A DNA stretch of 64,000 nt from Pseudobdellovibrionaceae bacterium (lineage in GTDB: Bacteria; Bdellovibrionota; Bdellovibrionia; Bdellovibrionales; UBA1609): contig JABJQG010000020.1 of NCBI GenBank assembly GCA_018663505.1, positions 1-64,000 of the forward strand, in the 5' to 3' direction. The notes beneath the pieces are model-generated. The model searched no databases, was not told where the DNA came from, and saw nothing but the letters and a program-made list of their open reading frames with translations. The number at the start of each line of letters is the position of its first letter. The first letter of the stretch is position 1. The translations under genes and the position numbers were made by a program. Positions 1-64,000 of this stretch are shown here, in pieces.

Positions 1-206
1 GTCTCATGCTGTGGCTCCTTGATGATTTAGTGTCGTAACCAAATCAAACCAAGAACTTCAGATCTTGGGGCCATTTTTATTTTTTCGACTCGGTGCTTTC
101 CCACAAATATGCACCTGAACCCAAAGAAGGTCTTTAGCTTTTTTGTGGGAGCTCTTAGTCACTTGGAGTAAACAATCTCAATCGAACAGTAAGCTGTCTG
201 GCACCT
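1..206. other. left-edge intergenic region with possible start of an off-window gene
   Basis: No gene is contained here. On the minus strand an AAGGAG-type ribosome site (about 15-20) sits 7 nt before an ATG at 7-5. A leftward gene may therefore start here and run off the window, but only two codons are visible. A 9-bp perfect inverted repeat (99-107 with 142-150, tcccacaaa / tttgtggga) encloses a 34-nt loop. It lacks a flanking T-run on either strand, so I do not call it a terminator. The rest shows nothing I recognise. Confidence 0.3.
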
Positions 207-1841
207 TTATTCGTGGTTGCGGGTGAAATAGCCTTCGCTTTTTAGGATATGGTATATGTGGTTACTCATTAGGCCTACTATACGACGATATTCACCGAGC
301 ACATCTAGATGTATAGAACTTGTATTTATTGAGTTTTTCTGACCCTTAACTATGCGTTCAATGTGAGATTCTTTCATATGTTTTTCTAGTTTTCGTACTT
401 TGCGTTTTGTTTTTAAAATCTTTGCCGCTAAGTCTTTGTCCTGTAATTGAAAGCAACTTAAAGACATGGCAGCCAACTGAGACACTATACCATGAAGTTG
501 ATAAAGCTCCTCCCACCCCTCATGGCTGAACTCTAATTTTAAAGCATGTTTTTTTTGTGATAGAGGCATTAAATTATTATCAATCACATCTGCAGCACTC
601 TCTAAGTCAGAAGCAAAAGACAACATGCGCATCATTTGTTTGTTAACACCACCACCATCAACTTCATCCATATAACTTGCAAGAAAAAGATGGATTTCCT
701 TATTTAGTAAATCTACTTTGTTATCACGTTCTCGAATACTCTCAATGAGCTCTTCGTTATCATCCACAAATAAATCCATGGAATCCCTAATCATTGTAGC
801 AACGATATCGCCTAATCGTAACAATTCACGTTCGGCATGGGCAATAGCCACTGTTGCTGACTGAAAATCACTTCTATCTAAAAACTTCACACCAAACTGT
901 TTTTCTGAACGAGAAGGAGGGAAAATCTTTTCGATAATCACTGACCCCTTAGTGATAAATGGGAAAAATATAATAGCCGTCAGTACATTAAACACGGTGT
1001 GTGCATTAGCTACATTTCTCTCTATTGAGTCAAAATCCAAAATAGACGCGATGAAGTGGGTAAATACAAAAAACAAACCAACACCTAAAACTTTATACAA
1101 GCAATGCGCCCAAGCCACTTGCTTGCCAACATAATTACCACCAGCAGCTGCCAAAAGAGCGGTGGCTGTTGTTCCAATATTTGCTCCATAGACCCAGTAA
1201 ATTGCGTCTTCGAGCCCTATCATTCCAGAACCGGCAAGACTCATGGCAAAACCAATAGTCACAGCACTACTATGAACAACAGCTGTAAATGCAGATGTGG
1301 CAATAATGGCCATCAAAGGGTTCTCTTTTAAAAACCCAAGGAAATCTATAAAAAATTCAGCTTCTCTTAAACTATGTGTGCCAATACCAATAAGCTCTAG
1401 GCCCCAAAAAATAAGCCCAAATCCCATAACCACAGACATGGTGTGTTTTAATGCTTTCTTATGAGCAATGAAATAAATTATAAAAGCAAAGCTAAATATG
1501 GGCATACCATACTGGGCAATATTGAAACTCAATAACTGTACAGTAAAGGTGGTTCCTATGGTGGTTCCCAGAATTACGCTCATGACCTGGGAAAGACTCA
1601 CTACTCCTGCCGACCCCAACCCCACAAGCATAGATGTCACAGCTCCTGAGCTTTGAATCATAAGGGTTAAACCCACACCAACAGCAATTCCATACATATG
1701 GTTCTCAGAAAGCTTTGCCAGCAAGTCTCTCATCCGGTTTGCTAAAAGCTTCTGCAAGTGTTCACTTGCTAAAGACATACCAAACATAAAAATGGATATT
1801 CCAGCAATAGTAAGAATGAATGGGGAATGTATATTACTCAC
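207..1841 (-). CDS. Na/Pi cotransporter family protein with C-terminal PhoU-like domain
   Basis: Predicted inner-membrane sodium-dependent phosphate transporter of the NptA/YjbB type (544 aa). Two inverted Na_Pi_cotrans repeats are visible. The first carries QSSGA (63-67) and GTTIGTT (92-98); the second carries HSSAV (190-194) and GANIGTT (219-225). These QSS-type signatures define the family. Hydrophobic segments fill residues 1-310, and a soluble helical region from about 330 to 535 resembles PhoU and would lie in the cytoplasm. Length is normal for the fused form. The gene stands alone downstream of the terminator that closes the lipB unit, so it probably has its own promoter between 1842 and 1900. 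No pst or pho genes are nearby. The substrate is assigned by family only. Confidence 0.88.
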   Translation of the reverse strand: MSNIHSPFILTIAGISIFMFGMSLASEHLQKLLANRMRDLLAKLSENHMYGIAVGVGLTLMIQSSGAVTSMLVGLGSAGVVSLSQVMSVILGTTIGTTFTVQLLSFNIAQYGMPIFSFAFIIYFIAHKKALKHTMSVVMGFGLIFWGLELIGIGTHSLREAEFFIDFLGFLKENPLMAIIATSAFTAVVHSSAVTIGFAMSLAGSGMIGLEDAIYWVYGANIGTTATALLAAAGGNYVGKQVAWAHCLYKVLGVGLFFVFTHFIASILDFDSIERNVANAHTVFNVLTAIIFFPFITKGSVIIEKIFPPSRSEKQFGVKFLDRSDFQSATVAIAHAERELLRLGDIVATMIRDSMDLFVDDNEELIESIRERDNKVDLLNKEIHLFLASYMDEVDGGGVNKQMMRMLSFASDLESAADVIDNNLMPLSQKKHALKLEFSHEGWEELYQLHGIVSQLAAMSLSCFQLQDKDLAAKILKTKRKVRKLEKHMKESHIERIVKGQKNSINTSSIHLDVLGEYRRIVGLMSNHIYHILKSEGYFTRNHE

Positions 1842-1900
1842 AATTTATAGTACCAGTGTTCAGATCCTTTGGGTATTCACTCAAAGACATAGGTCTGGCT

Positions 1901-1954
1901 AAAAAGTGCCAGCTCACTTTTGGGACGCAGTGAGTCCCAGAAGTGAGCTGGCAC
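1901..1954 (-). terminator. strong intrinsic terminator downstream of lipB
   Basis: A perfect 14-bp inverted repeat (1906-1919 with 1941-1954) continues into an inner 5-bp stem, GGGAC/GTCCC (1922-1926 with 1934-1938), through a U-A and a G-U pair. This gives about 21 paired positions around a 7-nt loop. Read on the minus strand, the stem is followed at once by TTTTT (1905-1901). It lies 21 nt after the lipB stop, so it ends the DUF3307-MFS-lipB unit. The plus strand lacks a T-run after the stem, so the site is directional. Confidence 0.85.
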
Positions 1955-1975
1955 CCAAACACGCTAAGTATTATG

Positions 1976-2623
1976 TTACGTAGAGATGAATTCTTTTTTT
2001 AAAGCCTGGCACCAAGTCTCAAAAACACTTTTCGTTTCCAAGGGACTATAGTTTGTAGTTCTATCCATCTTTTGCTCTGCCACTCCACAAGGTTTAATCA
2101 TGGAAAAGTCCTCTAAGGAATTATTCACGTTAATAGATAAACCATGCGTGGACACACCCTTTTGAATGCGTAAACCTAAAAATACTAATTTTCCATTGTC
2201 CGTATATAATCCGGGCTCACTCGCCTGCCGCTTCAAATGAATACCTAAGGATTCTTTAAAACAACCTACGGTTAGGTTCTCCAACAAATCCACAAAATCT
2301 TTAACCGATATTTTAAGTTTTTCAATAGGTACAAGGGGGTATATAACAAGTTGTCCTGGGTGATGCATGGTGAGCTCCCCTCCTCGATCTACCTTTACAA
2401 TATCATAGCCTTTTGATGTCACAATTTCTTTAGTGGCAATTAAATCTCTAGCTAGAGAGCCTCTTTTTCCCACTGTAATCACAGGCTCACATTCAAACCC
2501 TAATATTTTTATTTCCTTAGAACCCACTGAATTGATAAAACTTTTTTGAATTCTTAAGCTCTCCGAGTATGGAATTTTCCCTAACCAGTCACAAGTAACT
2601 ATAGTGTTTTGCTGTGCCTCCAA
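1976..2623 (-). CDS. lipB: octanoyltransferase LipB
   Basis: Transfers octanoyl groups from octanoyl-ACP to lipoyl domains of 2-oxo acid dehydrogenases and the glycine cleavage H protein, in the cytoplasm (215 aa, normal length). The family signature is present: RGGELTMHHPGQLVIYP at about 80-96, the lysine region with K145 in GKLVFLGLRI, the THGLSINV stretch at about 159, and the acyl-thioester cysteine C179 in KPCG. The start is a TTG. It is supported by an AGAGGT ribosome site lying in the last codons of the upstream MFS gene, whose stop ends 1 nt before it. No lipA is in the window. Gene order suggests co-transcription with the MFS and DUF3307 genes, ending at the hairpin beyond its stop. 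Confidence 0.93.
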   Translation of the reverse strand: MEAQQNTIVTCDWLGKIPYSESLRIQKSFINSVGSKEIKILGFECEPVITVGKRGSLARDLIATKEIVTSKGYDIVKVDRGGELTMHHPGQLVIYPLVPIEKLKISVKDFVDLLENLTVGCFKESLGIHLKRQASEPGLYTDNGKLVFLGLRIQKGVSTHGLSINVNNSLEDFSMIKPCGVAEQKMDRTTNYSPLETKSVFETWCQALKKEFIST

Positions 2624-2624
2624 C

Positions 2625-3791
2625 TTAAACCTCTAAAGATTCTTTTTTATACAAAACCAACTTATAGTATAAAAACAAACTAAAATTCAATAATACAGCT
2701 ATGGGTGCGATATAAAAGGCAGCACCTATGCCAAAATGCTCGGTAATAAATCCAACTGTATAATGCATCACCACCACCCCCAAAGAACCAAAAGCTACCG
2801 TTGAGGAAATGGCATTGGGGGCGAGCTTTCCAAATATTTCAGTGAGAAACTCCATGGAAATTGGAAAAAACGGGGCCATGGCAAGACCACAAAGACTAAA
2901 AAACCAAGGCGATACAATAAAACCTAATGCAAAAAAGACAGCCGAAAAAAACATAGAGCTTAAAATAATATTCAATGTTTCCATTTTAAAATGTTTGAAT
3001 GTAAAAACCACACGTCCAAAAAAAAGTAAAAAGAAAAATAACATAAGGTAATTATTTGCTTCAACCAAAGCCATATTCCTTTCTCGAGTTAAATACAATA
3101 CCACGCGAGAACTCAAACCAATTTCTGCCCAAAGGTAAAAAGAAAAAGCAAGAGCCAAAAAATAGATTTTTCTCTTAACTTTCAGAGGCAAATCCTTACT
3201 TTTCTGAGAAAAGCTCGCTCCCTTTTTATCTTGTATATAGAACGAACCAAAAAACACGAGTAAAGGTACCGCTGACATATAAAAATATATCTCACTCCAA
3301 ACCAGTTTTTTTAAACTTAAATATGAAATAATAAAAGGTGCCAATAAAGAAGCAAGAGCATAGATACTATGTAAACCAGAGAACAGTTGTTTCCTTAATC
3401 GCTCAGTAGCACTTTCTGAAATAGCTATATTTTGGGCAACACTTACAAGCCCAAAGCCAAAACCAAAAAACAGCCCCGAAGCCAACAGCCCCAAAAGATT
3501 ACTCATCTGGGAAAATCCGAGGAACCCTAAAAACATAAAAAATAGCCCCGACCTTAAAGCCATTAAGGTTCCCCACCTTTTAATCAAAGCAGGAGTATAA
3601 TGGCTAGAAACAAAAGCAACCAAGGATGGGACAATAAAAAATAATGCTGCAAAAGTATCAGATAAGCTTAAATCTTTTGCAATTTGTCCTAAGAAGGGAC
3701 CTCTTAGGTTATCTAAAAAGCCCAACACCATTAAGCTAAAATAGGAAATTATAATAAAGGGCCAGTAGACCTGTTTAAACTCATTACGCAT
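2625..3791 (-). CDS. MFS transporter
   Basis: Twelve-helix major facilitator protein (388 aa) in the inner membrane. Helices are evenly spaced along the chain. The loop between helices 2 and 3 has the position typical of the MFS A-motif, here degenerate (KRWGTLMALR at about 71-80). A central cytoplasmic loop rich in Lys and Ser (about 192-207) separates the two halves. The substrate cannot be told from sequence. It is the middle gene of a leftward unit: the DUF3307 gene ends 11 nt upstream and lipB begins 1 nt downstream. Its final codons supply the ribosome site for lipB, so the two are probably translationally coupled. There is no obvious functional link to lipoate synthesis. Confidence 0.82.
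   Translation of the reverse strand: MRNEFKQVYWPFIIISYFSLMVLGFLDNLRGPFLGQIAKDLSLSDTFAALFFIVPSLVAFVSSHYTPALIKRWGTLMALRSGLFFMFLGFLGFSQMSNLLGLLASGLFFGFGFGLVSVAQNIAISESATERLRKQLFSGLHSIYALASLLAPFIISYLSLKKLVWSEIYFYMSAVPLLVFFGSFYIQDKKGASFSQKSKDLPLKVKRKIYFLALAFSFYLWAEIGLSSRVVLYLTRERNMALVEANNYLMLFFFLLFFGRVVFTFKHFKMETLNIILSSMFFSAVFFALGFIVSPWFFSLCGLAMAPFFPISMEFLTEIFGKLAPNAISSTVAFGSLGVVVMHYTVGFITEHFGIGAAFYIAPIAVLLNFSLFLYYKLVLYKKESLEV
2629..2634 (-). promoter_or_regulatory. ribosome binding site of lipB inside the MFS gene
   Basis: AGAGGT on the minus strand overlaps the last MFS codons (Glu-Val-stop) and lies 5 nt before the lipB TTG. It decides the lipB start, which has no nearby ATG at the right position. 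Confidence 0.6.
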
Positions 3792-3802
3792 AGGCCTTGT
3801 AG

Positions 3803-4195
3803 TTATAGACTTTCTACAATCTTATAGACAATAAAAATATGCGTGAGGTGATGCACCATTTGGTCTAATCCAAAGATATTCCAATACATAGACTTACTTT
3901 TATCATTAAAGCGGCCTAAATACCGTTCACCAGACTTAATGCGATCCATCAGGAAATGAATTACAAAATCAAATATAGCCAACCAATATAGTTGTGGAGC
4001 AAAAAAAGCCACAATACCTAGAGTTAATATTGCGTGAATCCCACTATGCAAGCTCAATGGAGCTACAAATCCCCAGCCCGACAGAGTTTTCTTTAACATA
4101 TATTCACCTTGCAAGGGAAAATCTGCTAGAAAATGCTTCAATTGAAAAAGTACCATTAACAAAAAAATGATCTCAATTTTATTTTGCAGTATCAT
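3803..4195 (-). CDS. DUF3307 family membrane protein
   Basis: Small inner-membrane protein (130 aa from the chosen ATG) with the features of DUF3307: an early LKHFLADFPLQ motif, a mid-chain His in a helix (SLHSGIHA), the stretch FDFVIHFLMDRIKS, and a conserved C-terminal WNIFGLDQMVHHLTH. The repeated His/Asp positions within helices hint at a metal or polar site in the membrane, but no function is established for the family that I know of. A GTG at 4246 would add 17 residues rich in charge and aromatics; the ATG at 4195 gives the usual N-terminus, though neither has a good ribosome site. First gene of the leftward DUF3307-MFS-lipB unit, 11 nt before the MFS gene. Confidence 0.75.
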   Translation of the reverse strand: MILQNKIEIIFLLMVLFQLKHFLADFPLQGEYMLKKTLSGWGFVAPLSLHSGIHAILTLGIVAFFAPQLYWLAIFDFVIHFLMDRIKSGERYLGRFNDKSKSMYWNIFGLDQMVHHLTHIFIVYKIVESL

Positions 4196-4418
4196 TACGA
4201 AATAATACCTTGCTGATAACTCTGTGAAAAAGAAAATCTTCCGCACGCAGGGCTTTCGTCCAGTGTGCTTTGCAGCGGTCTTGTGTTTTTATGCCTGTCA
4301 ATTTCTTTTGCACACTGCATTTATCAAGGTTAATTGTATAAAAATCCACTAGTAGATTAACACCTTAATTCCACAGCATCCATTGACACTAAGGGCACTT
4401 AGCTTCATCTTAGAGATC

Positions 4419-5165
4419 ATGGCTGAAAAAACTAAGAAAAAAGAGAACCCACTCCCTAATTTACTTTTTAATATAATCATCCCAGTTGTTATATTAAACC
4501 AACTCACTAAGAGATTGGGCGAAGATGGGCCCACCATCGCACTCATTGCCGCTCTCATATTCCCCACAGTTTATGGGCTTTGGGACTATTTTAAAAATCA
4601 TAACAAGAACATAATATCAGCATTGGGAGTCATTAATATCTTAATGACAGGAGGATTAGCACTGTTTCATTTAGAGGGCATTTGGTTCGCTGTTAAAGAA
4701 GCTGCATTTCCTCTAATTATTGGTCTATTTGTTTACCTCTCTACATTTACAAAAAAGCCGGCCATGAATCTACTACTCTACAATGATAATTTAATGAATG
4801 TTTCTAAGATAGACCTCATTCTAGAAAAAAATGGCAATAAAAGTTCATTTCTCGAACACCTAAAAATTTCTACAGTATTCCTTTCTTTATCTTTTCTATT
4901 GAGTGCAGTACTTAACTACTTCTTAGCCAGATATATCTTTATTGACATAGATAAAAGTATAAGTCTCTCAGAACAAAGTGCCATTTTAAACCAACAAATT
5001 GCAGACATGCACTGGATGGGGTTTGTTGTTATAGCTCTGCCATTGACCATCTTTACCGGACTTATATTGTTCCACCTCATACAAGGCATAAAAAAGTTTA
5101 CTCATCTAGATCTAGAGGAAATCTTCCCTTCTCTAAGTACACCTGTTAAATCCGAAAAGTCTTAG
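4419..5165 (+). CDS. VC0807-like membrane protein
   Basis: Integral membrane protein of 248 aa resembling the VC0807 family. The N-terminal half has the family's typical run of helices with NLLFNIIIPVVILN, then FPTVYGLWDYF, LMTGGLALFHLEG and VKEAAFPLIIGLFVYLS. Two further helices follow (about 150-180 and 195-230), and the C-terminus is polar and cytoplasmic. Function is unknown; some relatives are annotated loosely as septation-like proteins, which I would not rely on. The ATG at 4419, preceded by AGAG, is chosen over a TTG at 4383 that has no ribosome site. Single gene, convergent with the Lys-rich secreted protein; both seem to share the hairpin at 5178-5257. Confidence 0.68.
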   Translation: MAEKTKKKENPLPNLLFNIIIPVVILNQLTKRLGEDGPTIALIAALIFPTVYGLWDYFKNHNKNIISALGVINILMTGGLALFHLEGIWFAVKEAAFPLIIGLFVYLSTFTKKPAMNLLLYNDNLMNVSKIDLILEKNGNKSSFLEHLKISTVFLSLSFLLSAVLNYFLARYIFIDIDKSISLSEQSAILNQQIADMHWMGFVVIALPLTIFTGLILFHLIQGIKKFTHLDLEEIFPSLSTPVKSEKS

Positions 5166-5177
5166 TTTAAAATATAG

Positions 5178-5257
5178 CATAGAGACCCCTTCGGGTTATA
5201 AGAATACATACCCAGGTCTTTGACTCCGCTGAAGGGAAGTTTTCAGAGGGCTCTATG
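5178..5257. terminator. imperfect bidirectional hairpin between convergent genes
   Basis: CATAGAG (5178-5184) pairs with CTCTATG (5251-5257). The stem extends inward through CC/GG pairs past a one-base bulge, and outward through similar AT-rich flanks that contain TTTAAA on both sides. A small inner stem CCC-TTC-GGG lies at about 5187-5195. Placement between two convergent stop codons supports a shared terminator, but the long loop makes it uncertain. Confidence 0.45.
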
Positions 5258-5264
5258 ACTTTGT

Positions 5265-5723
5265 TTAAAAACCACTTTTGGCTTTAACATCCAGCTCGTC
5301 AGGTAGTGGGATTTTATTATGTAGCTCTACAATTCGATTTAGATTTTTTTTGTTTTTAATATACTCAAGACGTTTCTTTTTTTGAAACCCAGCCCTCACT
5401 TGCTCTTTTTTTAAATACTCACTATATGTGCCTTCAAAGTTACTATTTACAGTTTTTCTGTTTTTTATATGTTGCCTTCTGCTTTCTTCAGCTTTTTTAA
5501 GCAACAATAGCTTCTTCTTTTTGTATTTAGCCGCATTTGAGCGCCTTTGCTGATCAAAGATTAAGCCCCTCTTTTCATGCCCCAGATAATCGGAATATCT
5601 TTTTTGGTGATACTGAATCTCATTTGAAAACTCACTGGTTTCTGTAGAGGACGCCAATAAAGTTGGCATAAAGCAAGTGCCATTAACCACAAAAATAAAA
5701 GAAAAGTAAAAACCACGAATCAC
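5265..5723 (-). CDS. Lys-rich predicted secreted protein, unknown
   Basis: No recognised family (152 aa). The N-terminus reads as a signal peptide: a hydrophobic run FYFSFIFVVNG, then a likely cleavage after LLAS at about residue 25. The mature part is very basic and helical, with Lys/Arg clusters such as KYKKKKLLLLKK and KKKRLEYIKNKK, and repeated Tyr-Ser/Tyr-Leu segments (YSDYL, YSEYL) about 60 residues apart, suggesting an internal duplication. It has no cysteines beyond the signal. The start is a GTG without a clear ribosome site, so the exact N-terminus is open. Such basic periplasmic proteins could bind nucleic acid or polyanions, but that is only a guess. Confidence 0.55.
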   Translation of the reverse strand: MIRGFYFSFIFVVNGTCFMPTLLASSTETSEFSNEIQYHQKRYSDYLGHEKRGLIFDQQRRSNAAKYKKKKLLLLKKAEESRRQHIKNRKTVNSNFEGTYSEYLKKEQVRAGFQKKKRLEYIKNKKNLNRIVELHNKIPLPDELDVKAKSGF

Positions 5724-5865
5724 AATAACTATATCTTACGTAATCAAGTGGCACATCCACAATCTTTAGGAGTGATTTTCTATAAATCCATTTAAAACAA
5801 GCAGATTAACTTGCCTAAGGTCAAGGTATTGACTAAGATTGACCTTTTAACTTTATGGGGTCGAA

Positions 5866-6897
5866 ATGGAAATCTTATCAGAGCTAGGTGTCTTCGGATT
5901 AAAAGCATTAATTATTGTCATATCAATTGTAGTGGTATTAATCGCATTTGCATTTGTCATAGCTAAAAATAAATTCAAAGAAGATCTTGAAGTCAAAAAT
6001 ATTAATAAAAAATATAAAAATCTTGTTGAACAGCTTAAAGAACAAATTCTCTCAAAAGAAGATCTTAAAAAAGCAAAGAAAGCTGCCAAAAAAGAAAAGA
6101 AAAAAAATAAAGAAGATGATCATAAGATTTCAAAAAAAATCTTTGTATTAAGCTTTGATGGAGACATTAAAGCCAGTCAAGTGGAGCATTTGCGTGACGA
6201 AATTTCAGCCGTTTTACAAATAGCTCAGCCGGAAAGAGACGAAGTGGTCATTAAACTAGAGTCTCCTGGAGGCATGGTTCACGGATATGGTCTAGCAGCA
6301 GCACAACTATTACGAATTAAACAAGCAAAAATTAACCTTACGGTTTGCGTGGACAAAGTGGCGGCCAGTGGTGGCTATATGATGGCATGTACTGCTGACA
6401 AGATACTTTCAGCTCCTTTTGCTATTTTAGGCTCCATTGGAGTCATAGCCCAAGTTCCTAACATTAATCGCCTCCTTAAAAAACACGATGTGGATTATCA
6501 GGAAATGACAGCTGGTGAGTACAAAAGAACTATCAGCCTAATGGGCGAAATCACTGAAAAAGGGCGCAAAAAGTTTATTGAAGACCTTGAAGACACTCAT
6601 GAACTATTTAAAGACTTTGTTGTTAAGTACAGGCCTCAATTAGATATTAATAAAATTGCAACTGGCGAGCATTGGTTTGGCCTAAGAGCTTTAGATTTAA
6701 AACTTGTAGATATGATCAGTACCAGTGATGATTATATATTAAGCCAAGTGGGAACAGCAAAAGTCTTTAGCGTGTCTATTCCACCAAAAAAGAAATTCCA
6801 AGAAAAGGTATCTGACGCTCTAGGAAAAATCGTAAAAGAAAAATTCATGGAAGGTATAAAAGAAAATCAGATAAAATCAACCATCGAAAGGTTCTAA
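5866..6897 (+). CDS. sohB: SohB-like inner membrane S49 peptidase
   Basis: Membrane-anchored serine peptidase of the SppA/SohB family (343 aa). One N-terminal helix (about 11-33) is followed by a Lys-rich stretch with coiled-coil character (41-90) and then the S49 protease fold. The Ser-Lys dyad is visible: S168 in KVAASGGYMMA and K220 in AGEYKRT. The oxyanion-type ESPGGMVHGYG loop lies at 132-142. Its short size and single protease repeat fit SohB rather than the duplicated SppA. The family degrades signal peptides or membrane protein fragments, with the active site on the periplasmic side. The gene converges on the AsmA-like gene, and their 3' ends overlap by 21 bp. Confidence 0.88.
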   Translation: MEILSELGVFGLKALIIVISIVVVLIAFAFVIAKNKFKEDLEVKNINKKYKNLVEQLKEQILSKEDLKKAKKAAKKEKKKNKEDDHKISKKIFVLSFDGDIKASQVEHLRDEISAVLQIAQPERDEVVIKLESPGGMVHGYGLAAAQLLRIKQAKINLTVCVDKVAASGGYMMACTADKILSAPFAILGSIGVIAQVPNINRLLKKHDVDYQEMTAGEYKRTISLMGEITEKGRKKFIEDLEDTHELFKDFVVKYRPQLDINKIATGEHWFGLRALDLKLVDMISTSDDYILSQVGTAKVFSVSIPPKKKFQEKVSDALGKIVKEKFMEGIKENQIKSTIERF

Positions 6898-8991
6898 ATA
6901 GATTTTACTACTCTTTTGTTTGCCACGAGTACGCTTTGACTTTCTATGATATAGATAGGGTTTCTTTAAATTACCACCAATACTCCATAGTTGAGCTCGT
7001 TTTTTCTTTTTCAAGAGTTTCAAATCAGCAAAAACCTTACTTGTCCCTTCCCAGTAACCGGCGCCAATGAGCGTTTTTCCACCCGGAAGGCTTAGTTTTA
7101 ATTTCTTAAGAGCTCCTTTTTCAAAGCTCATATCTGTATTAAAGTTAAAGCGTATTCTACTGATTTTAACATTCTGAAGAACTTTTGTTTCATTTAGAGC
7201 CAAAACATTAGCCCATGGTAACAAAAAGTTATTATTTTTAAGATAAATATCTTTAAAATAAATTTTCCCAAAAATATCTTCTTTTTTTAAGGAGCTGAAC
7301 CACTTAATTGATTTTGCACTGATATTTTTTGTTTGTAATTTACTAAGACCAACATTTCCATCCCAATGAGATATTATTCCATTATCAATCTTCATTTTTT
7401 TTAAAATGGAGATGGTCTCAAACTCGCCATCAGACATGATTTTTTGAATTTTCTTATTAAAAGATATATTTGCAAAATTGACCTGTCCCACTCCGCTACT
7501 AAATTTTTTGTCCAAATTAAAGCTAAACTCACCCTTAGCTAATTCCTCATCAAATACTAGATTCTCCACAAGACCAGAGAAACGCTCGTCTAAATAGGCT
7601 ATTTTTCCTTTTAGACGAACTTTCTGAGCTCCCCTTTGCCCTGCTCGAGAAAAGTAAAATCCCATGTCTTCAACACTAAAGGTGGATTCAATATCCAAGT
7701 AGTTTTTAAACTTTATTGAACCGTCAATTTGACCATATCGTGTTACTGTCCCAGACAGACCCGTCTTGTCAAAAATATCTAATATTTTTTTAAGATCCAT
7801 TTTTTGAACATAAACCTCAAAAGGTTCAAAAATGTCTTCCTTATTTTTAAGAGGAAAACTTCGTATGCTATCCACAACAATACTTCCCTCCTTGGCTTCT
7901 AACTGAATATTTTTAAAATCAACAAAGGAATCTTTAACTTTTGAAAAGTCAGAAAGATAACGGAAATCTACAGATCCCCAAAATCCTTTAAAGTCCAACC
8001 AACGGTCAATTATATTGAATTCATAAAAAATATTATAAAACTTATCTAGTGGTATTTGATGTATTCGCCCCTGTGAAAAAACTAAATTCTTAGCAAAATC
8101 TATTTCAAATCGCCCCTGCGCCTCTCCTTCAAAGAATCGCGAAAAAAAGTTCATAGCAAAGATTTTGTCTGACAGCTCAACATGAAATTTAAGAGGCTTA
8201 ATCCCCTTAAATGCTACATAAGCCTTTGGCCAAATATATTTACCATTAAGTTGATAAGCTCCATCTTTACTCAATTCTACCTGTTGTAACTCAAGTTTTT
8301 GCTTAAGCTGAATATCCACAATCAGCTGATCAATAGAAATAGATCTATCAATAATATTAAATAGGTGCTCCAAAGATGTGAATGTTTTTAATAATTGTGC
8401 ATTAAGAGTCTGAAACAGTTTCTCGTTTAGAGCTTGAGTTTCAAGCTCCTTAAGAAGCTCTTTGTTTTTTAGATCTTTCCCTACAACTAGCTTAAGTTTT
8501 GTTAAGTTTGCTTGAGTATCTGCGTCTTTTGTGGCCAACCCTTGCTGCTTTATGGTCGGCTCTTCCAGTGGCGTAATCTCTTCAAGTGCTAAACACTTCT
8601 TCTCATCTTTATGTATATGAACTTTAGACACATTGATTCTTGCAAGCTTAAATTTCCTGTCAAAAATAAGAGATTTTAAAGATACAAATAGCTGTATTTC
8701 ATCAAAGTAAATTTCTTTATCTGTGACGCAACTCTTATCAGGAGAAATAAACACATCCAGCATTCGAAGCTTTGGCACTGGCAATAGGGTGAGTTCCACC
8801 TTATCCATTGATAGCTCAAACTGAGGAGCTATTTGAGACCAATAAGTTTTAATTTCTTTGGTTAGTTCATAGGATGAATATCTAATTTTAAAGTACTCAT
8901 AACCTAACAAAATGCATATACCAACAAAAAGCAAAACCCAAAGTTTTCTTTTTAAGCCACCTTTAGCTTTCCCATTACTGGCATTTTTCAC
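6877..8991 (-). CDS. AsmA-like protein
   Basis: Large envelope protein (704 aa) with one N-terminal membrane helix (about 14-32) followed by an extended, beta-rich periplasmic region, the layout of the AsmA/TamB-related bridge proteins. The stretch after the helix (about 55-75, MDKVELTLLPVPKLRML) matches the start of AsmA domains, and the end has the usual repeat-like IGGNLKKP segment before a very basic tail. AsmA-like proteins are thought to carry phospholipids between the membranes; that role is inferred here. The start is a GTG, 3 nt after the greA stop, so greA is probably the upstream partner in one transcript. The 3' end overlaps sohB by 21 bp on the opposite strand. Confidence 0.72.
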   Translation of the reverse strand: MKNASNGKAKGGLKRKLWVLLFVGICILLGYEYFKIRYSSYELTKEIKTYWSQIAPQFELSMDKVELTLLPVPKLRMLDVFISPDKSCVTDKEIYFDEIQLFVSLKSLIFDRKFKLARINVSKVHIHKDEKKCLALEEITPLEEPTIKQQGLATKDADTQANLTKLKLVVGKDLKNKELLKELETQALNEKLFQTLNAQLLKTFTSLEHLFNIIDRSISIDQLIVDIQLKQKLELQQVELSKDGAYQLNGKYIWPKAYVAFKGIKPLKFHVELSDKIFAMNFFSRFFEGEAQGRFEIDFAKNLVFSQGRIHQIPLDKFYNIFYEFNIIDRWLDFKGFWGSVDFRYLSDFSKVKDSFVDFKNIQLEAKEGSIVVDSIRSFPLKNKEDIFEPFEVYVQKMDLKKILDIFDKTGLSGTVTRYGQIDGSIKFKNYLDIESTFSVEDMGFYFSRAGQRGAQKVRLKGKIAYLDERFSGLVENLVFDEELAKGEFSFNLDKKFSSGVGQVNFANISFNKKIQKIMSDGEFETISILKKMKIDNGIISHWDGNVGLSKLQTKNISAKSIKWFSSLKKEDIFGKIYFKDIYLKNNNFLLPWANVLALNETKVLQNVKISRIRFNFNTDMSFEKGALKKLKLSLPGGKTLIGAGYWEGTSKVFADLKLLKKKKRAQLWSIGGNLKKPYLYHRKSKRTRGKQKSSKIYLEPFDG

Positions 8992-8994
8992 AGA

Positions 8995-9468
8995 TTACTC
9001 AAAATACAAATTGAGAATTTCGTACTCTTTCTCACCCTTAGGAGACTGAAATTCAACAGAGTCTCCCTTTTTCTTTCCTATAATGGATCTAGCTAAAGGT
9101 GAAAAGACAGAAAGCTTACCATTTCTTACATCAGACTCATCTTCACCTACAATTTGATAAGTCAGTTCATCTTCTGATTCACAATCAAGTAATTTTACAT
9201 GTGCTCCAAAAATAACAGTTTCAGACTTTAGGCGAGAAGGGTCTACAACTTGTGCCTCAGCCAACTTGCCTTTTAAATCAGCTATTCGTGACTCAATAAA
9301 GCCCTGACGTTCTTTAGCTGCGTCATAATCAGCATTTTCACTTAAATCCCCATGGCTTCTTGCTTCTTCAATGGCCAAAATAACTTTAGGCCTTTCAACC
9401 TGGGTTAATTCTTTTAACTCAGCTTCCAGTAACATTTTTCCGTTGAGTGTCATAGGTTGAGTACTCAT
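8995..9468 (-). CDS. greA: transcription elongation factor GreA
   Basis: Rescues backtracked RNA polymerase by stimulating cleavage of the 3' end of the nascent RNA. The 157-aa protein has the N-terminal coiled coil (ARSHGDLSENADYDAAKE, carrying the paired acidic residues at the tip that enter the polymerase channel) and the C-terminal FKBP-like domain ending in KGEKEYEIL. The ATG at 9468 is preceded by a clear GGAG ribosome site; an upstream TTG in frame would add five residues and overlap that site. A good sigma-70 promoter lies just upstream (9507-9534). It is followed after 3 nt by the AsmA-like gene, so the two are likely co-transcribed. Confidence 0.95.
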   Translation of the reverse strand: MSTQPMTLNGKMLLEAELKELTQVERPKVILAIEEARSHGDLSENADYDAAKERQGFIESRIADLKGKLAEAQVVDPSRLKSETVIFGAHVKLLDCESEDELTYQIVGEDESDVRNGKLSVFSPLARSIIGKKKGDSVEFQSPKGEKEYEILNLYFE

Positions 9469-9506
9469 AGCTTCTCCTAACAAATTTACCTTTTAAAAAA
9501 AGGAGT

Positions 9507-9534
9507 ATTATAATATATTTCCACCAACTGACAA
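9507..9534 (-). promoter_or_regulatory. sigma-70 promoter of greA
   Basis: On the minus strand TTGTCA (9534-9529) and a perfect TATAAT (9512-9507) are separated by 16 bp. The -10 box lies about 38 nt before the greA ATG, leaving a leader of roughly 30 nt. It sits in the short divergent gap with mgtE. Confidence 0.7.
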
Positions 9535-9578
9535 GTATTTTTTTTAACGTCATACAAATGTAAGTATTTGATATTATT

Positions 9579-10928
9579 ATGAAACTAAATGCCAATAATA
9601 CCCCTATTATTAAAAGACTTCTTGCCAGCCGGAATTCCCGCCCTTTGAAGTCCATTCTCAGCAAAATAGAGCCTGCTGATTTGGCTGGTTTATTGGGTCA
9701 TTTAAATGAAAGAGAGGGGCGATTATTGCTTGATGCCCTGATGCAAATTGACCGAGCCTCAGAGACATTATGTGAGTTACCTGAGGCCCAGCTGGAACAA
9801 TACTTAAACTATTTACCAAAAAAAAATCTTAACGACCTCATTGTCTCAAGCCCGGTAGAGGTAGCAACCACCTTCCTGCAAGCTCTTCCAAAAAATCAAA
9901 GTGATGAGCTACTAGAGGAAATGTCCGAAGAGCGAAGATGGCAATTAAGAAAATATTTAAGTTACCCAGAAGGCTCTACAGGCCGCATAATGCAACTGCA
10001 AACTTTCACTCTTTCTTCAAAGTTTACTGCCAGTGAAGGTTTAGAGCATTTAAGAAAACATGCCGAAGAACATTCTATTTATTATATATACTGTGTGGAT
10101 AAAAATAATCGACTAGAAGGAGTGATCTCCTTAAGAGATTTAGCCACAGCTCCTCCAAAAACCGTATTGAGCACAATCTTAAAAAAAGAGGTGGTCACGG
10201 TACAACCAGATGTTTCCGCAGAAGAAGCTGCCCAAATGGTTTCACATTATGACTTCATTGCTTTACCAGTGGTGGATGAGAGCCACAAACTCCTGGGGCT
10301 CATAGCTGTGGATGATGTTATTGATATCATCCAGGAACAAGCCACAGCGGACATCTATGCCTCTGCCGGTTTAACAGAAGATGATCGAGTATTCAGCACA
10401 TTAGGCTTTAAAATTAAAAACCGATTACCATGGATGTTTTTAAATTTAATTTTAGCCGCAGTGGCCAGTTCCGTGGTGAGTCTATTTGAACAAACCATGC
10501 AAGAACTCATTATATTAGCCAGCTTAAAAAACATAGTAGCAGGGATGGGTGGCAACACTGCCATCCAAACCCTAACCGTAGTTACAAGAGGGCTAGCCAC
10601 AGGAGATTTTAATTTCATTACCTATTTCAAAGTAGTCATTAAAGAAACTTTCTCCGGAGTCATCATCGGGGTGGTCATGGGAATTATGGCCGGAACTTTA
10701 GTATTTTTCTGGAAATCAAATATTATGGTGGCTGGGGTAATATGCATGTCTATGGCCCTAAACTCTCTGGTAGCTTCAAGCTTTGGAGCACTAGTCCCAA
10801 TAACGCTTTATAAGTTAAAATGGGACCCTGCCACAGGCAGCGGTGTTATTGTAACTATGATCACAGATATCTTTAGTTTCTTCTCCTTTTTAGGTATCGC
10901 TACATTAGGACTTAAGTACTTTACATAA
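9579..10928 (+). CDS. mgtE: magnesium transporter MgtE
   Basis: Mg2+-gated channel (449 aa, normal length). The cytoplasmic N-domain (about 20-125, with repeated leucine helices) is followed by two CBS domains (about 135-255), then a connecting helix and five membrane helices from about 285. Family signatures are clear: VAGMGGNTAIQTLTVVTRGLA in the pore region and DPATGSGVIVTMITD near the end, where the Asp residue lines the ion path. In the family, Mg2+ bound between the N and CBS domains closes the pore. No convincing ribosome site precedes the ATG, so it may be weakly translated or leaderless. Divergent from greA. Confidence 0.94.
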   Translation: MKLNANNTPIIKRLLASRNSRPLKSILSKIEPADLAGLLGHLNEREGRLLLDALMQIDRASETLCELPEAQLEQYLNYLPKKNLNDLIVSSPVEVATTFLQALPKNQSDELLEEMSEERRWQLRKYLSYPEGSTGRIMQLQTFTLSSKFTASEGLEHLRKHAEEHSIYYIYCVDKNNRLEGVISLRDLATAPPKTVLSTILKKEVVTVQPDVSAEEAAQMVSHYDFIALPVVDESHKLLGLIAVDDVIDIIQEQATADIYASAGLTEDDRVFSTLGFKIKNRLPWMFLNLILAAVASSVVSLFEQTMQELIILASLKNIVAGMGGNTAIQTLTVVTRGLATGDFNFITYFKVVIKETFSGVIIGVVMGIMAGTLVFFWKSNIMVAGVICMSMALNSLVASSFGALVPITLYKLKWDPATGSGVIVTMITDIFSFFSFLGIATLGLKYFT

Positions 10929-11039
10929 GGTTAACAGAAGACACGATAATGCCCCCTAAGTTTCAAAATTAGCCATGTCAAAAGTCTATATGAGTTTCAT
11001 TAGTTAATGCTATTGTAGTAATTAGTCGATAAATTGAAC

Positions 11040-12194
11040 ATGAGAATTGCACTTTTAGTTATTATTTTTCAATCAAACCTAGCTATCGCCGGGTTAAACA
11101 TAATATGTTTAACTGAGCCTCTAGCTATTACCGCAGCAAATACCAGTATGTTTGAGCTTGCTGAAAAGTATAATGGTGTTAATAGTATTGAAGAGCTCTA
11201 CAGACGTATTGTTTGTAAACAGGAAGGTAGCTCTAGCACAACTGCATTTAAAACAAACTGTGGTAATCCAAAATTTAAAAGTATAATCACTAATGTGGAC
11301 ATGAACATGGATCTTAAGAAACTAGTTGAATCCTATAGTGTAAACATAAATAAAAAAGGATTAACCGAATCAAAGAAAATGTATATTAAAGGGAGCTACA
11401 TTCACGCTTTAAATCAAATTCTGCAATTTAGATCAGCGTACACAAGTAGCCTTCAAAGCCAAAAATCAACTTATAAAGACTTAATGGGCAAGGAAAAAAC
11501 AATAGTAAGTAAAGTGACAAATCGTGACAAAGAAGAAGAGCTACACTCTCACTTTAAAAATATTTACAGAAATAAATATGATCCCGGTTCCTTAGATTCT
11601 ACTATTAAAAAATTAACTAAGAGTGGAAAGCTTTATTCTTCAGAAGACTTGTTTGAATCTAGTAAAGATTGCAAAAGTGATGTGGCTAAAAAACCTAGTG
11701 CTGAAAAACAAAATGTACTGACAATACATCGCAATCGAAGGAAAAATGGGTGCATTGATTATGGGAACCAAGTATACTCACTAAAGAAAAATAATATTAA
11801 AAGTTACAACAGCTCATTAAAAAAATGCTTAAACAGTGTTTGCGAAGTTCACCTATCCAAAAGAAAAAAATTGAATAAAACATCCGCAATAATTTCTGAT
11901 AAGTCTTGCTACACTCTTGTTGGCTCCGATAAAATCCGTACATTTAAGTTCACAAGTTTAGGTGAAATAAGAAATCATCTAAAATGGTCTTATAAGTACA
12001 CTAATCAAAAAGTTGATTTGGACAAAATATGTGCTTCAAAAGAACAATCGAATTCAGATTTTAAAAAACTAAATAATGAATATTTTGATATTTGCCACAA
12101 TGAAAAAGAAATCCAAACGTTATTACAGTACGAAGTTGATCATCCCGTAGATTCCAATAAAACATGGACAAATTCAATTAAAGGCACAAATTAA
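11040..12194 (+). CDS. predicted secreted protein, unknown
   Basis: No recognised family (384 aa). The first 18 residues form a short signal peptide ending AIAG. The mature protein has many cysteines spread over its length (ICL, VCKQ, TNCGN, DCKS, GCIDYG, KCLNSVC, SCYT, ICAS, ICHN), consistent with disulfides in the periplasm or outside the cell. Lys and Ser/Thr are abundant and there is no membrane segment after the signal. The ATG at 11040 is preferred to a TTG two codons earlier. It stands alone between mgtE and the convergent pheT, with no partner that suggests a role. An orphan of this sort could be lineage-specific. Confidence 0.6.
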   Translation: MRIALLVIIFQSNLAIAGLNIICLTEPLAITAANTSMFELAEKYNGVNSIEELYRRIVCKQEGSSSTTAFKTNCGNPKFKSIITNVDMNMDLKKLVESYSVNINKKGLTESKKMYIKGSYIHALNQILQFRSAYTSSLQSQKSTYKDLMGKEKTIVSKVTNRDKEEELHSHFKNIYRNKYDPGSLDSTIKKLTKSGKLYSSEDLFESSKDCKSDVAKKPSAEKQNVLTIHRNRRKNGCIDYGNQVYSLKKNNIKSYNSSLKKCLNSVCEVHLSKRKKLNKTSAIISDKSCYTLVGSDKIRTFKFTSLGEIRNHLKWSYKYTNQKVDLDKICASKEQSNSDFKKLNNEYFDICHNEKEIQTLLQYEVDHPVDSNKTWTNSIKGTN

Positions 12195-12228
12195 ACTTAC
12201 GTTGCTGCCTTTTATTTCAAAGACAATA

Positions 12229-14664
12229 CTACCGAATTTGAATCTTAAACTTTTTCTCCAAAGATTTTAAAATCTTATCTTGCAGATCTTTAAGCTCGGT
12301 GTCTTCTAGAGTTTTATCCATATGTTGGAGTATCATACGGAAGGCGATGGACTCGTAGCCTTCCGGTAGTTTATCCGACTGATATCTATCAAATACATAT
12401 ACTTCCTTTAATAGGCTACCTGCCACTTTCTGAATCTCTTTGGAAATATCCTGAACAGAATTATCCTTGGATACTAAGAAGGCCAAGTCTCTTTCTACTG
12501 ACGGGAATTTAGATATGGCTTCGTATTTTTTTATTCTTGGTTGTCTACGATTCAGAAGTTCAAAATTAAACTCTGCTAGGGCTACATCATGACGGATTTT
12601 ATATTCATCTTTAATCTTTGGGTGTAATGACCCCATTACACCAATAATTTTACCTTCAACAAATAAAGCAGATACCTGCCCGGGGTGAAAAAAACTAGGG
12701 ATGTTATCTTCTTTTATGGTCTTCCACATCCAGCCTTTAATAGCTAGCTTTGTCATTAAATTCTCTATGGCCGCTTTAATATCATAAACAACGTATTCAT
12801 TTTTATTTTTTGTCCACAGACTTTCCATCTGCCCCCAAGATATCATAGAAAGTACATGAGATTGTAAATAGTCATTTTCTTTTTTACGAAAAACTCCACC
12901 TAGTTCATAAAAACGTCCAACAGAAAGCCCATGACGATAATTGTGTACTAAGTTTTTAAATAGTCCTGGTAAACATGATTTACGCATAACATCTAGGTCT
13001 TCATTTAATGGATTTTTTACTCGTGCATCAGCATCTGTGATATTTAAGCCTAAAGATGCATAGCCGGCTGTGTTTCCTAAAAACTCATCCTGAAATTGAG
13101 AGCTCACAAAATGGTAGTTCATGGCTTGCATATAACCCTCTTCCACCATGATATCTTCTAATTTTCGCTCCATTGTGTATTGTAAATTATGTTCTTGTGG
13201 TGTGGATTCAAGCACAGGCATGGTTTCTGCTATTTTGTCATAGCCATGTAACCTTGCAAACTCCTCCACAAGGTCAACGTCATCAAATAAATCCCAACGA
13301 AAAGCGGGAGCTAACACCTGCCATTTTTTTTCATCTCCACTGACTTTGCAGCCCAATGCTGTCATCCAATTTACGAATTCTTTAGCATCAACATCATAAC
13401 CCATTTTTTCTTCAATAAACTTTTTTGTAATTACAATGGGAGTACGCTTCACAGGCTTAGGGTACTCATCGTAAAAATCTTCTGCCACCTTGCCCCCCGT
13501 AATGTCTTGAATCAGCTCACAAGCTCGGTTTAAAGCTAAAATCACTCCTTCAGGATCTACCCCTCGGGAAAACCGATAGGCTGAGTCTGTCTCTATCCCA
13601 AATTTACGAGCTGTTTTTCTCACCGTTTCTCGAGTAAAGTAGGCGGCCTCTACAAATAAGCTTGTTGTGCTGTCCGACACTCCTGAGTTCTCTCCGCCTA
13701 CAACACCAGCCAAGGCCACTGGTTTTTTTCCATCAGAAATCATTAACTCATCGTTTGTGAGTTTCAGCTCTGTGCCATCTAAAGTTTTAAAAGTACTGCC
13801 AGCTTGTGATTTAATTATGGAGATTTCACTGCCTTCAATGGTTTTAAAATCAAAGGCGTGCAGAGGTTGTCCTAACTCCAACATTACAAAATTAGTAATA
13901 TCCACCACGTTATTAATAGAGTTTATATCTACAGCTTCCAGCTTTTGTTTTAACCAAGCAGGGCTTTCTTGAATTTTTACCCCTGCAATAAAGCGGCCCG
14001 CATATCTAGGGCAAAGGTCAGACTCCTTTAAGGACAACTTTAGCTTATCTTTAGTTTTTAACTTAGAAAAACTTTTAAACTTAGGAGTAGGAATATTACA
14101 TTTACGACCTAACAAACAGGCAATTTCTCTAGCCAAACCAATATGACTTAAGCAGTCAGCCCTGTTAGGAGTCACAGATAATTCAAAAACAACGTCATCC
14201 AAACCAAAATACTCGGCAAAGCTTTGACCAATTGGAGCTGAGGCCTCTAAAATCATTATACCTGGACTATCTTCCGCTAGGCCCATTTCTTTTTCCGAGC
14301 ATAACATTCCTAGGCTTTCTACACCTCTTATTTTTGATTTTTTAATTTTAAAATCTCCAGGCAACACAGCTCCTGGCAAAGCCACCACAACTTTGTCACC
14401 TTGTTTGTGATTTTGAGCCCCACAAATTATTTGCTGAGTGGCACCGCCTACATCCACCTGACAAAGGGATAATTTGTCAGCATCAGGATGTTTGCCTTTT
14501 TCTACAATATGGCCAACAACCACATTTTTAAATTTCTCTAAATCATTTTCCAAACCTTCAACTTCAAGGCCTGCAGATGTTAACTTTTCTGAAAGTAAAT
14601 CTGGGTTGGCGAAAAACTCTTTTACATCAACATAATCGTTGATCCACTTTAATGAAACTTTCAT
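12229..14664 (-). CDS. pheT: phenylalanine--tRNA ligase beta subunit
   Basis: Beta chain of the alpha2-beta2 phenylalanyl-tRNA synthetase (811 aa, usual length). Domains in order: N-terminal EMAP-type tRNA-binding fold (about 40-155, with ADKLSLCQVDVG and GVESLGMLCSEKE); the B3/B4 editing domain (about 205-395, with SVTPNRADCLSH just before it); B5 (about 405-475); the catalytic-like core (about 480-690); and the C-terminal ferredoxin-like anticodon-binding domain (about 715-810, with FPSVERDLAFLV). It starts 2 nt after the pheS stop, so the two are translated as a pair. Convergent with the orphan secreted protein, 34 nt apart; no clear terminator in that gap. Confidence 0.97.
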   Translation of the reverse strand: MKVSLKWINDYVDVKEFFANPDLLSEKLTSAGLEVEGLENDLEKFKNVVVGHIVEKGKHPDADKLSLCQVDVGGATQQIICGAQNHKQGDKVVVALPGAVLPGDFKIKKSKIRGVESLGMLCSEKEMGLAEDSPGIMILEASAPIGQSFAEYFGLDDVVFELSVTPNRADCLSHIGLAREIACLLGRKCNIPTPKFKSFSKLKTKDKLKLSLKESDLCPRYAGRFIAGVKIQESPAWLKQKLEAVDINSINNVVDITNFVMLELGQPLHAFDFKTIEGSEISIIKSQAGSTFKTLDGTELKLTNDELMISDGKKPVALAGVVGGENSGVSDSTTSLFVEAAYFTRETVRKTARKFGIETDSAYRFSRGVDPEGVILALNRACELIQDITGGKVAEDFYDEYPKPVKRTPIVITKKFIEEKMGYDVDAKEFVNWMTALGCKVSGDEKKWQVLAPAFRWDLFDDVDLVEEFARLHGYDKIAETMPVLESTPQEHNLQYTMERKLEDIMVEEGYMQAMNYHFVSSQFQDEFLGNTAGYASLGLNITDADARVKNPLNEDLDVMRKSCLPGLFKNLVHNYRHGLSVGRFYELGGVFRKKENDYLQSHVLSMISWGQMESLWTKNKNEYVVYDIKAAIENLMTKLAIKGWMWKTIKEDNIPSFFHPGQVSALFVEGKIIGVMGSLHPKIKDEYKIRHDVALAEFNFELLNRRQPRIKKYEAISKFPSVERDLAFLVSKDNSVQDISKEIQKVAGSLLKEVYVFDRYQSDKLPEGYESIAFRMILQHMDKTLEDTELKDLQDKILKSLEKKFKIQIR

Positions 14665-14666
14665 AC

Positions 14667-15707
14667 TTACCTTTTAAACTGTGCTAAAAAACGCATATCG
14701 TTTTCGTTAAATCTGCGAATATCGTCAATTCCATATTTAATCATGGCCATACGTTCGATGCCAAAACCAAAAGCATAACCTTGGTAGTCATCATCAGATC
14801 TCTCTGCAGCATTAATTTTTGCATGTACCAAAACCTTAGGATTTACCAAACCACAACCACCGATTTCTACCCATCCTGTGTTAGAACATACACGACAGCC
14901 CTTACCTTTACATATGGGGCAAGAGCAGTCCACTTCGGCAGATGGCTCAGTAAATGGGAAGAAGCTTGGCCGAAAACGAGTTTTTAAATCTTGACCAAAA
15001 AAAGCATTCACAAAATAGGAAATAGTCCCCTTTAAATCTGCCATGGAAACTTTTTTATCCACACAAAGGCCTTCAATTTGATAGAAATTTGGCGAATGAG
15101 TCACGTCTGAATCACAACGGAATACCGAACCCGGTGCAAGTACTCTTAAGGGTGGCTTCTCATTTTCCATGGTATGTATTTGAATAGGAGAGGTGTGCGT
15201 TCTTAACACATGTGTATCGTCCATATAAAATGTATCCTGCATATCACGCGCGGGATGATCCTTAGGTATATTTAAGGCTTCAAAATTGTACCAATCCTCT
15301 TCTATCATTGGCCCTGTTCTCACACTAAAACCGATATGGGATAAAATATCAACAATTTCACGAATAACCAATGTCAATGGGTGCTGCCTACCCACAGCTC
15401 TGTAAACACCAGGTAGTGTTAAATCTATTTTTTCAGTTTTCAAACGTAGAGCAAGTTCAACATTTGCTAAATCTAATTCTTTTGCTAAGTAGGCTTCTTC
15501 AATGTTTTTCTTTAGAAGATTCACCTCCTTACCAAAAGCCGGTCGATCTTCTTTGGGAAGCTTACCGGTTTCCTTCATGAGCTTAGAGAACTCCCCTTGT
15601 TTACCAAGGAAGTTCACCTTTACCTCGTATAGAGATTTAGAGTCAGAAGCTTGTTGAATAGCTTCCAGGGCTTTTTCTGTTATGGCTTTGGCTTTTTCTT
15701 TGAGCAT
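14667..15707 (-). CDS. pheS: phenylalanine--tRNA ligase alpha subunit
   Basis: Catalytic chain of phenylalanyl-tRNA synthetase (346 aa). An N-terminal coiled coil (first ~90 residues) binds tRNA; the class II core follows with [11 protein letters not shown] (about 151-161), the motif 2 region [20 protein letters not shown], and motif 3 [18 protein letters not shown] near the end. It contains the cysteine cluster [14 protein letters not shown], a metal-binding-like insertion found in one branch of bacterial PheS proteins. A GTG at 15713 is an alternative start two codons upstream; neither has a strong ribosome site. The 165-nt upstream gap shared with rsmG shows no T-box or leader peptide that I can recognise. 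Confidence 0.97.
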
Positions 15708-15878
15708 AAGCACATTATGTCTGATCTTTTCCCTTCACACAAGTTTCTTTCTTAAAATCATTTATAGTTAATAGAAGATCTCTGCGGCTCTTTTAAATTG
15801 ATGTTTCTTTTACGCTAGGAATACTGCGTTATTTAAGTTATAAGAGGGCTCATACAAACTTGAAAAACAGAGGGCGAA

Positions 15879-16562
15879 ATGCATAAACGTGGTACTCATA
15901 AAAAACCAGAGAAGATCTTTAGCGTAGACGAGGCTAATGACCGAATTTATGATATATTCCGTAATCATAATTTTGACTATCCACATGATAAACGCCTTAA
16001 ATTAGCCCAGTTTTATGAACTTCTTATGAAGAATCAAGAAACTGAGAATTTCACACGCCTGACTAAAATCAGGGATGTGGCCATAAAGCACTATATTGAT
16101 AGTCTAATTATTCTAAATTACACTGACCTAAAATTCCCCTTAGTAGATATGGGTACTGGTCCTGGCTTCCCTGGAATTCCTTTAAAGATCCATTTCCCAG
16201 AGGAAAAAATCATCCTTGTGGAAGGTGTAAAAAAGCGGATTCAATTTTTAAAAGATGTTAGGGAGAAGCTTGAGCTTAAAGAATTGGATATTATTGGTCG
16301 CTATGTGACCCCAGATTTTGTTTTACCGGTAAAAGGCCTAATCACACGGGCCGTGGAAGAGGTTAGCAACACCCTTGAAAATGCGGTTAACTGCGTTCAA
16401 ACTGGTGGCGAAGTTTACCTAATGAAGGGACCCAACGTAGATCAGGAAATAAAAGAAGCCAAAGACAAAATGAAACACCAATTTAAGCTCACTGGCAACC
16501 ATGCTTATGCATTACCAAAAACGCCCCATGAGAGGCGTTTATTAGTTTACAAGAAACTGTAA
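15879..16562 (+). CDS. rsmG: 16S rRNA (guanine-N7) methyltransferase RsmG-like
   Basis: Predicted to methylate the N7 of a conserved guanine (E. coli G527) in 16S rRNA (227 aa). The Rossmann motif VDMGTGPGFPGIPLKI (about 88-103) binds AdoMet, and the following strand ILVEGVKKRIQFLKDV has the family's Glu and basic residues. The start, ITRAVEEV and C-terminal RRLLVY segments also match RsmG. The N-terminus is more charged than usual. It is preceded by a GAGGG ribosome site. It stands apart from gidA/parAB, its common neighbours in other bacteria, and diverges from pheST. Confidence 0.88.
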   Translation: MHKRGTHKKPEKIFSVDEANDRIYDIFRNHNFDYPHDKRLKLAQFYELLMKNQETENFTRLTKIRDVAIKHYIDSLIILNYTDLKFPLVDMGTGPGFPGIPLKIHFPEEKIILVEGVKKRIQFLKDVREKLELKELDIIGRYVTPDFVLPVKGLITRAVEEVSNTLENAVNCVQTGGEVYLMKGPNVDQEIKEAKDKMKHQFKLTGNHAYALPKTPHERRLLVYKKL

Positions 16563-16572
16563 AATCAGTTTC
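16553..16572 (+). terminator. weak hairpin at the rsmG stop
   Basis: GAAACTG and CAGTTTC form a 7-bp perfect stem with a 6-nt loop that contains the rsmG stop codon. Only a poor T-stretch follows (CGTTTAT), so termination here is doubtful. Confidence 0.25.
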
Positions 16573-16755
16573 GTTTATGTCAGCAGATTTTTAAGCTACA
16601 CGAGCAGGGGCGAAAACCAAATAGTACTAAACAAAATCCACTATAATTTTACCATTTCTTTACTATTAATCTAATGCTGTAATCAACCCTAAAGTCAAAT
16701 AACACACTTTAATCTCTGACTTAAGGATACCTTACATTAAATAACATTCTTTCTG

Positions 16756-17952
16756 TTAAAGAAATTGATCAATATTCACTTTCGTAGAGTTCAATATTGA
16801 TTCAAAAATAAGATCTTTATTTGTTAACCTTAGTAATTCTCTCTCCTCTCTTGATCGTCTAGCTTCACTTTTAAACTCATCAACCAATGAGGGGGCAACT
16901 TTAGAATCTAGTTTCTCATTATTCACGTAGAACACCCTTACAATTGAATCAACTTTTTCAACCACTTGTTGTCTCAGTGTATCTGAACCCTCAATGCTTT
17001 GGTCTACTATAGTAATTTTACTTATCACACGAATATCCATTCCCCTTTGAGAACAAAACTCATGCTGAAAGTTTTTAATATAACTTAAGTAGTAAAATGC
17101 TTTTTTATAGTAATAGTTTTTACTAACATCCCAATATGTAAATAAGTCCTCCCAGCTCTCCCTAGAGCTACCAGCAAAGCTGGTAGCTAACTCTTTATTA
17201 GTTTCATCGCCTAAAGCTTCTTTATCATTCAAAGCTGTTTTTTGAAAAAATCTCTTTGCTTCCTCAATGAGAGGCTCTACTAACTCAATGGTTGAGGGAT
17301 TTGAATTTGGGTCAACATCTCCTAAATAAACCCTGGCTTTCGCAATACTTGCTACCCATTTATCAAGTCTTTCATTTCGTTTATTTCTCTTTACCTTACG
17401 ATCATCAGTTAAATCAAAAAATGTTTTCTGCAATTTTTCCAACTCTTTCTGAAAATAGGCCTTTTTTGCTACAACATCTTTAGGAAAAGCACAGATATAA
17501 TATACATCTGAATTCACAATTGCAGTATTGGATCTTGGTCCTTTTTCCGAAGACATGGGTGCTTTTTGGCTTTTATTCTGGTGATTCTTTAAATATGCAT
17601 AGCTTATATGGTAATCATCACTGTATTTATCATTGTTGTTAAAGTAGGATCGCATTCTAGCATCTGTTTCAGATTTAATTGCTCTACCCAAAGATTTAGC
17701 TAACTTCATTTCTTGAAGCTTATGGTACTCAATCTCATCTTTATCAAAATATTTATTAAGTATGATATTTTTAAAATCATCAATAGCGTCATTGAGCACA
17801 CTATGATCAGCCATGGACTGAGTCGGAAGCTGAGTGTGATCAAAACTTTTTTCAGCTTTAGACAACTCAAAATTAACAGTATTTTCTTGAGCAATTAACG
17901 AATTAAAGATTATCATTGCCAATATAAGTGAAAGTTTTTTTGTTATGGTCAT
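16756..17952 (-). CDS. predicted secreted protein of the metzincin operon, unknown
   Basis: No recognised family (398 aa). A signal peptide covers residues 1-21, ending near SLIAQ. The mature protein is highly charged and mostly helical, with long predicted coiled segments (about 165-215 and 340-390). Only two cysteines are seen beyond the signal (ICAFPKD at about 151 and EFCSQR at about 303), and they may pair. It is the last gene of the barrel-metzincin operon. Its ATG follows the metzincin stop directly, and its GGAGGT ribosome site lies inside the final codons of that gene, so the two products are probably made in fixed ratio and act together. It might be a chaperone, inhibitor or partner of the protease; the sequence does not say which. 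Confidence 0.6.
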   Translation of the reverse strand: MTITKKLSLILAMIIFNSLIAQENTVNFELSKAEKSFDHTQLPTQSMADHSVLNDAIDDFKNIILNKYFDKDEIEYHKLQEMKLAKSLGRAIKSETDARMRSYFNNNDKYSDDYHISYAYLKNHQNKSQKAPMSSEKGPRSNTAIVNSDVYYICAFPKDVVAKKAYFQKELEKLQKTFFDLTDDRKVKRNKRNERLDKWVASIAKARVYLGDVDPNSNPSTIELVEPLIEEAKRFFQKTALNDKEALGDETNKELATSFAGSSRESWEDLFTYWDVSKNYYYKKAFYYLSYIKNFQHEFCSQRGMDIRVISKITIVDQSIEGSDTLRQQVVEKVDSIVRVFYVNNEKLDSKVAPSLVDEFKSEARRSREERELLRLTNKDLIFESILNSTKVNIDQFL

Positions 17953-20900
17953 TTACATACCTCCGTTAAGATATAATATAATTTGTTCAAATGTTTGTAA
18001 TTGTGCACGTAATTCTTCAGGGTTCGTGTCACGTCTTTTTAATATAATATTTATGCTGTTCACATGAGTTGTTATTTCTTGTTCTATACCTTTAGAAGAG
18101 TATTTGCCAAAGAGAACGGATGATCCTGTTAAATCTTTCTCATCATAAATATCAACAACTCTTGAATCTAATTGATTTTTTATATTTTCTTCCATTTTAT
18201 TTATGTTAGCCGTCAAAACTTCTAGCTCATACTTCTCATTACGATCTTTGAATTTATTTACATTTTTAATTAGCCTTTCTTGATCTTCTTTCGACTCACT
18301 AATTCTCTTAGAAATAGTGTCATGACTAGATTTAAAATTTTTGGCCAACCTATTAATATACTTAAAAGGACCGTTTAAGAAATATACAATTTTTGAAGAG
18401 TACGCGTTTTCTATAGTACTCTCTAAAGCTTCCTGAAAGGCAATCAAGTTTCTAAGTGTTAGCTCATCACTGTTTTGTGGTAAATAAGTGTTAGCAGCAG
18501 AAATAACATGAGCAAAATCTCTGTTGGAAAGCGGCTCAAGTTTTTTAGATACATCAAGCACGTCCTTAATATATTTAACCTGTTGAATCATCATTAAACT
18601 TTGATAGCTTTTCGGTGAACTCACACCCAAGTACAGATTACCAACTTTAAAGTGACTCAAAAAATAATTTTCAGGTTCTCCTCCTCCTGAAAATATAAAA
18701 TCAGGTCTTATTGTAATTAAAAAAGGTTCAGTTCTGTCAGAAAAACTATATAGATTATCTGTATAGAGCGAGTTTCTATACAACGAAGCAAATAGAAACA
18801 ACAAGTTTTTTTCTTCAGAAAAGTTAAGATAAAACTTATTAGTTAACTTTGGATCTTTATCATTAAGAAACGATCCCGAAACACCGTAATAAATGCGCTC
18901 TAGCAACTTTGTTTCAAACCTATTCCTAAAGTCAGGTTCATCCATAAAGTTGGGCCTTATGCCTTTTGTGTATGAACCCAATTTTGTGGAGCCCCTATGA
19001 GTGATAATATTCATGGCTTGGAACCTATCCATAAATGACCCGAGCTCATCGAAAGGGTGAGTACTCACATAAAAATTGTCGTTACGTGACCAGTCACTTC
19101 TTAGGGTTCGCCCGTATTCTTTCGCCTCACCATTTTCATCCATCAAAAGCTTCAAATCATGAAATCTAAAATAGCTTTGTGCGCCAGAGTCCGTACATGA
19201 TTTAATAACAGTCCCGTTTCTAGCTTGATTTAATCTAATTTTTGACATTTCTATGAGTTGCCTCTCTCCATTTGAAGTGGACTCTGTCAAACAGTAATGG
19301 TTCGGCATAAATGCCACTTTATCTAAAAGAAACTCTTGGATAAGTCTAATAGCTGGTCGGTAGCTATTATAAAACTTTACATCTAAAGAATTTTGTAAAA
19401 AGTCTTCATAAATATCATACCTTGGCTTGCCCTTAAATTCAGGATGATAGTCCATCAAATACTGACTATAAACTCCAACTTCGCTAGTTAGCTCGTGCCT
19501 CCATTCATCATAAATTCTCTTCAATGGAAGAAAGGTGTACTTAAACGTAGCAGCATCCGAATTGTAAAACCTATATTTATTAAAACGATCTCGTTTACTG
19601 GCCATTCTCACTTCATACTTTGCAATAATATTTTGCACAACTTCCAATGGAGTCGTACCGTAATCATGCTGTAAACAAAATGGGTCGGCCAAATAATCTA
19701 AATCTTTATTTGTACAAGTCATATATTTTTTAATATTTTTCAAATCAGGCTGTTTACTAAGTGGTTTGTTAAAGTCATTAATGTCAACAAAACCACCCGT
19801 CTTCAACTCCACTTGACCATCATATAGATACTTAATTGTAGCTAGATCGTTTTTACCCGGGACAGTTAAAATCTTAAATCCCTCGGGAATGTAATCCATC
19901 ACTGAGGAAGTTTTAGCCTCATCGTTTGGAGTATTTGTATCACCTGGTTTGTAATGATTATCCTTATCAAAAGATGCAATAAAGTTGTGACTCAAACCTA
20001 AACTGTGACCTACTTCATGTACAGCTGTATGAATTAAGCTTTTACCTTTGGTGGTTATTAGACTTGTACATTGCTCAACAATGGAATGATCCAGCTCTAC
20101 TTCCATTAAGCTTCTTTTTGATTGAGTTTTAAGCTGAGACATATAGTCTTTAAAAAATGGTTCTTTCCCGCAAAACTCTTTTATTTCACGAATCACATCA
20201 CCATTAACTTGTGCATAGCTACAATTAAACATTCCCATACTTTCCATATCGGAACGTGAAACTTTTGGTTTGATTGGCTCTACAAATGCTTTTAAATTCC
20301 TAGTATTAGTTGGCTTCATAACCTCTATACCGTAGAATTTTAGAGCTTCATCAACTAATAAATGAGGTGGAGTCTCCAAGCGTAACTCTGCGTTACCCCT
20401 GTTTACCATAGCGTAAGTCTTATTCAAACCAACAAGAATATTGCTGGTTTCAAAAATATCCATACCTGGCATTTTTTTAAGCTCTGCATCAGGTACCATA
20501 CTCATATTCAGTAAATCATTAGACTGACCTATACTAAAAATTTTATCTTCATCAATTAGACCCAGCTCATGGAAGATATAACCTCTAACAAAACTATAGT
20601 TCATATCCTCTATGCCACGAACATCAGTTTTTGCAACAGTAGTTATGATTTCGCCAGTAGCTCCATCCACTGAGGAATGAGATACACCTAAGAAGCCTAT
20701 TGCAACATCCGGCTTAGAAAAATCAATAATATTATAACGATTATCTCCATAATTCACCGGTTGATCATTAAATTTAAGTCTTAACTTTGAATCTACTTTT
20801 GCCAAATATTCATTCCAAATAGAGATGGTTTCTCTTGCATGACCATAGTACTTTTTCTGTGTGGTATTACTTATATGGAATGTCACTGGCTCGCTTGTGT

Positions 20901-22206
20901 CATGTCGAATAAGCAAATCATGCCTGTCATAATCATCTACTGTAATTAAGCCAGAGTGCACCACTGCCTTTTTTTGCATTTTCAACACTCCAAACATTTT
21001 CATGTCTTCACGAAAAGCATATCTTTTTTCTAATGAGCTCTTTTTCATCACCTTTCTAAAGAAATAACGAACCTTCAAGCTCCTGCCATATTGATTGTGC
21101 TCAATAAGAAAGTTAAAGTACTTATCCCCAGTGAGTTGTTTTTCAAAGCTAAGCAATCTGGTTTTTTCACTAGCTTTTATATAAGGATGTTTGATTTCTA
21201 ATAAATTAAGTTGAACAAACTTTTTGTCCTTATAGTGCACCATTACATCATCAACTTCTTCCATTCCAGAATCAGTTCCATCTTCTTGTACTTTCGGACT
21301 TAGGTACTTTGCACCAATAGTCATTACCTTGTTATAGTTCAAGCTACGACTGGAAACAGTATCCGGCTTAAGAGCATTTACCACCCAAACTTCAGTCTCT
21401 GATTTTTTAACAAATTTAACTCTTGTTGCAACGGCCCCCTCTGTGTCAATATTCATACCATAAGAATCCATATACATGCCATTAGCCGCATTTCTATCGT
21501 ATGAACCTTCAACTTGTCGTGCAGTAAAATACCATTCTGTGTCGTCTAAATTATTTGTGTCTTCCTGTTTGCTATTAAGCAATGAGCTGTGGTTTTCCTT
21601 AGCAAATTCAAAAAAGTCTGTAGGTAGAACCTCATTTTTATTCATTTCTTTGAATGCTACAGGGCTGTTTACATCAAACTTAATATGAGTAGCCTTTGCA
21701 AGACTATACACTTGAACATGGGAGTAAACATGAGTTTTTTCATTATCACCATTTAGAGTCATTTCTCGTTTGTGTAACGTAATTTTGTACCCATGGTGGA
21801 GTGCAGCCTTTTTGCCTCCCACTAAATCAGCGTACGTGCTTTCTGAAAAAGAAATACCATCAGGATCTGTGAGTTTATATATTTTTAACCATTTTTCCGT
21901 GATCTTATACTGAAGCTCATATTTCTTGTCTGCAAAACCATAAAATTTACTATTCTCAGGCATATATTCAGCATCGGTTTCAATTTCCAACTCACCATAA
22001 TTAGATTTAGATTCAATCTTAAAGGATGCCGAATCATTAATTTCATTTTTGAGAGACAGTATATTGACCTTATATTTTTTTCCTTGTAATGCTGAAATTT
22101 TAATATAGTCACATCCTCCCTGCTTGCATTGGTTGTCACGCTTTTCTGTGCAACTTATTGCAAATATGAAACTGAATAAAATTAAGAGGTTTATTGAACC
22201 ACGCAT
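17953..22206 (-). CDS. large zinc metalloprotease lipoprotein (Met-zincin type)
   Basis: Predicted lipoprotein protease of 1,417 aa. The signal peptide ends in a lipobox, AISC with Cys19. The active site is HEVGHSLGLSHNF (730-742), the three-histidine metzincin zinc site with catalytic Glu731, followed by the Met-turn SVMDY (768-772). The arrangement, and the upstream GATGEIITT stretch, resemble the DUF4953/Met-zincin group. The first ~500 residues are beta-rich and the last ~120 form a charged coiled coil. The ATG at 22206 has an AGGAG site 5 nt away; an earlier in-frame ATG at 22254 lacks one and would spoil the signal peptide. It lies between a barrel gene and a secreted protein gene, all in one operon. 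Substrate unknown; extracellular or prey protein digestion is possible. Confidence 0.8.
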   Translation of the reverse strand: MRGSINLLILFSFIFAISCTEKRDNQCKQGGCDYIKISALQGKKYKVNILSLKNEINDSASFKIESKSNYGELEIETDAEYMPENSKFYGFADKKYELQYKITEKWLKIYKLTDPDGISFSESTYADLVGGKKAALHHGYKITLHKREMTLNGDNEKTHVYSHVQVYSLAKATHIKFDVNSPVAFKEMNKNEVLPTDFFEFAKENHSSLLNSKQEDTNNLDDTEWYFTARQVEGSYDRNAANGMYMDSYGMNIDTEGAVATRVKFVKKSETEVWVVNALKPDTVSSRSLNYNKVMTIGAKYLSPKVQEDGTDSGMEEVDDVMVHYKDKKFVQLNLLEIKHPYIKASEKTRLLSFEKQLTGDKYFNFLIEHNQYGRSLKVRYFFRKVMKKSSLEKRYAFREDMKMFGVLKMQKKAVVHSGLITVDDYDRHDLLIRHDTSEPVTFHISNTTQKKYYGHARETISIWNEYLAKVDSKLRLKFNDQPVNYGDNRYNIIDFSKPDVAIGFLGVSHSSVDGATGEIITTVAKTDVRGIEDMNYSFVRGYIFHELGLIDEDKIFSIGQSNDLLNMSMVPDAELKKMPGMDIFETSNILVGLNKTYAMVNRGNAELRLETPPHLLVDEALKFYGIEVMKPTNTRNLKAFVEPIKPKVSRSDMESMGMFNCSYAQVNGDVIREIKEFCGKEPFFKDYMSQLKTQSKRSLMEVELDHSIVEQCTSLITTKGKSLIHTAVHEVGHSLGLSHNFIASFDKDNHYKPGDTNTPNDEAKTSSVMDYIPEGFKILTVPGKNDLATIKYLYDGQVELKTGGFVDINDFNKPLSKQPDLKNIKKYMTCTNKDLDYLADPFCLQHDYGTTPLEVVQNIIAKYEVRMASKRDRFNKYRFYNSDAATFKYTFLPLKRIYDEWRHELTSEVGVYSQYLMDYHPEFKGKPRYDIYEDFLQNSLDVKFYNSYRPAIRLIQEFLLDKVAFMPNHYCLTESTSNGERQLIEMSKIRLNQARNGTVIKSCTDSGAQSYFRFHDLKLLMDENGEAKEYGRTLRSDWSRNDNFYVSTHPFDELGSFMDRFQAMNIITHRGSTKLGSYTKGIRPNFMDEPDFRNRFETKLLERIYYGVSGSFLNDKDPKLTNKFYLNFSEEKNLLFLFASLYRNSLYTDNLYSFSDRTEPFLITIRPDFIFSGGGEPENYFLSHFKVGNLYLGVSSPKSYQSLMMIQQVKYIKDVLDVSKKLEPLSNRDFAHVISAANTYLPQNSDELTLRNLIAFQEALESTIENAYSSKIVYFLNGPFKYINRLAKNFKSSHDTISKRISESKEDQERLIKNVNKFKDRNEKYELEVLTANINKMEENIKNQLDSRVVDIYDEKDLTGSSVLFGKYSSKGIEQEITTHVNSINIILKRRDTNPEELRAQLQTFEQIILYLNGGM
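17959..17964 (-). promoter_or_regulatory. GGAGGT ribosome site inside the metzincin stop region
   Basis: The metzincin gene ends Gly-Gly-Met-stop, and the two Gly codons read GGAGGT, a full Shine-Dalgarno. The next gene's ATG follows 6 nt later, directly after the stop. This is a clear translational-coupling arrangement. Confidence 0.7.
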
Positions 22207-22255
22207 AAGATCTCCTGTTTTCTCTTTTTTAAAATTCATATCTATATCTTTCATT

Positions 22256-23170
22256 TTAAATCTTTATGTTAAGTGCCATGCTAATTGTTGTATTATCATC
22301 ATCAAAGTAACTATTATTAGTTAAAATCCTATCTTTTCTGTTGAAACTCAAAGATGCCGAAATTTTTTCTGAAACGGTGTAACTCACACTTGTATTAAAA
22401 ATATTTATATTAATGGTACTGTTGGCAAAGTTTTTAGTATGATAAAGTGCAAGACTTTGACTAATTCCAAATGCACCTATTTTTTTTGAAATAGAGAGAC
22501 TGTTCGAAAGACCAAAGGGGGCATTGTATGTTGATCCGGTGGCGTCTGATGTTTCGTACTTAAAATTGCTATAACTCAGCTCATGAGAAGTAGAAACGTC
22601 AAAGTTAGAAATACTTGTCTCAAGACTCAAGCCTGTAGATAAATCAAAACGCTTAGACGCAAAGTTTGAAGCTTTGGAGGTAGGAATGCCCAAACCTAAA
22701 GATGCGCTCACTTTAACAGAGGTGTAATCTTTAAATTCAATGGGGCCAGACATTGAAATACTTGTGTCACCCAATTGGTGCCTCTTAACTTTGTCATCAT
22801 ATTGACTCACAGGTTGTGAGTAAGACGAGCTTATACTTAAAGACAACCTTTCCGAAACCTCATAAGACAAATTTGGATTAATATCTGTAAAATAATCAGA
22901 ATAGTAGTCATTATTCTTAGATAGGCTCCAGTTCACTGACCCAGAGTATCTAGATTTTTTTTCTTTTTTAATATCCTTTAAACTCTCAGTAGTACTTGAT
23001 CTTTCTGTTGAGCTAGGGGAAGACTTTGAATTTTTATCTTGAGCGAATATGGGAGTTACTGATGCGAAGGAAAAAAGGCATAGCAATGCCATTAAGGAAA
23101 CGGAGGTCTTTTGTAGAACCAATTTCCAATGCCCCCCCCGAATTAATGAGCACCTTCGTAATTTTATCAT
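22256..23170 (-). CDS. predicted outer-membrane beta-barrel protein
   Basis: Predicted outer-membrane protein (304 aa from the chosen ATG). A basic N-region is followed by a signal peptide ending near PIFAQ. A short Ser/Lys-rich linker comes next, and from about residue 80 there are alternating polar/aromatic strands with frequent Ser, Tyr and Phe, ending in a hydrophobic strand (ISMALNIKI), as expected for a barrel of about 12-14 strands. It does not match a named porin that I can identify. A TTG at 23212 would extend the N-terminus by 14 residues; the ATG has an AAGAGA site. It is first in the operon with the metzincin lipoprotein and the secreted protein, so it may be their export or surface anchor. 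Confidence 0.66.
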   Translation of the reverse strand: MIKLRRCSLIRGGHWKLVLQKTSVSLMALLCLFSFASVTPIFAQDKNSKSSPSSTERSSTTESLKDIKKEKKSRYSGSVNWSLSKNNDYYSDYFTDINPNLSYEVSERLSLSISSSYSQPVSQYDDKVKRHQLGDTSISMSGPIEFKDYTSVKVSASLGLGIPTSKASNFASKRFDLSTGLSLETSISNFDVSTSHELSYSNFKYETSDATGSTYNAPFGLSNSLSISKKIGAFGISQSLALYHTKNFANSTININIFNTSVSYTVSEKISASLSFNRKDRILTNNSYFDDDNTTISMALNIKI

Positions 23171-23579
23171 TTTTCTCTTTTTTAAAAGTTTGCGACTGCG
23201 GTTATAGTACAACTTTCTTCATTAAAAATCCGTAATATCTTCCTCTTTGTAAATTTGTTACAGCTGGTGCCAAGTTAAGTCTTTAATATTTGGAAAGATT
23301 CAGGAAAATGATAACAATCATAATTAGCTCTAATAGCGCGAGTAATTTATTCAAAACTTTAAATAATCGAAGTAAATTAGTCATAATGGCCAGTGAATTG
23401 AAAAAAATACTCAGTTTATAAAGCAAAATTATGGGCTTAAATAATTTCAACTAATCAATGTGAACAAATCTTTTACAGCCAATGACTTTCTTACATAAGT
23501 ACCTACAAATTGTGATAAAAATGAAAATTCATGATAATTTGTTAGCTAATAATTTTACAAAATTAAATTTAAGGACTAT
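23171..23579. other. 409-nt divergent intergenic region
   Basis: AT-rich gap between the leftward barrel operon and the rightward secreted protein. It must hold promoters for both, but I found no pair of boxes good enough to call. No RNA gene, long repeat or credible small ORF is visible. Confidence 0.5.
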
Positions 23580-24725
23580 ATGTTACAAACCTCAAGATCT
23601 AGTAATTCTATTTTATCCATCTTAGTCTCTACGCTAATCACAATTATGAGTTTTCAACACGCTTCTGCTAAAGGCAACCTTTGCCAAGTAGTATTTGCAC
23701 TTAATAGTGGGGGACTTACCCAGAACGTAAAAGAAAATAAAACTACAGACAAAACTAGCTTAGAAATTGAAAAATTACTAAGACAAAAAAATCTAGAGGA
23801 GTACAAATCTGCCTTCGCTAAAGCTTATGAAGAGTTCTTCGCTAATAGCAATTATCTATCCTTTGTTGCAAACATAAGAGCTACCCTTAAGTTTAACACA
23901 GGATGGAACTATACTGAAATCAGCAATTTTATGAAAAGCATAAGGTCTATTGAAATTCAAAAAGACACCAAAGAAAAAGAAAATCAGGTTAATAAAATGC
24001 TCAGTGCTTTTATGATTCATTCAAAACTTCTTGATGGTGAGAAGAGTTTAGTTCTCTCTAATCGAATGATAAACAGAGCTCAGTTAGTTTTAAACCGTAA
24101 AATACTTTCTTATTTATATTTATTCCCAGAGAAGCATGTTTATTATTTAAAAAATACTTATAACGAAACTGTACCATATAGAAGAGCCGATATTATTACT
24201 GAATTAGTGGAGACTATGGAGCTTGCTCTGAATAAATACAATACTTATACAAAAATAAAGCATAAAGACTTGGGGAGATACAAAGATCATAAATTAAAAC
24301 TACTCATTGCACTAGCCACATACACTAACAAGCTTAAGGATTTTAAAAAATCTAATGAGTTTATAGCTCAGTTAAAGGCACATAGCTGGAATCAAGAATT
24401 TAACCACAGTATCAATTTCTCGCTCACACAACTGTTACTCAATCAGTTATATTTCAGAGTTAATAACGCTGAATCAAGGAGGTATGTCCAAGAAAAAGAC
24501 TTTATCCAAATTGAGGAATTAGTTAGTGAGCTTTATTACAAGACAGTTATGAACGAAGATATAGTAGTTGATACTAAAACTAAGATTAAATACACAAGGC
24601 TATTGTCCAATATTTATAAGCTCAAAATTAAGGTAAGTGGAGAAAGAGTGAGTGAAGATGATGTAAAAATAAAAAATGCTGCAGCTAAAGTGCTGGAAGA
24701 ATTAGATTATCATGTCGTTGAGTGA
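23580..24725 (+). CDS. predicted secreted helical protein, unknown
   Basis: No recognised family (381 aa). The signal peptide is long (about 30 residues) with a hydrophobic core SILSILVSTLITIM and an ASAKG cleavage region. One cysteine follows it (LCQVV). The mature part is almost wholly helical and charged, with regularly spaced Leu/Tyr pairs that could form a solenoid of TPR-like hairpins, but no repeat is clear enough to name. An AAGGA site precedes the ATG. Its last 14 bp overlap the SpoU methyltransferase gene, so the two are co-transcribed, though a shared function is unlikely. Confidence 0.58.
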   Translation: MLQTSRSSNSILSILVSTLITIMSFQHASAKGNLCQVVFALNSGGLTQNVKENKTTDKTSLEIEKLLRQKNLEEYKSAFAKAYEEFFANSNYLSFVANIRATLKFNTGWNYTEISNFMKSIRSIEIQKDTKEKENQVNKMLSAFMIHSKLLDGEKSLVLSNRMINRAQLVLNRKILSYLYLFPEKHVYYLKNTYNETVPYRRADIITELVETMELALNKYNTYTKIKHKDLGRYKDHKLKLLIALATYTNKLKDFKKSNEFIAQLKAHSWNQEFNHSINFSLTQLLLNQLYFRVNNAESRRYVQEKDFIQIEELVSELYYKTVMNEDIVVDTKTKIKYTRLLSNIYKLKIKVSGERVSEDDVKIKNAAAKVLEELDYHVVE

Positions 24726-25500
24726 GTTCTTTCATATAGAAAGTTCAAGTAATACTAATTTCAAATTATGGAAAAAACTAACTACCTCAATTGGTATTAA
24801 AAAAAATCATCAGCTTTTAATTTATGGGGAAAAAATAATAAAAGAGGTCTCACAGAATAATAATATCAATGTGTTATCTGTTATATTGAGCCACAATAAT
24901 AAAGGCGACGCTACAGAGTTACTCAATAGTTTTAAAAATAAAAAAAGCGTTTCCACTTTCCTACTCAGCAATGAACTTTATAAACAGCTCGATATTTTCA
25001 ATACTCAATACCCTATACTTGTTATAAAAAAGCCAGAGTCAAGATCCATAGATACGAAGGAACTCTTAAATACAAAGAGCCCTAATCTTTACCTATATCT
25101 TGCTTTATCTGACCCATTAAATCTTGGCGCTGTCATTCGCTCAGCCACAGCCTTTGATGCTAGGGCAATCATTCTGCTAAAAGAGTCCTGCTCACAGTTT
25201 AACCCCAAATGTATCCGCTCTAGCGTTGGATTATCACTAACCGCACCTATTTACTGTGGCCCATCTATTCATGAATTGCCAAAAACGCTAGACTTTATTG
25301 GCCTAGATATGCATGGGGAGCCTATTAATAAATTTAAATGGCCAATTACCTGTCACCTCCTCTTAGGTGAGGAAGGCCAGGGGCTCCCAAAGGAAATGAA
25401 CCGTAATAATATTCAAATTCCAATGGTTGATGATGTGGAATCACTCAATGCAAATGTAGCAGCAAGCATCGCTATGTATAGTTATTTTGCCAGCAAGTAA
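24712..25500 (+). CDS. TrmH/SpoU family RNA 2'-O-methyltransferase
   Basis: SPOUT-fold methyltransferase acting on rRNA or tRNA ribose (262 aa). The N-terminal part (about 1-115) resembles the substrate-binding domain of RlmB-type enzymes. The knotted catalytic domain carries the three family motifs: DPLNLGAVIRSATAF (about 134-148, with the RNA-contacting Asn and Arg), LLLGEEGQGLP (about 217-227) and the knot motif MVDDVESLNANVAASIAMY (about 237-255). The usual IPM start of motif 3 is intact, so it should be active. The target cannot be assigned from sequence. It overlaps the upstream secreted-protein gene by 14 bp. Confidence 0.88.
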   Translation: MSLSEFFHIESSSNTNFKLWKKLTTSIGIKKNHQLLIYGEKIIKEVSQNNNINVLSVILSHNNKGDATELLNSFKNKKSVSTFLLSNELYKQLDIFNTQYPILVIKKPESRSIDTKELLNTKSPNLYLYLALSDPLNLGAVIRSATAFDARAIILLKESCSQFNPKCIRSSVGLSLTAPIYCGPSIHELPKTLDFIGLDMHGEPINKFKWPITCHLLLGEEGQGLPKEMNRNNIQIPMVDDVESLNANVAASIAMYSYFASK

Positions 25501-25617
25501 CTAATTGTACCACTAGTTGATTAAGCATAAAAAATGTAATGTTTTGACTAATATCTAATCCTAATAGTATTAAGTAGTTACACTGCTTTTGATAAAAATT
25601 AAACCCAAGAGGATAAT

Positions 25618-28227
25618 GTGAAAAAAACTTATTTAAAAGATTACACCAGACCAGGATATGAAATCACACACTCACATCTATTTGTGGATCTTAATGAAGA
25701 AAGCACAAGAGTCCTCACCCAGTCTAAAGTGAAAGCAACTTCCCCTAGTTCTAATCAACTAATGCTTAATGGACGCCAAATGGAGCTCGTGAGTGTTCAG
25801 GTTAATGGCCGTGACTACACATATACAAAAAATGATGACAGCATTAGCCTTGATAATCTGCCCGTCGAATTTGACCTTGAAATCATCACAGAGCTTAAGC
25901 CTCAAGACAATAAATCTTTTGAGGGTCTTTATAAGTCCAATGGCATGTACTGTACTCAGTGTGAGGCCGAGAGTTTTAGAAAAATCACTTATTTTATTGA
26001 TCGCCCAGATAATATGACTTTTTTTAAAACCACAATTACTGCTGACAAAACCAAGTATCCTGTTTTGCTATCCAATGGAAATCTTATGGATGCTCAAGAT
26101 CTTGAAGGCGGCAGACATCGTGTTACATGGGAAGATCCTTTTAAAAAACCATCTTACCTATTTGCACTTGTTGCTGGAGATTTAGATTGTGCTGAAGATA
26201 GCTTCACAACTCGTTCCGGAAAAGTTGTACCACTAAAGATTTATGTTAATAAAGGGAATTTAGACCGTACTGCTTTTGCATTAAAGTGTCTTAAGTCTTC
26301 TATGAAGTGGGACGAAGATGTTTATGATCTAGAGTACGATTTAGACTTATTTATGATTGTAGCTGTGGATGATTTCAATATGGGTGCCATGGAGAACAAA
26401 GGTTTAAATATTTTTAACTCACAGTTTGTTTTAGCTAACGATAAAATCGCCACTGATATTATCTATGATAAAATTGATGCTATAATAGCTCATGAATATT
26501 TTCATAACTGGACTGGAAATCGTATTACATGCAGAGATTGGTTTCAGTTGAGCTTAAAAGAAGGGCTTACTGTGTTTCGTGATCAAGAGTACTCTGCGGA
26601 TATGACTTCCCGAATAGTTAAGCGCATTGAAGATGTACAACACCTAAAAGCCCATCAATTTTCAGAAGACTCTGGACCTAATGCACATGCGGTGCGACCA
26701 GAATCTGCTATTTCAGTGGACAACTTTTACACCATGACGATCTATGAAAAAGGGGCCGAAATTATTCGCATGTACGAAACTCTTCTTGGCAAAGAAGGCT
26801 TTAAAAAAGGAATGGATCTTTACTTTAAACTTTTTGATGGACAGGCTGTGACCATTGATGATTTTGCTCATGCCATGAGTGAAGCTAATGATTTTGATTT
26901 TAACCAATTTAAGCTATGGTACTCGCAAGCAGGTACTCCAGCAGTTAAGGTTTCCAGTATTTATAACGAAGAAAACAAGACTTACACCCTTAACTTTGAA
27001 CAATCTTGTGCCGACACTCCTGGACAATCTAACAAACAAGCTTTTCATATTCCTGTTAAAATAGGCTTGCTAAATGAAAATGGAAATGATCTCGAGCTAA
27101 ACTTAAACGGAAAACCCTTAGGACATGAGACCGTACTAGAGCTGAAAAACTCTACGGATAGCTTTACTTTCAGAAACATACAGTCAAAACCCATCCCTTC
27201 ACTATTGCGAGATTTTTCTGCGCCAGTGAAACTGAATTATGAATACTCATTGGAAGAAAAACACACCATCACACAGTGTGATCCTAACTACTTTCAGCGT
27301 TGGGAGATGGCCCAAGAGTTATGCTTAGAGTTACTCGTGGCTATGGCCAAGAACCCAGAAGAGCATGATGAACTTCTAGAGAAAAATCACTGGTTGTTTG
27401 AAAGCTTTCGATCCAACCTCACTCACTCCCATGACCCTGCGTTCACCGCTAAGTTCTTAGAACTCCCCAGTTTGTTTTATGTGGAACAGTATTTAAGCCC
27501 TATTGAGCCCATTGACCTTCATAAATCCTATAGCTACTTTGAGGAGTATTTTGCTAAAAAATTAGAAAATGAACTTAAAGACCTTTACGTTCAATACTAC
27601 ACCACTAAGTATGAGCATAATCTAAAGGCCATTGGAGAACGTAGTCTAAAGAATAGGTGTTTATATTTCTTAACAAAAACCGGTGAGCAAAAATATATTG
27701 AAATGGCTGAAAAACAATTTAACACCTGTGCCAATATGACCGACCAGGTGGCTGCACTATCTGCCCTTAACGGCCAAGACAGCCCCGAAAAGGAGAACTG
27801 TTACAACAGCTTCTACAATGCCTGGTGTAAGGACCCTGTTGTGTTTAATAGCTTCTTAAGAATTAAATCTGCAGATAAAGTGGAGAGTATCTTTAACTGG
27901 ATAAAAGAAACAAAAAATAATGATAAAAACTATCATGCTGATAACCCCAACCATATTTCTGCATTATTTGGGGCTTTTAGCAAAATTAATTCCCAGTATC
28001 ATGTTAACTACAAAGAATCTTATAATTTTCTTGCTGAGGAAATCATACACTTGGATAAAACCAATCCATCCATTGCCTCTCATTTAGCTAAATACTTTGA
28101 TTTATGGAAACAATATGCTCAACCCTACAAAAGTGAAATGGAGACGGCTCTTAAGAAGGTGAAATCCCAAAAAGATCTTTCTAAGAATACATATGAGATT
28201 GTCTCTAGAGCCCTAGGTGATACGTAA
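25618..28227 (+). CDS. pepN: aminopeptidase N (M1 family)
   Basis: Zinc aminopeptidase of the alanyl aminopeptidase type (869 aa, normal length), cytoplasmic as it lacks a signal peptide. The substrate motif GAMEN is at 256-260 and the zinc site HEYFH-x18-E at 292-315 (H292, H296, E315; catalytic E293), followed by the conserved EGLTVFRDQEYS. Domains: N-terminal beta-saddle (1-185), thermolysin-like core (about 186-430), a beta-sandwich (about 435-535) and the helical C-terminal bowl. It starts with GTG, preceded by AGAGGA. Close likeness to the gamma-proteobacterial PepN branch is notable. A weak TTGACT / TAGTAT pair at 25544-25570 (15-bp spacer) may be its promoter. Confidence 0.95.
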   Translation: MKKTYLKDYTRPGYEITHSHLFVDLNEESTRVLTQSKVKATSPSSNQLMLNGRQMELVSVQVNGRDYTYTKNDDSISLDNLPVEFDLEIITELKPQDNKSFEGLYKSNGMYCTQCEAESFRKITYFIDRPDNMTFFKTTITADKTKYPVLLSNGNLMDAQDLEGGRHRVTWEDPFKKPSYLFALVAGDLDCAEDSFTTRSGKVVPLKIYVNKGNLDRTAFALKCLKSSMKWDEDVYDLEYDLDLFMIVAVDDFNMGAMENKGLNIFNSQFVLANDKIATDIIYDKIDAIIAHEYFHNWTGNRITCRDWFQLSLKEGLTVFRDQEYSADMTSRIVKRIEDVQHLKAHQFSEDSGPNAHAVRPESAISVDNFYTMTIYEKGAEIIRMYETLLGKEGFKKGMDLYFKLFDGQAVTIDDFAHAMSEANDFDFNQFKLWYSQAGTPAVKVSSIYNEENKTYTLNFEQSCADTPGQSNKQAFHIPVKIGLLNENGNDLELNLNGKPLGHETVLELKNSTDSFTFRNIQSKPIPSLLRDFSAPVKLNYEYSLEEKHTITQCDPNYFQRWEMAQELCLELLVAMAKNPEEHDELLEKNHWLFESFRSNLTHSHDPAFTAKFLELPSLFYVEQYLSPIEPIDLHKSYSYFEEYFAKKLENELKDLYVQYYTTKYEHNLKAIGERSLKNRCLYFLTKTGEQKYIEMAEKQFNTCANMTDQVAALSALNGQDSPEKENCYNSFYNAWCKDPVVFNSFLRIKSADKVESIFNWIKETKNNDKNYHADNPNHISALFGAFSKINSQYHVNYKESYNFLAEEIIHLDKTNPSIASHLAKYFDLWKQYAQPYKSEMETALKKVKSQKDLSKNTYEIVSRALGDT

Positions 28228-28260
28228 TCTCCCATCACCAGATAGGAGATTTGCTGTTTT
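28226..28260 (+). terminator. possible intrinsic terminator of pepN
   Basis: AATCTCC (28226-28232) and GGAGATT (28245-28251) form a 7-bp perfect stem over a 12-nt loop, starting at the pepN stop. It is followed by TGCTGTTTTA, a moderate T-tract. Confidence 0.5.
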
Positions 28261-28350
28261 ACTTATAATTTATTATTACTGAACTGCTTGTGGCCTTGCA
28301 CCACAAACAATTCTCGGTCCATACAGGGCTCCAATAAAGTTAGGTAAGCT

Positions 28351-28758
28351 CTACTTTCCGCTTACTGAAACTTTTCGAGCAAATCTTGCTGAATTATAGT
28401 GGTGTTTTTGAACCTGTTCGTATTTGGAAAACACATTAATTGTTAATTGTTGTGCTTTTTCTACTTGAGAAAAACTATAGAAATTCCCATCTTGCTCTAG
28501 TTGATTGTCTTTTAGAGTAGGAGCAACTAAGTCTTTTGCCAGAAGTAGTCCCGATAGAGTGGATGGCAACGTCGCCTGTTTAGGCTGAGATTCTGCAAAA
28601 CCAGATTCCGAATTTTCTGGCAAATAAACACAGTCCATAACCTCATTATTGTCATTGTTCATATTCTCTGTTGTGCATATGTCTATGGTTGATGCCACGA
28701 CAAAACTAGAGATTAAAACCAAGCTAGTTACTACCATGTGCTTTATAAAACTGTTCAT
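28351..28758 (-). CDS. small predicted secreted protein, unknown
   Basis: No recognised family (135 aa). The signal peptide spans residues 1-22 (hydrophobic core VVTSLVLISSFVV, cleavage near VAST). The mature part has two cysteines close to the start (ICTT and DCVY), likely a disulfide, an Asn-rich stretch, then a polar region and a basic helical C-terminus (ARFARKVSVSGK). It lies between pepN and purK on the opposite strand, with no sign of an operon. There is a short hairpin (TTGTGG/CCACAA, 28288-28306) downstream, without a T-run. Confidence 0.55.
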   Translation of the reverse strand: MNSFIKHMVVTSLVLISSFVVASTIDICTTENMNNDNNEVMDCVYLPENSESGFAESQPKQATLPSTLSGLLLAKDLVAPTLKDNQLEQDGNFYSFSQVEKAQQLTINVFSKYEQVQKHHYNSARFARKVSVSGK

Positions 28759-28929
28759 ATTATTTCCTTTGTTACAAAATTCGCCCGTTAAATGCTTACA
28801 CTAAAGACTCAAACCCATATTACTGCCTTCTGAGTCTTGCAAAAGCCTATGTTCTACAGTTTTTGCAATGAAAATGCCAATTATTAGACCCCATATTGAC
28901 ATCCTTTCTAATTTAGATGACAAATTCTT

Positions 28930-30060
28930 ATGACTAAAAAAATTGGAATATTAGGTGGTGGCCAATTGGCCAGAATGATGTGTCTTAAAGGTTTTGAGAT
29001 GGGACTAGAAATGCATGTACTTTCCCCATCAAAAGAAGATCCAGCTGCTCAAGTGACACAATTTTGGAGTAAAGGAAAACTAGATAATTCCAAGCACTTA
29101 AAGGCTTTCCTTAATAAAGTAGATGTGGCAACTTTTGAAAGTGAGTTTTTAGATGGCAACCAACTACATCTACTACAAACGGAATGCAAAACTAAGATTT
29201 TTCCCTCTCCTAAAACCATGGAGCTGTTACAGGATCGACTCAGTCAAAAGTTGCTCTTAGAAAAATCCAATCTAAACACATCCCCATTTTTAACAATCAA
29301 TAATTATTCTGATCTAGAAAATAGCTTTAATTCTTTGACAGAGGAATACGAGTTGTTTCAGGGGCTGGTTCTTAAAAAACGTAAATTTGGCTATGATGGT
29401 TATGGTACATTTGTCATAAAAAACAAAAAAGATTTACAAAAATTAAAGCCTGTATTTAAAAAAACACACCCCGGCTTTATTGCCGAACTTTTTGTGCCTT
29501 TTAATAGAGAACTTGCATTTACAGTTTGTAGAAATAAGAAAAAAGAATTTAGATTTTTACCTCTGGTGGAAACCCATCAAGTAAACTCGCGTTGCCTTTG
29601 GGTCAAAGGACCTGTAGAAACTGATGCTTTGTATAGTTTGCAGAAACAAGTAAAAGAGTTCCTCAATAAATTAAACTATATTGGCGTGATTAGTTTTGAA
29701 CTTTTTGATGTGGATGGAAGCCTACTTATCAACGAGGTGGCACCTCGTGTTCACAACAGTGCTCACTACTCTCTAGATGCCTTGGTCACAGATCAATTTT
29801 CTTATGCTTTAAGATGTCTAGTCAATGCCCCACTCCCCTCTATTGAGTCTATTTCTTCAGGTTTTGCTATGTATAATCTTTTAGGCACTAAAGATGGGAA
29901 AAAAATAAAAATAAATTTAAATCCTTCCGTTAAACTACATTGGTATGGTAAAAAAGAAAACAGGAAGGGGCGTAAAATGGGGCACATTACCACTGTAGAG
30001 GACTCTCCCGAAGTAGCATTACGCTACCTAAAAAAATCATTGGAGGACTTTGCCTTATGA
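28930..30060 (+). CDS. purK: 5-(carboxyamino)imidazole ribonucleotide synthase PurK
   Basis: ATP-grasp enzyme that carboxylates AIR to N5-CAIR using bicarbonate in purine synthesis (376 aa). The N-terminal [12 protein letters not shown] binds the nucleotide substrate. The ATP-grasp core includes [16 protein letters not shown] (about 155-170), the [11 protein letters not shown] region, [25 protein letters not shown] (within about 255-280, metal-binding Glu and the HNS signature) and the C-terminal HWYGK lid. It overlaps purE by 4 bp (ATGA), so both are translated together, as in many bacteria. Confidence 0.95.
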
Positions 30061-30551
30061 AAAAAACAGTTGCCATAATTATGGGGTCAGACTCAGACTT
30101 ACCAGTGATGAATGCTGCCATGGAAATACTTAAAGAATTTAAAGTAGGTTTTGATGTAAATATTGTCTCTGCCCATCGAACACCTGAATATATGCAAAAG
30201 TTTTCTAAATCTGCAGCAAAAAAAGGTTATAAAGTTATTATTGCAGGGGCCGGTGGCGCCGCTCATTTACCTGGAATGGTAGCAAGCTACACCACTCTTC
30301 CTGTGATTGGTGTGCCTATACAGGTTGGAAAGTTAAAAGGCCTAGATGCCCTTCTTTCCGTTGCCCAAATGCCAAAAGGTGTACCTGTAGCCACAATGGC
30401 TGTGGATAACTCAACAAATGCGGGGTTAATGGCTTGTCGAATTCTAGGAGCAGCGTCTAAAAGCCTTAGCCTCAAACTAGAGCAATTTAACACCAAACAA
30501 AAGCTAAAGGTTGCTAAGATCGATAAATCCGTGCACAAGCAGTACATCTAA
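30057..30551 (+). CDS. purE: N5-CAIR mutase PurE (class I)
   Basis: Converts N5-CAIR made by PurK to CAIR in de novo purine synthesis (164 aa, normal length, cytoplasmic octamer in the family). Motifs: [12 protein letters not shown] (about 7-18), SAHRTPEYM with the catalytic His (about 40-48), [15 protein letters not shown] (about 61-75) and the [15 protein letters not shown] loop. Presence of purK and the SAHRTP-type site mark class I. Its ATG overlaps the purK stop as ATGA. A weak AT-only hairpin follows about 30 nt downstream. Confidence 0.96.
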
Positions 30552-30580
30552 AAGCTATATACCTGTAAGTATTCAATAAT

Positions 30581-30600
30581 ATTTGAATTTTCAAATTTTT
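30581..30600 (+). terminator. weak AT-rich hairpin after purE
   Basis: ATTTGA (30581-30586) and TCAAAT (30591-30596) form a 6-bp stem with a 4-nt loop, followed by TTTT. The stem has only one G-C pair position per arm, so it may terminate poorly. Confidence 0.3.
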
Positions 30601-30718
30601 CATAGAACACCTCAATTACTCCACCCCTTTAGTCCTGTTTTGAGGCAAGGCATGAGTTTTCTTACATATCTATAAATGTCACTCCGATAGGCAAATATAA
30701 CCAAGAGGAGTTTAACTT

Positions 30719-31126
30719 ATGTCTGAAGACAAAGAGAGAATAATTGTAGTAGAAGATTCACCACCTAACAGAAAAATACTAGTACACTTACTTGAAAAGC
30801 TAAATTATCAAGTGGATGCCTTTGAAGATGGTAAACAAGCTTGGGATTTTATTTCAAGTGACCAGTGCACGGAATTTGTTGCTATTATTTCTGATATCAT
30901 GATGCCTAATATGGATGGTGTTGAGTTACTAAGAAATGTTCGAGAGTCTGAGTATAAAGACAAGCCTCTTGTTTTAGTAACGGCAGTTTCAGATAGAGAC
31001 TATATTATTGAAGCTAAAAAACTCAATGTAAATGGTTACATTTTAAAGCCGGTAACATTTCAAAGAGTCACTGGAAAATTAGAAGAATTATTTCCTGAAA
31101 GAAAGTTCCCTAAAGTAGCAGCATAA
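30719..31126 (+). CDS. single-domain response regulator (CheY-like)
   Basis: Receiver-only protein (135 aa). Key residues are in place: acidic pair E11/D12 in VVEDSPPN, phosphoacceptor D59 in ISDIMMPNMDG, T88 and K110 in YILKPV. With no output domain, it should act by protein contact, passing phosphate or binding a partner. It opens a three-gene operon with an HDOD protein (19 nt downstream) and a hybrid-less histidine kinase, so that kinase is the natural phosphodonor. A strong AAGAGGAG ribosome site precedes it. The ~165-nt gap upstream should contain the operon promoter; I could not assign one. Confidence 0.9.
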   Translation: MSEDKERIIVVEDSPPNRKILVHLLEKLNYQVDAFEDGKQAWDFISSDQCTEFVAIISDIMMPNMDGVELLRNVRESEYKDKPLVLVTAVSDRDYIIEAKKLNVNGYILKPVTFQRVTGKLEELFPERKFPKVAA

Positions 31127-31145
31127 GCTAAAGGAATTAACTAAT

Positions 31146-32033
31146 ATGTCGGCGGCCGTTAAACTCACTCAAGAACAACTTGTTGAGAAGTTAGATCAAC
31201 TTCCAACATTGCCGGCTATTATCTATGAACTATCTCAACTTATAAATGACCCTATGAGCTCAACTGCTGAGGTTGAAAAGCTCATGTCAAATGATCAAAG
31301 TTTAACAACAAAAGTTCTAAAACTAGCGAATTCTGCATACTATGCAATTCCCGGTGGCGTGAGTAGCTTAAGTCGCGCCATAGGCTATTTAGGATTCGAC
31401 ACAGTAAACCAACTTGTTCTTTCGGCCTCAATTATTCAAGCCCTAGAGGTTAAGGGACCCACAAAATTTGATATGAATGAATTCTGGAAGCATTGTTTAG
31501 GCGTGGCTTTTGCTGCTGAAACAATTGCCAAAGATATAAATTACCCTATAACTGCCGATATGTTCACAGCCGGGCTTGTACATGATATGGGGAAAATTGC
31601 ATTATATACTGTAGACCAAGAGGGATTTCTAGCCACTACCCAATGTGCTATGGAAAAAAATATGAACTCAATCGACGCTGAGCTAGAACTAGGTACATTT
31701 AAACATACTGATGTTGGTCACCTACTTTCCCTAAAGTGGAAATTTCCAACAAAAATGCAAGCTGTTATCAAGAATCACCACAAAACCAATCCAGCTCAAC
31801 GTGGCGGACTATCAGCAGATTTAAATCAAGCAGTTGATATAGTACTGTTAGCAAATATTCTCATACACGCTTTAAAGTTTGGTCACAGCGGTCATTCTAA
31901 AGTTCCCGGCGCGCCAAAGGATGTTATGGAACGTCTGACTATCGACCCTAAAGAGGGCTTTAAACGTATTGTTGTTGCTACTAAAAAGTCACTTGATGGT
32001 GCTGAAGAATTTTTAAGAGTTATTGGAAATTAA
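31146..32033 (+). CDS. HDOD domain protein
   Basis: Signalling protein (295 aa) made up of one HDOD domain (about 15-210), a relative of HD phosphohydrolases. The N-terminal QLPTLPAIIYELSQL and the region VLKLANSAYYAIPG are typical. Some HD-like residues remain (GLVHDMGKIALY at about 142-153, FKHTDVGHLL and KNHH further on), more than in many HDOD proteins, so residual metal binding is possible. The C-terminal ~80 residues are helical and include a His-rich stretch (HALKFGHSGHSKV). It sits between the receiver and kinase genes, so it probably links their signal to an output such as motility or cyclic nucleotide control. That role is inferred from context. Confidence 0.85.
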   Translation: MSAAVKLTQEQLVEKLDQLPTLPAIIYELSQLINDPMSSTAEVEKLMSNDQSLTTKVLKLANSAYYAIPGGVSSLSRAIGYLGFDTVNQLVLSASIIQALEVKGPTKFDMNEFWKHCLGVAFAAETIAKDINYPITADMFTAGLVHDMGKIALYTVDQEGFLATTQCAMEKNMNSIDAELELGTFKHTDVGHLLSLKWKFPTKMQAVIKNHHKTNPAQRGGLSADLNQAVDIVLLANILIHALKFGHSGHSKVPGAPKDVMERLTIDPKEGFKRIVVATKKSLDGAEEFLRVIGN

Positions 32034-32050
32034 TTTAACTAGGAAAACTT

Positions 32051-33265
32051 ATGAGCCTAAATGAAAATGATTATAAAAATTTATACGAAACCATCTCTAA
32101 TGAAGCCATGATGGGCTTTTTATGTTTCGATTTAAAGACTAGAGAATGTATTTACGCTAACAAACTTGGCCATGATCTCTTTGAACTTGGTCTTGATTTT
32201 TCAGTTAACAAGCTCACCATAGACCATTTATTTCCAGAAAATCCAGGTAAGAAAGACTTTCGGCCTTTCAATATGGATATGCTCTCACATGAAGGGCTCT
32301 ATCAATCCATTTTAGTGCAAAAATTTAATGATCATAAATTTATTGCTACAATGGGTGTAAAAAAAATAGAACTTGTTAATGCTGATCATATTTTATTAAT
32401 GGTGCAAGACACAACATTACAAAATAAATTACAACGCGAAGTAGATGAAAAACAAAATGCAATTAAAAATGCTTACGAAGAAGTCTTAAAACAAAATGAA
32501 AAGCTTAAAGAACTTGATAAGGCAAAAAGTAGATTTATTTCACTAACTACTCACGAATTACGAACTCCCCTATCTGCTATGATCGCCACAGCAGAAGTTT
32601 TAAAATACAAACTCTATGATACCCCTGAACAGCTTGATGAATTCGTTGAAATCATTCACTCTCAAGGCATGCACCTTATGGACTTAATTAATGATGTTCT
32701 TGATTTTTCTAAAATTCAAGCCGGACATATGGACTATTATGTTGAAGAACATGATATTCAAAAGCTATCTATGGAATTAATGACTGTTCACCAAAGTATT
32801 GCAGACAAAGATAATATAAAAATTAGTTTCTTAAATAATTGTGAGAATAAAGAACAAGTTAGCTGTTACTATGATGAACTACGCATAAAACAAGTAATTA
32901 CAAATATTTCTAGTAACGCCATAAAGTACAATAAAGAAGGCGGCACCGTTGTAATGACATTGGATGAGGACGACAGTATGGTTACCTTAACTGTTGAAGA
33001 TTCCGGCAAAGGCATTCCCGCTGATTCTTTAGATAAAGTTTTTGATGAGTTTGAAACTCTAGGTAAAGTCGCCTTACATCATGAAGGTACAGGCTTAGGT
33101 ATGCCCATTAGTAAGCAGCTCATGGAGGCAATGGGTGGATCAATCAACTTATCTAGCGAAGAAGGCACTGGTTCAAAATTTTGGATAAAAATTCCAAAGA
33201 CCAAAGTTCTAGATGAGAAAAACTATAAAGAACGTCCCGATGCTTTTGGAGACTTAGCTGCTTAG
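32051..33265 (+). CDS. sensor histidine kinase, cytoplasmic, PAS-like sensor
   Basis: Soluble histidine kinase (404 aa) with no membrane segment. A PAS-like sensor fills residues 10-125, joined by a coiled coil (about 126-160) to the HisKA dimerisation domain with H168 in TTHELRTP. The ATPase domain has N285/N289 in the N box, VEDSGKGIP (G1), the FDEFET box and GTGLGMPIS (346-354, G2). All catalytic motifs look intact. It has no receiver of its own, so the receiver-only protein at the head of the operon is the likely partner. Gaps of 19 and 17 nt in the operon support co-transcription. The signal sensed is unknown. Confidence 0.92.
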   Translation: MSLNENDYKNLYETISNEAMMGFLCFDLKTRECIYANKLGHDLFELGLDFSVNKLTIDHLFPENPGKKDFRPFNMDMLSHEGLYQSILVQKFNDHKFIATMGVKKIELVNADHILLMVQDTTLQNKLQREVDEKQNAIKNAYEEVLKQNEKLKELDKAKSRFISLTTHELRTPLSAMIATAEVLKYKLYDTPEQLDEFVEIIHSQGMHLMDLINDVLDFSKIQAGHMDYYVEEHDIQKLSMELMTVHQSIADKDNIKISFLNNCENKEQVSCYYDELRIKQVITNISSNAIKYNKEGGTVVMTLDEDDSMVTLTVEDSGKGIPADSLDKVFDEFETLGKVALHHEGTGLGMPISKQLMEAMGGSINLSSEEGTGSKFWIKIPKTKVLDEKNYKERPDAFGDLAA

Positions 33266-33566
33266 ATAATATTCTATTAGAGCTAAACACTACAAAAAAA
33301 TAATTATTATTCGTCTCGAAAATTACATAGTAATTTTTGAGAATAAAAGGCTGATACAAGCTATGATTGCAAACAAACCTCACTTCAGCCGAATCAGCAA
33401 TCCAAATTGACATTCAAAATATCCAGTAACTTCTTTCAATAATATGTGAAATTTGAGATTTAATCATACAAATCTTGAAATGGGTTATTAGTTTATCTTA
33501 CAATCTATAGATAATGGCATGTATGAACCGTTACAAATAATTTTAAATCAGAGCAACTCAAACCCC
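33266..33566. other. 301-nt intergenic region between convergent genes
   Basis: AT-rich gap after the kinase gene and after the muramidase gene on the other strand. Apart from the hairpin at 33315-33341 I see no gene, repeat or conserved element in it. Confidence 0.5.
33315..33341. terminator. hairpin between convergent genes
   Basis: A 12-bp stem (33315-33326 with 33330-33341), with one G-U pair on one strand, closes a 3-nt ATA loop. It lies between two convergent genes, 50 nt after the kinase stop. T-runs lie close but not adjacent (a seven-T tract on the minus strand about 15 nt beyond), so a bidirectional terminator is plausible rather than certain. Confidence 0.45.
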
Positions 33567-34790
33567 CTAATAGAGTAAAAAGTCCGCTCTCTCCTCTAGC
33601 CAAAGTTGTTCCTCAGATAATAAAAATGTGTCTAATTCCTCAAAAGTGGCATCTTGATTATCAACCCACTCTCTGTAAAAGCTACTACCTGTAAGCATAT
33701 CAATGGGCATTTTTTCTTTTTCATATTCATAATGAAAACTGTGCCATATCTCATAACTTGGATATAAGTTTCTTATGGCTCTAAAATAGACAGCCATCAA
33801 TCGATATGGCCTAAACTCTGAATGCAGTAAATATTTATGATCAAGATGTATTTGAATGCCCGAACAGTTTACACCTTGATGTTTGTTAAAGGTAGGTTCA
33901 AAAAAACAGGTCCGTAAATAACATCCTTTAAGCCAGTCCTCTTTAATCTCGACCATTTCCCTATAAATACTTTCCGCATCTAACTCTGGCGCACCAAATA
34001 CTTGTAAAGGAATAGTGGTTCCCCTACCCTCAGATATCCTTGTACCCTCTAATAAAACCGTTCCAGAAAACATTTTTGTGGATGCTAAATTTGGAATATT
34101 AGGAGATGGGTTGACCCAGGGCAGATCTCCATCTGGCCATCCATAGGATGAAGCTTCATTAGGATTATAATTACTCATTCTCACAACTTTTAAATCTAAA
34201 TTATCTAAATTCTTTTTTTGTTTATACCAGTTTGCTATTTCACCTGAAGTAAGACCGTGACGCATAAGTAATGGAGCCGCTCCAACAAAACTCTCCAAAT
34301 TAGGCAATAAATAACTGCCTTCCACATTCCGGCCTGCTGGGTTAGGACGATCTAAGACCCATAGAGCTTTATCCTGATACTCATTGCATGCCTCAAGCAT
34401 ATAAACCAAACTTGTTAAGTATGTATAAATTCTACAGCCAATATCTTGAAGATCAAATAGAACAACATCAAAACTTTCCATCATTTTTTTGCTAGGGTGA
34501 CGAACATCACCATATAAACTAAATATGGGTATCTCATATTTTTCATGAATATAATCAGATGACTCTTCCATATTGTACTGTTTCTCACCCTTCATTCCAT
34601 GTTGTGGACCAAACCCAGCTACCAAGTATATTTCAGGATCATTCATCAGTAAGTCTAAGGAATGAGTTAATTCACAGTCTGTACTGGCAGGGTGACCTAT
34701 TAGTGCCACACGCTTACCTTTAAGTTGAGCTTTTAGCTCCTTGTCTTTCAACAAAACCTCTAAACCTAATTGAAACTTATCTAACATCAT
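33567..34790 (-). CDS. exo-beta-N-acetylmuramidase NamZ-like (DUF1343)
   Basis: Related to NamZ, which removes terminal MurNAc from murein chains (407 aa, GH171/DUF1343). Family segments are clear: VALIGHPAS near residue 30, FGPQHGMKGEKQYN (about 60-73), LFDLQDIGCRIYTYL (about 112-126), WVLDRPNPAGR (about 144-154), and the LLEGTRISEGRGTTIP loop (about 248-263). Unlike well-studied secreted members, it has no signal peptide, which suggests action on murein fragments in the cytoplasm. A GGAGG ribosome site precedes paired ATG codons at 34790/34787, and a good promoter is seen upstream. It stands alone. Confidence 0.87.
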   Translation of the reverse strand: MMLDKFQLGLEVLLKDKELKAQLKGKRVALIGHPASTDCELTHSLDLLMNDPEIYLVAGFGPQHGMKGEKQYNMEESSDYIHEKYEIPIFSLYGDVRHPSKKMMESFDVVLFDLQDIGCRIYTYLTSLVYMLEACNEYQDKALWVLDRPNPAGRNVEGSYLLPNLESFVGAAPLLMRHGLTSGEIANWYKQKKNLDNLDLKVVRMSNYNPNEASSYGWPDGDLPWVNPSPNIPNLASTKMFSGTVLLEGTRISEGRGTTIPLQVFGAPELDAESIYREMVEIKEDWLKGCYLRTCFFEPTFNKHQGVNCSGIQIHLDHKYLLHSEFRPYRLMAVYFRAIRNLYPSYEIWHSFHYEYEKEKMPIDMLTGSSFYREWVDNQDATFEELDTFLLSEEQLWLEERADFLLY

Positions 34791-34811
34791 TTTTCCTCCA
34801 GCTATTTTAAT

Positions 34812-34840
34812 ATATTAACTTTGCATGGCTCAGCTGTCAT
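34812..34840 (-). promoter_or_regulatory. sigma-70 promoter of the NamZ-like gene
   Basis: On the minus strand ATGACA (34840-34835; five of six matches to TTGACA) and TAATAT (34817-34812) are separated by 17 bp. The leader to the ATG would be about 15 nt, just long enough to include the GGAGG site. Confidence 0.5.
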
Positions 34841-35082
34841 TTCCACCTTCCTAATTGCTGTAATATAATCAGTACAGCTGTAAAACAATTTGACGTTCCA
34901 AAACCCTAAATAATCACATGATACCTATAACTTGTTGTATTTACGAGCTTTTACCCGGTCACATTATTGCACACTCAATAACCACAATATTAAAAAATTT
35001 TAACTTCACTCGTATATACCCACCATAGTCCATAGATTTTTGGTGTGAAACTCGGGTAACATTTAAGACACAGGAGAACATA

Positions 35083-36510
35083 ATGGGTGCAGAAATATCA
35101 ACCACAAAATTTTCTAACAATGATTTTGAACAGTTTAAATCTTCATTAAAAAAAGAGACCCTATTGCTGGGTCAATGGCTCAAAGATCAAAGCTTTTGTA
35201 ATGAAGGTTATTCTTTTGGCGCAGAACTGGAATCTTGGATTGTTGATAAGAAAACAAAGCCCTTTGCATTAAATGAAGAGCTAATTAAAAATATAAATAA
35301 TAAGCAGGTGGTACATGAACTTTCCAAATTTAATATTGAGATCAATAGCGATGCATTTAACCTATCAAATAATGTACTTCATAAAATTCATAACAATTTA
35401 GATAATTTGTTTTCCACATGCGCTATTGAAGCTCATAAAGCACAAGCTCAGCTTATGCTTGTTGGCACTCTCCCTCAGCTTCAAGGTCAAGACCTCAGTA
35501 TAAACTCTATGACCGATCAAAATCGGTTTAAAGCTATTAACGACCAACTGTTTAACAATAAGGATTCTTCGGAAATATATATTACAGGAAAGGATGAACT
35601 AAAACTGACAAACAACAATATTATGCCAGCTGCTGCTGCAACATCTTTTCAAATTCACTGGAAAGTACCTGTTTCGGAAGCCGCACAAATTTATAATGCC
35701 TCTCAGGTTGCATCTAGTATCGTATTAGCAATTAGTGCTAACTCTCCCTATGTTCTTGGAAAAGAGCTTTGGGAGGAGTCACGGATACCGCTTTTTGAAC
35801 ACGCCATCTCTTCTTCACCATTTCTATCAAATAATAAAACTGCAAAACGAACAGGTTTTGGCGATAACTATATTTCTGAAGATATTTTCGACTATTTCTT
35901 AAAAAACTTCTTAAATCATTCAGTACTTTTGCCAAAAGATTTTAGCCCAAACCTTAGAGATTTTTCTCACCTTAAACTACACAATGGAACAATCTGGCGG
36001 TGGAACCGACCCCTAATCGGAAGTAACAATGACGGTACTCCACACATACGCATTGAGCACAGAGTGCAAGCAGCTGGACCAAGCATTATTGATTCTGTTG
36101 CCAACATGGCATTCTTTCTTGGCTTAACGCATTCCTTAACACAAAGCCAAATCCCGATGGAGTTTCAATTACCATTTTCTCTTGCAGAAAAAAACTTTTA
36201 TAGAACCGCCAAACACGGTTTAAATTCAAAAGTTTCTTGGTTTCATGGATCTCAACACAATGTAAAAGATTTAATTCTTAATGAACTTTTAGACCAGGCT
36301 GCCTCTGGACTAGAACAAATGGGCATAGACCAAAAAGATATTCAAAAGTACCTCTATGACATTATGAAAAACCGTGTGGAAACAGGACAAACTGGATCTC
36401 AGTGGCAAAAGAAGTCATTAGATAAGCACCATAGAGACTTTAATAAAATGAGCCAAGACTATATCAATAATCAAAATGAAAAAATACCTGTACATAAATG
36501 GAAAATTTAA
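35083..36510 (+). CDS. GCS2-family carboxylate-amine ligase
   Basis: Relative of glutamate-cysteine ligase type 2 and the YbdK-like carboxylate-amine ligases (475 aa). Recognisable segments: FGAELESWIVD (about 45-55, equivalent to the metal-binding EAE region), ATSFQIHWKVPV (about 186-197, like the THVHV strand), ANSPYVLGKELWEESRIP (about 219-236), WRWNRP and HIRIEHRVQAAGPSIID (about 320-345). The chemistry is ATP-dependent amide formation on a carboxylate; the substrates are unknown. A CAGGAG site precedes the ATG. It converges on an AstE/aspartoacylase-like gene; related ligase-deacylase pairs occur together in other bacteria as far as I recall, so a shared amide compound is possible. Confidence 0.78.
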   Translation: MGAEISTTKFSNNDFEQFKSSLKKETLLLGQWLKDQSFCNEGYSFGAELESWIVDKKTKPFALNEELIKNINNKQVVHELSKFNIEINSDAFNLSNNVLHKIHNNLDNLFSTCAIEAHKAQAQLMLVGTLPQLQGQDLSINSMTDQNRFKAINDQLFNNKDSSEIYITGKDELKLTNNNIMPAAAATSFQIHWKVPVSEAAQIYNASQVASSIVLAISANSPYVLGKELWEESRIPLFEHAISSSPFLSNNKTAKRTGFGDNYISEDIFDYFLKNFLNHSVLLPKDFSPNLRDFSHLKLHNGTIWRWNRPLIGSNNDGTPHIRIEHRVQAAGPSIIDSVANMAFFLGLTHSLTQSQIPMEFQLPFSLAEKNFYRTAKHGLNSKVSWFHGSQHNVKDLILNELLDQAASGLEQMGIDQKDIQKYLYDIMKNRVETGQTGSQWQKKSLDKHHRDFNKMSQDYINNQNEKIPVHKWKI

Positions 36511-36519
36511 ATTTTAAAC

Positions 36520-36550
36520 TTAGCCCTTAGATATTTTTCTATAGGGCTAA
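36520..36550. terminator. bidirectional hairpin between ligase and deacylase genes
   Basis: TTAGCCCT (36520-36527) pairs with AGGGCTAA (36543-36550). Inside the loop, TAGA and TCTA add pairs past a one-base bulge. The structure lies between two convergent stops (36510 and 36560) with AT-rich flanks on both sides, fitting a shared terminator. Confidence 0.55.
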
Positions 36551-36559
36551 TGTTATGCA

Positions 36560-37585
36560 TTACTTTTCATTTTTTAAATTTTTTTTGATACTTTCTCGAT
36601 CACAGGTTCTCATAATATAACCGAGACAGTCTTGATAAATTACCGCCTTATTGCGAGTAAACATAGAAGGGGTAAAATCCTTGTTAATATAAATATCAAG
36701 TCCTCTATACTCGAAATATTCACTAGTAATATCAATATTTTTCTCATTAGTAGCCACAAGAATGGCTGCTTCACTTTTTCGAGAACAGAAATACTCTCCT
36801 TTATGGTACATAATAAAATTGTTATCTTCCAAAGCTTCTGGAAAAACAAAATCGCAATGCTCTTCTGTTGACCCAAAGCCAATAGAGCACTCCGGAGGGA
36901 TATTAATACGAGCAAAACTATGAAAAATTTCATTCTCAACTGATACATTTGTGGGCAACAAATCAATGTTCATACAGTACTGAATAAGTTTCAATGAACG
37001 TTCTATCCCGCTTTCACTATTTGATAATCCACACTCTAGGGTAATCGCTGGGCAAGCATTGCTAAATGCATTAGATAAAACCTCAAAAGGTCGGGTGAAA
37101 TAAATTGTAGTTGGACTAAAAAGTTGTGCTAATCGTAAGTAGGTTTCATCTAGGTGGTTCACACAGGCATAGTCGGGGCTTTTCCCTGTGTTGTTGTGAA
37201 TATCAATAGTTGCAAAAATTTCTATGTCATTAAAGTAGTCTAATATTTCTTTTGCTTGTTTGTGTTCTGGCCTTCCACCCCCCATCCAAATCCTGTTAAA
37301 ATCAGGTTGATGTGCCAAGTGGCGCACTTTACTTTTCGCCGCCTCTACATTTCCAAAAATTACATATAATGGTCTACGTAAAACCACAGTGGGGTTTGTA
37401 AGTAGTTGTTGTAACACTGTCAAACCAGTACACTCATTGCCATGTAAAAGTACAGATAACACAATTGGCTTTCGCTTCTCAACAGTAGGTATATAATGAA
37501 CACTAAAATTGCTTATATATTCATGAAGCTCATGTGCCTGAGCCTTCAAAATTTGCTCAGAAATACCTTCGTGAACTTTTAGCAT
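36560..37585 (-). CDS. succinylglutamate desuccinylase/aspartoacylase family hydrolase
   Basis: Zinc amidohydrolase of the AstE/AspA (M14-like) family (341 aa). The zinc ligands H48 and E51 lie in LLHGNECTG and the third, H130, in TIDIHNNTG; E184 in ITLECGLSNSESG is the likely catalytic base. FNRIWMGG (about 96-103) is also typical. Such enzymes remove acyl groups from amino acids (N-succinylglutamate, N-acetylaspartate). The arginine succinyltransferase genes are not nearby, so AstE proper is unlikely. The convergent GCS2-family ligase next door could build the amide that this enzyme cleaves; this is a context-based inference. Confidence 0.78.
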   Translation of the reverse strand: MLKVHEGISEQILKAQAHELHEYISNFSVHYIPTVEKRKPIVLSVLLHGNECTGLTVLQQLLTNPTVVLRRPLYVIFGNVEAAKSKVRHLAHQPDFNRIWMGGGRPEHKQAKEILDYFNDIEIFATIDIHNNTGKSPDYACVNHLDETYLRLAQLFSPTTIYFTRPFEVLSNAFSNACPAITLECGLSNSESGIERSLKLIQYCMNIDLLPTNVSVENEIFHSFARINIPPECSIGFGSTEEHCDFVFPEALEDNNFIMYHKGEYFCSRKSEAAILVATNEKNIDITSEYFEYRGLDIYINKDFTPSMFTRNKAVIYQDCLGYIMRTCDRESIKKNLKNEK

Positions 37586-37704
37586 TGCTTCCTCCTAGAA
37601 AATAAGCATCAACTTGTTTTATGAACTTCATACTTTGGCTAGACCATTGTCAGTTTCACCACAACACACTATCAATTTATACTAACAAAAGCCATAATAT
37701 TAAC

Positions 37705-39078
37705 ATGAAAAATAAAACGAATATTCTAATAGTTGAAGATAATGAAGACGTTAGAGAGCTCATCGTCTTTTTGGTAGAAAATGATTTTGAAACCTCCATA
37801 ACGGAAGCAGATAGTGGGAACAAGGCTATTGAACTGCTTAAAGAGAATACATACGATATTGTAATTAGCGATTTTAATATGCCAAATGGCAATGGAGAAA
37901 CTTTATACACCTATATCATAGAGAATAAAGTGCCCGTAAAATTTATCTTGTTAAGCACTGTTATTCCAGAAGATGTTTCCATCTTTAAAACGAATCCGGT
38001 GGATGGTTTTGCTGCTAAACCATTTTTTGAAGAAGAGCTCACTGAGCACATTACTAAGTTCATAAATGAAGTCAGCAATGAAGTGGCATCAGACAAAACC
38101 ACCCAAGAACTTTCTGGGAAATTTGTTCCAATAAAAATAGCTACCCTTAAAAGATTAAGTAAAATTGAATTCGATTTGTTTATTCAGTTGTCAAACAATA
38201 AATATATTAAAGTAGAAAAGGAAGAACACAATTTAGATTCTACAAACTTAGACCACTATCACAAAAAGGGAATGTCACACCTCTTTATTCCACATGCCGA
38301 GGCTGTGAATTTTTCCAATATATTTAAAAAAGAATTGTTAACAAAATTATATGCTACCGAAATGCCAATAACAGAAAGCTTTGAAGCTTTACAACTCACA
38401 AGTGATGTGGTTCACCAGATTTCAAGCGTTTTTGGCTTAACTGATGAGCTTAAAGATGCCGCCAACAAAAACATTCAAGTGGTTCTAAACCAAATTTCTA
38501 CTGAGCCCTTACTAAAAGATCTTATGGAGCACATTTCAAGTAATAGCGAATCTTATTTTAGTGCTCATTGCTCTCTCTTAACATATGTATGTAGCGCCAT
38601 TGCACATTCTATGGACTGGAGTAGTGATGTCACTCTCTACAAACTGACTATGGCGAGCTTCCTCCACGATATGTCATTAAGTGACACTCAGATTGAAAAC
38701 AAACAAAGTCACATATTATCCATTGCAAGAAATGAGTTTATGGATGTCTCTGACGTCATTGCAGTTAAGGAACATCCAGAAACAGGTGCCAAAACTGCCG
38801 AGAGCTGGCCTGTAATTCATCCGGATGTTGATCAAATTATCAGACAGCATCATGAGAAACCTGATGGATCTGGTTTTCCCAACGCCCTAACCTACACAAA
38901 AATTCATCCATTAGCTGCATTATTTATAATTGCTGAAACATTTGTGGATCATATTCTTTTGGACAACCCAGAAGATAAGAGCTTTGAACTCTACTTCAAA
39001 ATTCATGATGACGTGTTCACAGAGGGTGATTTTAAAAAAATATACCAAGCCTTCAAGACCCAATGGCAAAGCCAATAA
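37705..39078 (+). CDS. response regulator with variant HD-GYP domain
   Basis: Two-part signalling protein (457 aa from the chosen ATG). An N-terminal receiver holds the acidic pair in LIVEDNEDV, the phosphoacceptor Asp in ISDFNMPNGNGE and the Lys in AAKPFF. A middle region (about 130-215) is followed by an HD-GYP-like domain: FLHDMSL, KEHPETGAKTAE, and HHEKPDGSGFP in place of the usual GYP. The HD metal pair is kept but HDxGK has lost its Lys, and IAD is IAE. HD-GYP proteins degrade cyclic di-GMP; activity here is uncertain. An in-frame ATG at 37621 would add 28 residues that do not fit the receiver fold. Single gene. Confidence 0.82.
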   Translation: MKNKTNILIVEDNEDVRELIVFLVENDFETSITEADSGNKAIELLKENTYDIVISDFNMPNGNGETLYTYIIENKVPVKFILLSTVIPEDVSIFKTNPVDGFAAKPFFEEELTEHITKFINEVSNEVASDKTTQELSGKFVPIKIATLKRLSKIEFDLFIQLSNNKYIKVEKEEHNLDSTNLDHYHKKGMSHLFIPHAEAVNFSNIFKKELLTKLYATEMPITESFEALQLTSDVVHQISSVFGLTDELKDAANKNIQVVLNQISTEPLLKDLMEHISSNSESYFSAHCSLLTYVCSAIAHSMDWSSDVTLYKLTMASFLHDMSLSDTQIENKQSHILSIARNEFMDVSDVIAVKEHPETGAKTAESWPVIHPDVDQIIRQHHEKPDGSGFPNALTYTKIHPLAALFIIAETFVDHILLDNPEDKSFELYFKIHDDVFTEGDFKKIYQAFKTQWQSQ

Positions 39079-39125
39079 TAAGCCTCACTAATACAGAGAC
39101 TTGAAGGGTAAATCACAAAGCAACT

Positions 39126-42023
39126 CTACTGCTTTGATTCTGGAGTTACCTTCAAGGAAACCCGTGTTCCATTTCTAATAACTGTTACAGACAAACTCAC
39201 TCCAATTTTTGCTGACTCAAGTATATACATATAGTCATAAATGTTTTTAATCTTTTGACCAGAGAACTCAACAATAAGGTCATCTTTCTGTAGACCACCT
39301 TTGTCAGCAGGACCCCCTTTAATTACACCTGAAAGTTTCAACCCTTTTACGCCCTCAGCAGCATAATCAGGAATTGTTCCCAAGTATATTCTAAAAGAAC
39401 GTTTGCCTTTTTTTGTTTTAGCGCGTTCCACCTTTTTATAAGCAATGACTCTTTCATTTGAGGTGGCCTCGGCCAACTCTTTGACTAACACTGTGATTTT
39501 CTTCAGCCCTTTGTAGTTCAGCTTATCAGGCGTATCTCGAGGTGTATGGTAATCTGTGTGTACACCTGTAAAAAGTGACAAACCAGGAACTTTAGACAGA
39601 TAAAACGACATAGAGTCCGTAGGTAAATAAGGATCTTTTTGAAGTTTAACAGGAAGCTGCGCTCTGAAGGATGATCGCTCAATTAACTTATTCCACGAAT
39701 CTGAAGAGCCAACACCTTGCACATAAACGTGATCTTTCATACGTCCAATCATGTCCATATTTAAGTAAGCTTTGATTTTATTTTTACTAAGATAGGTATC
39801 AATATATTTCTTTGAGCCAATAACTCCAATTTCTTCAGCTGACCAAAGAGCAAAATAGACATTAGACTTCAGTTTAGATTTATTCTTAGCAAAATAATGA
39901 GCAAGCTCTAAAACCCCAGATACACCTGAGGCATTGTCATCTGCTCCGTAATGAATAAGATCTTTATCTGTAGATGTTGCCAAAGAGCTTTCAATTTTTC
40001 TACCTTCCCCTAGATGATCAGCATGAGCGCCAATCATAATACTGTCTTTAGCTCCTGGAACTTTTAACAAGGCGACAACGTTAAGGCCCTTCTTTTTTAC
40101 TGACTTTATATCAATTTTCAGCAGAGTCTCATTTTGGCTCCAGGAAATATTTTTATTTTTTCCTTCATCCACATTTTTTTGTAAATGAGCGACGTCATGA
40201 CCAAGGGTTGAAAATATTTGTTCAGCTGTTTTATGACCTAGTGAGATCACAGGAATACTTGTAGGGGCGGAGGTATCCATAGCCCGCCAACCTAAAAGAC
40301 TATTTTTAAACTTTGATTGAGGACCACTGATAAACACAACACCTTTTGCCCCTAATCTTTCTGCAGCCTTAACCTTAAATCGAGATTGTGAGTATCTGAA
40401 ATAATAACTTCTTTTTTTACCATCAATATTTTCTGGTATGGACCTAAACATAAAGACCCATTTATTTTTTACATCTACGTTTTCAAAAGAGCTATATGAT
40501 TTAAATCCTTCCCCTTCAGGAATCACTAACCCATAGCCAGCAAATGCAAATTCCTTCATTCTGAAACGTCCACTTTTAGAATAAGCCAAAGGACGCCATT
40601 GCTTTGATAATGCTAAGTCCTGCTTTGTTCCAGAAACTATTAATGATAAATTATTATCCGCTCCGAGCTGCCCACCACCATCAAAATCAAAGGGTAATAT
40701 ATAATTCTGTGATCCTTGAATAGGAGATAGCTTTAGGTCATCAAAATATTGTGAGATTTTATTTGTATAGATTTCTTCTTCTTTAGACCCTGTTAAACGT
40801 CCTTTAAGAGATGCTGATGCTAAGTATTCTACTATGGCCTTACTTTCTGAAATCTTAATTTCAGGAGAAAGCTCCTCAATATTTGGAAAACGAGGTGACA
40901 AGCCTAAGAGCTTACGGGCGAGGGTATCGTTCCAATCCGCATAAAATATTTGAGACTGACCATTGGAGGTTCTTTGAGTGGTCCAGCTCAAATGTTGACC
41001 GTCATTGGTAAATACCGGTAAACCGTCAAATCCTTTAGTAAAGGACACGCGAACAGGTTTTTTACTACCCTCACTATCAACAATATATAATTCGAAATTT
41101 CCATAGCCATGCTTATTAGTATTAAAAATTATATAATCCCCGGAAGGGTGATAAAAAGGTGCCCAAGACATATTGTTAATTTTTGTAATTTGCTTCTGCT
41201 GGCTACCATCAGTATTCATAGTAAAAATTTCAGCTGTATGTCCATGAGATGCAAAACGCCTCCAAACAATTTTTTTACCATCAGGGCTAAAAAATGGTCC
41301 ACCATCATAGCCCTTATGTGTGGTCAATCGTCTCACATCTGATCCATCAGAACGCATAATATATATGTCCATCATATAGGAAGCATTTTGCTTGAATTTT
41401 TCATTGTCCTTCTTAGAAAGCTTATCAGAATAAGCATGACGATTAGAGGCAAAAGCTATGTATTTACCGTCAGGAGAGAAGGACCCTTCAGCATCATAAC
41501 CCAGAGTCTTGGTAACATTTTTTAAATTATTTCCCTTAAGATCACCTACATATATTTCGTAGTTTTCATCATAGTCCCAAGAATACCTACGCTTCTTACC
41601 ACTCTTACGAAAATCGAGTTCCTTTTTTTGGTAAGCAATAGAATTTTTATCTTCATGTGTAGAAGAAAACATAACTTGTTTCTTGTTTGGATGGATCCAT
41701 CCACAACTTGTCTTGCCGTGACCTGGTGTCACTTTCCACGAATCACCATTTTTTAAATCCATCATATAAATCTGGTAAAAAGGATTCAATTCATCTTTTT
41801 CACTTTGATAAATCATCAAAGATCCATCCTGACTAAAGTAACCTTCCCCAGATCTTTTCCCAGTTAATATGAGTTGCCGAGCATTTTGTACAAGATCACC
41901 TTCAGCATATGCTATCTTATTCACAGCCTTATCTTGAGGTTTTTTTGAGACCTGGTTATTTGCAGATTTACCCGCACAAGACAAAACAGTAATAGACAAC
42001 AACATTAACAAAATAACTTTCAT
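39126..42023 (-). CDS. lipoprotein with TolB-like propeller, PA-M28 peptidase and PDZ domains
   Basis: Large lipoprotein peptidase (965 aa). The lipobox VLSC follows a short signal peptide. A TolB/WD40-like beta-propeller (about 45-365) has repeats of the form SPDGKYIAFASNR and SPDGKKIVWRR. Then comes a PA-like insert and an M28 zinc peptidase (about 610-840) with GAHADHLGEG, the double-Asp GADDNASGVSG, WSAEEIGVIGS, NMDMIGR and the final His in HTDYHTPRDT. A C-terminal PDZ domain (about 860-960) ends the chain. The ATG at 42023 has an AAGGAG site and starts the signal peptide; an earlier in-frame start does not. All zinc ligands appear present, so an active exo- or aminopeptidase facing the periplasm or surface is likely. 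Confidence 0.9.
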   Translation of the reverse strand: MKVILLMLLSITVLSCAGKSANNQVSKKPQDKAVNKIAYAEGDLVQNARQLILTGKRSGEGYFSQDGSLMIYQSEKDELNPFYQIYMMDLKNGDSWKVTPGHGKTSCGWIHPNKKQVMFSSTHEDKNSIAYQKKELDFRKSGKKRRYSWDYDENYEIYVGDLKGNNLKNVTKTLGYDAEGSFSPDGKYIAFASNRHAYSDKLSKKDNEKFKQNASYMMDIYIMRSDGSDVRRLTTHKGYDGGPFFSPDGKKIVWRRFASHGHTAEIFTMNTDGSQQKQITKINNMSWAPFYHPSGDYIIFNTNKHGYGNFELYIVDSEGSKKPVRVSFTKGFDGLPVFTNDGQHLSWTTQRTSNGQSQIFYADWNDTLARKLLGLSPRFPNIEELSPEIKISESKAIVEYLASASLKGRLTGSKEEEIYTNKISQYFDDLKLSPIQGSQNYILPFDFDGGGQLGADNNLSLIVSGTKQDLALSKQWRPLAYSKSGRFRMKEFAFAGYGLVIPEGEGFKSYSSFENVDVKNKWVFMFRSIPENIDGKKRSYYFRYSQSRFKVKAAERLGAKGVVFISGPQSKFKNSLLGWRAMDTSAPTSIPVISLGHKTAEQIFSTLGHDVAHLQKNVDEGKNKNISWSQNETLLKIDIKSVKKKGLNVVALLKVPGAKDSIMIGAHADHLGEGRKIESSLATSTDKDLIHYGADDNASGVSGVLELAHYFAKNKSKLKSNVYFALWSAEEIGVIGSKKYIDTYLSKNKIKAYLNMDMIGRMKDHVYVQGVGSSDSWNKLIERSSFRAQLPVKLQKDPYLPTDSMSFYLSKVPGLSLFTGVHTDYHTPRDTPDKLNYKGLKKITVLVKELAEATSNERVIAYKKVERAKTKKGKRSFRIYLGTIPDYAAEGVKGLKLSGVIKGGPADKGGLQKDDLIVEFSGQKIKNIYDYMYILESAKIGVSLSVTVIRNGTRVSLKVTPESKQ

Positions 42024-42144
42024 ATAATTCTCCTTAAATATGAGCGATGAAAATAGCAAAAATTATAGTTTATCTCCAACCATAACCCCTTGTGTTAAGC
42101 CATAGGTGAGTAAAACACCACAAACTACTAAAGAAACAGAGGAA

Positions 42145-42167
42145 GACGCTTAGCGTCGTTTGCTAAG
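42145..42167 (-). terminator. possible terminator of apt
   Basis: Two alternative small stems overlap: GACGC-TTA-GCGTC (42145-42157) and CTTAGC/GCTAAG (42149-42154 with 42162-42167). Read leftward from apt, the first is followed by TTCCTCTGTTTCTTT, a broken T-tract. Plausible but weak. Confidence 0.35.
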
Positions 42168-42202
42168 GAAAAAATAGAATCGCCCCTACAAACTCTTAAG
42201 GC

Positions 42203-42733
42203 CTAACATTTTGCTAACACATGTAGAGGAACATCTATTTTCTCACGTCCCTTTAAAGCTTCAATCTCTAAAAGTACATGTAGCCCTAAAATCTCGGCCC
42301 CAAGCTTTTTACACATATCACAAGTGGCTTTTGCAGTACCACCGGTGGCCAGTACATCATCTATAATAATAACCTTATCCCCAGGGGAAATGTCCTCTTT
42401 ATGAATTTCAAGAGTGTCAGTTCCATACTCTAAATCATAGGTGTGACTCAAGCGCTCTCGAGGCAATTTCCCAGGTTTCCTTACTAACACCAAACCCGCA
42501 TTTATATGTTGAGCAAGAGCCGCTCCCAATATAAAACCCCGAGCTTCAATGGCTACAATTTTTGAAACCTCTTCTGGTTTCTCCAATGATCGATAAAACT
42601 GCCGAGCCAAGGAAACAAAAGCTTCATGGTTTCCCAAAACAGGGGTGATGTCTTTAAATAAAATTCCAGGCTTAGGAAAATCAGGAACATCAACCATCAA
42701 CTCAATAATACTCTCTATAGACTTCAACCCCAT
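42203..42733 (-). CDS. apt: adenine phosphoribosyltransferase
   Basis: Salvages adenine to AMP with PRPP in the cytoplasm (176 aa, normal). The N-terminal FPKPGILFKDITP, the IEARGFILGAALA loop, the flexible loop RKPGKLPRE and the PRPP-binding motif VIIIDDVLATGGTA (about 125-138) are all intact. An AAGGAG site lies before the ATG, and a promoter candidate is seen further upstream. Transcribed away from the small lipoprotein gene. Confidence 0.96.
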   Translation of the reverse strand: MGLKSIESIIELMVDVPDFPKPGILFKDITPVLGNHEAFVSLARQFYRSLEKPEEVSKIVAIEARGFILGAALAQHINAGLVLVRKPGKLPRERLSHTYDLEYGTDTLEIHKEDISPGDKVIIIDDVLATGGTAKATCDMCKKLGAEILGLHVLLEIEALKGREKIDVPLHVLAKC

Positions 42734-42761
42734 CTCCTTTTAACGATTCTTAAACACAAGA

Positions 42762-42790
42762 TTTATACTGTTATTTACAACTCGGCGCAA
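42762..42790 (-). promoter_or_regulatory. candidate promoter of apt
   Basis: On the minus strand TTGCGC (42790-42785) and TATAAA (42767-42762) are separated by 17 bp, about 29 nt before the apt ATG. The -35 box is a poor match. Confidence 0.4.
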
Positions 42791-42818
42791 TACAAAATAT
42801 CTCATAAAACAATAACTA

Positions 42819-42846
42819 CTGACAGCTTAACTCTCTAATATAGAAT
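42819..42846 (+). promoter_or_regulatory. candidate promoter of the small lipoprotein gene
   Basis: CTGACA (42819-42824) and TAGAAT (42841-42846) are separated by 16 bp and lie 26 nt before the ATG. Moderate matches. Confidence 0.4.
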
Positions 42847-42872
42847 TTAAAAAAACAGCACGGAGCCTTCTT

Positions 42873-43280
42873 ATGACCAAACCCCTACTCATATTAATTC
42901 TGTTCACAATAGGTTGTTCTACAACAAAGTGTAAAACCGTAAAACACCAAAAAGAAATAGACGCTACACATGTGAATGCAGACAAACTAAAAAAGACGTT
43001 CAATGTAGATCAAAAGAAAAACAATGGAAAAGAAGAACATGTATTTATTTACAAATATGATGGAGCCTTACAGTGCGGCCTTGGTCATGCTGTTAAAGTA
43101 CAGGTCATGGAGCAAGAGCTCACTGGCATTACAGTGTATTCCAGAGAAAATAAACCCGATGGACTCATGCATGTTCAAGCCTGTGGCCAACCCACAGGTC
43201 GAGCCAATGTATACGAAGTCAGCAAAAGCAATGCCGAAAAAGCCAAATCAAGAGGCTTCCTACTCTGGAGATTTAATTAA
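42873..43280 (+). CDS. small predicted lipoprotein, unknown
   Basis: Lipoprotein of 135 aa with no family I recognise. The signal peptide LLILILFTIGC has a lipobox ending at Cys15. The mature part begins with a Lys-rich linker and then a compact region with three further cysteines (TKCK, LQCGLGHAV, QACGQPTG), with a plausible disulfide between the last two, and a final hydrophobic strand GFLLWRFN. A GGAG site precedes the ATG. Its stop codon (TAA, 43278-43280) lies within the outermost TTAA of the perfect inverted repeat that follows, so its mRNA would end in, or read into, a long hairpin. Confidence 0.62.
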   Translation: MTKPLLILILFTIGCSTTKCKTVKHQKEIDATHVNADKLKKTFNVDQKKNNGKEEHVFIYKYDGALQCGLGHAVKVQVMEQELTGITVYSRENKPDGLMHVQACGQPTGRANVYEVSKSNAEKAKSRGFLLWRFN

Positions 43281-43467
43281 GATCCTCTAATTTTATATGA
43301 ATTCCCTTGAAAGTTCAAATCAGTGAAACCTCTTTAAATAAGGCACAGCTCCTGCTTTGCTGGTATCACCCTTCTGGTGAGCGCTTCCAGCTTACCAGAG
43401 CCCTATTTAAAGAGGTTTCACTGATTTGAACTTTCAAGGGAATTCATATAAAATTAGAGGATCTTAA
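43277..43467. repeat. perfect 64-bp inverted repeat with 63-nt GC-rich loop
   Basis: Left arm 43277-43340 and right arm 43404-43467 are exact reverse complements over all 64 positions. The outermost four bases on each side are TTAA. The left one carries the stop of the small lipoprotein gene, and the right one carries the stop of lysA on the other strand. The arms are about 27% G+C, while the 63-nt spacer (43341-43403) is about 59% G+C. The spacer can fold on itself through CTGGTA/TACCAG (43360-43365 with 43393-43398) around TCACC/GGTGA (43366-43370 with 43376-43380). It could be a bidirectional terminator, or a small mobile element of MITE type with a TTAA target duplication. It contains no ORF worth calling. 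Confidence 0.9.
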
Positions 43468-44672
43468 CAACCACCCACAACAATCTCTCCAGGCAATCCA
43501 TGCATATTATAATTAGAACTCATAGAAAACCCATAAGCTCCAGCATCAAAAATTGCCATTAAATCACCTTGTTTTAATTTTTGTAAATTTCGACTATGCC
43601 CTAAAACATCAGAGGATTCACAAATTGGCCCCACAATGTCATAAAGCTCCATAGAAGAGCTTTCCGATTTAATGACTTTATCAATATTATGATGAGCCGA
43701 ATATAAACATGGCCGCATCAAATGATGCATCCCTGTGTCCAAAATAGCAAAGTTCTTATAGGGTGATTTCTTAATATATTGTATTTCAGTGAGCAGAACT
43801 CCACAGCGACCAGTAATCATACGCCCTGGTTCAGCAATAATTTGTATCTCTGGTCGGTCACTAAAAATTCCTTTAATCATTTCTCCGTACTTTTCAATAA
43901 CCTTAAAATCTACTTGCGAGTCAAAACTCTCATACTTAAAACCCAAACCACCACCCACATCAAATGTTTTCATAGGGTGTCCTTGAGAGCGAAAGTGATC
44001 AAACAAAGGTAAAGTTTTCTCCACAGCCTCTTTAAAGGAGGAAATATCATGAATCAAAGATCCAATATGCAAAGTTATGCCTTGAAGTGTGATGAAATCC
44101 TTAAACTCTTCTAAAATTTGATCTAATTCAAAGGTAAAGCTCTCATCCATCCCAAACTTGTTATCTCTGAAACCTGTACATATATAGGGGTGTGTTTCAG
44201 GACTCACGTCAGGGTTAAATCTGAAAGCCACCGTGGCGTTTTTATTCAAAGATTTAGCAATGGCACCTATGCGACTTAATTCCTGAGGAGACTCCACATT
44301 TATTTGATAAATTTGCTTCTCAATAGCGTAGGTCAATTCTACTTTTGTTTTGCCAACACCAGAAAAAATCACATCTTCTGGTGCAAAGCCACACTCAAGT
44401 GCCATGGCTATTTCACCTTGGGAAACAACATCAACACCTATTTCTAATCGAGAAAAGCTCTTAAGAATATCTTTATTACCATTAGCCTTAACTGCATAGT
44501 GGACCTTTGCCTGACTACCAAGATATTTTTTATACGCTAAAACCCGACGATTCATGTCGTCCAAATCATAAATGTAAATCGGGTGATCGTATGAAGGCAC
44601 AATATCCACAAGTGATTTAAATCCACTTTTGTTTTCTATGCCTAGTTGGTTATTTTTATATACAAATGCCAA
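43464..44672 (-). CDS. lysA: diaminopimelate decarboxylase
   Basis: PLP enzyme that turns meso-diaminopimelate into lysine, the last pathway step (402 aa). The PLP lysine is K62 in VHYAVKANGN. The HIGS stretch, GGGLGFKY (glycine loop binding the phosphate), EPGRM and the active-site GPICESSDVLG are all present. It follows lysC by 12 nt in the same leftward unit. Its stop codon lies in the right-hand TTAA of the long inverted repeat, so transcription from lysA runs into that hairpin. Confidence 0.95.
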   Translation of the reverse strand: MAFVYKNNQLGIENKSGFKSLVDIVPSYDHPIYIYDLDDMNRRVLAYKKYLGSQAKVHYAVKANGNKDILKSFSRLEIGVDVVSQGEIAMALECGFAPEDVIFSGVGKTKVELTYAIEKQIYQINVESPQELSRIGAIAKSLNKNATVAFRFNPDVSPETHPYICTGFRDNKFGMDESFTFELDQILEEFKDFITLQGITLHIGSLIHDISSFKEAVEKTLPLFDHFRSQGHPMKTFDVGGGLGFKYESFDSQVDFKVIEKYGEMIKGIFSDRPEIQIIAEPGRMITGRCGVLLTEIQYIKKSPYKNFAILDTGMHHLMRPCLYSAHHNIDKVIKSESSSMELYDIVGPICESSDVLGHSRNLQKLKQGDLMAIFDAGAYGFSMSSNYNMHGLPGEIVVGGC

Positions 44673-44684
44673 AAGCTATATCCT

Positions 44685-45911
44685 TTATTGATCCAACCCA
44701 AATTCTGTATGCAAAGCATTTGCCGCTTCTACCAAATGCTTTTTAGCAACCACAGCACTCATTTTAATTTCGGAAGTTGTCACAAGATGAATAGGTATAT
44801 TTTTAGCATACAATGTTTTAAAAAAACGAGCCGCAACACCTGTGTGATTTTTCATTCCCACACCAACGGCAGAAATTTTGGTGACTTCCTTCATAACATC
44901 TACATTGCTGGTCTCTGGCTTTAGTTTGTTGACTATTTCTAAGGCACGAGGCACATCACTCTCTGAAACCGAGAATGCCAAACGCTGTCCCTCTTCATTG
45001 TGACTTTGAGTTATAATATCCACTACTACATTTTTTTCGCTAAGTTCAAAAAATAAATCAGCCATAAACCCCTCATTCCAAGGTAATGGAAATATTTTAA
45101 TAATGGCGATGGAGGGGTCATGTGTCACAGAGGACACTACTGGTGCTTCCATTGTTTCTCCTTCAGGAACAACCCATGTTCCTTCTCTTTGTTCAAAAGT
45201 TGATCTTAAATGAATTTTTACACCAAATTTTGCAGCTAGCTCTACGCTTCGATAATGCAACACTTTGGAACCCAAAGAAGCCATCTCCATCATTTCTTCG
45301 AAGCTTAACTGTTTGAGCTCCTTTGCTTTTTTTACAATGCGTGGATCTGCAGTAAAAATTGCCGGAACATCAGTAAATATTTCACAGACTGTTGAGTTAA
45401 GAGCACTTGCAATAGCCACAGCAGTTGTGTCCGAGCCACCTCGTCCTAGAGTAGTAATGTCTTCTCCAGTTAGCCCCTGAAAACCAGCAATTATTGGAAT
45501 TTCCCCAGCATCAAGAACACTTTGAATTTTTTTTGTATCAATGCTTTGAATTCTAGCATTTGAAAATATAGCACTAGTTTTTATACCAATCTGATAAGCC
45601 AAAAGTGGTTTCGCTGAATAACCACGCTTTTCTAAAGCCATGGCAAGCAGAGATATGGACACTTGTTCCCCAGAAGCCAAAAGCATATCGTAAGCACGTC
45701 CTCTGTAGTTAGGGTTAACTTCAGAAGCCATACGAATAAGGCGGTTTGTTTCACCAGACATAGCAGATAAAACGATAATTGGTTGTTGACCAGATTCTAT
45801 ATCTTGGACAATTCGCTGAGCAACACCTTCAATTCGATCCACTGACCCTACGGAAGTTCCACCAAATTTTTTAACTACTATTGATTTTTCTCTGTGGTTT
45901 GATAAGTTCAT
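44685..45911 (-). CDS. lysC: aspartate kinase
   Basis: First enzyme of the aspartate pathway to lysine, threonine and methionine (408 aa). The kinase domain holds KKFGGTSVGS near the start, the TLGRGGSDTTAVAIA loop (about 156-170) and FTDVPAIFTADPR. Two C-terminal ACT domains (about 265-405) give allosteric control, likely by lysine and/or threonine. A GTG at 45929 would add six residues; the ATG at 45911 is closer to the usual start, and neither has a strong ribosome site. It leads the lysC-lysA unit and diverges from the MpaA-like gene. Confidence 0.94.
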   Translation of the reverse strand: MNLSNHREKSIVVKKFGGTSVGSVDRIEGVAQRIVQDIESGQQPIIVLSAMSGETNRLIRMASEVNPNYRGRAYDMLLASGEQVSISLLAMALEKRGYSAKPLLAYQIGIKTSAIFSNARIQSIDTKKIQSVLDAGEIPIIAGFQGLTGEDITTLGRGGSDTTAVAIASALNSTVCEIFTDVPAIFTADPRIVKKAKELKQLSFEEMMEMASLGSKVLHYRSVELAAKFGVKIHLRSTFEQREGTWVVPEGETMEAPVVSSVTHDPSIAIIKIFPLPWNEGFMADLFFELSEKNVVVDIITQSHNEEGQRLAFSVSESDVPRALEIVNKLKPETSNVDVMKEVTKISAVGVGMKNHTGVAARFFKTLYAKNIPIHLVTTSEIKMSAVVAKKHLVEAANALHTEFGLDQ

Positions 45912-45941
45912 TAAACATAGATCTATCACCAGAAGGTATTA

Positions 45942-46595
45942 ATGAAAAGTTTTAAATTCGGACAATCTAATTTTGGCCAGGCAATTATGGCACACAGTTT
46001 TGGCAATAAGGGCCCTAAGGTCCTTATACTTGGCGGAGTTCATGGTAATGAATGGGAGGGAGCTCTCTGTGCTCAATCCTTATTAAATCATTTTATTGAA
46101 GCTTTTACATATGATTTACAGCTCACCATAGTGCCCCATTTCAATCCTGATGGTTTATCAACTCTACAAAGGAAAAATGCTAACTCTGTAGACCTAAATC
46201 GTAACCTACCGTCTAAGGACTGGACAAATGAAGTTGCCGAGGAGAAATATTACCCTGGTAAAATAGCCTGCAGCGAACCCGAAAATAAAGCTTTAGTTAA
46301 ATGGTTAGATGATGAACAACCAAAGCTAGTGATCAGTCTACATTCTTGGAAGCCCATGCTTAATGTAAACGGTAATTGCTCCCCGGAGGCTGAAATAATT
46401 TCAGAAAAAACCGGCTATGAAATACATGAATCCATTGGTTACCCAACTCCTGGTTGCCTTGGCACCTACTGTGGTTTAGAACGTAATATGCCAACACTTA
46501 CATATGAACTTCAGAGAGATATGAAGGCTGAAGACATAGTTAATATCCACATACCTGCAATATTAGAGGCTCTAAAATCTGCAGAACAACGCTAA
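45942..46595 (+). CDS. MpaA-like M14 murein peptide amidase
   Basis: Zinc carboxypeptidase-fold enzyme (217 aa) without signal peptide, so cytoplasmic. Zinc ligands H34 and E37 lie in GGVHGNEWEG and H134 in SLHSW. R87 in VDLNRN would bind the substrate carboxylate, and E189 in TYEL is the catalytic base. NPDGL (about 68-72) and small size match MpaA, which cuts the gamma-D-Glu-mDAP bond in murein tripeptides. Its neighbours dapD, lysC and lysA make or use DAP, which supports a role in recycling it. An AGAAGG site precedes the ATG. A different gamma-glutamyl substrate cannot be excluded. Confidence 0.8.
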   Translation: MKSFKFGQSNFGQAIMAHSFGNKGPKVLILGGVHGNEWEGALCAQSLLNHFIEAFTYDLQLTIVPHFNPDGLSTLQRKNANSVDLNRNLPSKDWTNEVAEEKYYPGKIACSEPENKALVKWLDDEQPKLVISLHSWKPMLNVNGNCSPEAEIISEKTGYEIHESIGYPTPGCLGTYCGLERNMPTLTYELQRDMKAEDIVNIHIPAILEALKSAEQR

Positions 46596-46640
46596 AACAA
46601 ATAGTCTTTAAACATTTATTTATTATATAAAGGAAAAATA

Positions 46641-47480
46641 ATGAACATTAAAAATTACAAACCAATCATCGAAGAAGCCTACAGTATGACCCAAGAAGGG
46701 GTATTTAAACAAGATGAAGTGGACGTAAAAATAATTGATGCCATTAGAGACACTATTAATCTTCTAAACGAAGGGCACATTCGGGTGAGTGAAAAGGTAG
46801 GAGATGTATGGATAACAAATGAATGGGTTAAAAAAGCCATTCTCCTGTATTTTCGAGTTAAAAAAATGAAGGTTGAAGAAGTTGGACCTTTTCGTTTTGT
46901 GGACAAAATACCATTAAAAAAATGGAATGGCACTGAAGGTGTTAGAGTTGTTCCCCATGCACTTGTGCGTAAAGGCGCTTATGTAAAATCTGGTGCTGTG
47001 CTTATGCCGTCTTATGTTAACATTGGTGCTTATGTTGGTAGTGGCACAATGGTAGATACCTGGGCAACCGTAGGTTCATGTGCTCAAATTGGAGATCATG
47101 TACACCTCTCTGGCGGAGTTGGCATTGGTGGGGTTTTAGAGCCTATTCAAGCAGCTCCGGTGATCATAGAGAATCACGCTTTTATTGGGTCAAGATGCAT
47201 CATCGTGGAAGGCACTCTCATTGAAGAAGGTGCTGTTATTGGAGCTGGAGTCACTATCACTGCCAGTACAAAAATAATTGATGTCTCAGGTAAAGAAGCT
47301 ACTGAATATAAGGGTCGAGTCCCAAGAAATTCTGTGGTTATACCTGGTAGTTATCAGAAGGATTTTCCCGCGGGGACCTATGGTGTGAACTGCGCCCTTA
47401 TTATTGGCCAAAGAAAAGAGTCCACAGACAAAAAAGTCTCTTTAACGGCTGCCCTTCGTGACTTTAATGTAAGTGTTTAA
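46641..47480 (+). CDS. dapD: tetrahydrodipicolinate N-succinyltransferase
   Basis: Adds succinyl from succinyl-CoA to tetrahydrodipicolinate in the succinylase route to DAP and lysine (279 aa). The N-terminal helical part (1-95) is followed by a left-handed beta-helix of hexapeptide repeats (about 105-235), with MVDTWATVGSCAQIG and HLSGGVGIGGVLEP, both active-site segments of DapD. The tail PGTY-like stretch FPAGTYGVNCALI is as expected. It lies 45 nt after the MpaA-like gene on the same strand, with an AAAGGA ribosome site, so the two may share a transcript. It shows that this organism makes mDAP by the succinylated route. Confidence 0.97.
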   Translation: MNIKNYKPIIEEAYSMTQEGVFKQDEVDVKIIDAIRDTINLLNEGHIRVSEKVGDVWITNEWVKKAILLYFRVKKMKVEEVGPFRFVDKIPLKKWNGTEGVRVVPHALVRKGAYVKSGAVLMPSYVNIGAYVGSGTMVDTWATVGSCAQIGDHVHLSGGVGIGGVLEPIQAAPVIIENHAFIGSRCIIVEGTLIEEGAVIGAGVTITASTKIIDVSGKEATEYKGRVPRNSVVIPGSYQKDFPAGTYGVNCALIIGQRKESTDKKVSLTAALRDFNVSV

Positions 47481-47611
47481 AGTTAAAGATCAAATTCTGT
47501 AAATTCATAAGATGTTTTCATAGTTTTAGTGTTATCACCTGCCGCGTAAAAGAGCACTGCTCATCTACATAATAGTGGAGCAACTGAGGTGGAGTATGTT
47601 AGGTTTAGTTT

Positions 47612-48826
47612 ATGAATTTATCCTGGAAAATATTTAAAGCCTATCTTTTCTCAAAAAGATCTGGTGCAGCCATAAAAACTATCTCTCGTATTTCCATATT
47701 TAATGTATGCGTAGGGATAATGAGTTTTATTATCGTGATGAGTGTTATGAGTGGCTTCAGAGACTCTCTCACTCAAAGATTTTTTAAAATTGAGCCACAC
47801 GTTGCTGTGGAAGGAGAACTGGGCGAAAAAGAAACCCTTCTGCTTAAAAATCATCCTAATGTTAGACAGATCGCAAGATATTCCCAAAGTGATGTTATCG
47901 TTCGTACAATCGATGGCATATTTAATGGTGCCGTTATAAAAGGATATGAGCAAAATTTTTTACAAGAACTTTTTAGTCGCATGCTCAGCGCTAGACCGAA
48001 CAATGCTGAAAAAAAAATTTTAATGGCAAGTGTTCAAAGCCTCAAACCCAACGAAATTATTATGGGTTCTAACTTGGCATATGCTCTTAATGTTATCGAA
48101 GGTGACGAGCTCGTTGTCATACCACCTGAAACCTTACTCCTCCCTGCTGGTGAGGCTCCTGAATATAAAAAAGTTATAATTGCTGCGACATTCACATCTG
48201 ATATCCCTGACATTGACGCCCGTTCTATTTTTTACCGCTTCAACAAGGGACATGATGAGTTTAATGAAAACCTAAGTAACAAAAAGGGTTTTGAGTTCTG
48301 GCTGCATGAACCCTACGAATATACAAATTTTCAAGAAGTATTAAATAAGTTAAATCTAAAATCACAGTCTTGGAAAGAAAGAAATGCAAGCTTGTTTTAT
48401 GCTATATCCTTAGAGAAATATACAATGGGAACTTTTCTCTTCCTAGCAGGCCTCATAACATGTTTATCTATTGTTTCTGTCATGGTTTTACTCTTGTTAC
48501 AAAAACAAAGTGATATCGGTATATTGCTTACCCTGGGGCTTTCAAGAAAAAGAACACAAAATACATTTACCACAATGGGCTTATATTTATCTTATATGGG
48601 GTTAGGCCTTGGGATAATATTAGGCTTAGCTGTTTGCTTTTACTTGATGTTTTTTCCTTTAGATATTTTGTCTAAAATATATTATGACACAACAATACCT
48701 GTTAATATTAGTGTATTCTTTGTTGCTGTTGTCATTGTTGCTGCGGCAATAATTTCATTCATAGTATCCTGGCTTCCAACTAGACAGTTACTAAAAATTA
48801 GTCCTGTGGATTGTCTAAGAAAATAA
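47612..48826 (+). CDS. LolC/LolE-family lipoprotein-releasing permease
   Basis: Inner-membrane permease of the lipoprotein-releasing ABC system (404 aa). It has the LolC/E layout: a first helix (about 25-48), a large periplasmic MacB-like domain (about 50-265) and three C-terminal helices (FtsX domain). The N-terminal WKIFKAYLFSKRSG and the stretch FIIVMSVMSGFRDSL are characteristic, as is the end LPTRQLLKISPVDCLRK. It should form a homo- or heterodimer with a LolD ATPase, which is not in this window, so its partner is encoded elsewhere. Weak ribosome site (AGG, 8 nt). It stands alone. Confidence 0.88.
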   Translation: MNLSWKIFKAYLFSKRSGAAIKTISRISIFNVCVGIMSFIIVMSVMSGFRDSLTQRFFKIEPHVAVEGELGEKETLLLKNHPNVRQIARYSQSDVIVRTIDGIFNGAVIKGYEQNFLQELFSRMLSARPNNAEKKILMASVQSLKPNEIIMGSNLAYALNVIEGDELVVIPPETLLLPAGEAPEYKKVIIAATFTSDIPDIDARSIFYRFNKGHDEFNENLSNKKGFEFWLHEPYEYTNFQEVLNKLNLKSQSWKERNASLFYAISLEKYTMGTFLFLAGLITCLSIVSVMVLLLLQKQSDIGILLTLGLSRKRTQNTFTTMGLYLSYMGLGLGIILGLAVCFYLMFFPLDILSKIYYDTTIPVNISVFFVAVVIVAAAIISFIVSWLPTRQLLKISPVDCLRK

Positions 48827-49103
48827 AACTATACGGCTAAGAAAGAATCCTACTCCTTCATAGCGTAAATGTTCCACAAATACCATATGTTAACACTTGA
48901 GGTTCCGAAGCCATTGATTCATAGAATTAGTTTTGAAATGATATGCACCTCTCCAAGAAGGAATAATAATGAAAATTTAATCATATTTATTTTTTATCTC
49001 AAATTGGGTCATTATATCTCTGTATTTTTTAATTTAACCCTAATAGTTCTTGGACTAAAGTCCGACAAGTAAGATAAATACTGCGTTTTTAAAGGACTCA
49101 TTT
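48827..49103 (+). other. 277-nt intergenic region before the beta-helix lipoprotein
   Basis: AT-rich gap. A short stem GGAC-TAAA-GTCC lies at about 49053-49064. A 67-codon open frame (48869-49072) has no ribosome site and an unlikely composition, so I do not call it. The region presumably holds the promoter of the next gene. Confidence 0.4.
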
Positions 49104-51671
49104 ATGAAGTTAAGTTTCTTACCCAGTTTTATTGTAATAGCATCTATTTTGTTAAATATTTCTTGTACTAGAAATGTGGAAAAATCATCTACCACAATCA
49201 TTGAGATGCCATCAAAGGCATCCATAAAACAAATGGTTCAGTCAAAGCCAACAGCTCCCACAAAACTTTCAGAAATTGATTGTTATGCTGTTTTTGTTGG
49301 GGCTCCCGAATTAAATCAAAATTATTGCGAAGGGACTAATGTTACTGGAACAATTTTACAAAATTTTAACTATTATGATTTTTTTGGAAGCTTCCCTTCA
49401 GGAGCAATTGTTGATATTATGATCCCTAATGGGTCGGATAGAAAATTTTCTATAATTGGTTTTCAAAAAGAAGTTGGTCAAAGCTGCCAAGACTTAAAAG
49501 ATCCTGTACAAAATTACAATGCCATGTCTGAACCATTTTTGATAGGATCTTCTGATCTCATATTATTATCAGGCGGTACAGTGACTGTTGATATTTCAGT
49601 AACCATGGACCCAAACACCACTTTTGAAATGGGCAATTGTTATGGCCCTAATGTTCCCGGTACTGGGGGAAGCGGTGATACAACAACTCCAAGTATTGAA
49701 TTAACACTATCCGATGTAGACCCCGTGTACCCAACTAATGGAATGAACTGGAATGATTATATAGATAATGGAAATTCAAGTATAACAGCTTTTGAACAAT
49801 CTGGGGTAGCTTGTGATGCCACAGGTAATGGCTTTCAAACTTGTATCCATGGAGGGGAATTAAAAAAAGTGGTGGCCACAGGCACTGGGGATTGTTCTTC
49901 ATATTATGCTTATGATAATTTAGGTGCTTTTAGCTGGGAGTGTATTTCTACCAGTGCAAACACCATTACTTTTTTTACTCGAAGTTTAAAATCTGGAAAA
50001 TTTTTAAAAGACCTTATTGATCTAGGTGGATGGAAATCAAACTTTGTTATAGTTGCAAACTCAAATAGTGCTAATGTATTGAATACTGCACCAGAGACAT
50101 GGTGGACAAACCCAGTGGTAGCAGCCCCTGATAGTTCTTCAGCTCCCCAAGCTTTAACATCTACTAGTACCATTTATTATATATCAACATCGGGGAATTC
50201 ACATGGTTATTTATTTCAGGCAAATAATGTGGCACTAGTAACACTTCCAAATACTGCACTTAATTATGTTGGTATAAATTCTTGTAATATCACAACAAAT
50301 TCAACTTCAGGGATTGAAGATTGTCAGATTGTTGGATTAAACAAAAACTACTTGTGGATTGAAGTCACATCGGGCGACTCATCAGGAGCGAACGATAACT
50401 TCGCATATTTCTTTTATAATATTAAGTTTTCAAAAATTATTGGGAATTTTAATAAAAACTTCAAAGCTGGAATGTTAATTAAAAATTCGAACTCTAACTA
50501 CATCCATGCTTTTATTGCCCAAGGGCGATCCAATGCTCTTAGAGATCATGGCATCAAGATGTTGGATTCTAGTTATAACACATTTCATCACTTACAATTA
50601 ACTAATTTTGATCATGGATTATGGGTAAGTACAGGTTCTGCAAGTAACAAAATTCATTTAGTGAGAAGTTATAATAACGGCGGACAGGGTGTTTATCTTG
50701 ATGGCGCAGGTTCTGATAATAATACATTATCTCGAATCATGGCTTTTCATAATTCAAGTACTGGAGTTTTCTCTGGAAGTAATGGAAATACCTTAGCTTT
50801 TTCAACTTTAAATGCTAATGCAGTTTTTGGTTTAAGTACCTCTGGGACAACCTCATTTGACGTGCACTCTGTGGTTGCTTCTGGAAATCAGTCAGGAGTT
50901 AAGCATACCGGCACATCTTCTGTAAAAATGTCGGATATGGTTTCCACAAATAATACACAATATGGTTATACATCATCAGGGACCTTATCTTTAAATCAAA
51001 ATTTTGGCTATAACATAGTTGGCAATAATGGAACTTCAGATTGTTTTAATTCTGGGAGCTATACAGGTGCGCCATACTCTGACACAGCATGCACTGGAGC
51101 AGGAACAATAGTTTCAAACAAATCCTTACTCAATGCGTATGTAGACATAGTTACTACTAACGATGTTGCAAATCCAGATGATGCCAATGGGTCCTTAGCT
51201 CAATCCAGTATTAATGATTGGCTTACATTTGATAATGACTTTAGAATTTGGGGATCCCAATTAGCAAATGCTTTAAGCCATTCTAATTCAAGATGCCAAG
51301 GAGGCACTTGTCAAATTTATGATTATACTTTGAAGAACTCAGATAACGTAATTTATAACAATAGTATTGATGGTATTAGTGCAAACCCTGTAATAACCAC
51401 AGGAGCTTGTCCTGCTGCTCTAAATGGCTCTTCTTATACAGATCAACAGGTCCCCTCAAATACTTTCTTGCTAAGGGCCTATGAAGTTGTAGGAGACCTA
51501 AATGGTGATGATGATGGATTGTGTGAATCTAATGAAAGATGTATTTACACTCCTAATATCGGAGCTTACCAAGGAGACCACTATGGTGGTGTATCAAAAT
51601 TAGGCTGTACGTTTCAAGATGGCACCGTTACTGGTGTAAAGCTATTTAGATTTACTGTTAATGGTATCTAA
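49104..51671 (+). CDS. surface lipoprotein with right-handed parallel beta-helix
   Basis: Predicted lipoprotein of 855 aa. The signal peptide ends in a lipobox at ISC (Cys21). After a linker rich in Ser/Thr/Lys, a first region (about 50-200) holds paired cysteines. The central part (about 360-650) is a right-handed parallel beta-helix of the NosD type: short Asn/Gly/Ser-rich coils with the recurring N-x-I/L and H-x-L pattern (for example NYIHAF, NTFHHLQL, NKIHLVRSY, NTLSRIMAF). The C-terminal part has a Ca-binding-like DLNGDDDG and CESNERC, followed by IGAYQGDHYGG. No catalytic motif is seen. Such proteins bind or process surface polysaccharides or serve in adhesion; the role here is unknown. 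Confidence 0.75.
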   Translation: MKLSFLPSFIVIASILLNISCTRNVEKSSTTIIEMPSKASIKQMVQSKPTAPTKLSEIDCYAVFVGAPELNQNYCEGTNVTGTILQNFNYYDFFGSFPSGAIVDIMIPNGSDRKFSIIGFQKEVGQSCQDLKDPVQNYNAMSEPFLIGSSDLILLSGGTVTVDISVTMDPNTTFEMGNCYGPNVPGTGGSGDTTTPSIELTLSDVDPVYPTNGMNWNDYIDNGNSSITAFEQSGVACDATGNGFQTCIHGGELKKVVATGTGDCSSYYAYDNLGAFSWECISTSANTITFFTRSLKSGKFLKDLIDLGGWKSNFVIVANSNSANVLNTAPETWWTNPVVAAPDSSSAPQALTSTSTIYYISTSGNSHGYLFQANNVALVTLPNTALNYVGINSCNITTNSTSGIEDCQIVGLNKNYLWIEVTSGDSSGANDNFAYFFYNIKFSKIIGNFNKNFKAGMLIKNSNSNYIHAFIAQGRSNALRDHGIKMLDSSYNTFHHLQLTNFDHGLWVSTGSASNKIHLVRSYNNGGQGVYLDGAGSDNNTLSRIMAFHNSSTGVFSGSNGNTLAFSTLNANAVFGLSTSGTTSFDVHSVVASGNQSGVKHTGTSSVKMSDMVSTNNTQYGYTSSGTLSLNQNFGYNIVGNNGTSDCFNSGSYTGAPYSDTACTGAGTIVSNKSLLNAYVDIVTTNDVANPDDANGSLAQSSINDWLTFDNDFRIWGSQLANALSHSNSRCQGGTCQIYDYTLKNSDNVIYNNSIDGISANPVITTGACPAALNGSSYTDQQVPSNTFLLRAYEVVGDLNGDDDGLCESNERCIYTPNIGAYQGDHYGGVSKLGCTFQDGTVTGVKLFRFTVNGI

Positions 51672-51740
51672 ACTATTGATTCCCTTATTGCGATAAAAAG
51701 ATAGTTAGATTTATGGCCTGCATGGATGCCCACTCACTTA

Positions 51741-52271
51741 TTAGTCTACAATAGCCAGAGTCTTCATAATTCTATAAAACCATGATTTTGTGTCACGGGT
51801 TTCACTTTTATACTTTTTTAAAATATCTTTAGGTTTCATTTTAGATAGACGGGGTGATTCTATGTAGTTTTGCAGAAGATCATCTTTTTCTAAAATATCC
51901 TCACAGTCTAAACACTCTATAATAGATGTAGCTTGATCCAATGAATAGATCATAGGATGTTCATCCATCCTTAAATCTTCTTTTAGTTGACCACCAAACA
52001 CACTTTCTGTTTCGAAAACAGCCCCAGTTCTCACTCCATCAATGATATTCCACTCAACAATTTGTCCACAAAACATCAATTGCTGTTTAATGATATTTTC
52101 ATTTTTATCTTTAAAAATATATAATTCGGCGTCAAACTCACTGTGGTACCAAGAACTGGTCACTTCTTGTGAGCTGGTTCTAATAGTATCTACTGTCATT
52201 TTTTTAAAGCCTAAGGCAATTTCCTTTGCATTAAAAAGCATTGGAATTTCATCTTTTAAGCAAGCTGACAT
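51741..52271 (-). CDS. conserved hypothetical protein of the Mla operon
   Basis: No recognised family (176 aa), no signal peptide or membrane helix, so probably cytoplasmic. It looks like a small alpha/beta protein: a beta-rich first half (ELYIFKDKNENIIKQQLMFCGQIVEW) in two parts and a helical acidic second half with CLDCEDILEKDD. The second ATG (52271) is chosen because the GAGGT site lies 7 nt before it, too close to the ATG at 52277. It is the fourth gene of the mlaE-mlaF-mlaD unit, 18 nt after mlaD, so it may support phospholipid transport or its regulation. MlaC and MlaB are absent, and it does not resemble them in any clear way. Confidence 0.6.
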   Translation of the reverse strand: MSACLKDEIPMLFNAKEIALGFKKMTVDTIRTSSQEVTSSWYHSEFDAELYIFKDKNENIIKQQLMFCGQIVEWNIIDGVRTGAVFETESVFGGQLKEDLRMDEHPMIYSLDQATSIIECLDCEDILEKDDLLQNYIESPRLSKMKPKDILKKYKSETRDTKSWFYRIMKTLAIVD

Positions 52272-52289
52272 AATCATTACCTCTACTAT

Positions 52290-53243
52290 CTATTTGCCAC
52301 CGGCAGGTTTACGTTTCTTTTTCTCTTCATTTCTAACATCATCTACTTTTCCACTTAACAAAAATGTTTTCTGCATAGCTTTTAACAACACCACAGCTTC
52401 ATCCAAAGCTTCAAGAGCTCTTAAGGATGCCTGGGGAAGATCACTACCCACAGTTTCTAGAGCAGGTGCTAATGCTCCCACCATAATATTCATGTTCTTA
52501 ATCAGCTCAGCCATTTGTTGAGCTGAATTTGGCATGTTCTTTCTAAACTCAGGAAGAAATAAATTTATCTCATAAATAATTTTTGCAAGATTATCCACCA
52601 ATAACTTCATATTTTTCTTTTTTGTTAAAGGCTTGGTTACACGTATTATCTGTTTTGCCATATGGTCCATGTTTTTCAACAAAGGATCTAGACGATCAAA
52701 CATTTTAACCATTGCTTCTGTTCGTCTTTTGTCAGTAAATGCATGCGCCAATGTCTTTAAGTTTACCATGACTCCTTCTAAATTGTTCATAAAAGGACCT
52801 AATTTTCTACCGCTTACCAAATCCATAATATCAAAACTGGGCTTTGATATTATATTGGAACCTTTTGGCAAAATTTTTGCGCTGGCTGACCCAACTGTTA
52901 TGTCAATTACCTTTTCTCCAATCACAAAAGGTCTCACAACAATAAGTTCAGAATCATCTCTTACTCGTTTGTGAAATTTCTCAAGAATTTCAAAATGGAT
53001 CAATACCTCATTATTGGAAATTAAATCCACAGACTCCACCATGCCAGCTCTCAAGCCTGCTATTTGAACACGTGTGCCAACATGAATCCCTTCTGCGCTT
53101 TCAAGTTTAGTTTGAAAACTTACTTTAGAGGAAAACCAACCTTTTTTAACAGCAATACCTGCAGTGGAAACAACCACCCCCAATAGTGCGAATCCCACAA
53201 ATATACCAGCCACTCTTTCAAATTTATTAAATTTAATTTTCAT
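52290..53243 (-). CDS. mlaD: MlaD-like MCE-domain lipid transport protein
   Basis: Membrane-anchored periplasmic subunit of an MCE transporter (317 aa). One N-terminal helix (about 12-32), then the MCE beta-barrel domain (about 40-120, with GTRVQIAGLRAGMVESV), then a long helical region to about 300 and a basic tail. It is longer than E. coli MlaD (about 180 aa), closer to the longer MCE proteins of other phyla, whose helices form a lipid tunnel. It overlaps the ATPase gene by 4 bp and is followed by a gene of unknown function. Confidence 0.88.
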   Translation of the reverse strand: MKIKFNKFERVAGIFVGFALLGVVVSTAGIAVKKGWFSSKVSFQTKLESAEGIHVGTRVQIAGLRAGMVESVDLISNNEVLIHFEILEKFHKRVRDDSELIVVRPFVIGEKVIDITVGSASAKILPKGSNIISKPSFDIMDLVSGRKLGPFMNNLEGVMVNLKTLAHAFTDKRRTEAMVKMFDRLDPLLKNMDHMAKQIIRVTKPLTKKKNMKLLVDNLAKIIYEINLFLPEFRKNMPNSAQQMAELIKNMNIMVGALAPALETVGSDLPQASLRALEALDEAVVLLKAMQKTFLLSGKVDDVRNEEKKKRKPAGGK

Positions 53244-53923
53244 GCAGCCACCTTAATTTTGTTGGCTTCTATAAACATATCTTTAGCAGCTAAAGAATCT
53301 AAAAAGTGATCATCTTCGCTAACTATAAATACATGTTTTATAACACCAAGACGCATTTCTTCTTGAATAAGACTTGTTAAAATTATCTGACTCTCCGAAC
53401 TCATCCCGGTAGTCGGATCATCCAGTAGCAACATCTCTGGGTTTTGCAAGAAAGCGCGAACAACACATGCTTCTTTACGCATTCCCCCTGACACATCTGA
53501 TGGCCGTTTATGTGCAGCCTCAGTTAAACTAAACATATCCAACAAGTCCATTACCCGTTTTTCTGCATTAATAGGATCAAAAGTCTTATGATAAGTGATA
53601 GGTAGCATAAGATTTTCAAAAATCGTTCGATTATTTAACAACCCACCATAGTCAAAACTAAAACCTATATTTAGCCTAAATGGTAAAAACTCATCAAATG
53701 AATAGTTAGAAACAACTTCATCATTAATCAAGTATTCACCTTTAGTTGGTAACGATAAGCCTGCCATTATACGAATTATTGAGGATTTCCCACTCCCCCG
53801 CTTTCCTTTAATACTAACTATCTGACCAAGTGGAATTTCAATGGAAATATCTTTTAAAAAATCATTATTATCATAACCAAAGGAGAGGTTTCTGAATTCT
53901 AACTTGGAAAAACTTTTTTTCAT
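53240..53923 (-). CDS. mlaF: MlaF-like ABC ATPase with altered catalytic residues
   Basis: ATP-binding subunit of the MCE/Mla transporter (227 aa). Walker A is intact (GKRGSGKSS, K46), as is the signature SGGMRK (145-150). Three positions that normally serve hydrolysis are changed: the Q-loop Gln is Asp (D91 in SFDYGG), the residue after Walker B is Asp not Glu (LLLDDP, D169), and the H-loop His is Glu (VSEDD, E202). It should bind ATP, but its hydrolysis may be slow or use other residues. Gene order mlaE-mlaF-mlaD with 1-nt spacing and 4-bp overlap gives a coupled operon. Confidence 0.82.
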   Translation of the reverse strand: MKKSFSKLEFRNLSFGYDNNDFLKDISIEIPLGQIVSIKGKRGSGKSSIIRIMAGLSLPTKGEYLINDEVVSNYSFDEFLPFRLNIGFSFDYGGLLNNRTIFENLMLPITYHKTFDPINAEKRVMDLLDMFSLTEAAHKRPSDVSGGMRKEACVVRAFLQNPEMLLLDDPTTGMSSESQIILTSLIQEEMRLGVIKHVFIVSEDDHFLDSLAAKDMFIEANKIKVAA

Positions 53924-53924
53924 A

Positions 53925-54770
53925 TTAAATCACACCTAGCTTTAAGAGTTGGTTTAAATAAAATAAAATAGTTACAGAAATATTGAAAACAATGACATAT
54001 ATGATTGAGTTCACTACTGCTTTAATTGTAGCCTGAGGAACTTCTGTTGGTGAGTATTTAACACTTAACCCTTGGTAAGAACACACTATAAAAATAATCA
54101 ATCCACTAAATGTATTTTTAAGAAAAAACAGAAATACATCAGCTGACTCAAAAGCATTTGCTAAAGAGTTTAAATAAAATCCAAAGGGAATATCTAGAAT
54201 CAATTTTGTCACTACATAGCCACCTAAAAAAGCTATTAAAACAAAATAAAAGGCTAGGCATATAACACTGATCACTCCGCCTAACAATCTTGGAAAAACT
54301 ATATAACTTAATGGGTTTATCCCCATTGATTCTAAAGCATCAATTTCTTTGTTAACTTTCATTGCCCCAATCTCTGAAGCAACAGCCGTTCCAGAGCGTG
54401 CAATAACGATCAGGGCCGTCAAAAGTGGAGCTACTTCTCGCAGAATAATAAGTATTAGTAGATCTCCAATCATATCTGCACCACCCAGAAGGCTGAGTTG
54501 CATGGATGACTGAATAATTACAATACTACCTGATGATATGGCCAAAACAGTAATGAGGGGTAGTCCCTGCCAACCGGTAAAGTATATCTGTGCCGATACA
54601 ACACTAAAAACAGTTCTTAGCCCCTGCGCCTGGTCAAATACCGCCGATCTAAATGAAAGATAGATCATCATCAAAACGTTGCGTGTGTAACTGAAAATAG
54701 AAATGATTTTCCGACCAAGTAAGTCGATTTGTTCAATAAAAAATAACGGTAAAATCATTATAGCTCTCAT
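53925..54770 (-). CDS. mlaE: MlaE-like MCE transporter permease
   Basis: Permease subunit of the Mla-type lipid transporter (281 aa). Five to six helices follow an N-terminal amphipathic helix. The MlaE family signature lies in the middle: VIARSGTAVASEIGAM, followed by KEIDALESMGINPLSYIVFPRLLGG, a segment which contacts the ATPase (here given as part of about 118-160). The start may instead be the second ATG at 54758, which has a GAGAG site; the upstream ATG does not. First gene of the operon with mlaF, mlaD and the unknown protein; divergent from the aldolase gene. The system probably keeps outer-membrane lipid asymmetry. Confidence 0.87.
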   Translation of the reverse strand: MRAIMILPLFFIEQIDLLGRKIISIFSYTRNVLMMIYLSFRSAVFDQAQGLRTVFSVVSAQIYFTGWQGLPLITVLAISSGSIVIIQSSMQLSLLGGADMIGDLLILIILREVAPLLTALIVIARSGTAVASEIGAMKVNKEIDALESMGINPLSYIVFPRLLGGVISVICLAFYFVLIAFLGGYVVTKLILDIPFGFYLNSLANAFESADVFLFFLKNTFSGLIIFIVCSYQGLSVKYSPTEVPQATIKAVVNSIIYVIVFNISVTILFYLNQLLKLGVI

Positions 54771-54953
54771 TTACTTATTATTCGGAATTTTTTGTTGTAT
54801 TCCTTAGTCATTCCCTGTAACTAGACTTTAAAAGTTAAGTGAAATTAATTTAAAAATGTTGACAAATTAGGCTAGACTAATGCCTTAATTATACTGCGCA
54901 TTGGTCCTGCTAAAATCACTTATTCGTCTTATCAATTTAACAAAGGAGATTTT

Positions 54954-56024
54954 GTGGGACAGTTTCAATCAGGAGTATTATGGGGTGAAGATTTAAAAAA
55001 TTTATATGACCATTCTCGTGAAAACAAATTTGCCATTCCAGCCGTAAATGTTGTGGGTACAAATTCTATTAATGCTATTTTAGAATGTGCCAAAAAAGTC
55101 AACTCACCTGTTATGATTCAGTTTTCAAATGGCGGAGCTCATTTCTTCGGCGGAAAAAGCCTAAGCAACAAAGACCACTTTGCTGCTATAAAAGGTGGTG
55201 TTGCTGGAGCACAATACGTGCATGCAATGGCTGAAGCCTACGATGTACCTGTTGTCCTTCATACCGATCATGCTGCCAAAAAACTCCTGCCATGGATTGA
55301 TGGTTTACTTTCCGCAGGTGAAGACTATTTTAAGACTCACAAAAAGCCTCTTTTTAGTTCACATATGTTAGATCTCTCTGAAGAGTCCCTTGAAGAAAAC
55401 ATTTCTATTTCAAAAAGCTATTTAGCAAAAATGAGTTCCATTGGAATGTCGCTAGAGATCGAGTTAGGTGTCACAGGCGGAGAGGAAGATGGTATTGATA
55501 ATACTGAAATTGACAACTCTAAATTATACACTCAACCTGAAGAAGTGAGCTACTCATATGAACAGCTTACAGAAGTTTCTCCCATGTTTACCATTGCCGC
55601 CTCCTTCGGGAATGTTCATGGAGTGTACAAACCAGGGAATGTGAGTTTAACTCCAAAAATACTTAAAAACTCTCAGCAATATATTCATGATAAATTTCAT
55701 ACTACGAGCACTAAGCCAGTTTCCTTTGTTTTTCACGGTGGATCAGGGTCAAACAAAGATGAGATTCGTGAGGCTATTGACTACGGTGTGATCAAAATGA
55801 ACCTCGATACCGATATTCAATGGGCCTATTGGGATGGAGTTAAACATTACACTTCAGAATTTAATGAATTCCTTCAAAGTCAAATTGGTAATCCTGAAGG
55901 CGAAGAAAAGCCTAACAAAAAATATTATGATCCAAGAGCTTGGTTACGTAAGGGTGAAGAGAGCCTAGTTATGCGACTTGAAAAAAGCTTTGAAGACCTA
56001 AACTGTATTGATAAGAATCAATAA
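54954..56024 (+). CDS. fbaA: class II fructose-bisphosphate aldolase
   Basis: Zinc-dependent aldolase of the E. coli FbaA type (356 aa), central to glycolysis and gluconeogenesis. HTDHAAKKLLPW (about 107-118) supplies the catalytic Asp and a zinc His, ELGVTGGEEDG (about 174-184) the next acidic ligand region, then FGNVHGVYK and FHGGSGS (about 260-266) with the remaining His and the phosphate loop. NLDTDIQWAYW is typical of the class IIA branch. The start is a GTG with an AAAGGAG ribosome site. Its last 7 bp overlap the DUF218 gene on the other strand. A TTGACA lies about 100 nt upstream, but I found no matching -10 box. Confidence 0.95.
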   Translation: MGQFQSGVLWGEDLKNLYDHSRENKFAIPAVNVVGTNSINAILECAKKVNSPVMIQFSNGGAHFFGGKSLSNKDHFAAIKGGVAGAQYVHAMAEAYDVPVVLHTDHAAKKLLPWIDGLLSAGEDYFKTHKKPLFSSHMLDLSEESLEENISISKSYLAKMSSIGMSLEIELGVTGGEEDGIDNTEIDNSKLYTQPEEVSYSYEQLTEVSPMFTIAASFGNVHGVYKPGNVSLTPKILKNSQQYIHDKFHTTSTKPVSFVFHGGSGSNKDEIREAIDYGVIKMNLDTDIQWAYWDGVKHYTSEFNEFLQSQIGNPEGEEKPNKKYYDPRAWLRKGEESLVMRLEKSFEDLNCIDKNQ

Positions 56025-56584
56025 GCCCACAGTGAGTAGAACAGTGATTTTGTAGCCTCCACTAAGAGTAAATAAAGTGGAGGTTCATATGACCCCGGAA
56101 TCACCGAACGAGAGTAAATAGAAATATTATCAGGAAATATCTTCTCAAATATCTTTTTTGCTCGATACATATGAGTAGTAGATGTAACTAAAACCAAATC
56201 TCTACATTTAAGAGCCTCTGTGAGTTGTAAAGTCTGTAGAGCATTGCCATAAGTCGTTGTAGATCTTTTTTCCAAAATAATCTGATCCCTATTCAGTCCT
56301 CCATAAAAGTCCCATAGAGGAAAAATTTCTTTAAGTTTTGAGTTAGGGTTTACCCCTGAAATAATCAGTTTTTTAATAGACCCCTTATAGAGTAATGAGA
56401 TCCCTTCTTGTATGCGGTGATAAGACTGCCCCGTAAGAACCACAGCACAGTCAGCCTTATGCTCCTTTTTCCAAGCTGTTGGGTACTCCACTTGAATATG
56501 CTTTAATTCTTTAAATAGTCCCCACAAAAGGGCTGCTAACAATATACCAATAAAACTAAAAAAATATTTTTTAGCGATGAGCAA
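56018..56584 (-). CDS. DUF218/YdcF-like membrane protein
   Basis: Small protein with one N-terminal membrane helix (about 8-24) and a DUF218 domain (188 aa), like SanA, ElyC and YdcF. The domain shows CAVVLTGQ, RIQEGISLLYKG, KLIISGVN and the region ILEKRSTTTYGNALQTL, where the Glu and Asn are conserved, then LVLVTSTTHMYRAK. In E. coli, relatives affect envelope integrity and vancomycin sensitivity. Its start overlaps ridA by 14 bp and its end overlaps the aldolase gene by 7 bp on the opposite strand. Confidence 0.85.
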   Translation of the reverse strand: MLIAKKYFFSFIGILLAALLWGLFKELKHIQVEYPTAWKKEHKADCAVVLTGQSYHRIQEGISLLYKGSIKKLIISGVNPNSKLKEIFPLWDFYGGLNRDQIILEKRSTTTYGNALQTLQLTEALKCRDLVLVTSTTHMYRAKKIFEKIFPDNISIYSRSVIPGSYEPPLYLLLVEATKSLFYSLWAY

Positions 56585-56948
56585 TCACCTCTATCTCAAC
56601 ATTTACACCTTTTGGCAAACTAGATACAGCAACACAAGATCTAGCTGGTGGATTTTCACTGAAGTACTTAGCGTAAATCTGATTCATAGGAGTAAAATCC
56701 GACATATCTGTTAGAAAAATAGCTGTTTTAACAACATTTGAAAAATTTAAATCAGCGGCTTTTAAAACTTCAGATATATTCTGCATCACTTTCTCTGTTT
56801 GTGCCTGAATATCACCTAAAACTAAAGCTCCCGAGGTAGCATCTAAAGGGATCTGACCTGAGCAGTAAATAAAATCATTAACCTCAATAGCTTGAGAGTA
56901 TGGACCCACTGGGGCTGGCGCACTTGATGTTTCTATAATTTTTTTCAT
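56571..56948 (-). CDS. ridA: RidA family enamine/imine deaminase
   Basis: Removes reactive 2-aminoacrylate made by PLP enzymes (125 aa, trimer in the family). Signatures: GPYSQAIEVNDFIYCSGQIP, then QTEKVMQNI, and the active-site Arg in PPARSCVAV, followed by LPKGVNVEIEVIA. All key residues, including that Arg and the final Glu, appear intact. It overlaps the DUF218 gene by 14 bp and follows the small barrel gene by about 25 nt, so the three are likely co-transcribed. Confidence 0.95.
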   Translation of the reverse strand: MKKIIETSSAPAPVGPYSQAIEVNDFIYCSGQIPLDATSGALVLGDIQAQTEKVMQNISEVLKAADLNFSNVVKTAIFLTDMSDFTPMNQIYAKYFSENPPARSCVAVSSLPKGVNVEIEVIAHR

Positions 56949-56973
56949 ATTATAATTCCTCTATACAAGAATG

Positions 56974-57450
56974 TTAAAAGTAAAAAACAACTCCGGCAGT
57001 TTGCCCAATGGTTCTAAATCGAGTGCCTGAGGCTGGGGAAGACACTCCCATACCCATTTCCACAGAAAAACCCAAACTATCTAAGCCTGGTAAGAAAAAC
57101 TCAACACCTGCAAATCCATTTAATTCAAAACCAGAAGAGTTTGTACCCGCCTCTTCTTGGCTTAGCAATCCAGCACCAGCACCCATATAGAAATTTAAAT
57201 TATCTTCCATAAAAATAGTTCGATATACTTTTGCTAAAAATCCAAACTTTGACTGATCTTTTTTAGTATCCACTCCTAAGGAGGCCGAGAAAGCTGTTTC
57301 CATAGAAGAGTAGTACTTAACATACAAACTGGGTAAAGTTTCAGAAAGGTTATCCGAGAATCCTACACCTAAACGGCTTGTTAAATCCTTTGAGTGTACC
57401 TGAAAACCCATACAAATCAGTAAACAAACAACTGCTCCACGTAAAAACAT
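56974..57450 (-). CDS. small predicted outer-membrane beta-barrel
   Basis: 158 aa. The signal peptide ends near VHSK. The remainder alternates polar and apolar residues in about eight strands (for example SRLGVGFSD, SLYVKYYS, FYMGAGAG, GFAGVEFFL) and ends with AGVVFYF, a typical barrel C-terminus with terminal Phe. Size matches eight-stranded OmpA/OmpW-like barrels, but it fits no named family that I can see. The ATG at 57450 has an AAGGAG site 8 nt away; a TTG two codons upstream is the alternative. First gene of a small unit with ridA and the DUF218 gene, about 100 nt after cheB. Confidence 0.7.
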   Translation of the reverse strand: MFLRGAVVCLLICMGFQVHSKDLTSRLGVGFSDNLSETLPSLYVKYYSSMETAFSASLGVDTKKDQSKFGFLAKVYRTIFMEDNLNFYMGAGAGLLSQEEAGTNSSGFELNGFAGVEFFLPGLDSLGFSVEMGMGVSSPASGTRFRTIGQTAGVVFYF

Positions 57451-57555
57451 ATTCAAAACTCCTTGTTCACCAATAATTTTGATAAATTAATCGACCAAGG
57501 TCAAGGTATATGATCTTAATATTTTTTTCTAACCGCTAATTCTACAATAAAATAA

Positions 57556-59016
57556 CTAGGCTACCTTAGATTTTTTTAAAGATTGATTATACTTTACACA
57601 CATACTTTGGGGGATTTTATGTAGTGAGGTTTGCTCGTAAGAAGCACCAATATTTGCTGCGACCTTAGGCATTCCATAAACCACAGAACTCTCTTCATCT
57701 TGAGAGATGGTATACGCCCCCGTTTCTTTCATTGCCAACAACCCTTTTGCTCCATCAGCCCCCATACCAGTGAGAATTACACCAACACGGTTGGATTTCA
57801 ATTTTGCAACTGAGTGAAACATCACATCAACAGAAGGGCAATGACCGCTTACTTTTTCGCCTTTATAGACTTTAACCACATAATTTCCTTTTGAATTTTC
57901 AACCTCTAATTGATAATCCCCTGGAGCAATCAAAATTTTATTTTTAACTAAAATGTCACCATCAACAGCCTCACTTATATCATAATGAGGACACACTTCA
58001 TTTAACCTCTGTGCAAATGCTTTAGAAAAAAATGGAGGTATATGCTGAACAATAACAATAGGAGGAATCTCCTCAGGCAATCCTAATAAAACATTTTTAA
58101 TAGCCTCCGTGCCACCAGTTGAAGCTCCAATGGCTAATAACCCGTCAAAACTGTTAAAACTTCCAGATAAAGATTTATCAAATGTTTTAACAACTTTTAG
58201 AGTTGATTTTTTTGACTGTAAGTACGCCATCTCTAGCTTTGCTTTTAAAGTGGCTCCTAAGCTATCAACTTCGTCTAAGGAAGGCTTCTGAATATAGTCT
58301 ACACCACCATTCTCAAGAGCTTCTAAAACACTAGTTCCTTCAGACATACTCATTGAACTAACAATAATTGCAGGGACTTGAACATTATGCTTTGTTTTTA
58401 GAAACTTTAGCAATTCTACACCTGACATTTCTGGCATATTTATATCTAAGGTTAAAACGTCTGGCTTTAGAGATTTTATAAGATCATAAGCCTCTGATGG
58501 CATACCCGTTTCACCAACAACATCAATATCATCAAATTCACTTAAAGCTCGCTTTATTATATTACGAATGGTTTTTGAGTCATCAATGACCATAACTTTA
58601 ATAGGATTTTGATTAGAAAATTCTTGAATCGACAGCTTATTCTTATGCTTATTTACAGAAATCTTAATTCTTCCTTCTTTGGAAAAAATAAATGCTTCAA
58701 CTTCGTCATCAAATCCAATGGTCTTACCCTTGAACACCTTACATTTGGAAAAATTTTGCTCGACGTTTGTAAAATACAAATCTGAGCTCATATACTTCAC
58801 TTGTAGCTGATAAGCATCAGAATTAAATTTCTTCGCAGCTTCATTTAAAATAACTAAAGCTTTATTTTGGGGTATATCGCTTAAACAAAGATAATAACTT
58901 TCCTGACTTTCTAGTTTATGAAAGACAATAAGCGCTGAATTTTTAATTTTAACATAACAGCTGGATCCCTGAGGCATCTTTACCAACTTGTTTTTCTCTA
59001 TTGTTAACTGATTCAT
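57556..59016 (-). CDS. cheB: CheB methylesterase with N-terminal CheD-like extension
   Basis: Chemoreceptor glutamate methylesterase (486 aa). The last part is a complete CheB: receiver (about 138-260; D145/D146, phosphoacceptor D191, K244), then the esterase domain with catalytic S299 in GASTGG, H325 in VQHIPP and D421 in GMGADG. Before it lies an extra ~135-residue domain. It has C20 in GSSCYV and H33 in VFHKL, then KVFKGKTIGFDD, EAFIFSKEGRI and a closing beta segment, an order that recalls CheD (Cys-His glutamine deamidase) though with a shorter Cys-His gap. The gene overlaps the CheR fusion by 4 bp (ATGA). It is last in the chemosensory unit. Confidence 0.9.
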   Translation of the reverse strand: MNQLTIEKNKLVKMPQGSSCYVKIKNSALIVFHKLESQESYYLCLSDIPQNKALVILNEAAKKFNSDAYQLQVKYMSSDLYFTNVEQNFSKCKVFKGKTIGFDDEVEAFIFSKEGRIKISVNKHKNKLSIQEFSNQNPIKVMVIDDSKTIRNIIKRALSEFDDIDVVGETGMPSEAYDLIKSLKPDVLTLDINMPEMSGVELLKFLKTKHNVQVPAIIVSSMSMSEGTSVLEALENGGVDYIQKPSLDEVDSLGATLKAKLEMAYLQSKKSTLKVVKTFDKSLSGSFNSFDGLLAIGASTGGTEAIKNVLLGLPEEIPPIVIVQHIPPFFSKAFAQRLNEVCPHYDISEAVDGDILVKNKILIAPGDYQLEVENSKGNYVVKVYKGEKVSGHCPSVDVMFHSVAKLKSNRVGVILTGMGADGAKGLLAMKETGAYTISQDEESSVVYGMPKVAANIGASYEQTSLHKIPQSMCVKYNQSLKKSKVA

Positions 59017-60935
59017 TGCCCATCCTCATCAGAATCTATTAAAATTTTATCAGCTTCATATGCTAAACTAGTGTATGGAAAAAATACTGCAGAATGAGGT
59101 TGTAAAACTTTAGTTGTATCAGTGTCTATTCCTACATCTTCTAAAACAAGTATTGCTTTTGGCAAAGTAGAAATAAGTTTAACGGTTGTGCTGGATAGAT
59201 CACCAAGCACAGTGATTACTATTTTTCTATCATCGAACTGTTTATTCAGTAGACTTAGGTCTTCACCTGTCCCTAGATATAACTTACTTGGCATAATATC
59301 AGCTCCTGCTACATTCATTTCCTCTACAGGTTCACCAAGATCATTTTGAAAATCAGAACATAAAGCTGGTGTTAGACTTCCTGCATTTTCAAAAAGAATA
59401 ATATGTGGAGGTTGTGGTTTTTTTACAGATCTCAAAATGTATAGAACTTTTTCTCTAGACGACAACGGCGCAATGATTACCTTTAGTTTCTTCTCCACGT
59501 TACTAATGAGTCTAGACCTTTTAAACTCACTTTCTAGCCCTCCTATGTTAAAATGTGAGCCAAGGTTAACCACAGCTTTTAATTTTGAAGTTATTTCTTC
59601 AGACTTAGCTGATAATTCTTGTAATGTTGGCTTTTCAACATAATCACTAGCTCCAGCTCTCAAACAGCCCATTGCTAGCTCACCATCTTCACGAGATACC
59701 GAACTAACCACCACAACTGGTGGATGGTCTTTTCCAAAATGTTTTTGTAAATACTCCAGACCAGTCATCTTAGGCATATGAATATCTAAAGTGACAATAT
59801 CAACATTGGTATTCGAATTTAAAAACTCATGAGCTTCAAAACCATTTTTTGCATGCCCAACTACTTCAAATCCTGACTCAGAGCTTAAGATCTTTTTCAA
59901 TAAAGTTAAGACCGTTGGTGAATCATCTACAGTGAGTACTCGAATTTTTTTACTTGTAGATCGACTAATCGCTTCAAAATTTGATTTTATTTTTGGTGCA
60001 ATAGGATGAGGAATAGAATGAGGCTCATTGACAATATTATTAATCTTGCTTACAGGGTTAACAACTTCTAAATCAACCTTATTAGTTAAACCATATATAG
60101 ATTTCCCATAATGTGTTAATTTTAATCTTTTAGCGTCTATGTTCTCGGATAGACCAATAAATAGGTAGGCATTATCATACATATGCTTCTTCATGTTTCC
60201 TACAATGCTTCTTATATCAGTATCTTCAAAGTAAATAAAAACATTTCTACAAAATATAATATCAAATTTTTTGTCACCTAACTCTGTATTTAATTTCTTT
60301 AAGTTAACTACATCAAACTCACAGTTCTTACGAATGTTAGATTTAATTTTAACAAAATTGGATATCTTCCCAGTTCCTCTTTGCCAATATTCATCTATAT
60401 AAACACTTGGTATCTTTTTTATTTCATCCCATTTATAAACTCCATTACGAGAGTGCTTAACCGATTCTTTATCAACATCTGAGCCAAATATTTTAAATGA
60501 AACATCTGAGCTACTTTTCTTCAAATAATTTTCTAAAAGCAGGGCAATTGAGTATACTTCTTGACCGTAACTACATGCTGCACACCAAACGCTGATTTCT
60601 TTTCGTCCTTGTAATTTTAATTTTGAAATAATTGTCTCTAAATTATCTGTCAAAAAGTCAAAATGAGTGATTTCACGAAAGAAAAAAGTGTAATGAGTTG
60701 TCAGCAAAGAAATCAACTCTTGTTTTTCAGCTTCGTAATTGTTTTTATAATACACAGAGTACTCTTCTTCGGAGCTAATTCCTAATTCGCGAATCCTCTT
60801 ATTTAATCTTGAGATTATAAGTGATCTTTGCTTCTCCTGCAATACAACACCTGTAATTTCAGAAATTTCAGCTGCAATCCGAAAAAAAGGACTACTGTTC
60901 AAACTAATAGAGTCATCAAACTTAACTGTACCCAC
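59013..60935 (-). CDS. CheR methyltransferase-receiver fusion with degenerate CheB-like domain
   Basis: 640 aa, three parts. CheR N-terminal helices and methyltransferase (about 15-285) show TTHYTFFFREITHF, VWCAACSYGQEVYSIA (AdoMet site) and DIIFCRNVFIYF. A receiver follows (about 330-450) with D337/D338, phosphoacceptor D384 and K435. The last part (about 484-635) parallels the CheB esterase of the next gene: KLKVIIAPLSSREK for the Ser loop, HIILFENAG where CheB has VQH, KLYLGTGEDLSL for ILIAPGDYQL and IVITVLGDLSS for VILTGMGAD. The catalytic His is lost and the Ser/Asp loops altered, so it is probably inactive. GTG start overlaps the cheW stop (TAGTG). It should methylate receptors under receiver control. 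Confidence 0.88.
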   Translation of the reverse strand: MGTVKFDDSISLNSSPFFRIAAEISEITGVVLQEKQRSLIISRLNKRIRELGISSEEEYSVYYKNNYEAEKQELISLLTTHYTFFFREITHFDFLTDNLETIISKLKLQGRKEISVWCAACSYGQEVYSIALLLENYLKKSSSDVSFKIFGSDVDKESVKHSRNGVYKWDEIKKIPSVYIDEYWQRGTGKISNFVKIKSNIRKNCEFDVVNLKKLNTELGDKKFDIIFCRNVFIYFEDTDIRSIVGNMKKHMYDNAYLFIGLSENIDAKRLKLTHYGKSIYGLTNKVDLEVVNPVSKINNIVNEPHSIPHPIAPKIKSNFEAISRSTSKKIRVLTVDDSPTVLTLLKKILSSESGFEVVGHAKNGFEAHEFLNSNTNVDIVTLDIHMPKMTGLEYLQKHFGKDHPPVVVVSSVSREDGELAMGCLRAGASDYVEKPTLQELSAKSEEITSKLKAVVNLGSHFNIGGLESEFKRSRLISNVEKKLKVIIAPLSSREKVLYILRSVKKPQPPHIILFENAGSLTPALCSDFQNDLGEPVEEMNVAGADIMPSKLYLGTGEDLSLLNKQFDDRKIVITVLGDLSSTTVKLISTLPKAILVLEDVGIDTDTTKVLQPHSAVFFPYTSLAYEADKILIDSDEDGQ

Positions 60936-61423
60936 TACGCAGCCTGCTTCTCAACGAAGTTCAGTTCTTCAATACCTAAAATTTTAAAAACATTCATTAA
61001 CACAGTCATGGTATTTTCACCTCTATATATCCCAAGCATATAGTCATGATTGTTTTTACCTTCAATCTGAGGCGCTTCACTTATCTGATCTTCACGAATC
61101 CCAAGAACTCTATTCACCTGGTCAACTATCACTCCCAGAGTTATCTCCTGCACCTCTAGTATAACAACTGCAACCTCCTCTGATTGCTCTTTAGGTGATA
61201 TTTTCATTTTTTTCCTTAAATCTACAATTGATATGACTTGACCTCTTAAATTCATAATACCAACAAAATGAGAAGGTGCATGTGGTATAGGAGTTGTATC
61301 AGGAACAGCAATCACTTCTTTAACGTCCAACAAAGGAACAGCGTAATTCTCATTTCCTAATGAAAACTCTAAATATCGTTCTTCGCTACTTGTGTTTGTA
61401 TCTGTATTTAATTCTTTATTCAT
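60935..61423 (-). CDS. cheW: chemotaxis coupling protein CheW
   Basis: SH3-like adaptor joining CheA to receptors (162 aa). RYLEFSLGNENYAVPL, then VKEVI, HFVGIMNLRGQVISIVDLR and LGVIVDQVNRVLGI are typical and complete. The ATG overlaps the cheA stop by one base (TAATG), and its own stop overlaps the GTG of the CheR fusion (TAGTG), so these genes are translationally coupled. The first ~15 residues are a charged extension. It belongs to the single chemosensory unit; no flagellar gene is nearby. Confidence 0.95.
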   Translation of the reverse strand: MNKELNTDTNTSSEERYLEFSLGNENYAVPLLDVKEVIAVPDTTPIPHAPSHFVGIMNLRGQVISIVDLRKKMKISPKEQSEEVAVVILEVQEITLGVIVDQVNRVLGIREDQISEAPQIEGKNNHDYMLGIYRGENTMTVLMNVFKILGIEELNFVEKQAA

Positions 61424-63300
61424 TACGCCACCTCGTTAAAAACTTGTTCAATTTTTTTAATTTTTAAATTTTTTCCTTTAATTGCCTTAAATAAATCTAG
61501 TATTAATGCTGGGAGTCCGTTACCTAATATACTACTCCCCATAAACCCCTCATAATTAATTTCGTGACCTAGTGGCTTTACCACAATTTGTTGATGATCT
61601 ACAACTTCATCCACGAGTAAAGCATAATTCACTGTTTTTGATTTAACTATCACCGCCTTTTTAAACGATTGTGAAGTATTAAAAGGTTCCGTACCAAGAA
61701 CATCAGAAGCTTTTATAAGAGGCATATTTTCACCTCGTAAATTTAAAACTACACCTAGGTCTTCAGCAAAACCTAACATTTCAGGCCTAACATTTATTGT
61801 TTCATGTACTTGGCCTAATGGAAAAACAAAGTTTTGCCTGCCCACCTCAACAATAAGTCCATCAATCACAGCCATGGATAGTGGCAATGCAATTCTAAAT
61901 ACAGAACCTTTTCCAAGGGTTGAATCAACTGTGATATCACCTGAAAGCTGTTGAATGTTAGTTTTCACCACATCCATTCCAACACCACGACCAGACACTT
62001 CGGAAACCTGTTCTTTAGTGGAAAACCCAGGGTGGAAAACCAGCTGAACAACCTCTTGATCTGACATTTTATCATTAGCTTTAATAATATTTTTTTCTAT
62101 GGCTTTTTTTCTAATTATATCTGGTGGAATTCCTCCACCATCATCAATAACCTCAATGACTAAGCTATTGCCATCATGAAAACAGTTGATATCAATATTC
62201 CCTTGAGCAGACTTGCCCGCATTAATGCGATCTTCTACATTAGACTCAATACCATGATCAACAGCGTTTCTTACTAGGTGAACCAAGGGGTCTCCCAATT
62301 GCTCTAGGACCAACTTATCAACCTCTGTCTCTTCACCAATTAACCTTAACTCAATGTCTTTATTTAAAACATTAGATGTATCCCTAACTATTCTTTGCAT
62401 CTTCTGTAGAACACCTTTTATAGGTAACATTCTTAGGCTCATAGATATTTCATGAATATCTTTTGACAGCTTTGAAAGTTGACCTAAGGATTTAGTCAGT
62501 ATTTCAGACTTAAATTCATCTTTATGTTGATTTAAAACGCTTTGTAAAATTACAAGTTCACCAACTGAATTATTAAGTTGAGCTAGTCTCGACAAGCTCA
62601 CTCTTATATTTTCATCTTTCTTAGCCTGACTTGTCACAGCAGAAACTTTCTTTTTTAAAGGTGCCGTTTGCTCATCATTTTGCACTTTATTAATCTCTAC
62701 TACATTACTCTCATTTAACGGAGGTTGTACGTCATTAGCAACCTCTTGTTTTTTATCTAGTTGAATTTGAATGTCTGTGTTTTCAACCAAAGACTTATCA
62801 TGAACCATAGCTTGTTGTTCAAAAATATCATGTGCGTCTTCCTCTAATGTTTCATTTACTTCAATTTCCGAGTCACCTTCCTGATCCAATGAAGTTTGTG
62901 CAGATGATTCAACGCCATTTTCCAAAATATTTACAATTCTACTTATTAAATCAACACTATCAAATTCTGCATTAAAATTATTAGTTAAGGTACTCACCAT
63001 ATGAGATAGGTGGTCATTACAGTCTAACAACAGAGAAACAACACTCTCCACTATTGGAATTCTATTTTCTTTGAGCTGAAGAATTAAGTTTTCCATATTA
63101 TGTGTAAATTCAGCAACCTCACCAAAACCAACCGCTCGAGAACTGCCTTTTAAATTATGAGCTAAACGAAATATTTGGTCTAATATTTCTGGATCTTCGT
63201 GATTGTTCTCTAGTTGTAAAAAAGACTGCTCACAGTCCTCTAATAACTGTGCTGACTCCTCTAAGAAATCTCCTTTTAGTTCTTTTTCAAAATCATCCAT
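61423..63300 (-). CDS. cheA: chemotaxis histidine kinase CheA
   Basis: Kinase of the chemosensory array (625 aa). The P1 phosphotransfer domain (about 1-110) has H48 in RLAHNLKGSSR. No P2 domain is apparent: an acidic, Gln-rich linker (about 135-230) leads straight to the P3 dimerisation helices (about 235-300), the P4 ATPase (about 305-480; LVRNAVDHG, DDGGGIPPD, SGRGVGMDVVK) and the P5 CheW-like domain (to about 615). All ATPase motifs look intact. It starts 8 nt after the MCP gene and ends overlapping cheW. Targets would be the receivers of the CheR fusion and CheB, or a CheY elsewhere. Confidence 0.96.
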   Translation of the reverse strand: MDDFEKELKGDFLEESAQLLEDCEQSFLQLENNHEDPEILDQIFRLAHNLKGSSRAVGFGEVAEFTHNMENLILQLKENRIPIVESVVSLLLDCNDHLSHMVSTLTNNFNAEFDSVDLISRIVNILENGVESSAQTSLDQEGDSEIEVNETLEEDAHDIFEQQAMVHDKSLVENTDIQIQLDKKQEVANDVQPPLNESNVVEINKVQNDEQTAPLKKKVSAVTSQAKKDENIRVSLSRLAQLNNSVGELVILQSVLNQHKDEFKSEILTKSLGQLSKLSKDIHEISMSLRMLPIKGVLQKMQRIVRDTSNVLNKDIELRLIGEETEVDKLVLEQLGDPLVHLVRNAVDHGIESNVEDRINAGKSAQGNIDINCFHDGNSLVIEVIDDGGGIPPDIIRKKAIEKNIIKANDKMSDQEVVQLVFHPGFSTKEQVSEVSGRGVGMDVVKTNIQQLSGDITVDSTLGKGSVFRIALPLSMAVIDGLIVEVGRQNFVFPLGQVHETINVRPEMLGFAEDLGVVLNLRGENMPLIKASDVLGTEPFNTSQSFKKAVIVKSKTVNYALLVDEVVDHQQIVVKPLGHEINYEGFMGSSILGNGLPALILDLFKAIKGKNLKIKKIEQVFNEVA

Positions 63301-63308
63301 AGTAGTAC

Positions 63309-64000
63309 CTACGCCACCCCTCTTGTATCATGAGTGACAACACCCATGACTTGATTAATATCCTTAATAATAAAATCAATCTCTTGCTTAAATTTTTCAG
63401 TATTAGCATATATTTCTTTAGATCTGTGATTGACATCATTTAAATCACTCATAATATCCGAAGCCTCTTTAATATCACTAGCCTGTTCTTCGGAAAAATT
63501 GCTTAAATCCGTAATAGAACTGTTAATATTCTTTGCACTCTGAACTACTAAATCAAATACATCGCCACAGTGTCTCGCTATATGTAGACCATTTTCAATC
63601 TTACCTTGTCCTTCGGTCTTTAGCTTTGATATTGATATAGAAGATTGCTTAGCTATTCGCTCTGTGGTTTTCACACCTGCAGCTACTATTTCATTAATCT
63701 CCAGAGAGGCCCTCCCACTCATCTGTGCTAAATTCCCAATTTCTTCCGCAACCACAGCAAAACCCTTGCCATGATCACCCGCCCTTGCTGCCTCTACAGA
63801 AGCATTAAAGGACAATAGTTTAGTTTGAAACACAATATCATTAATCACTTGGGTCTTTATGGAGATATCATTTATCAAATTTATAATATTTGACATCTCT
63901 TGGTTATTTTCAACAAAGGTGTCTAAAATAAACTGATTACTTTGACCAATATTATCAATGGATTTAATTATTTCACCAACCGATTCAACACCCTCGTCTG
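63309..64000 (-). CDS. methyl-accepting chemotaxis protein, C-terminal part (runs off the window)
   Basis: Partial chemoreceptor. The reading frame stays open past 63896 to the right edge (63998), so the true start lies outside the window; an internal ATG at 63896 is not the start. About 230 residues are visible, all cytoplasmic signalling coiled coil. The hairpin tip [17 protein letters not shown], then [14 protein letters not shown], is highly conserved and contacts CheA and CheW. The C-terminus (THDTRGVA) has no CheR/CheB-tethering pentapeptide. It is the head of the visible chemosensory unit, 8 nt before cheA, and is probably the receptor served by it. Confidence 0.92.

Follow-up and report, generated by a model that had tools for sequence, protein, structure and literature searches.

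A dispersed hairpin family of Bdellovibrionota with a conserved core and matching arms that differ from locus to locus

Why does a perfect inverted repeat lie between two convergent genes and carry the stop codons of both? The repeat is located in the window, the 64,000-nt stretch of DNA that was analysed as a whole, in a genome referred to below as G000 (Table 1). A preliminary description of the locus had reported a perfect 64-bp inverted repeat with TTAA ends and both stops, and this was confirmed exactly: the arms were complementary at 64/64 bases, and the two convergent neighbours each had their stop in one of the terminal TTAAs. The contrast in G+C content that it had pointed out also held, the 63-nt loop having 59% G+C compared to 27% in the arms. 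The predicted fold of the hairpin reached –126 kcal/mol compared to –38 kcal/mol (sd 3.9) for shuffled sequences (z = –22.6). An inverted repeat of such size was unique in the 64-kb window, where the runner-up had arms of 24 nt with 92% complementarity; this smaller repeat, at 1906–1954, has its arms one base apart. The lipoprotein-like ORF had no Pfam match. Truncation of lysA by the element appears unlikely, the lysA C-terminus being inside the family range. The hairpin is not a classical terminator, as it did not combine the G+C-rich stem and T run of an intrinsic terminator. No terminator-like (U-tailed) site was found in 42700–44200, and promoter-like sites near the hairpin occurred at chance level.

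Table 1. Coordinates of the window hairpin and the two genes that flank it.
Feature	Position	Strand	Remark
Left inverted-repeat arm, 64 nt, TTAA at start, locus-specific	43277–43340	+	exact reverse complement of 43404–43467
Conserved core (loop), ~60 nt, predicted branched fold	43341–43403	+	covariance model match
Right inverted-repeat arm, 64 nt, TTAA at end	43404–43467	+	pairs with 43277–43340
Small lipoprotein-like ORF, 135 aa	42873–43280	+	TAA stop inside first arm
lysA, diaminopimelate decarboxylase	43464–44672	–	TAA stop in last TTAA, second arm

The conserved part of the window hairpin is its loop, not its arms. When the window's own genome was searched, the loop recurred at further places, each time within its own long inverted repeat, and no full-length match to the left arm was found elsewhere in the genome. 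Core positions were set by a covariance model, which replaced the too insensitive nhmmer; the match at G000:C49:43337–43408 had an E-value of 9.1e-23, with the window copy being among the model's own sequences. The predicted fold of the window core consists of P1 (43342–43344/43400–43402), P2 (43347–43349/43354–43356, loop TCCT), P3 (43360–43365/43393–43398) and P4 (43367–43370/43376–43379), and compensatory changes across copies support it. Among 14 copies aligned with MAFFT, two-sided changes occurred in 6/18 pairs, and the covariation score was 0.261 compared to 0.069 after shuffling. With 64 copies aligned to the model, an alignment biased towards structure, two-sided changes were seen in 16/18 pairs and the score was 0.655 compared to 0.179. 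The P2 loop kept TCC, which reads GGA on the other strand, in 62/64 copies. Searches of the window copy and ten further loci with the Rfam covariance models returned no family at gathering score.

The core was found to be dispersed both within G000 and among its relatives. R1, the covariance model of the core, gave 8 strong matches in G000, probably representing 7 loci because the start of contig C8 and the end of contig C57 (L004, L005) hold two ends of one copy. As these two contigs end in the same element, they are probably adjacent, with the assembly broken at the palindrome. At E-values that are rough for both models, R1 (E ≤ 0.01) gave 28 core matches in G018, a genome of the same family, and matches in 29/141 genomes of the order, and the broader covariance model R2 (E ≤ 1e-4) matched 48/369 genomes of the phylum. 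This distribution was patchy and included single-contig genomes. The G018 copies likewise consisted of the repeated core, each within its own long inverted repeat. The further copies in G000 and the many in relatives support the earlier suggestion that the element is dispersed and no ordinary terminator; the pattern named there as arguing against mobility, namely no further copies and one identical structure kept at a fixed position even in distant relatives, was not what we found. Viral contigs contained no exact match to the core pattern, phages gave no core match, and plasmids gave nothing beyond a weak 29-nt match, which was judged to be chance, as were single pattern matches in Pseudomonas and Clostridiales. 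Cores also occurred in close tandem on the same strand, ~100–126 nt apart (G128:C18 36–315; G043:C11 143541–143745). In G051 and G058, a ~1.18-kb IS-like repeat unit (L082 464–1639 and relatives) with a 295-aa transposase-like ORF, zinc-ribbon/DDE-like by eye, carried a shortened core close to one of its ends; G051 held about 12 copies of this unit, and the core had multiplied along with it.

Because the core model extends only a few bases beyond the core, the arms serve as a nearly independent check on the matches. An arm score of at least 8 was obtained at 63/78 core matches compared to 0/2340 control positions. Where found, arms were ~20 to 143 nt long with complementarity mostly of 90–99%, and whole elements measured ~100–360 nt. 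In G000, cores were 94% identical between loci and arms 96% complementary within a copy, and left arms compared between loci scored 8.1 against 6.8 for shuffled sequences, that is, at about the shuffled level. In sub-family 2 of G018 the arms were homologous, with 72% identity between copies and 95% complementarity within a copy. No motif common to the arm ends was found across copies. At L057 and L060 the inverted repeat continued 50 nt and 39 nt, respectively, beyond the element consensus, in each case into sequence unique to that locus; L064 also extends past the consensus, a weaker case since the contig end is reached. At L062 the extension was another dispersed palindromic repeat. This second repeat, ~130 nt long with ends GAGGCTGTCGCCAAACGGCC, occurs at more than 20 places in G018 (e.g. 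L280–L287), and L062 carries it at 1376–1408 and 1667–1699, with the core element in the middle of that copy. Watson–Crick pairs made up 3018 of the 3148 arm pairs. On the core strand, A·C mismatches (56) exceeded G·T mismatches (20), an excess confined to the 10 pairs adjoining the core; farther than 10 nt from the core the counts were 31 and 18 (p = 0.09), and G-U pairs were not clearly in excess on either strand. As the excess sits within 10 nt of the core, we rejected this strand bias as evidence for RNA.

In comparisons of orthologous sites between sister species, the two arms changed in concert. L132 (G048) and L134/L135 (G061, G063) share flanks and core, whereas several paired substitutions separate their arms, as does one 2-nt indel that is matched in both; in L086/L087, one block was exchanged in both arms. 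Between G071 and G073, the arms were partly or wholly different at L164/L208, L182/L165, L217/L184 and L186/L223, still complementary within each genome, and the flanking DNA at these sites was ~90% identical where tested. The arms of L214/L171 were identical, and those of L226/L199 carried three compensated changes. In G069 the element was absent at two sites, the flanks of which were too diverged; a clean empty site, which would show the second arm arising upon insertion, did not come to light. Since the arms keep matching while changing, copying between the two seems to take place. Changes of several bases or indels made jointly in both arms, the signature of a hairpin maintained by template switching, were observed here. 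The paired indels and block changes, together with the lack of clear G-U tolerance, favour DNA template switching, a known creator and maintainer of perfect stems (PMC8794818).

We believe that this hairpin is probably a dispersing DNA element in which fold-back/template-switch copying of a flank onto the opposite side generates the arms and preserves their perfect pairing. When the DNA is replicated or repaired, the core would form a DNA hairpin, and the strand would fold back on the core and copy one flank in inverted orientation. Such copying would create the second arm and hold the arms identical, and at times it may lengthen them into unique flanking DNA, stopping at coding sequence. Some enzyme would carry the core, alone or with one arm, to new sites. 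The existence of the family, the conservation of its fold and the concerted evolution of its locus-specific arms are shown by the data; that the core moves and that fold-back copying is the cause we infer. More tentatively, the elements might constitute a new class of mobile DNA in which a folded core spreads, alone or with one arm, turns into a palindrome by fold-back copying of the flank (an inverted target duplication), and then has its arms rewritten in concert. The hairpin family dispersed between Bdellovibrionota genes is apparently undescribed: the REP, MITE and template-switch literature, as far as our incomplete coverage reached, held no description of such elements.

Nearly every copy was intergenic, with a bias towards the 3' ends of genes, and by simple ORF calls the surrounding genes were convergent at 23 copies, tandem at 22 and divergent at 8. 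The 3' bias would suit a structured RNA family, in which the hairpin, transcribed from the genes beside it, would stabilise 3' ends, serve as an RNase III substrate, aid termination or bind protein, and selection on the RNA would keep core and arms paired. The compensatory core changes and the TCC (GGA) loop are consistent with this explanation as well, and selection on an RNA stem could also hold the arms paired. We consider it rather unlikely, however, as the window locus offers no terminator-like site and promoter-like sites only at chance level, Rfam has no match, the arms farther than 10 nt from the core show no clear tolerance of G-U, and blocks and indels were altered in both arms simultaneously. 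The element may also function as a hairpin in RNA form at the 3' ends of genes, and a folded RNA is possible whether or not RNase III processes it.

Another explanation of the locus-specific arms, that the core inserts into the centre of pre-existing native palindromes in the manner of group IIC introns at terminators, appears quite improbable. The L062 copy, centred in another dispersed palindromic repeat, agrees with it, but perfect palindromes of 45–140 nt that are unique to their locus and without a core were not seen, and the window's runner-up is far shorter at 24 nt per arm. Even less credit is due to two further readings: a classical MITE that duplicated a TTAA target, which the preliminary description had suggested from the TTAA ends of the window locus, and a REP-type element with a Y1 transposase as its mobiliser. 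The TTAA ends are not common to the other copies, which share neither ends nor arms, and the TTAA-MITE idea therefore fails; there is no common arm-end motif, the G000 arms are unshared, and a partner transposase did not turn up. Although common in the order (96/141 genomes), Y1 transposases were rejected as mobiliser: their distribution does not track the core, no core was present at 31 Y1 loci, and G018 and G046 have many core copies but no Y1 match. Reverse transcriptases (46/141 genomes of the order) were rejected likewise, since their distribution does not track the core either. No recurrent neighbouring gene suggesting a partner was found around the copies, so that the search of Y1 transposases, reverse transcriptases and neighbouring genes yielded no mobilising enzyme. 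If the core is mobile, this points to a further enzyme in Bdellovibrionota. At L258, L259 and L261, the Y1 transposase genes lie between their own ~30-nt inverted repeats, and these loci resemble TIRtrons (PMC3733652). An assembly fold-back artefact has practically no probability, since, although one own-genome copy is divided between the contig ends of C8 and C57, the presence of the element in single-contig genomes, and at orthologous positions in sister species, rules such an artefact out as a general explanation. Repeats of this type are themselves able to break assemblies, as probably happened at C8/C57.

Group IIC introns insert at terminator hairpins. They resemble the present family in that an element occupies the centre of a hairpin specific to its locus; the present core, in contrast, has neither intron RNA nor an ORF, and is not tracked by reverse transcriptase. 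REPs are 20–40 bp long, with a GTAG or CGTC tag and conserved stems (PMC3733652). REP/REPIN and RAYT/TIRYT-associated repeats are, like the present elements, short, dispersed, intergenic and palindromic, and some of them are dimers or sit within palindromes, as here (PMC3733652). The present family differs in conserving its centre, in having locus-specific arms of 25–140 nt and in lacking a link to Y1 loci. At ~100–360 nt and with no shared terminal motif, its elements depart from REPs/REPINs in size and terminal tag, and the 31 Y1 loci revealed no RAYT (Y1) association. Correia/NEMIS, ERIC, RUP and the Rickettsia RPE MITEs (PMC2229807) are likewise non-coding, shorter than ~300 bp, intergenic and able to form a long stem-loop. 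The copies of a MITE have their terminal inverted repeats and target duplications in common, whereas ends and arms of the present family vary by copy; shared terminal repeats were absent in G000 and partly present in G018 sub-family 2, and a constant target duplication was absent, TTAA being found at the window copy only. Quasipalindrome correction by template switching (PMC8794818) is alike in that perfect stems are made and repaired with paired changes of several bases. Descriptions of it concern mutation in RNA genes and at other loci, whereas here it would need to act repeatedly at one conserved dispersed core. In this family, arms are homogenised around a fixed core in many natural cases that are replicated across the phylogeny, so that the origin and upkeep of perfect stems, by templated copying or by one-by-one compensation, become directly testable. 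Known dispersed bacterial palindromes keep their stems or their ends; the present family keeps its centre, and its arms diverge yet match.
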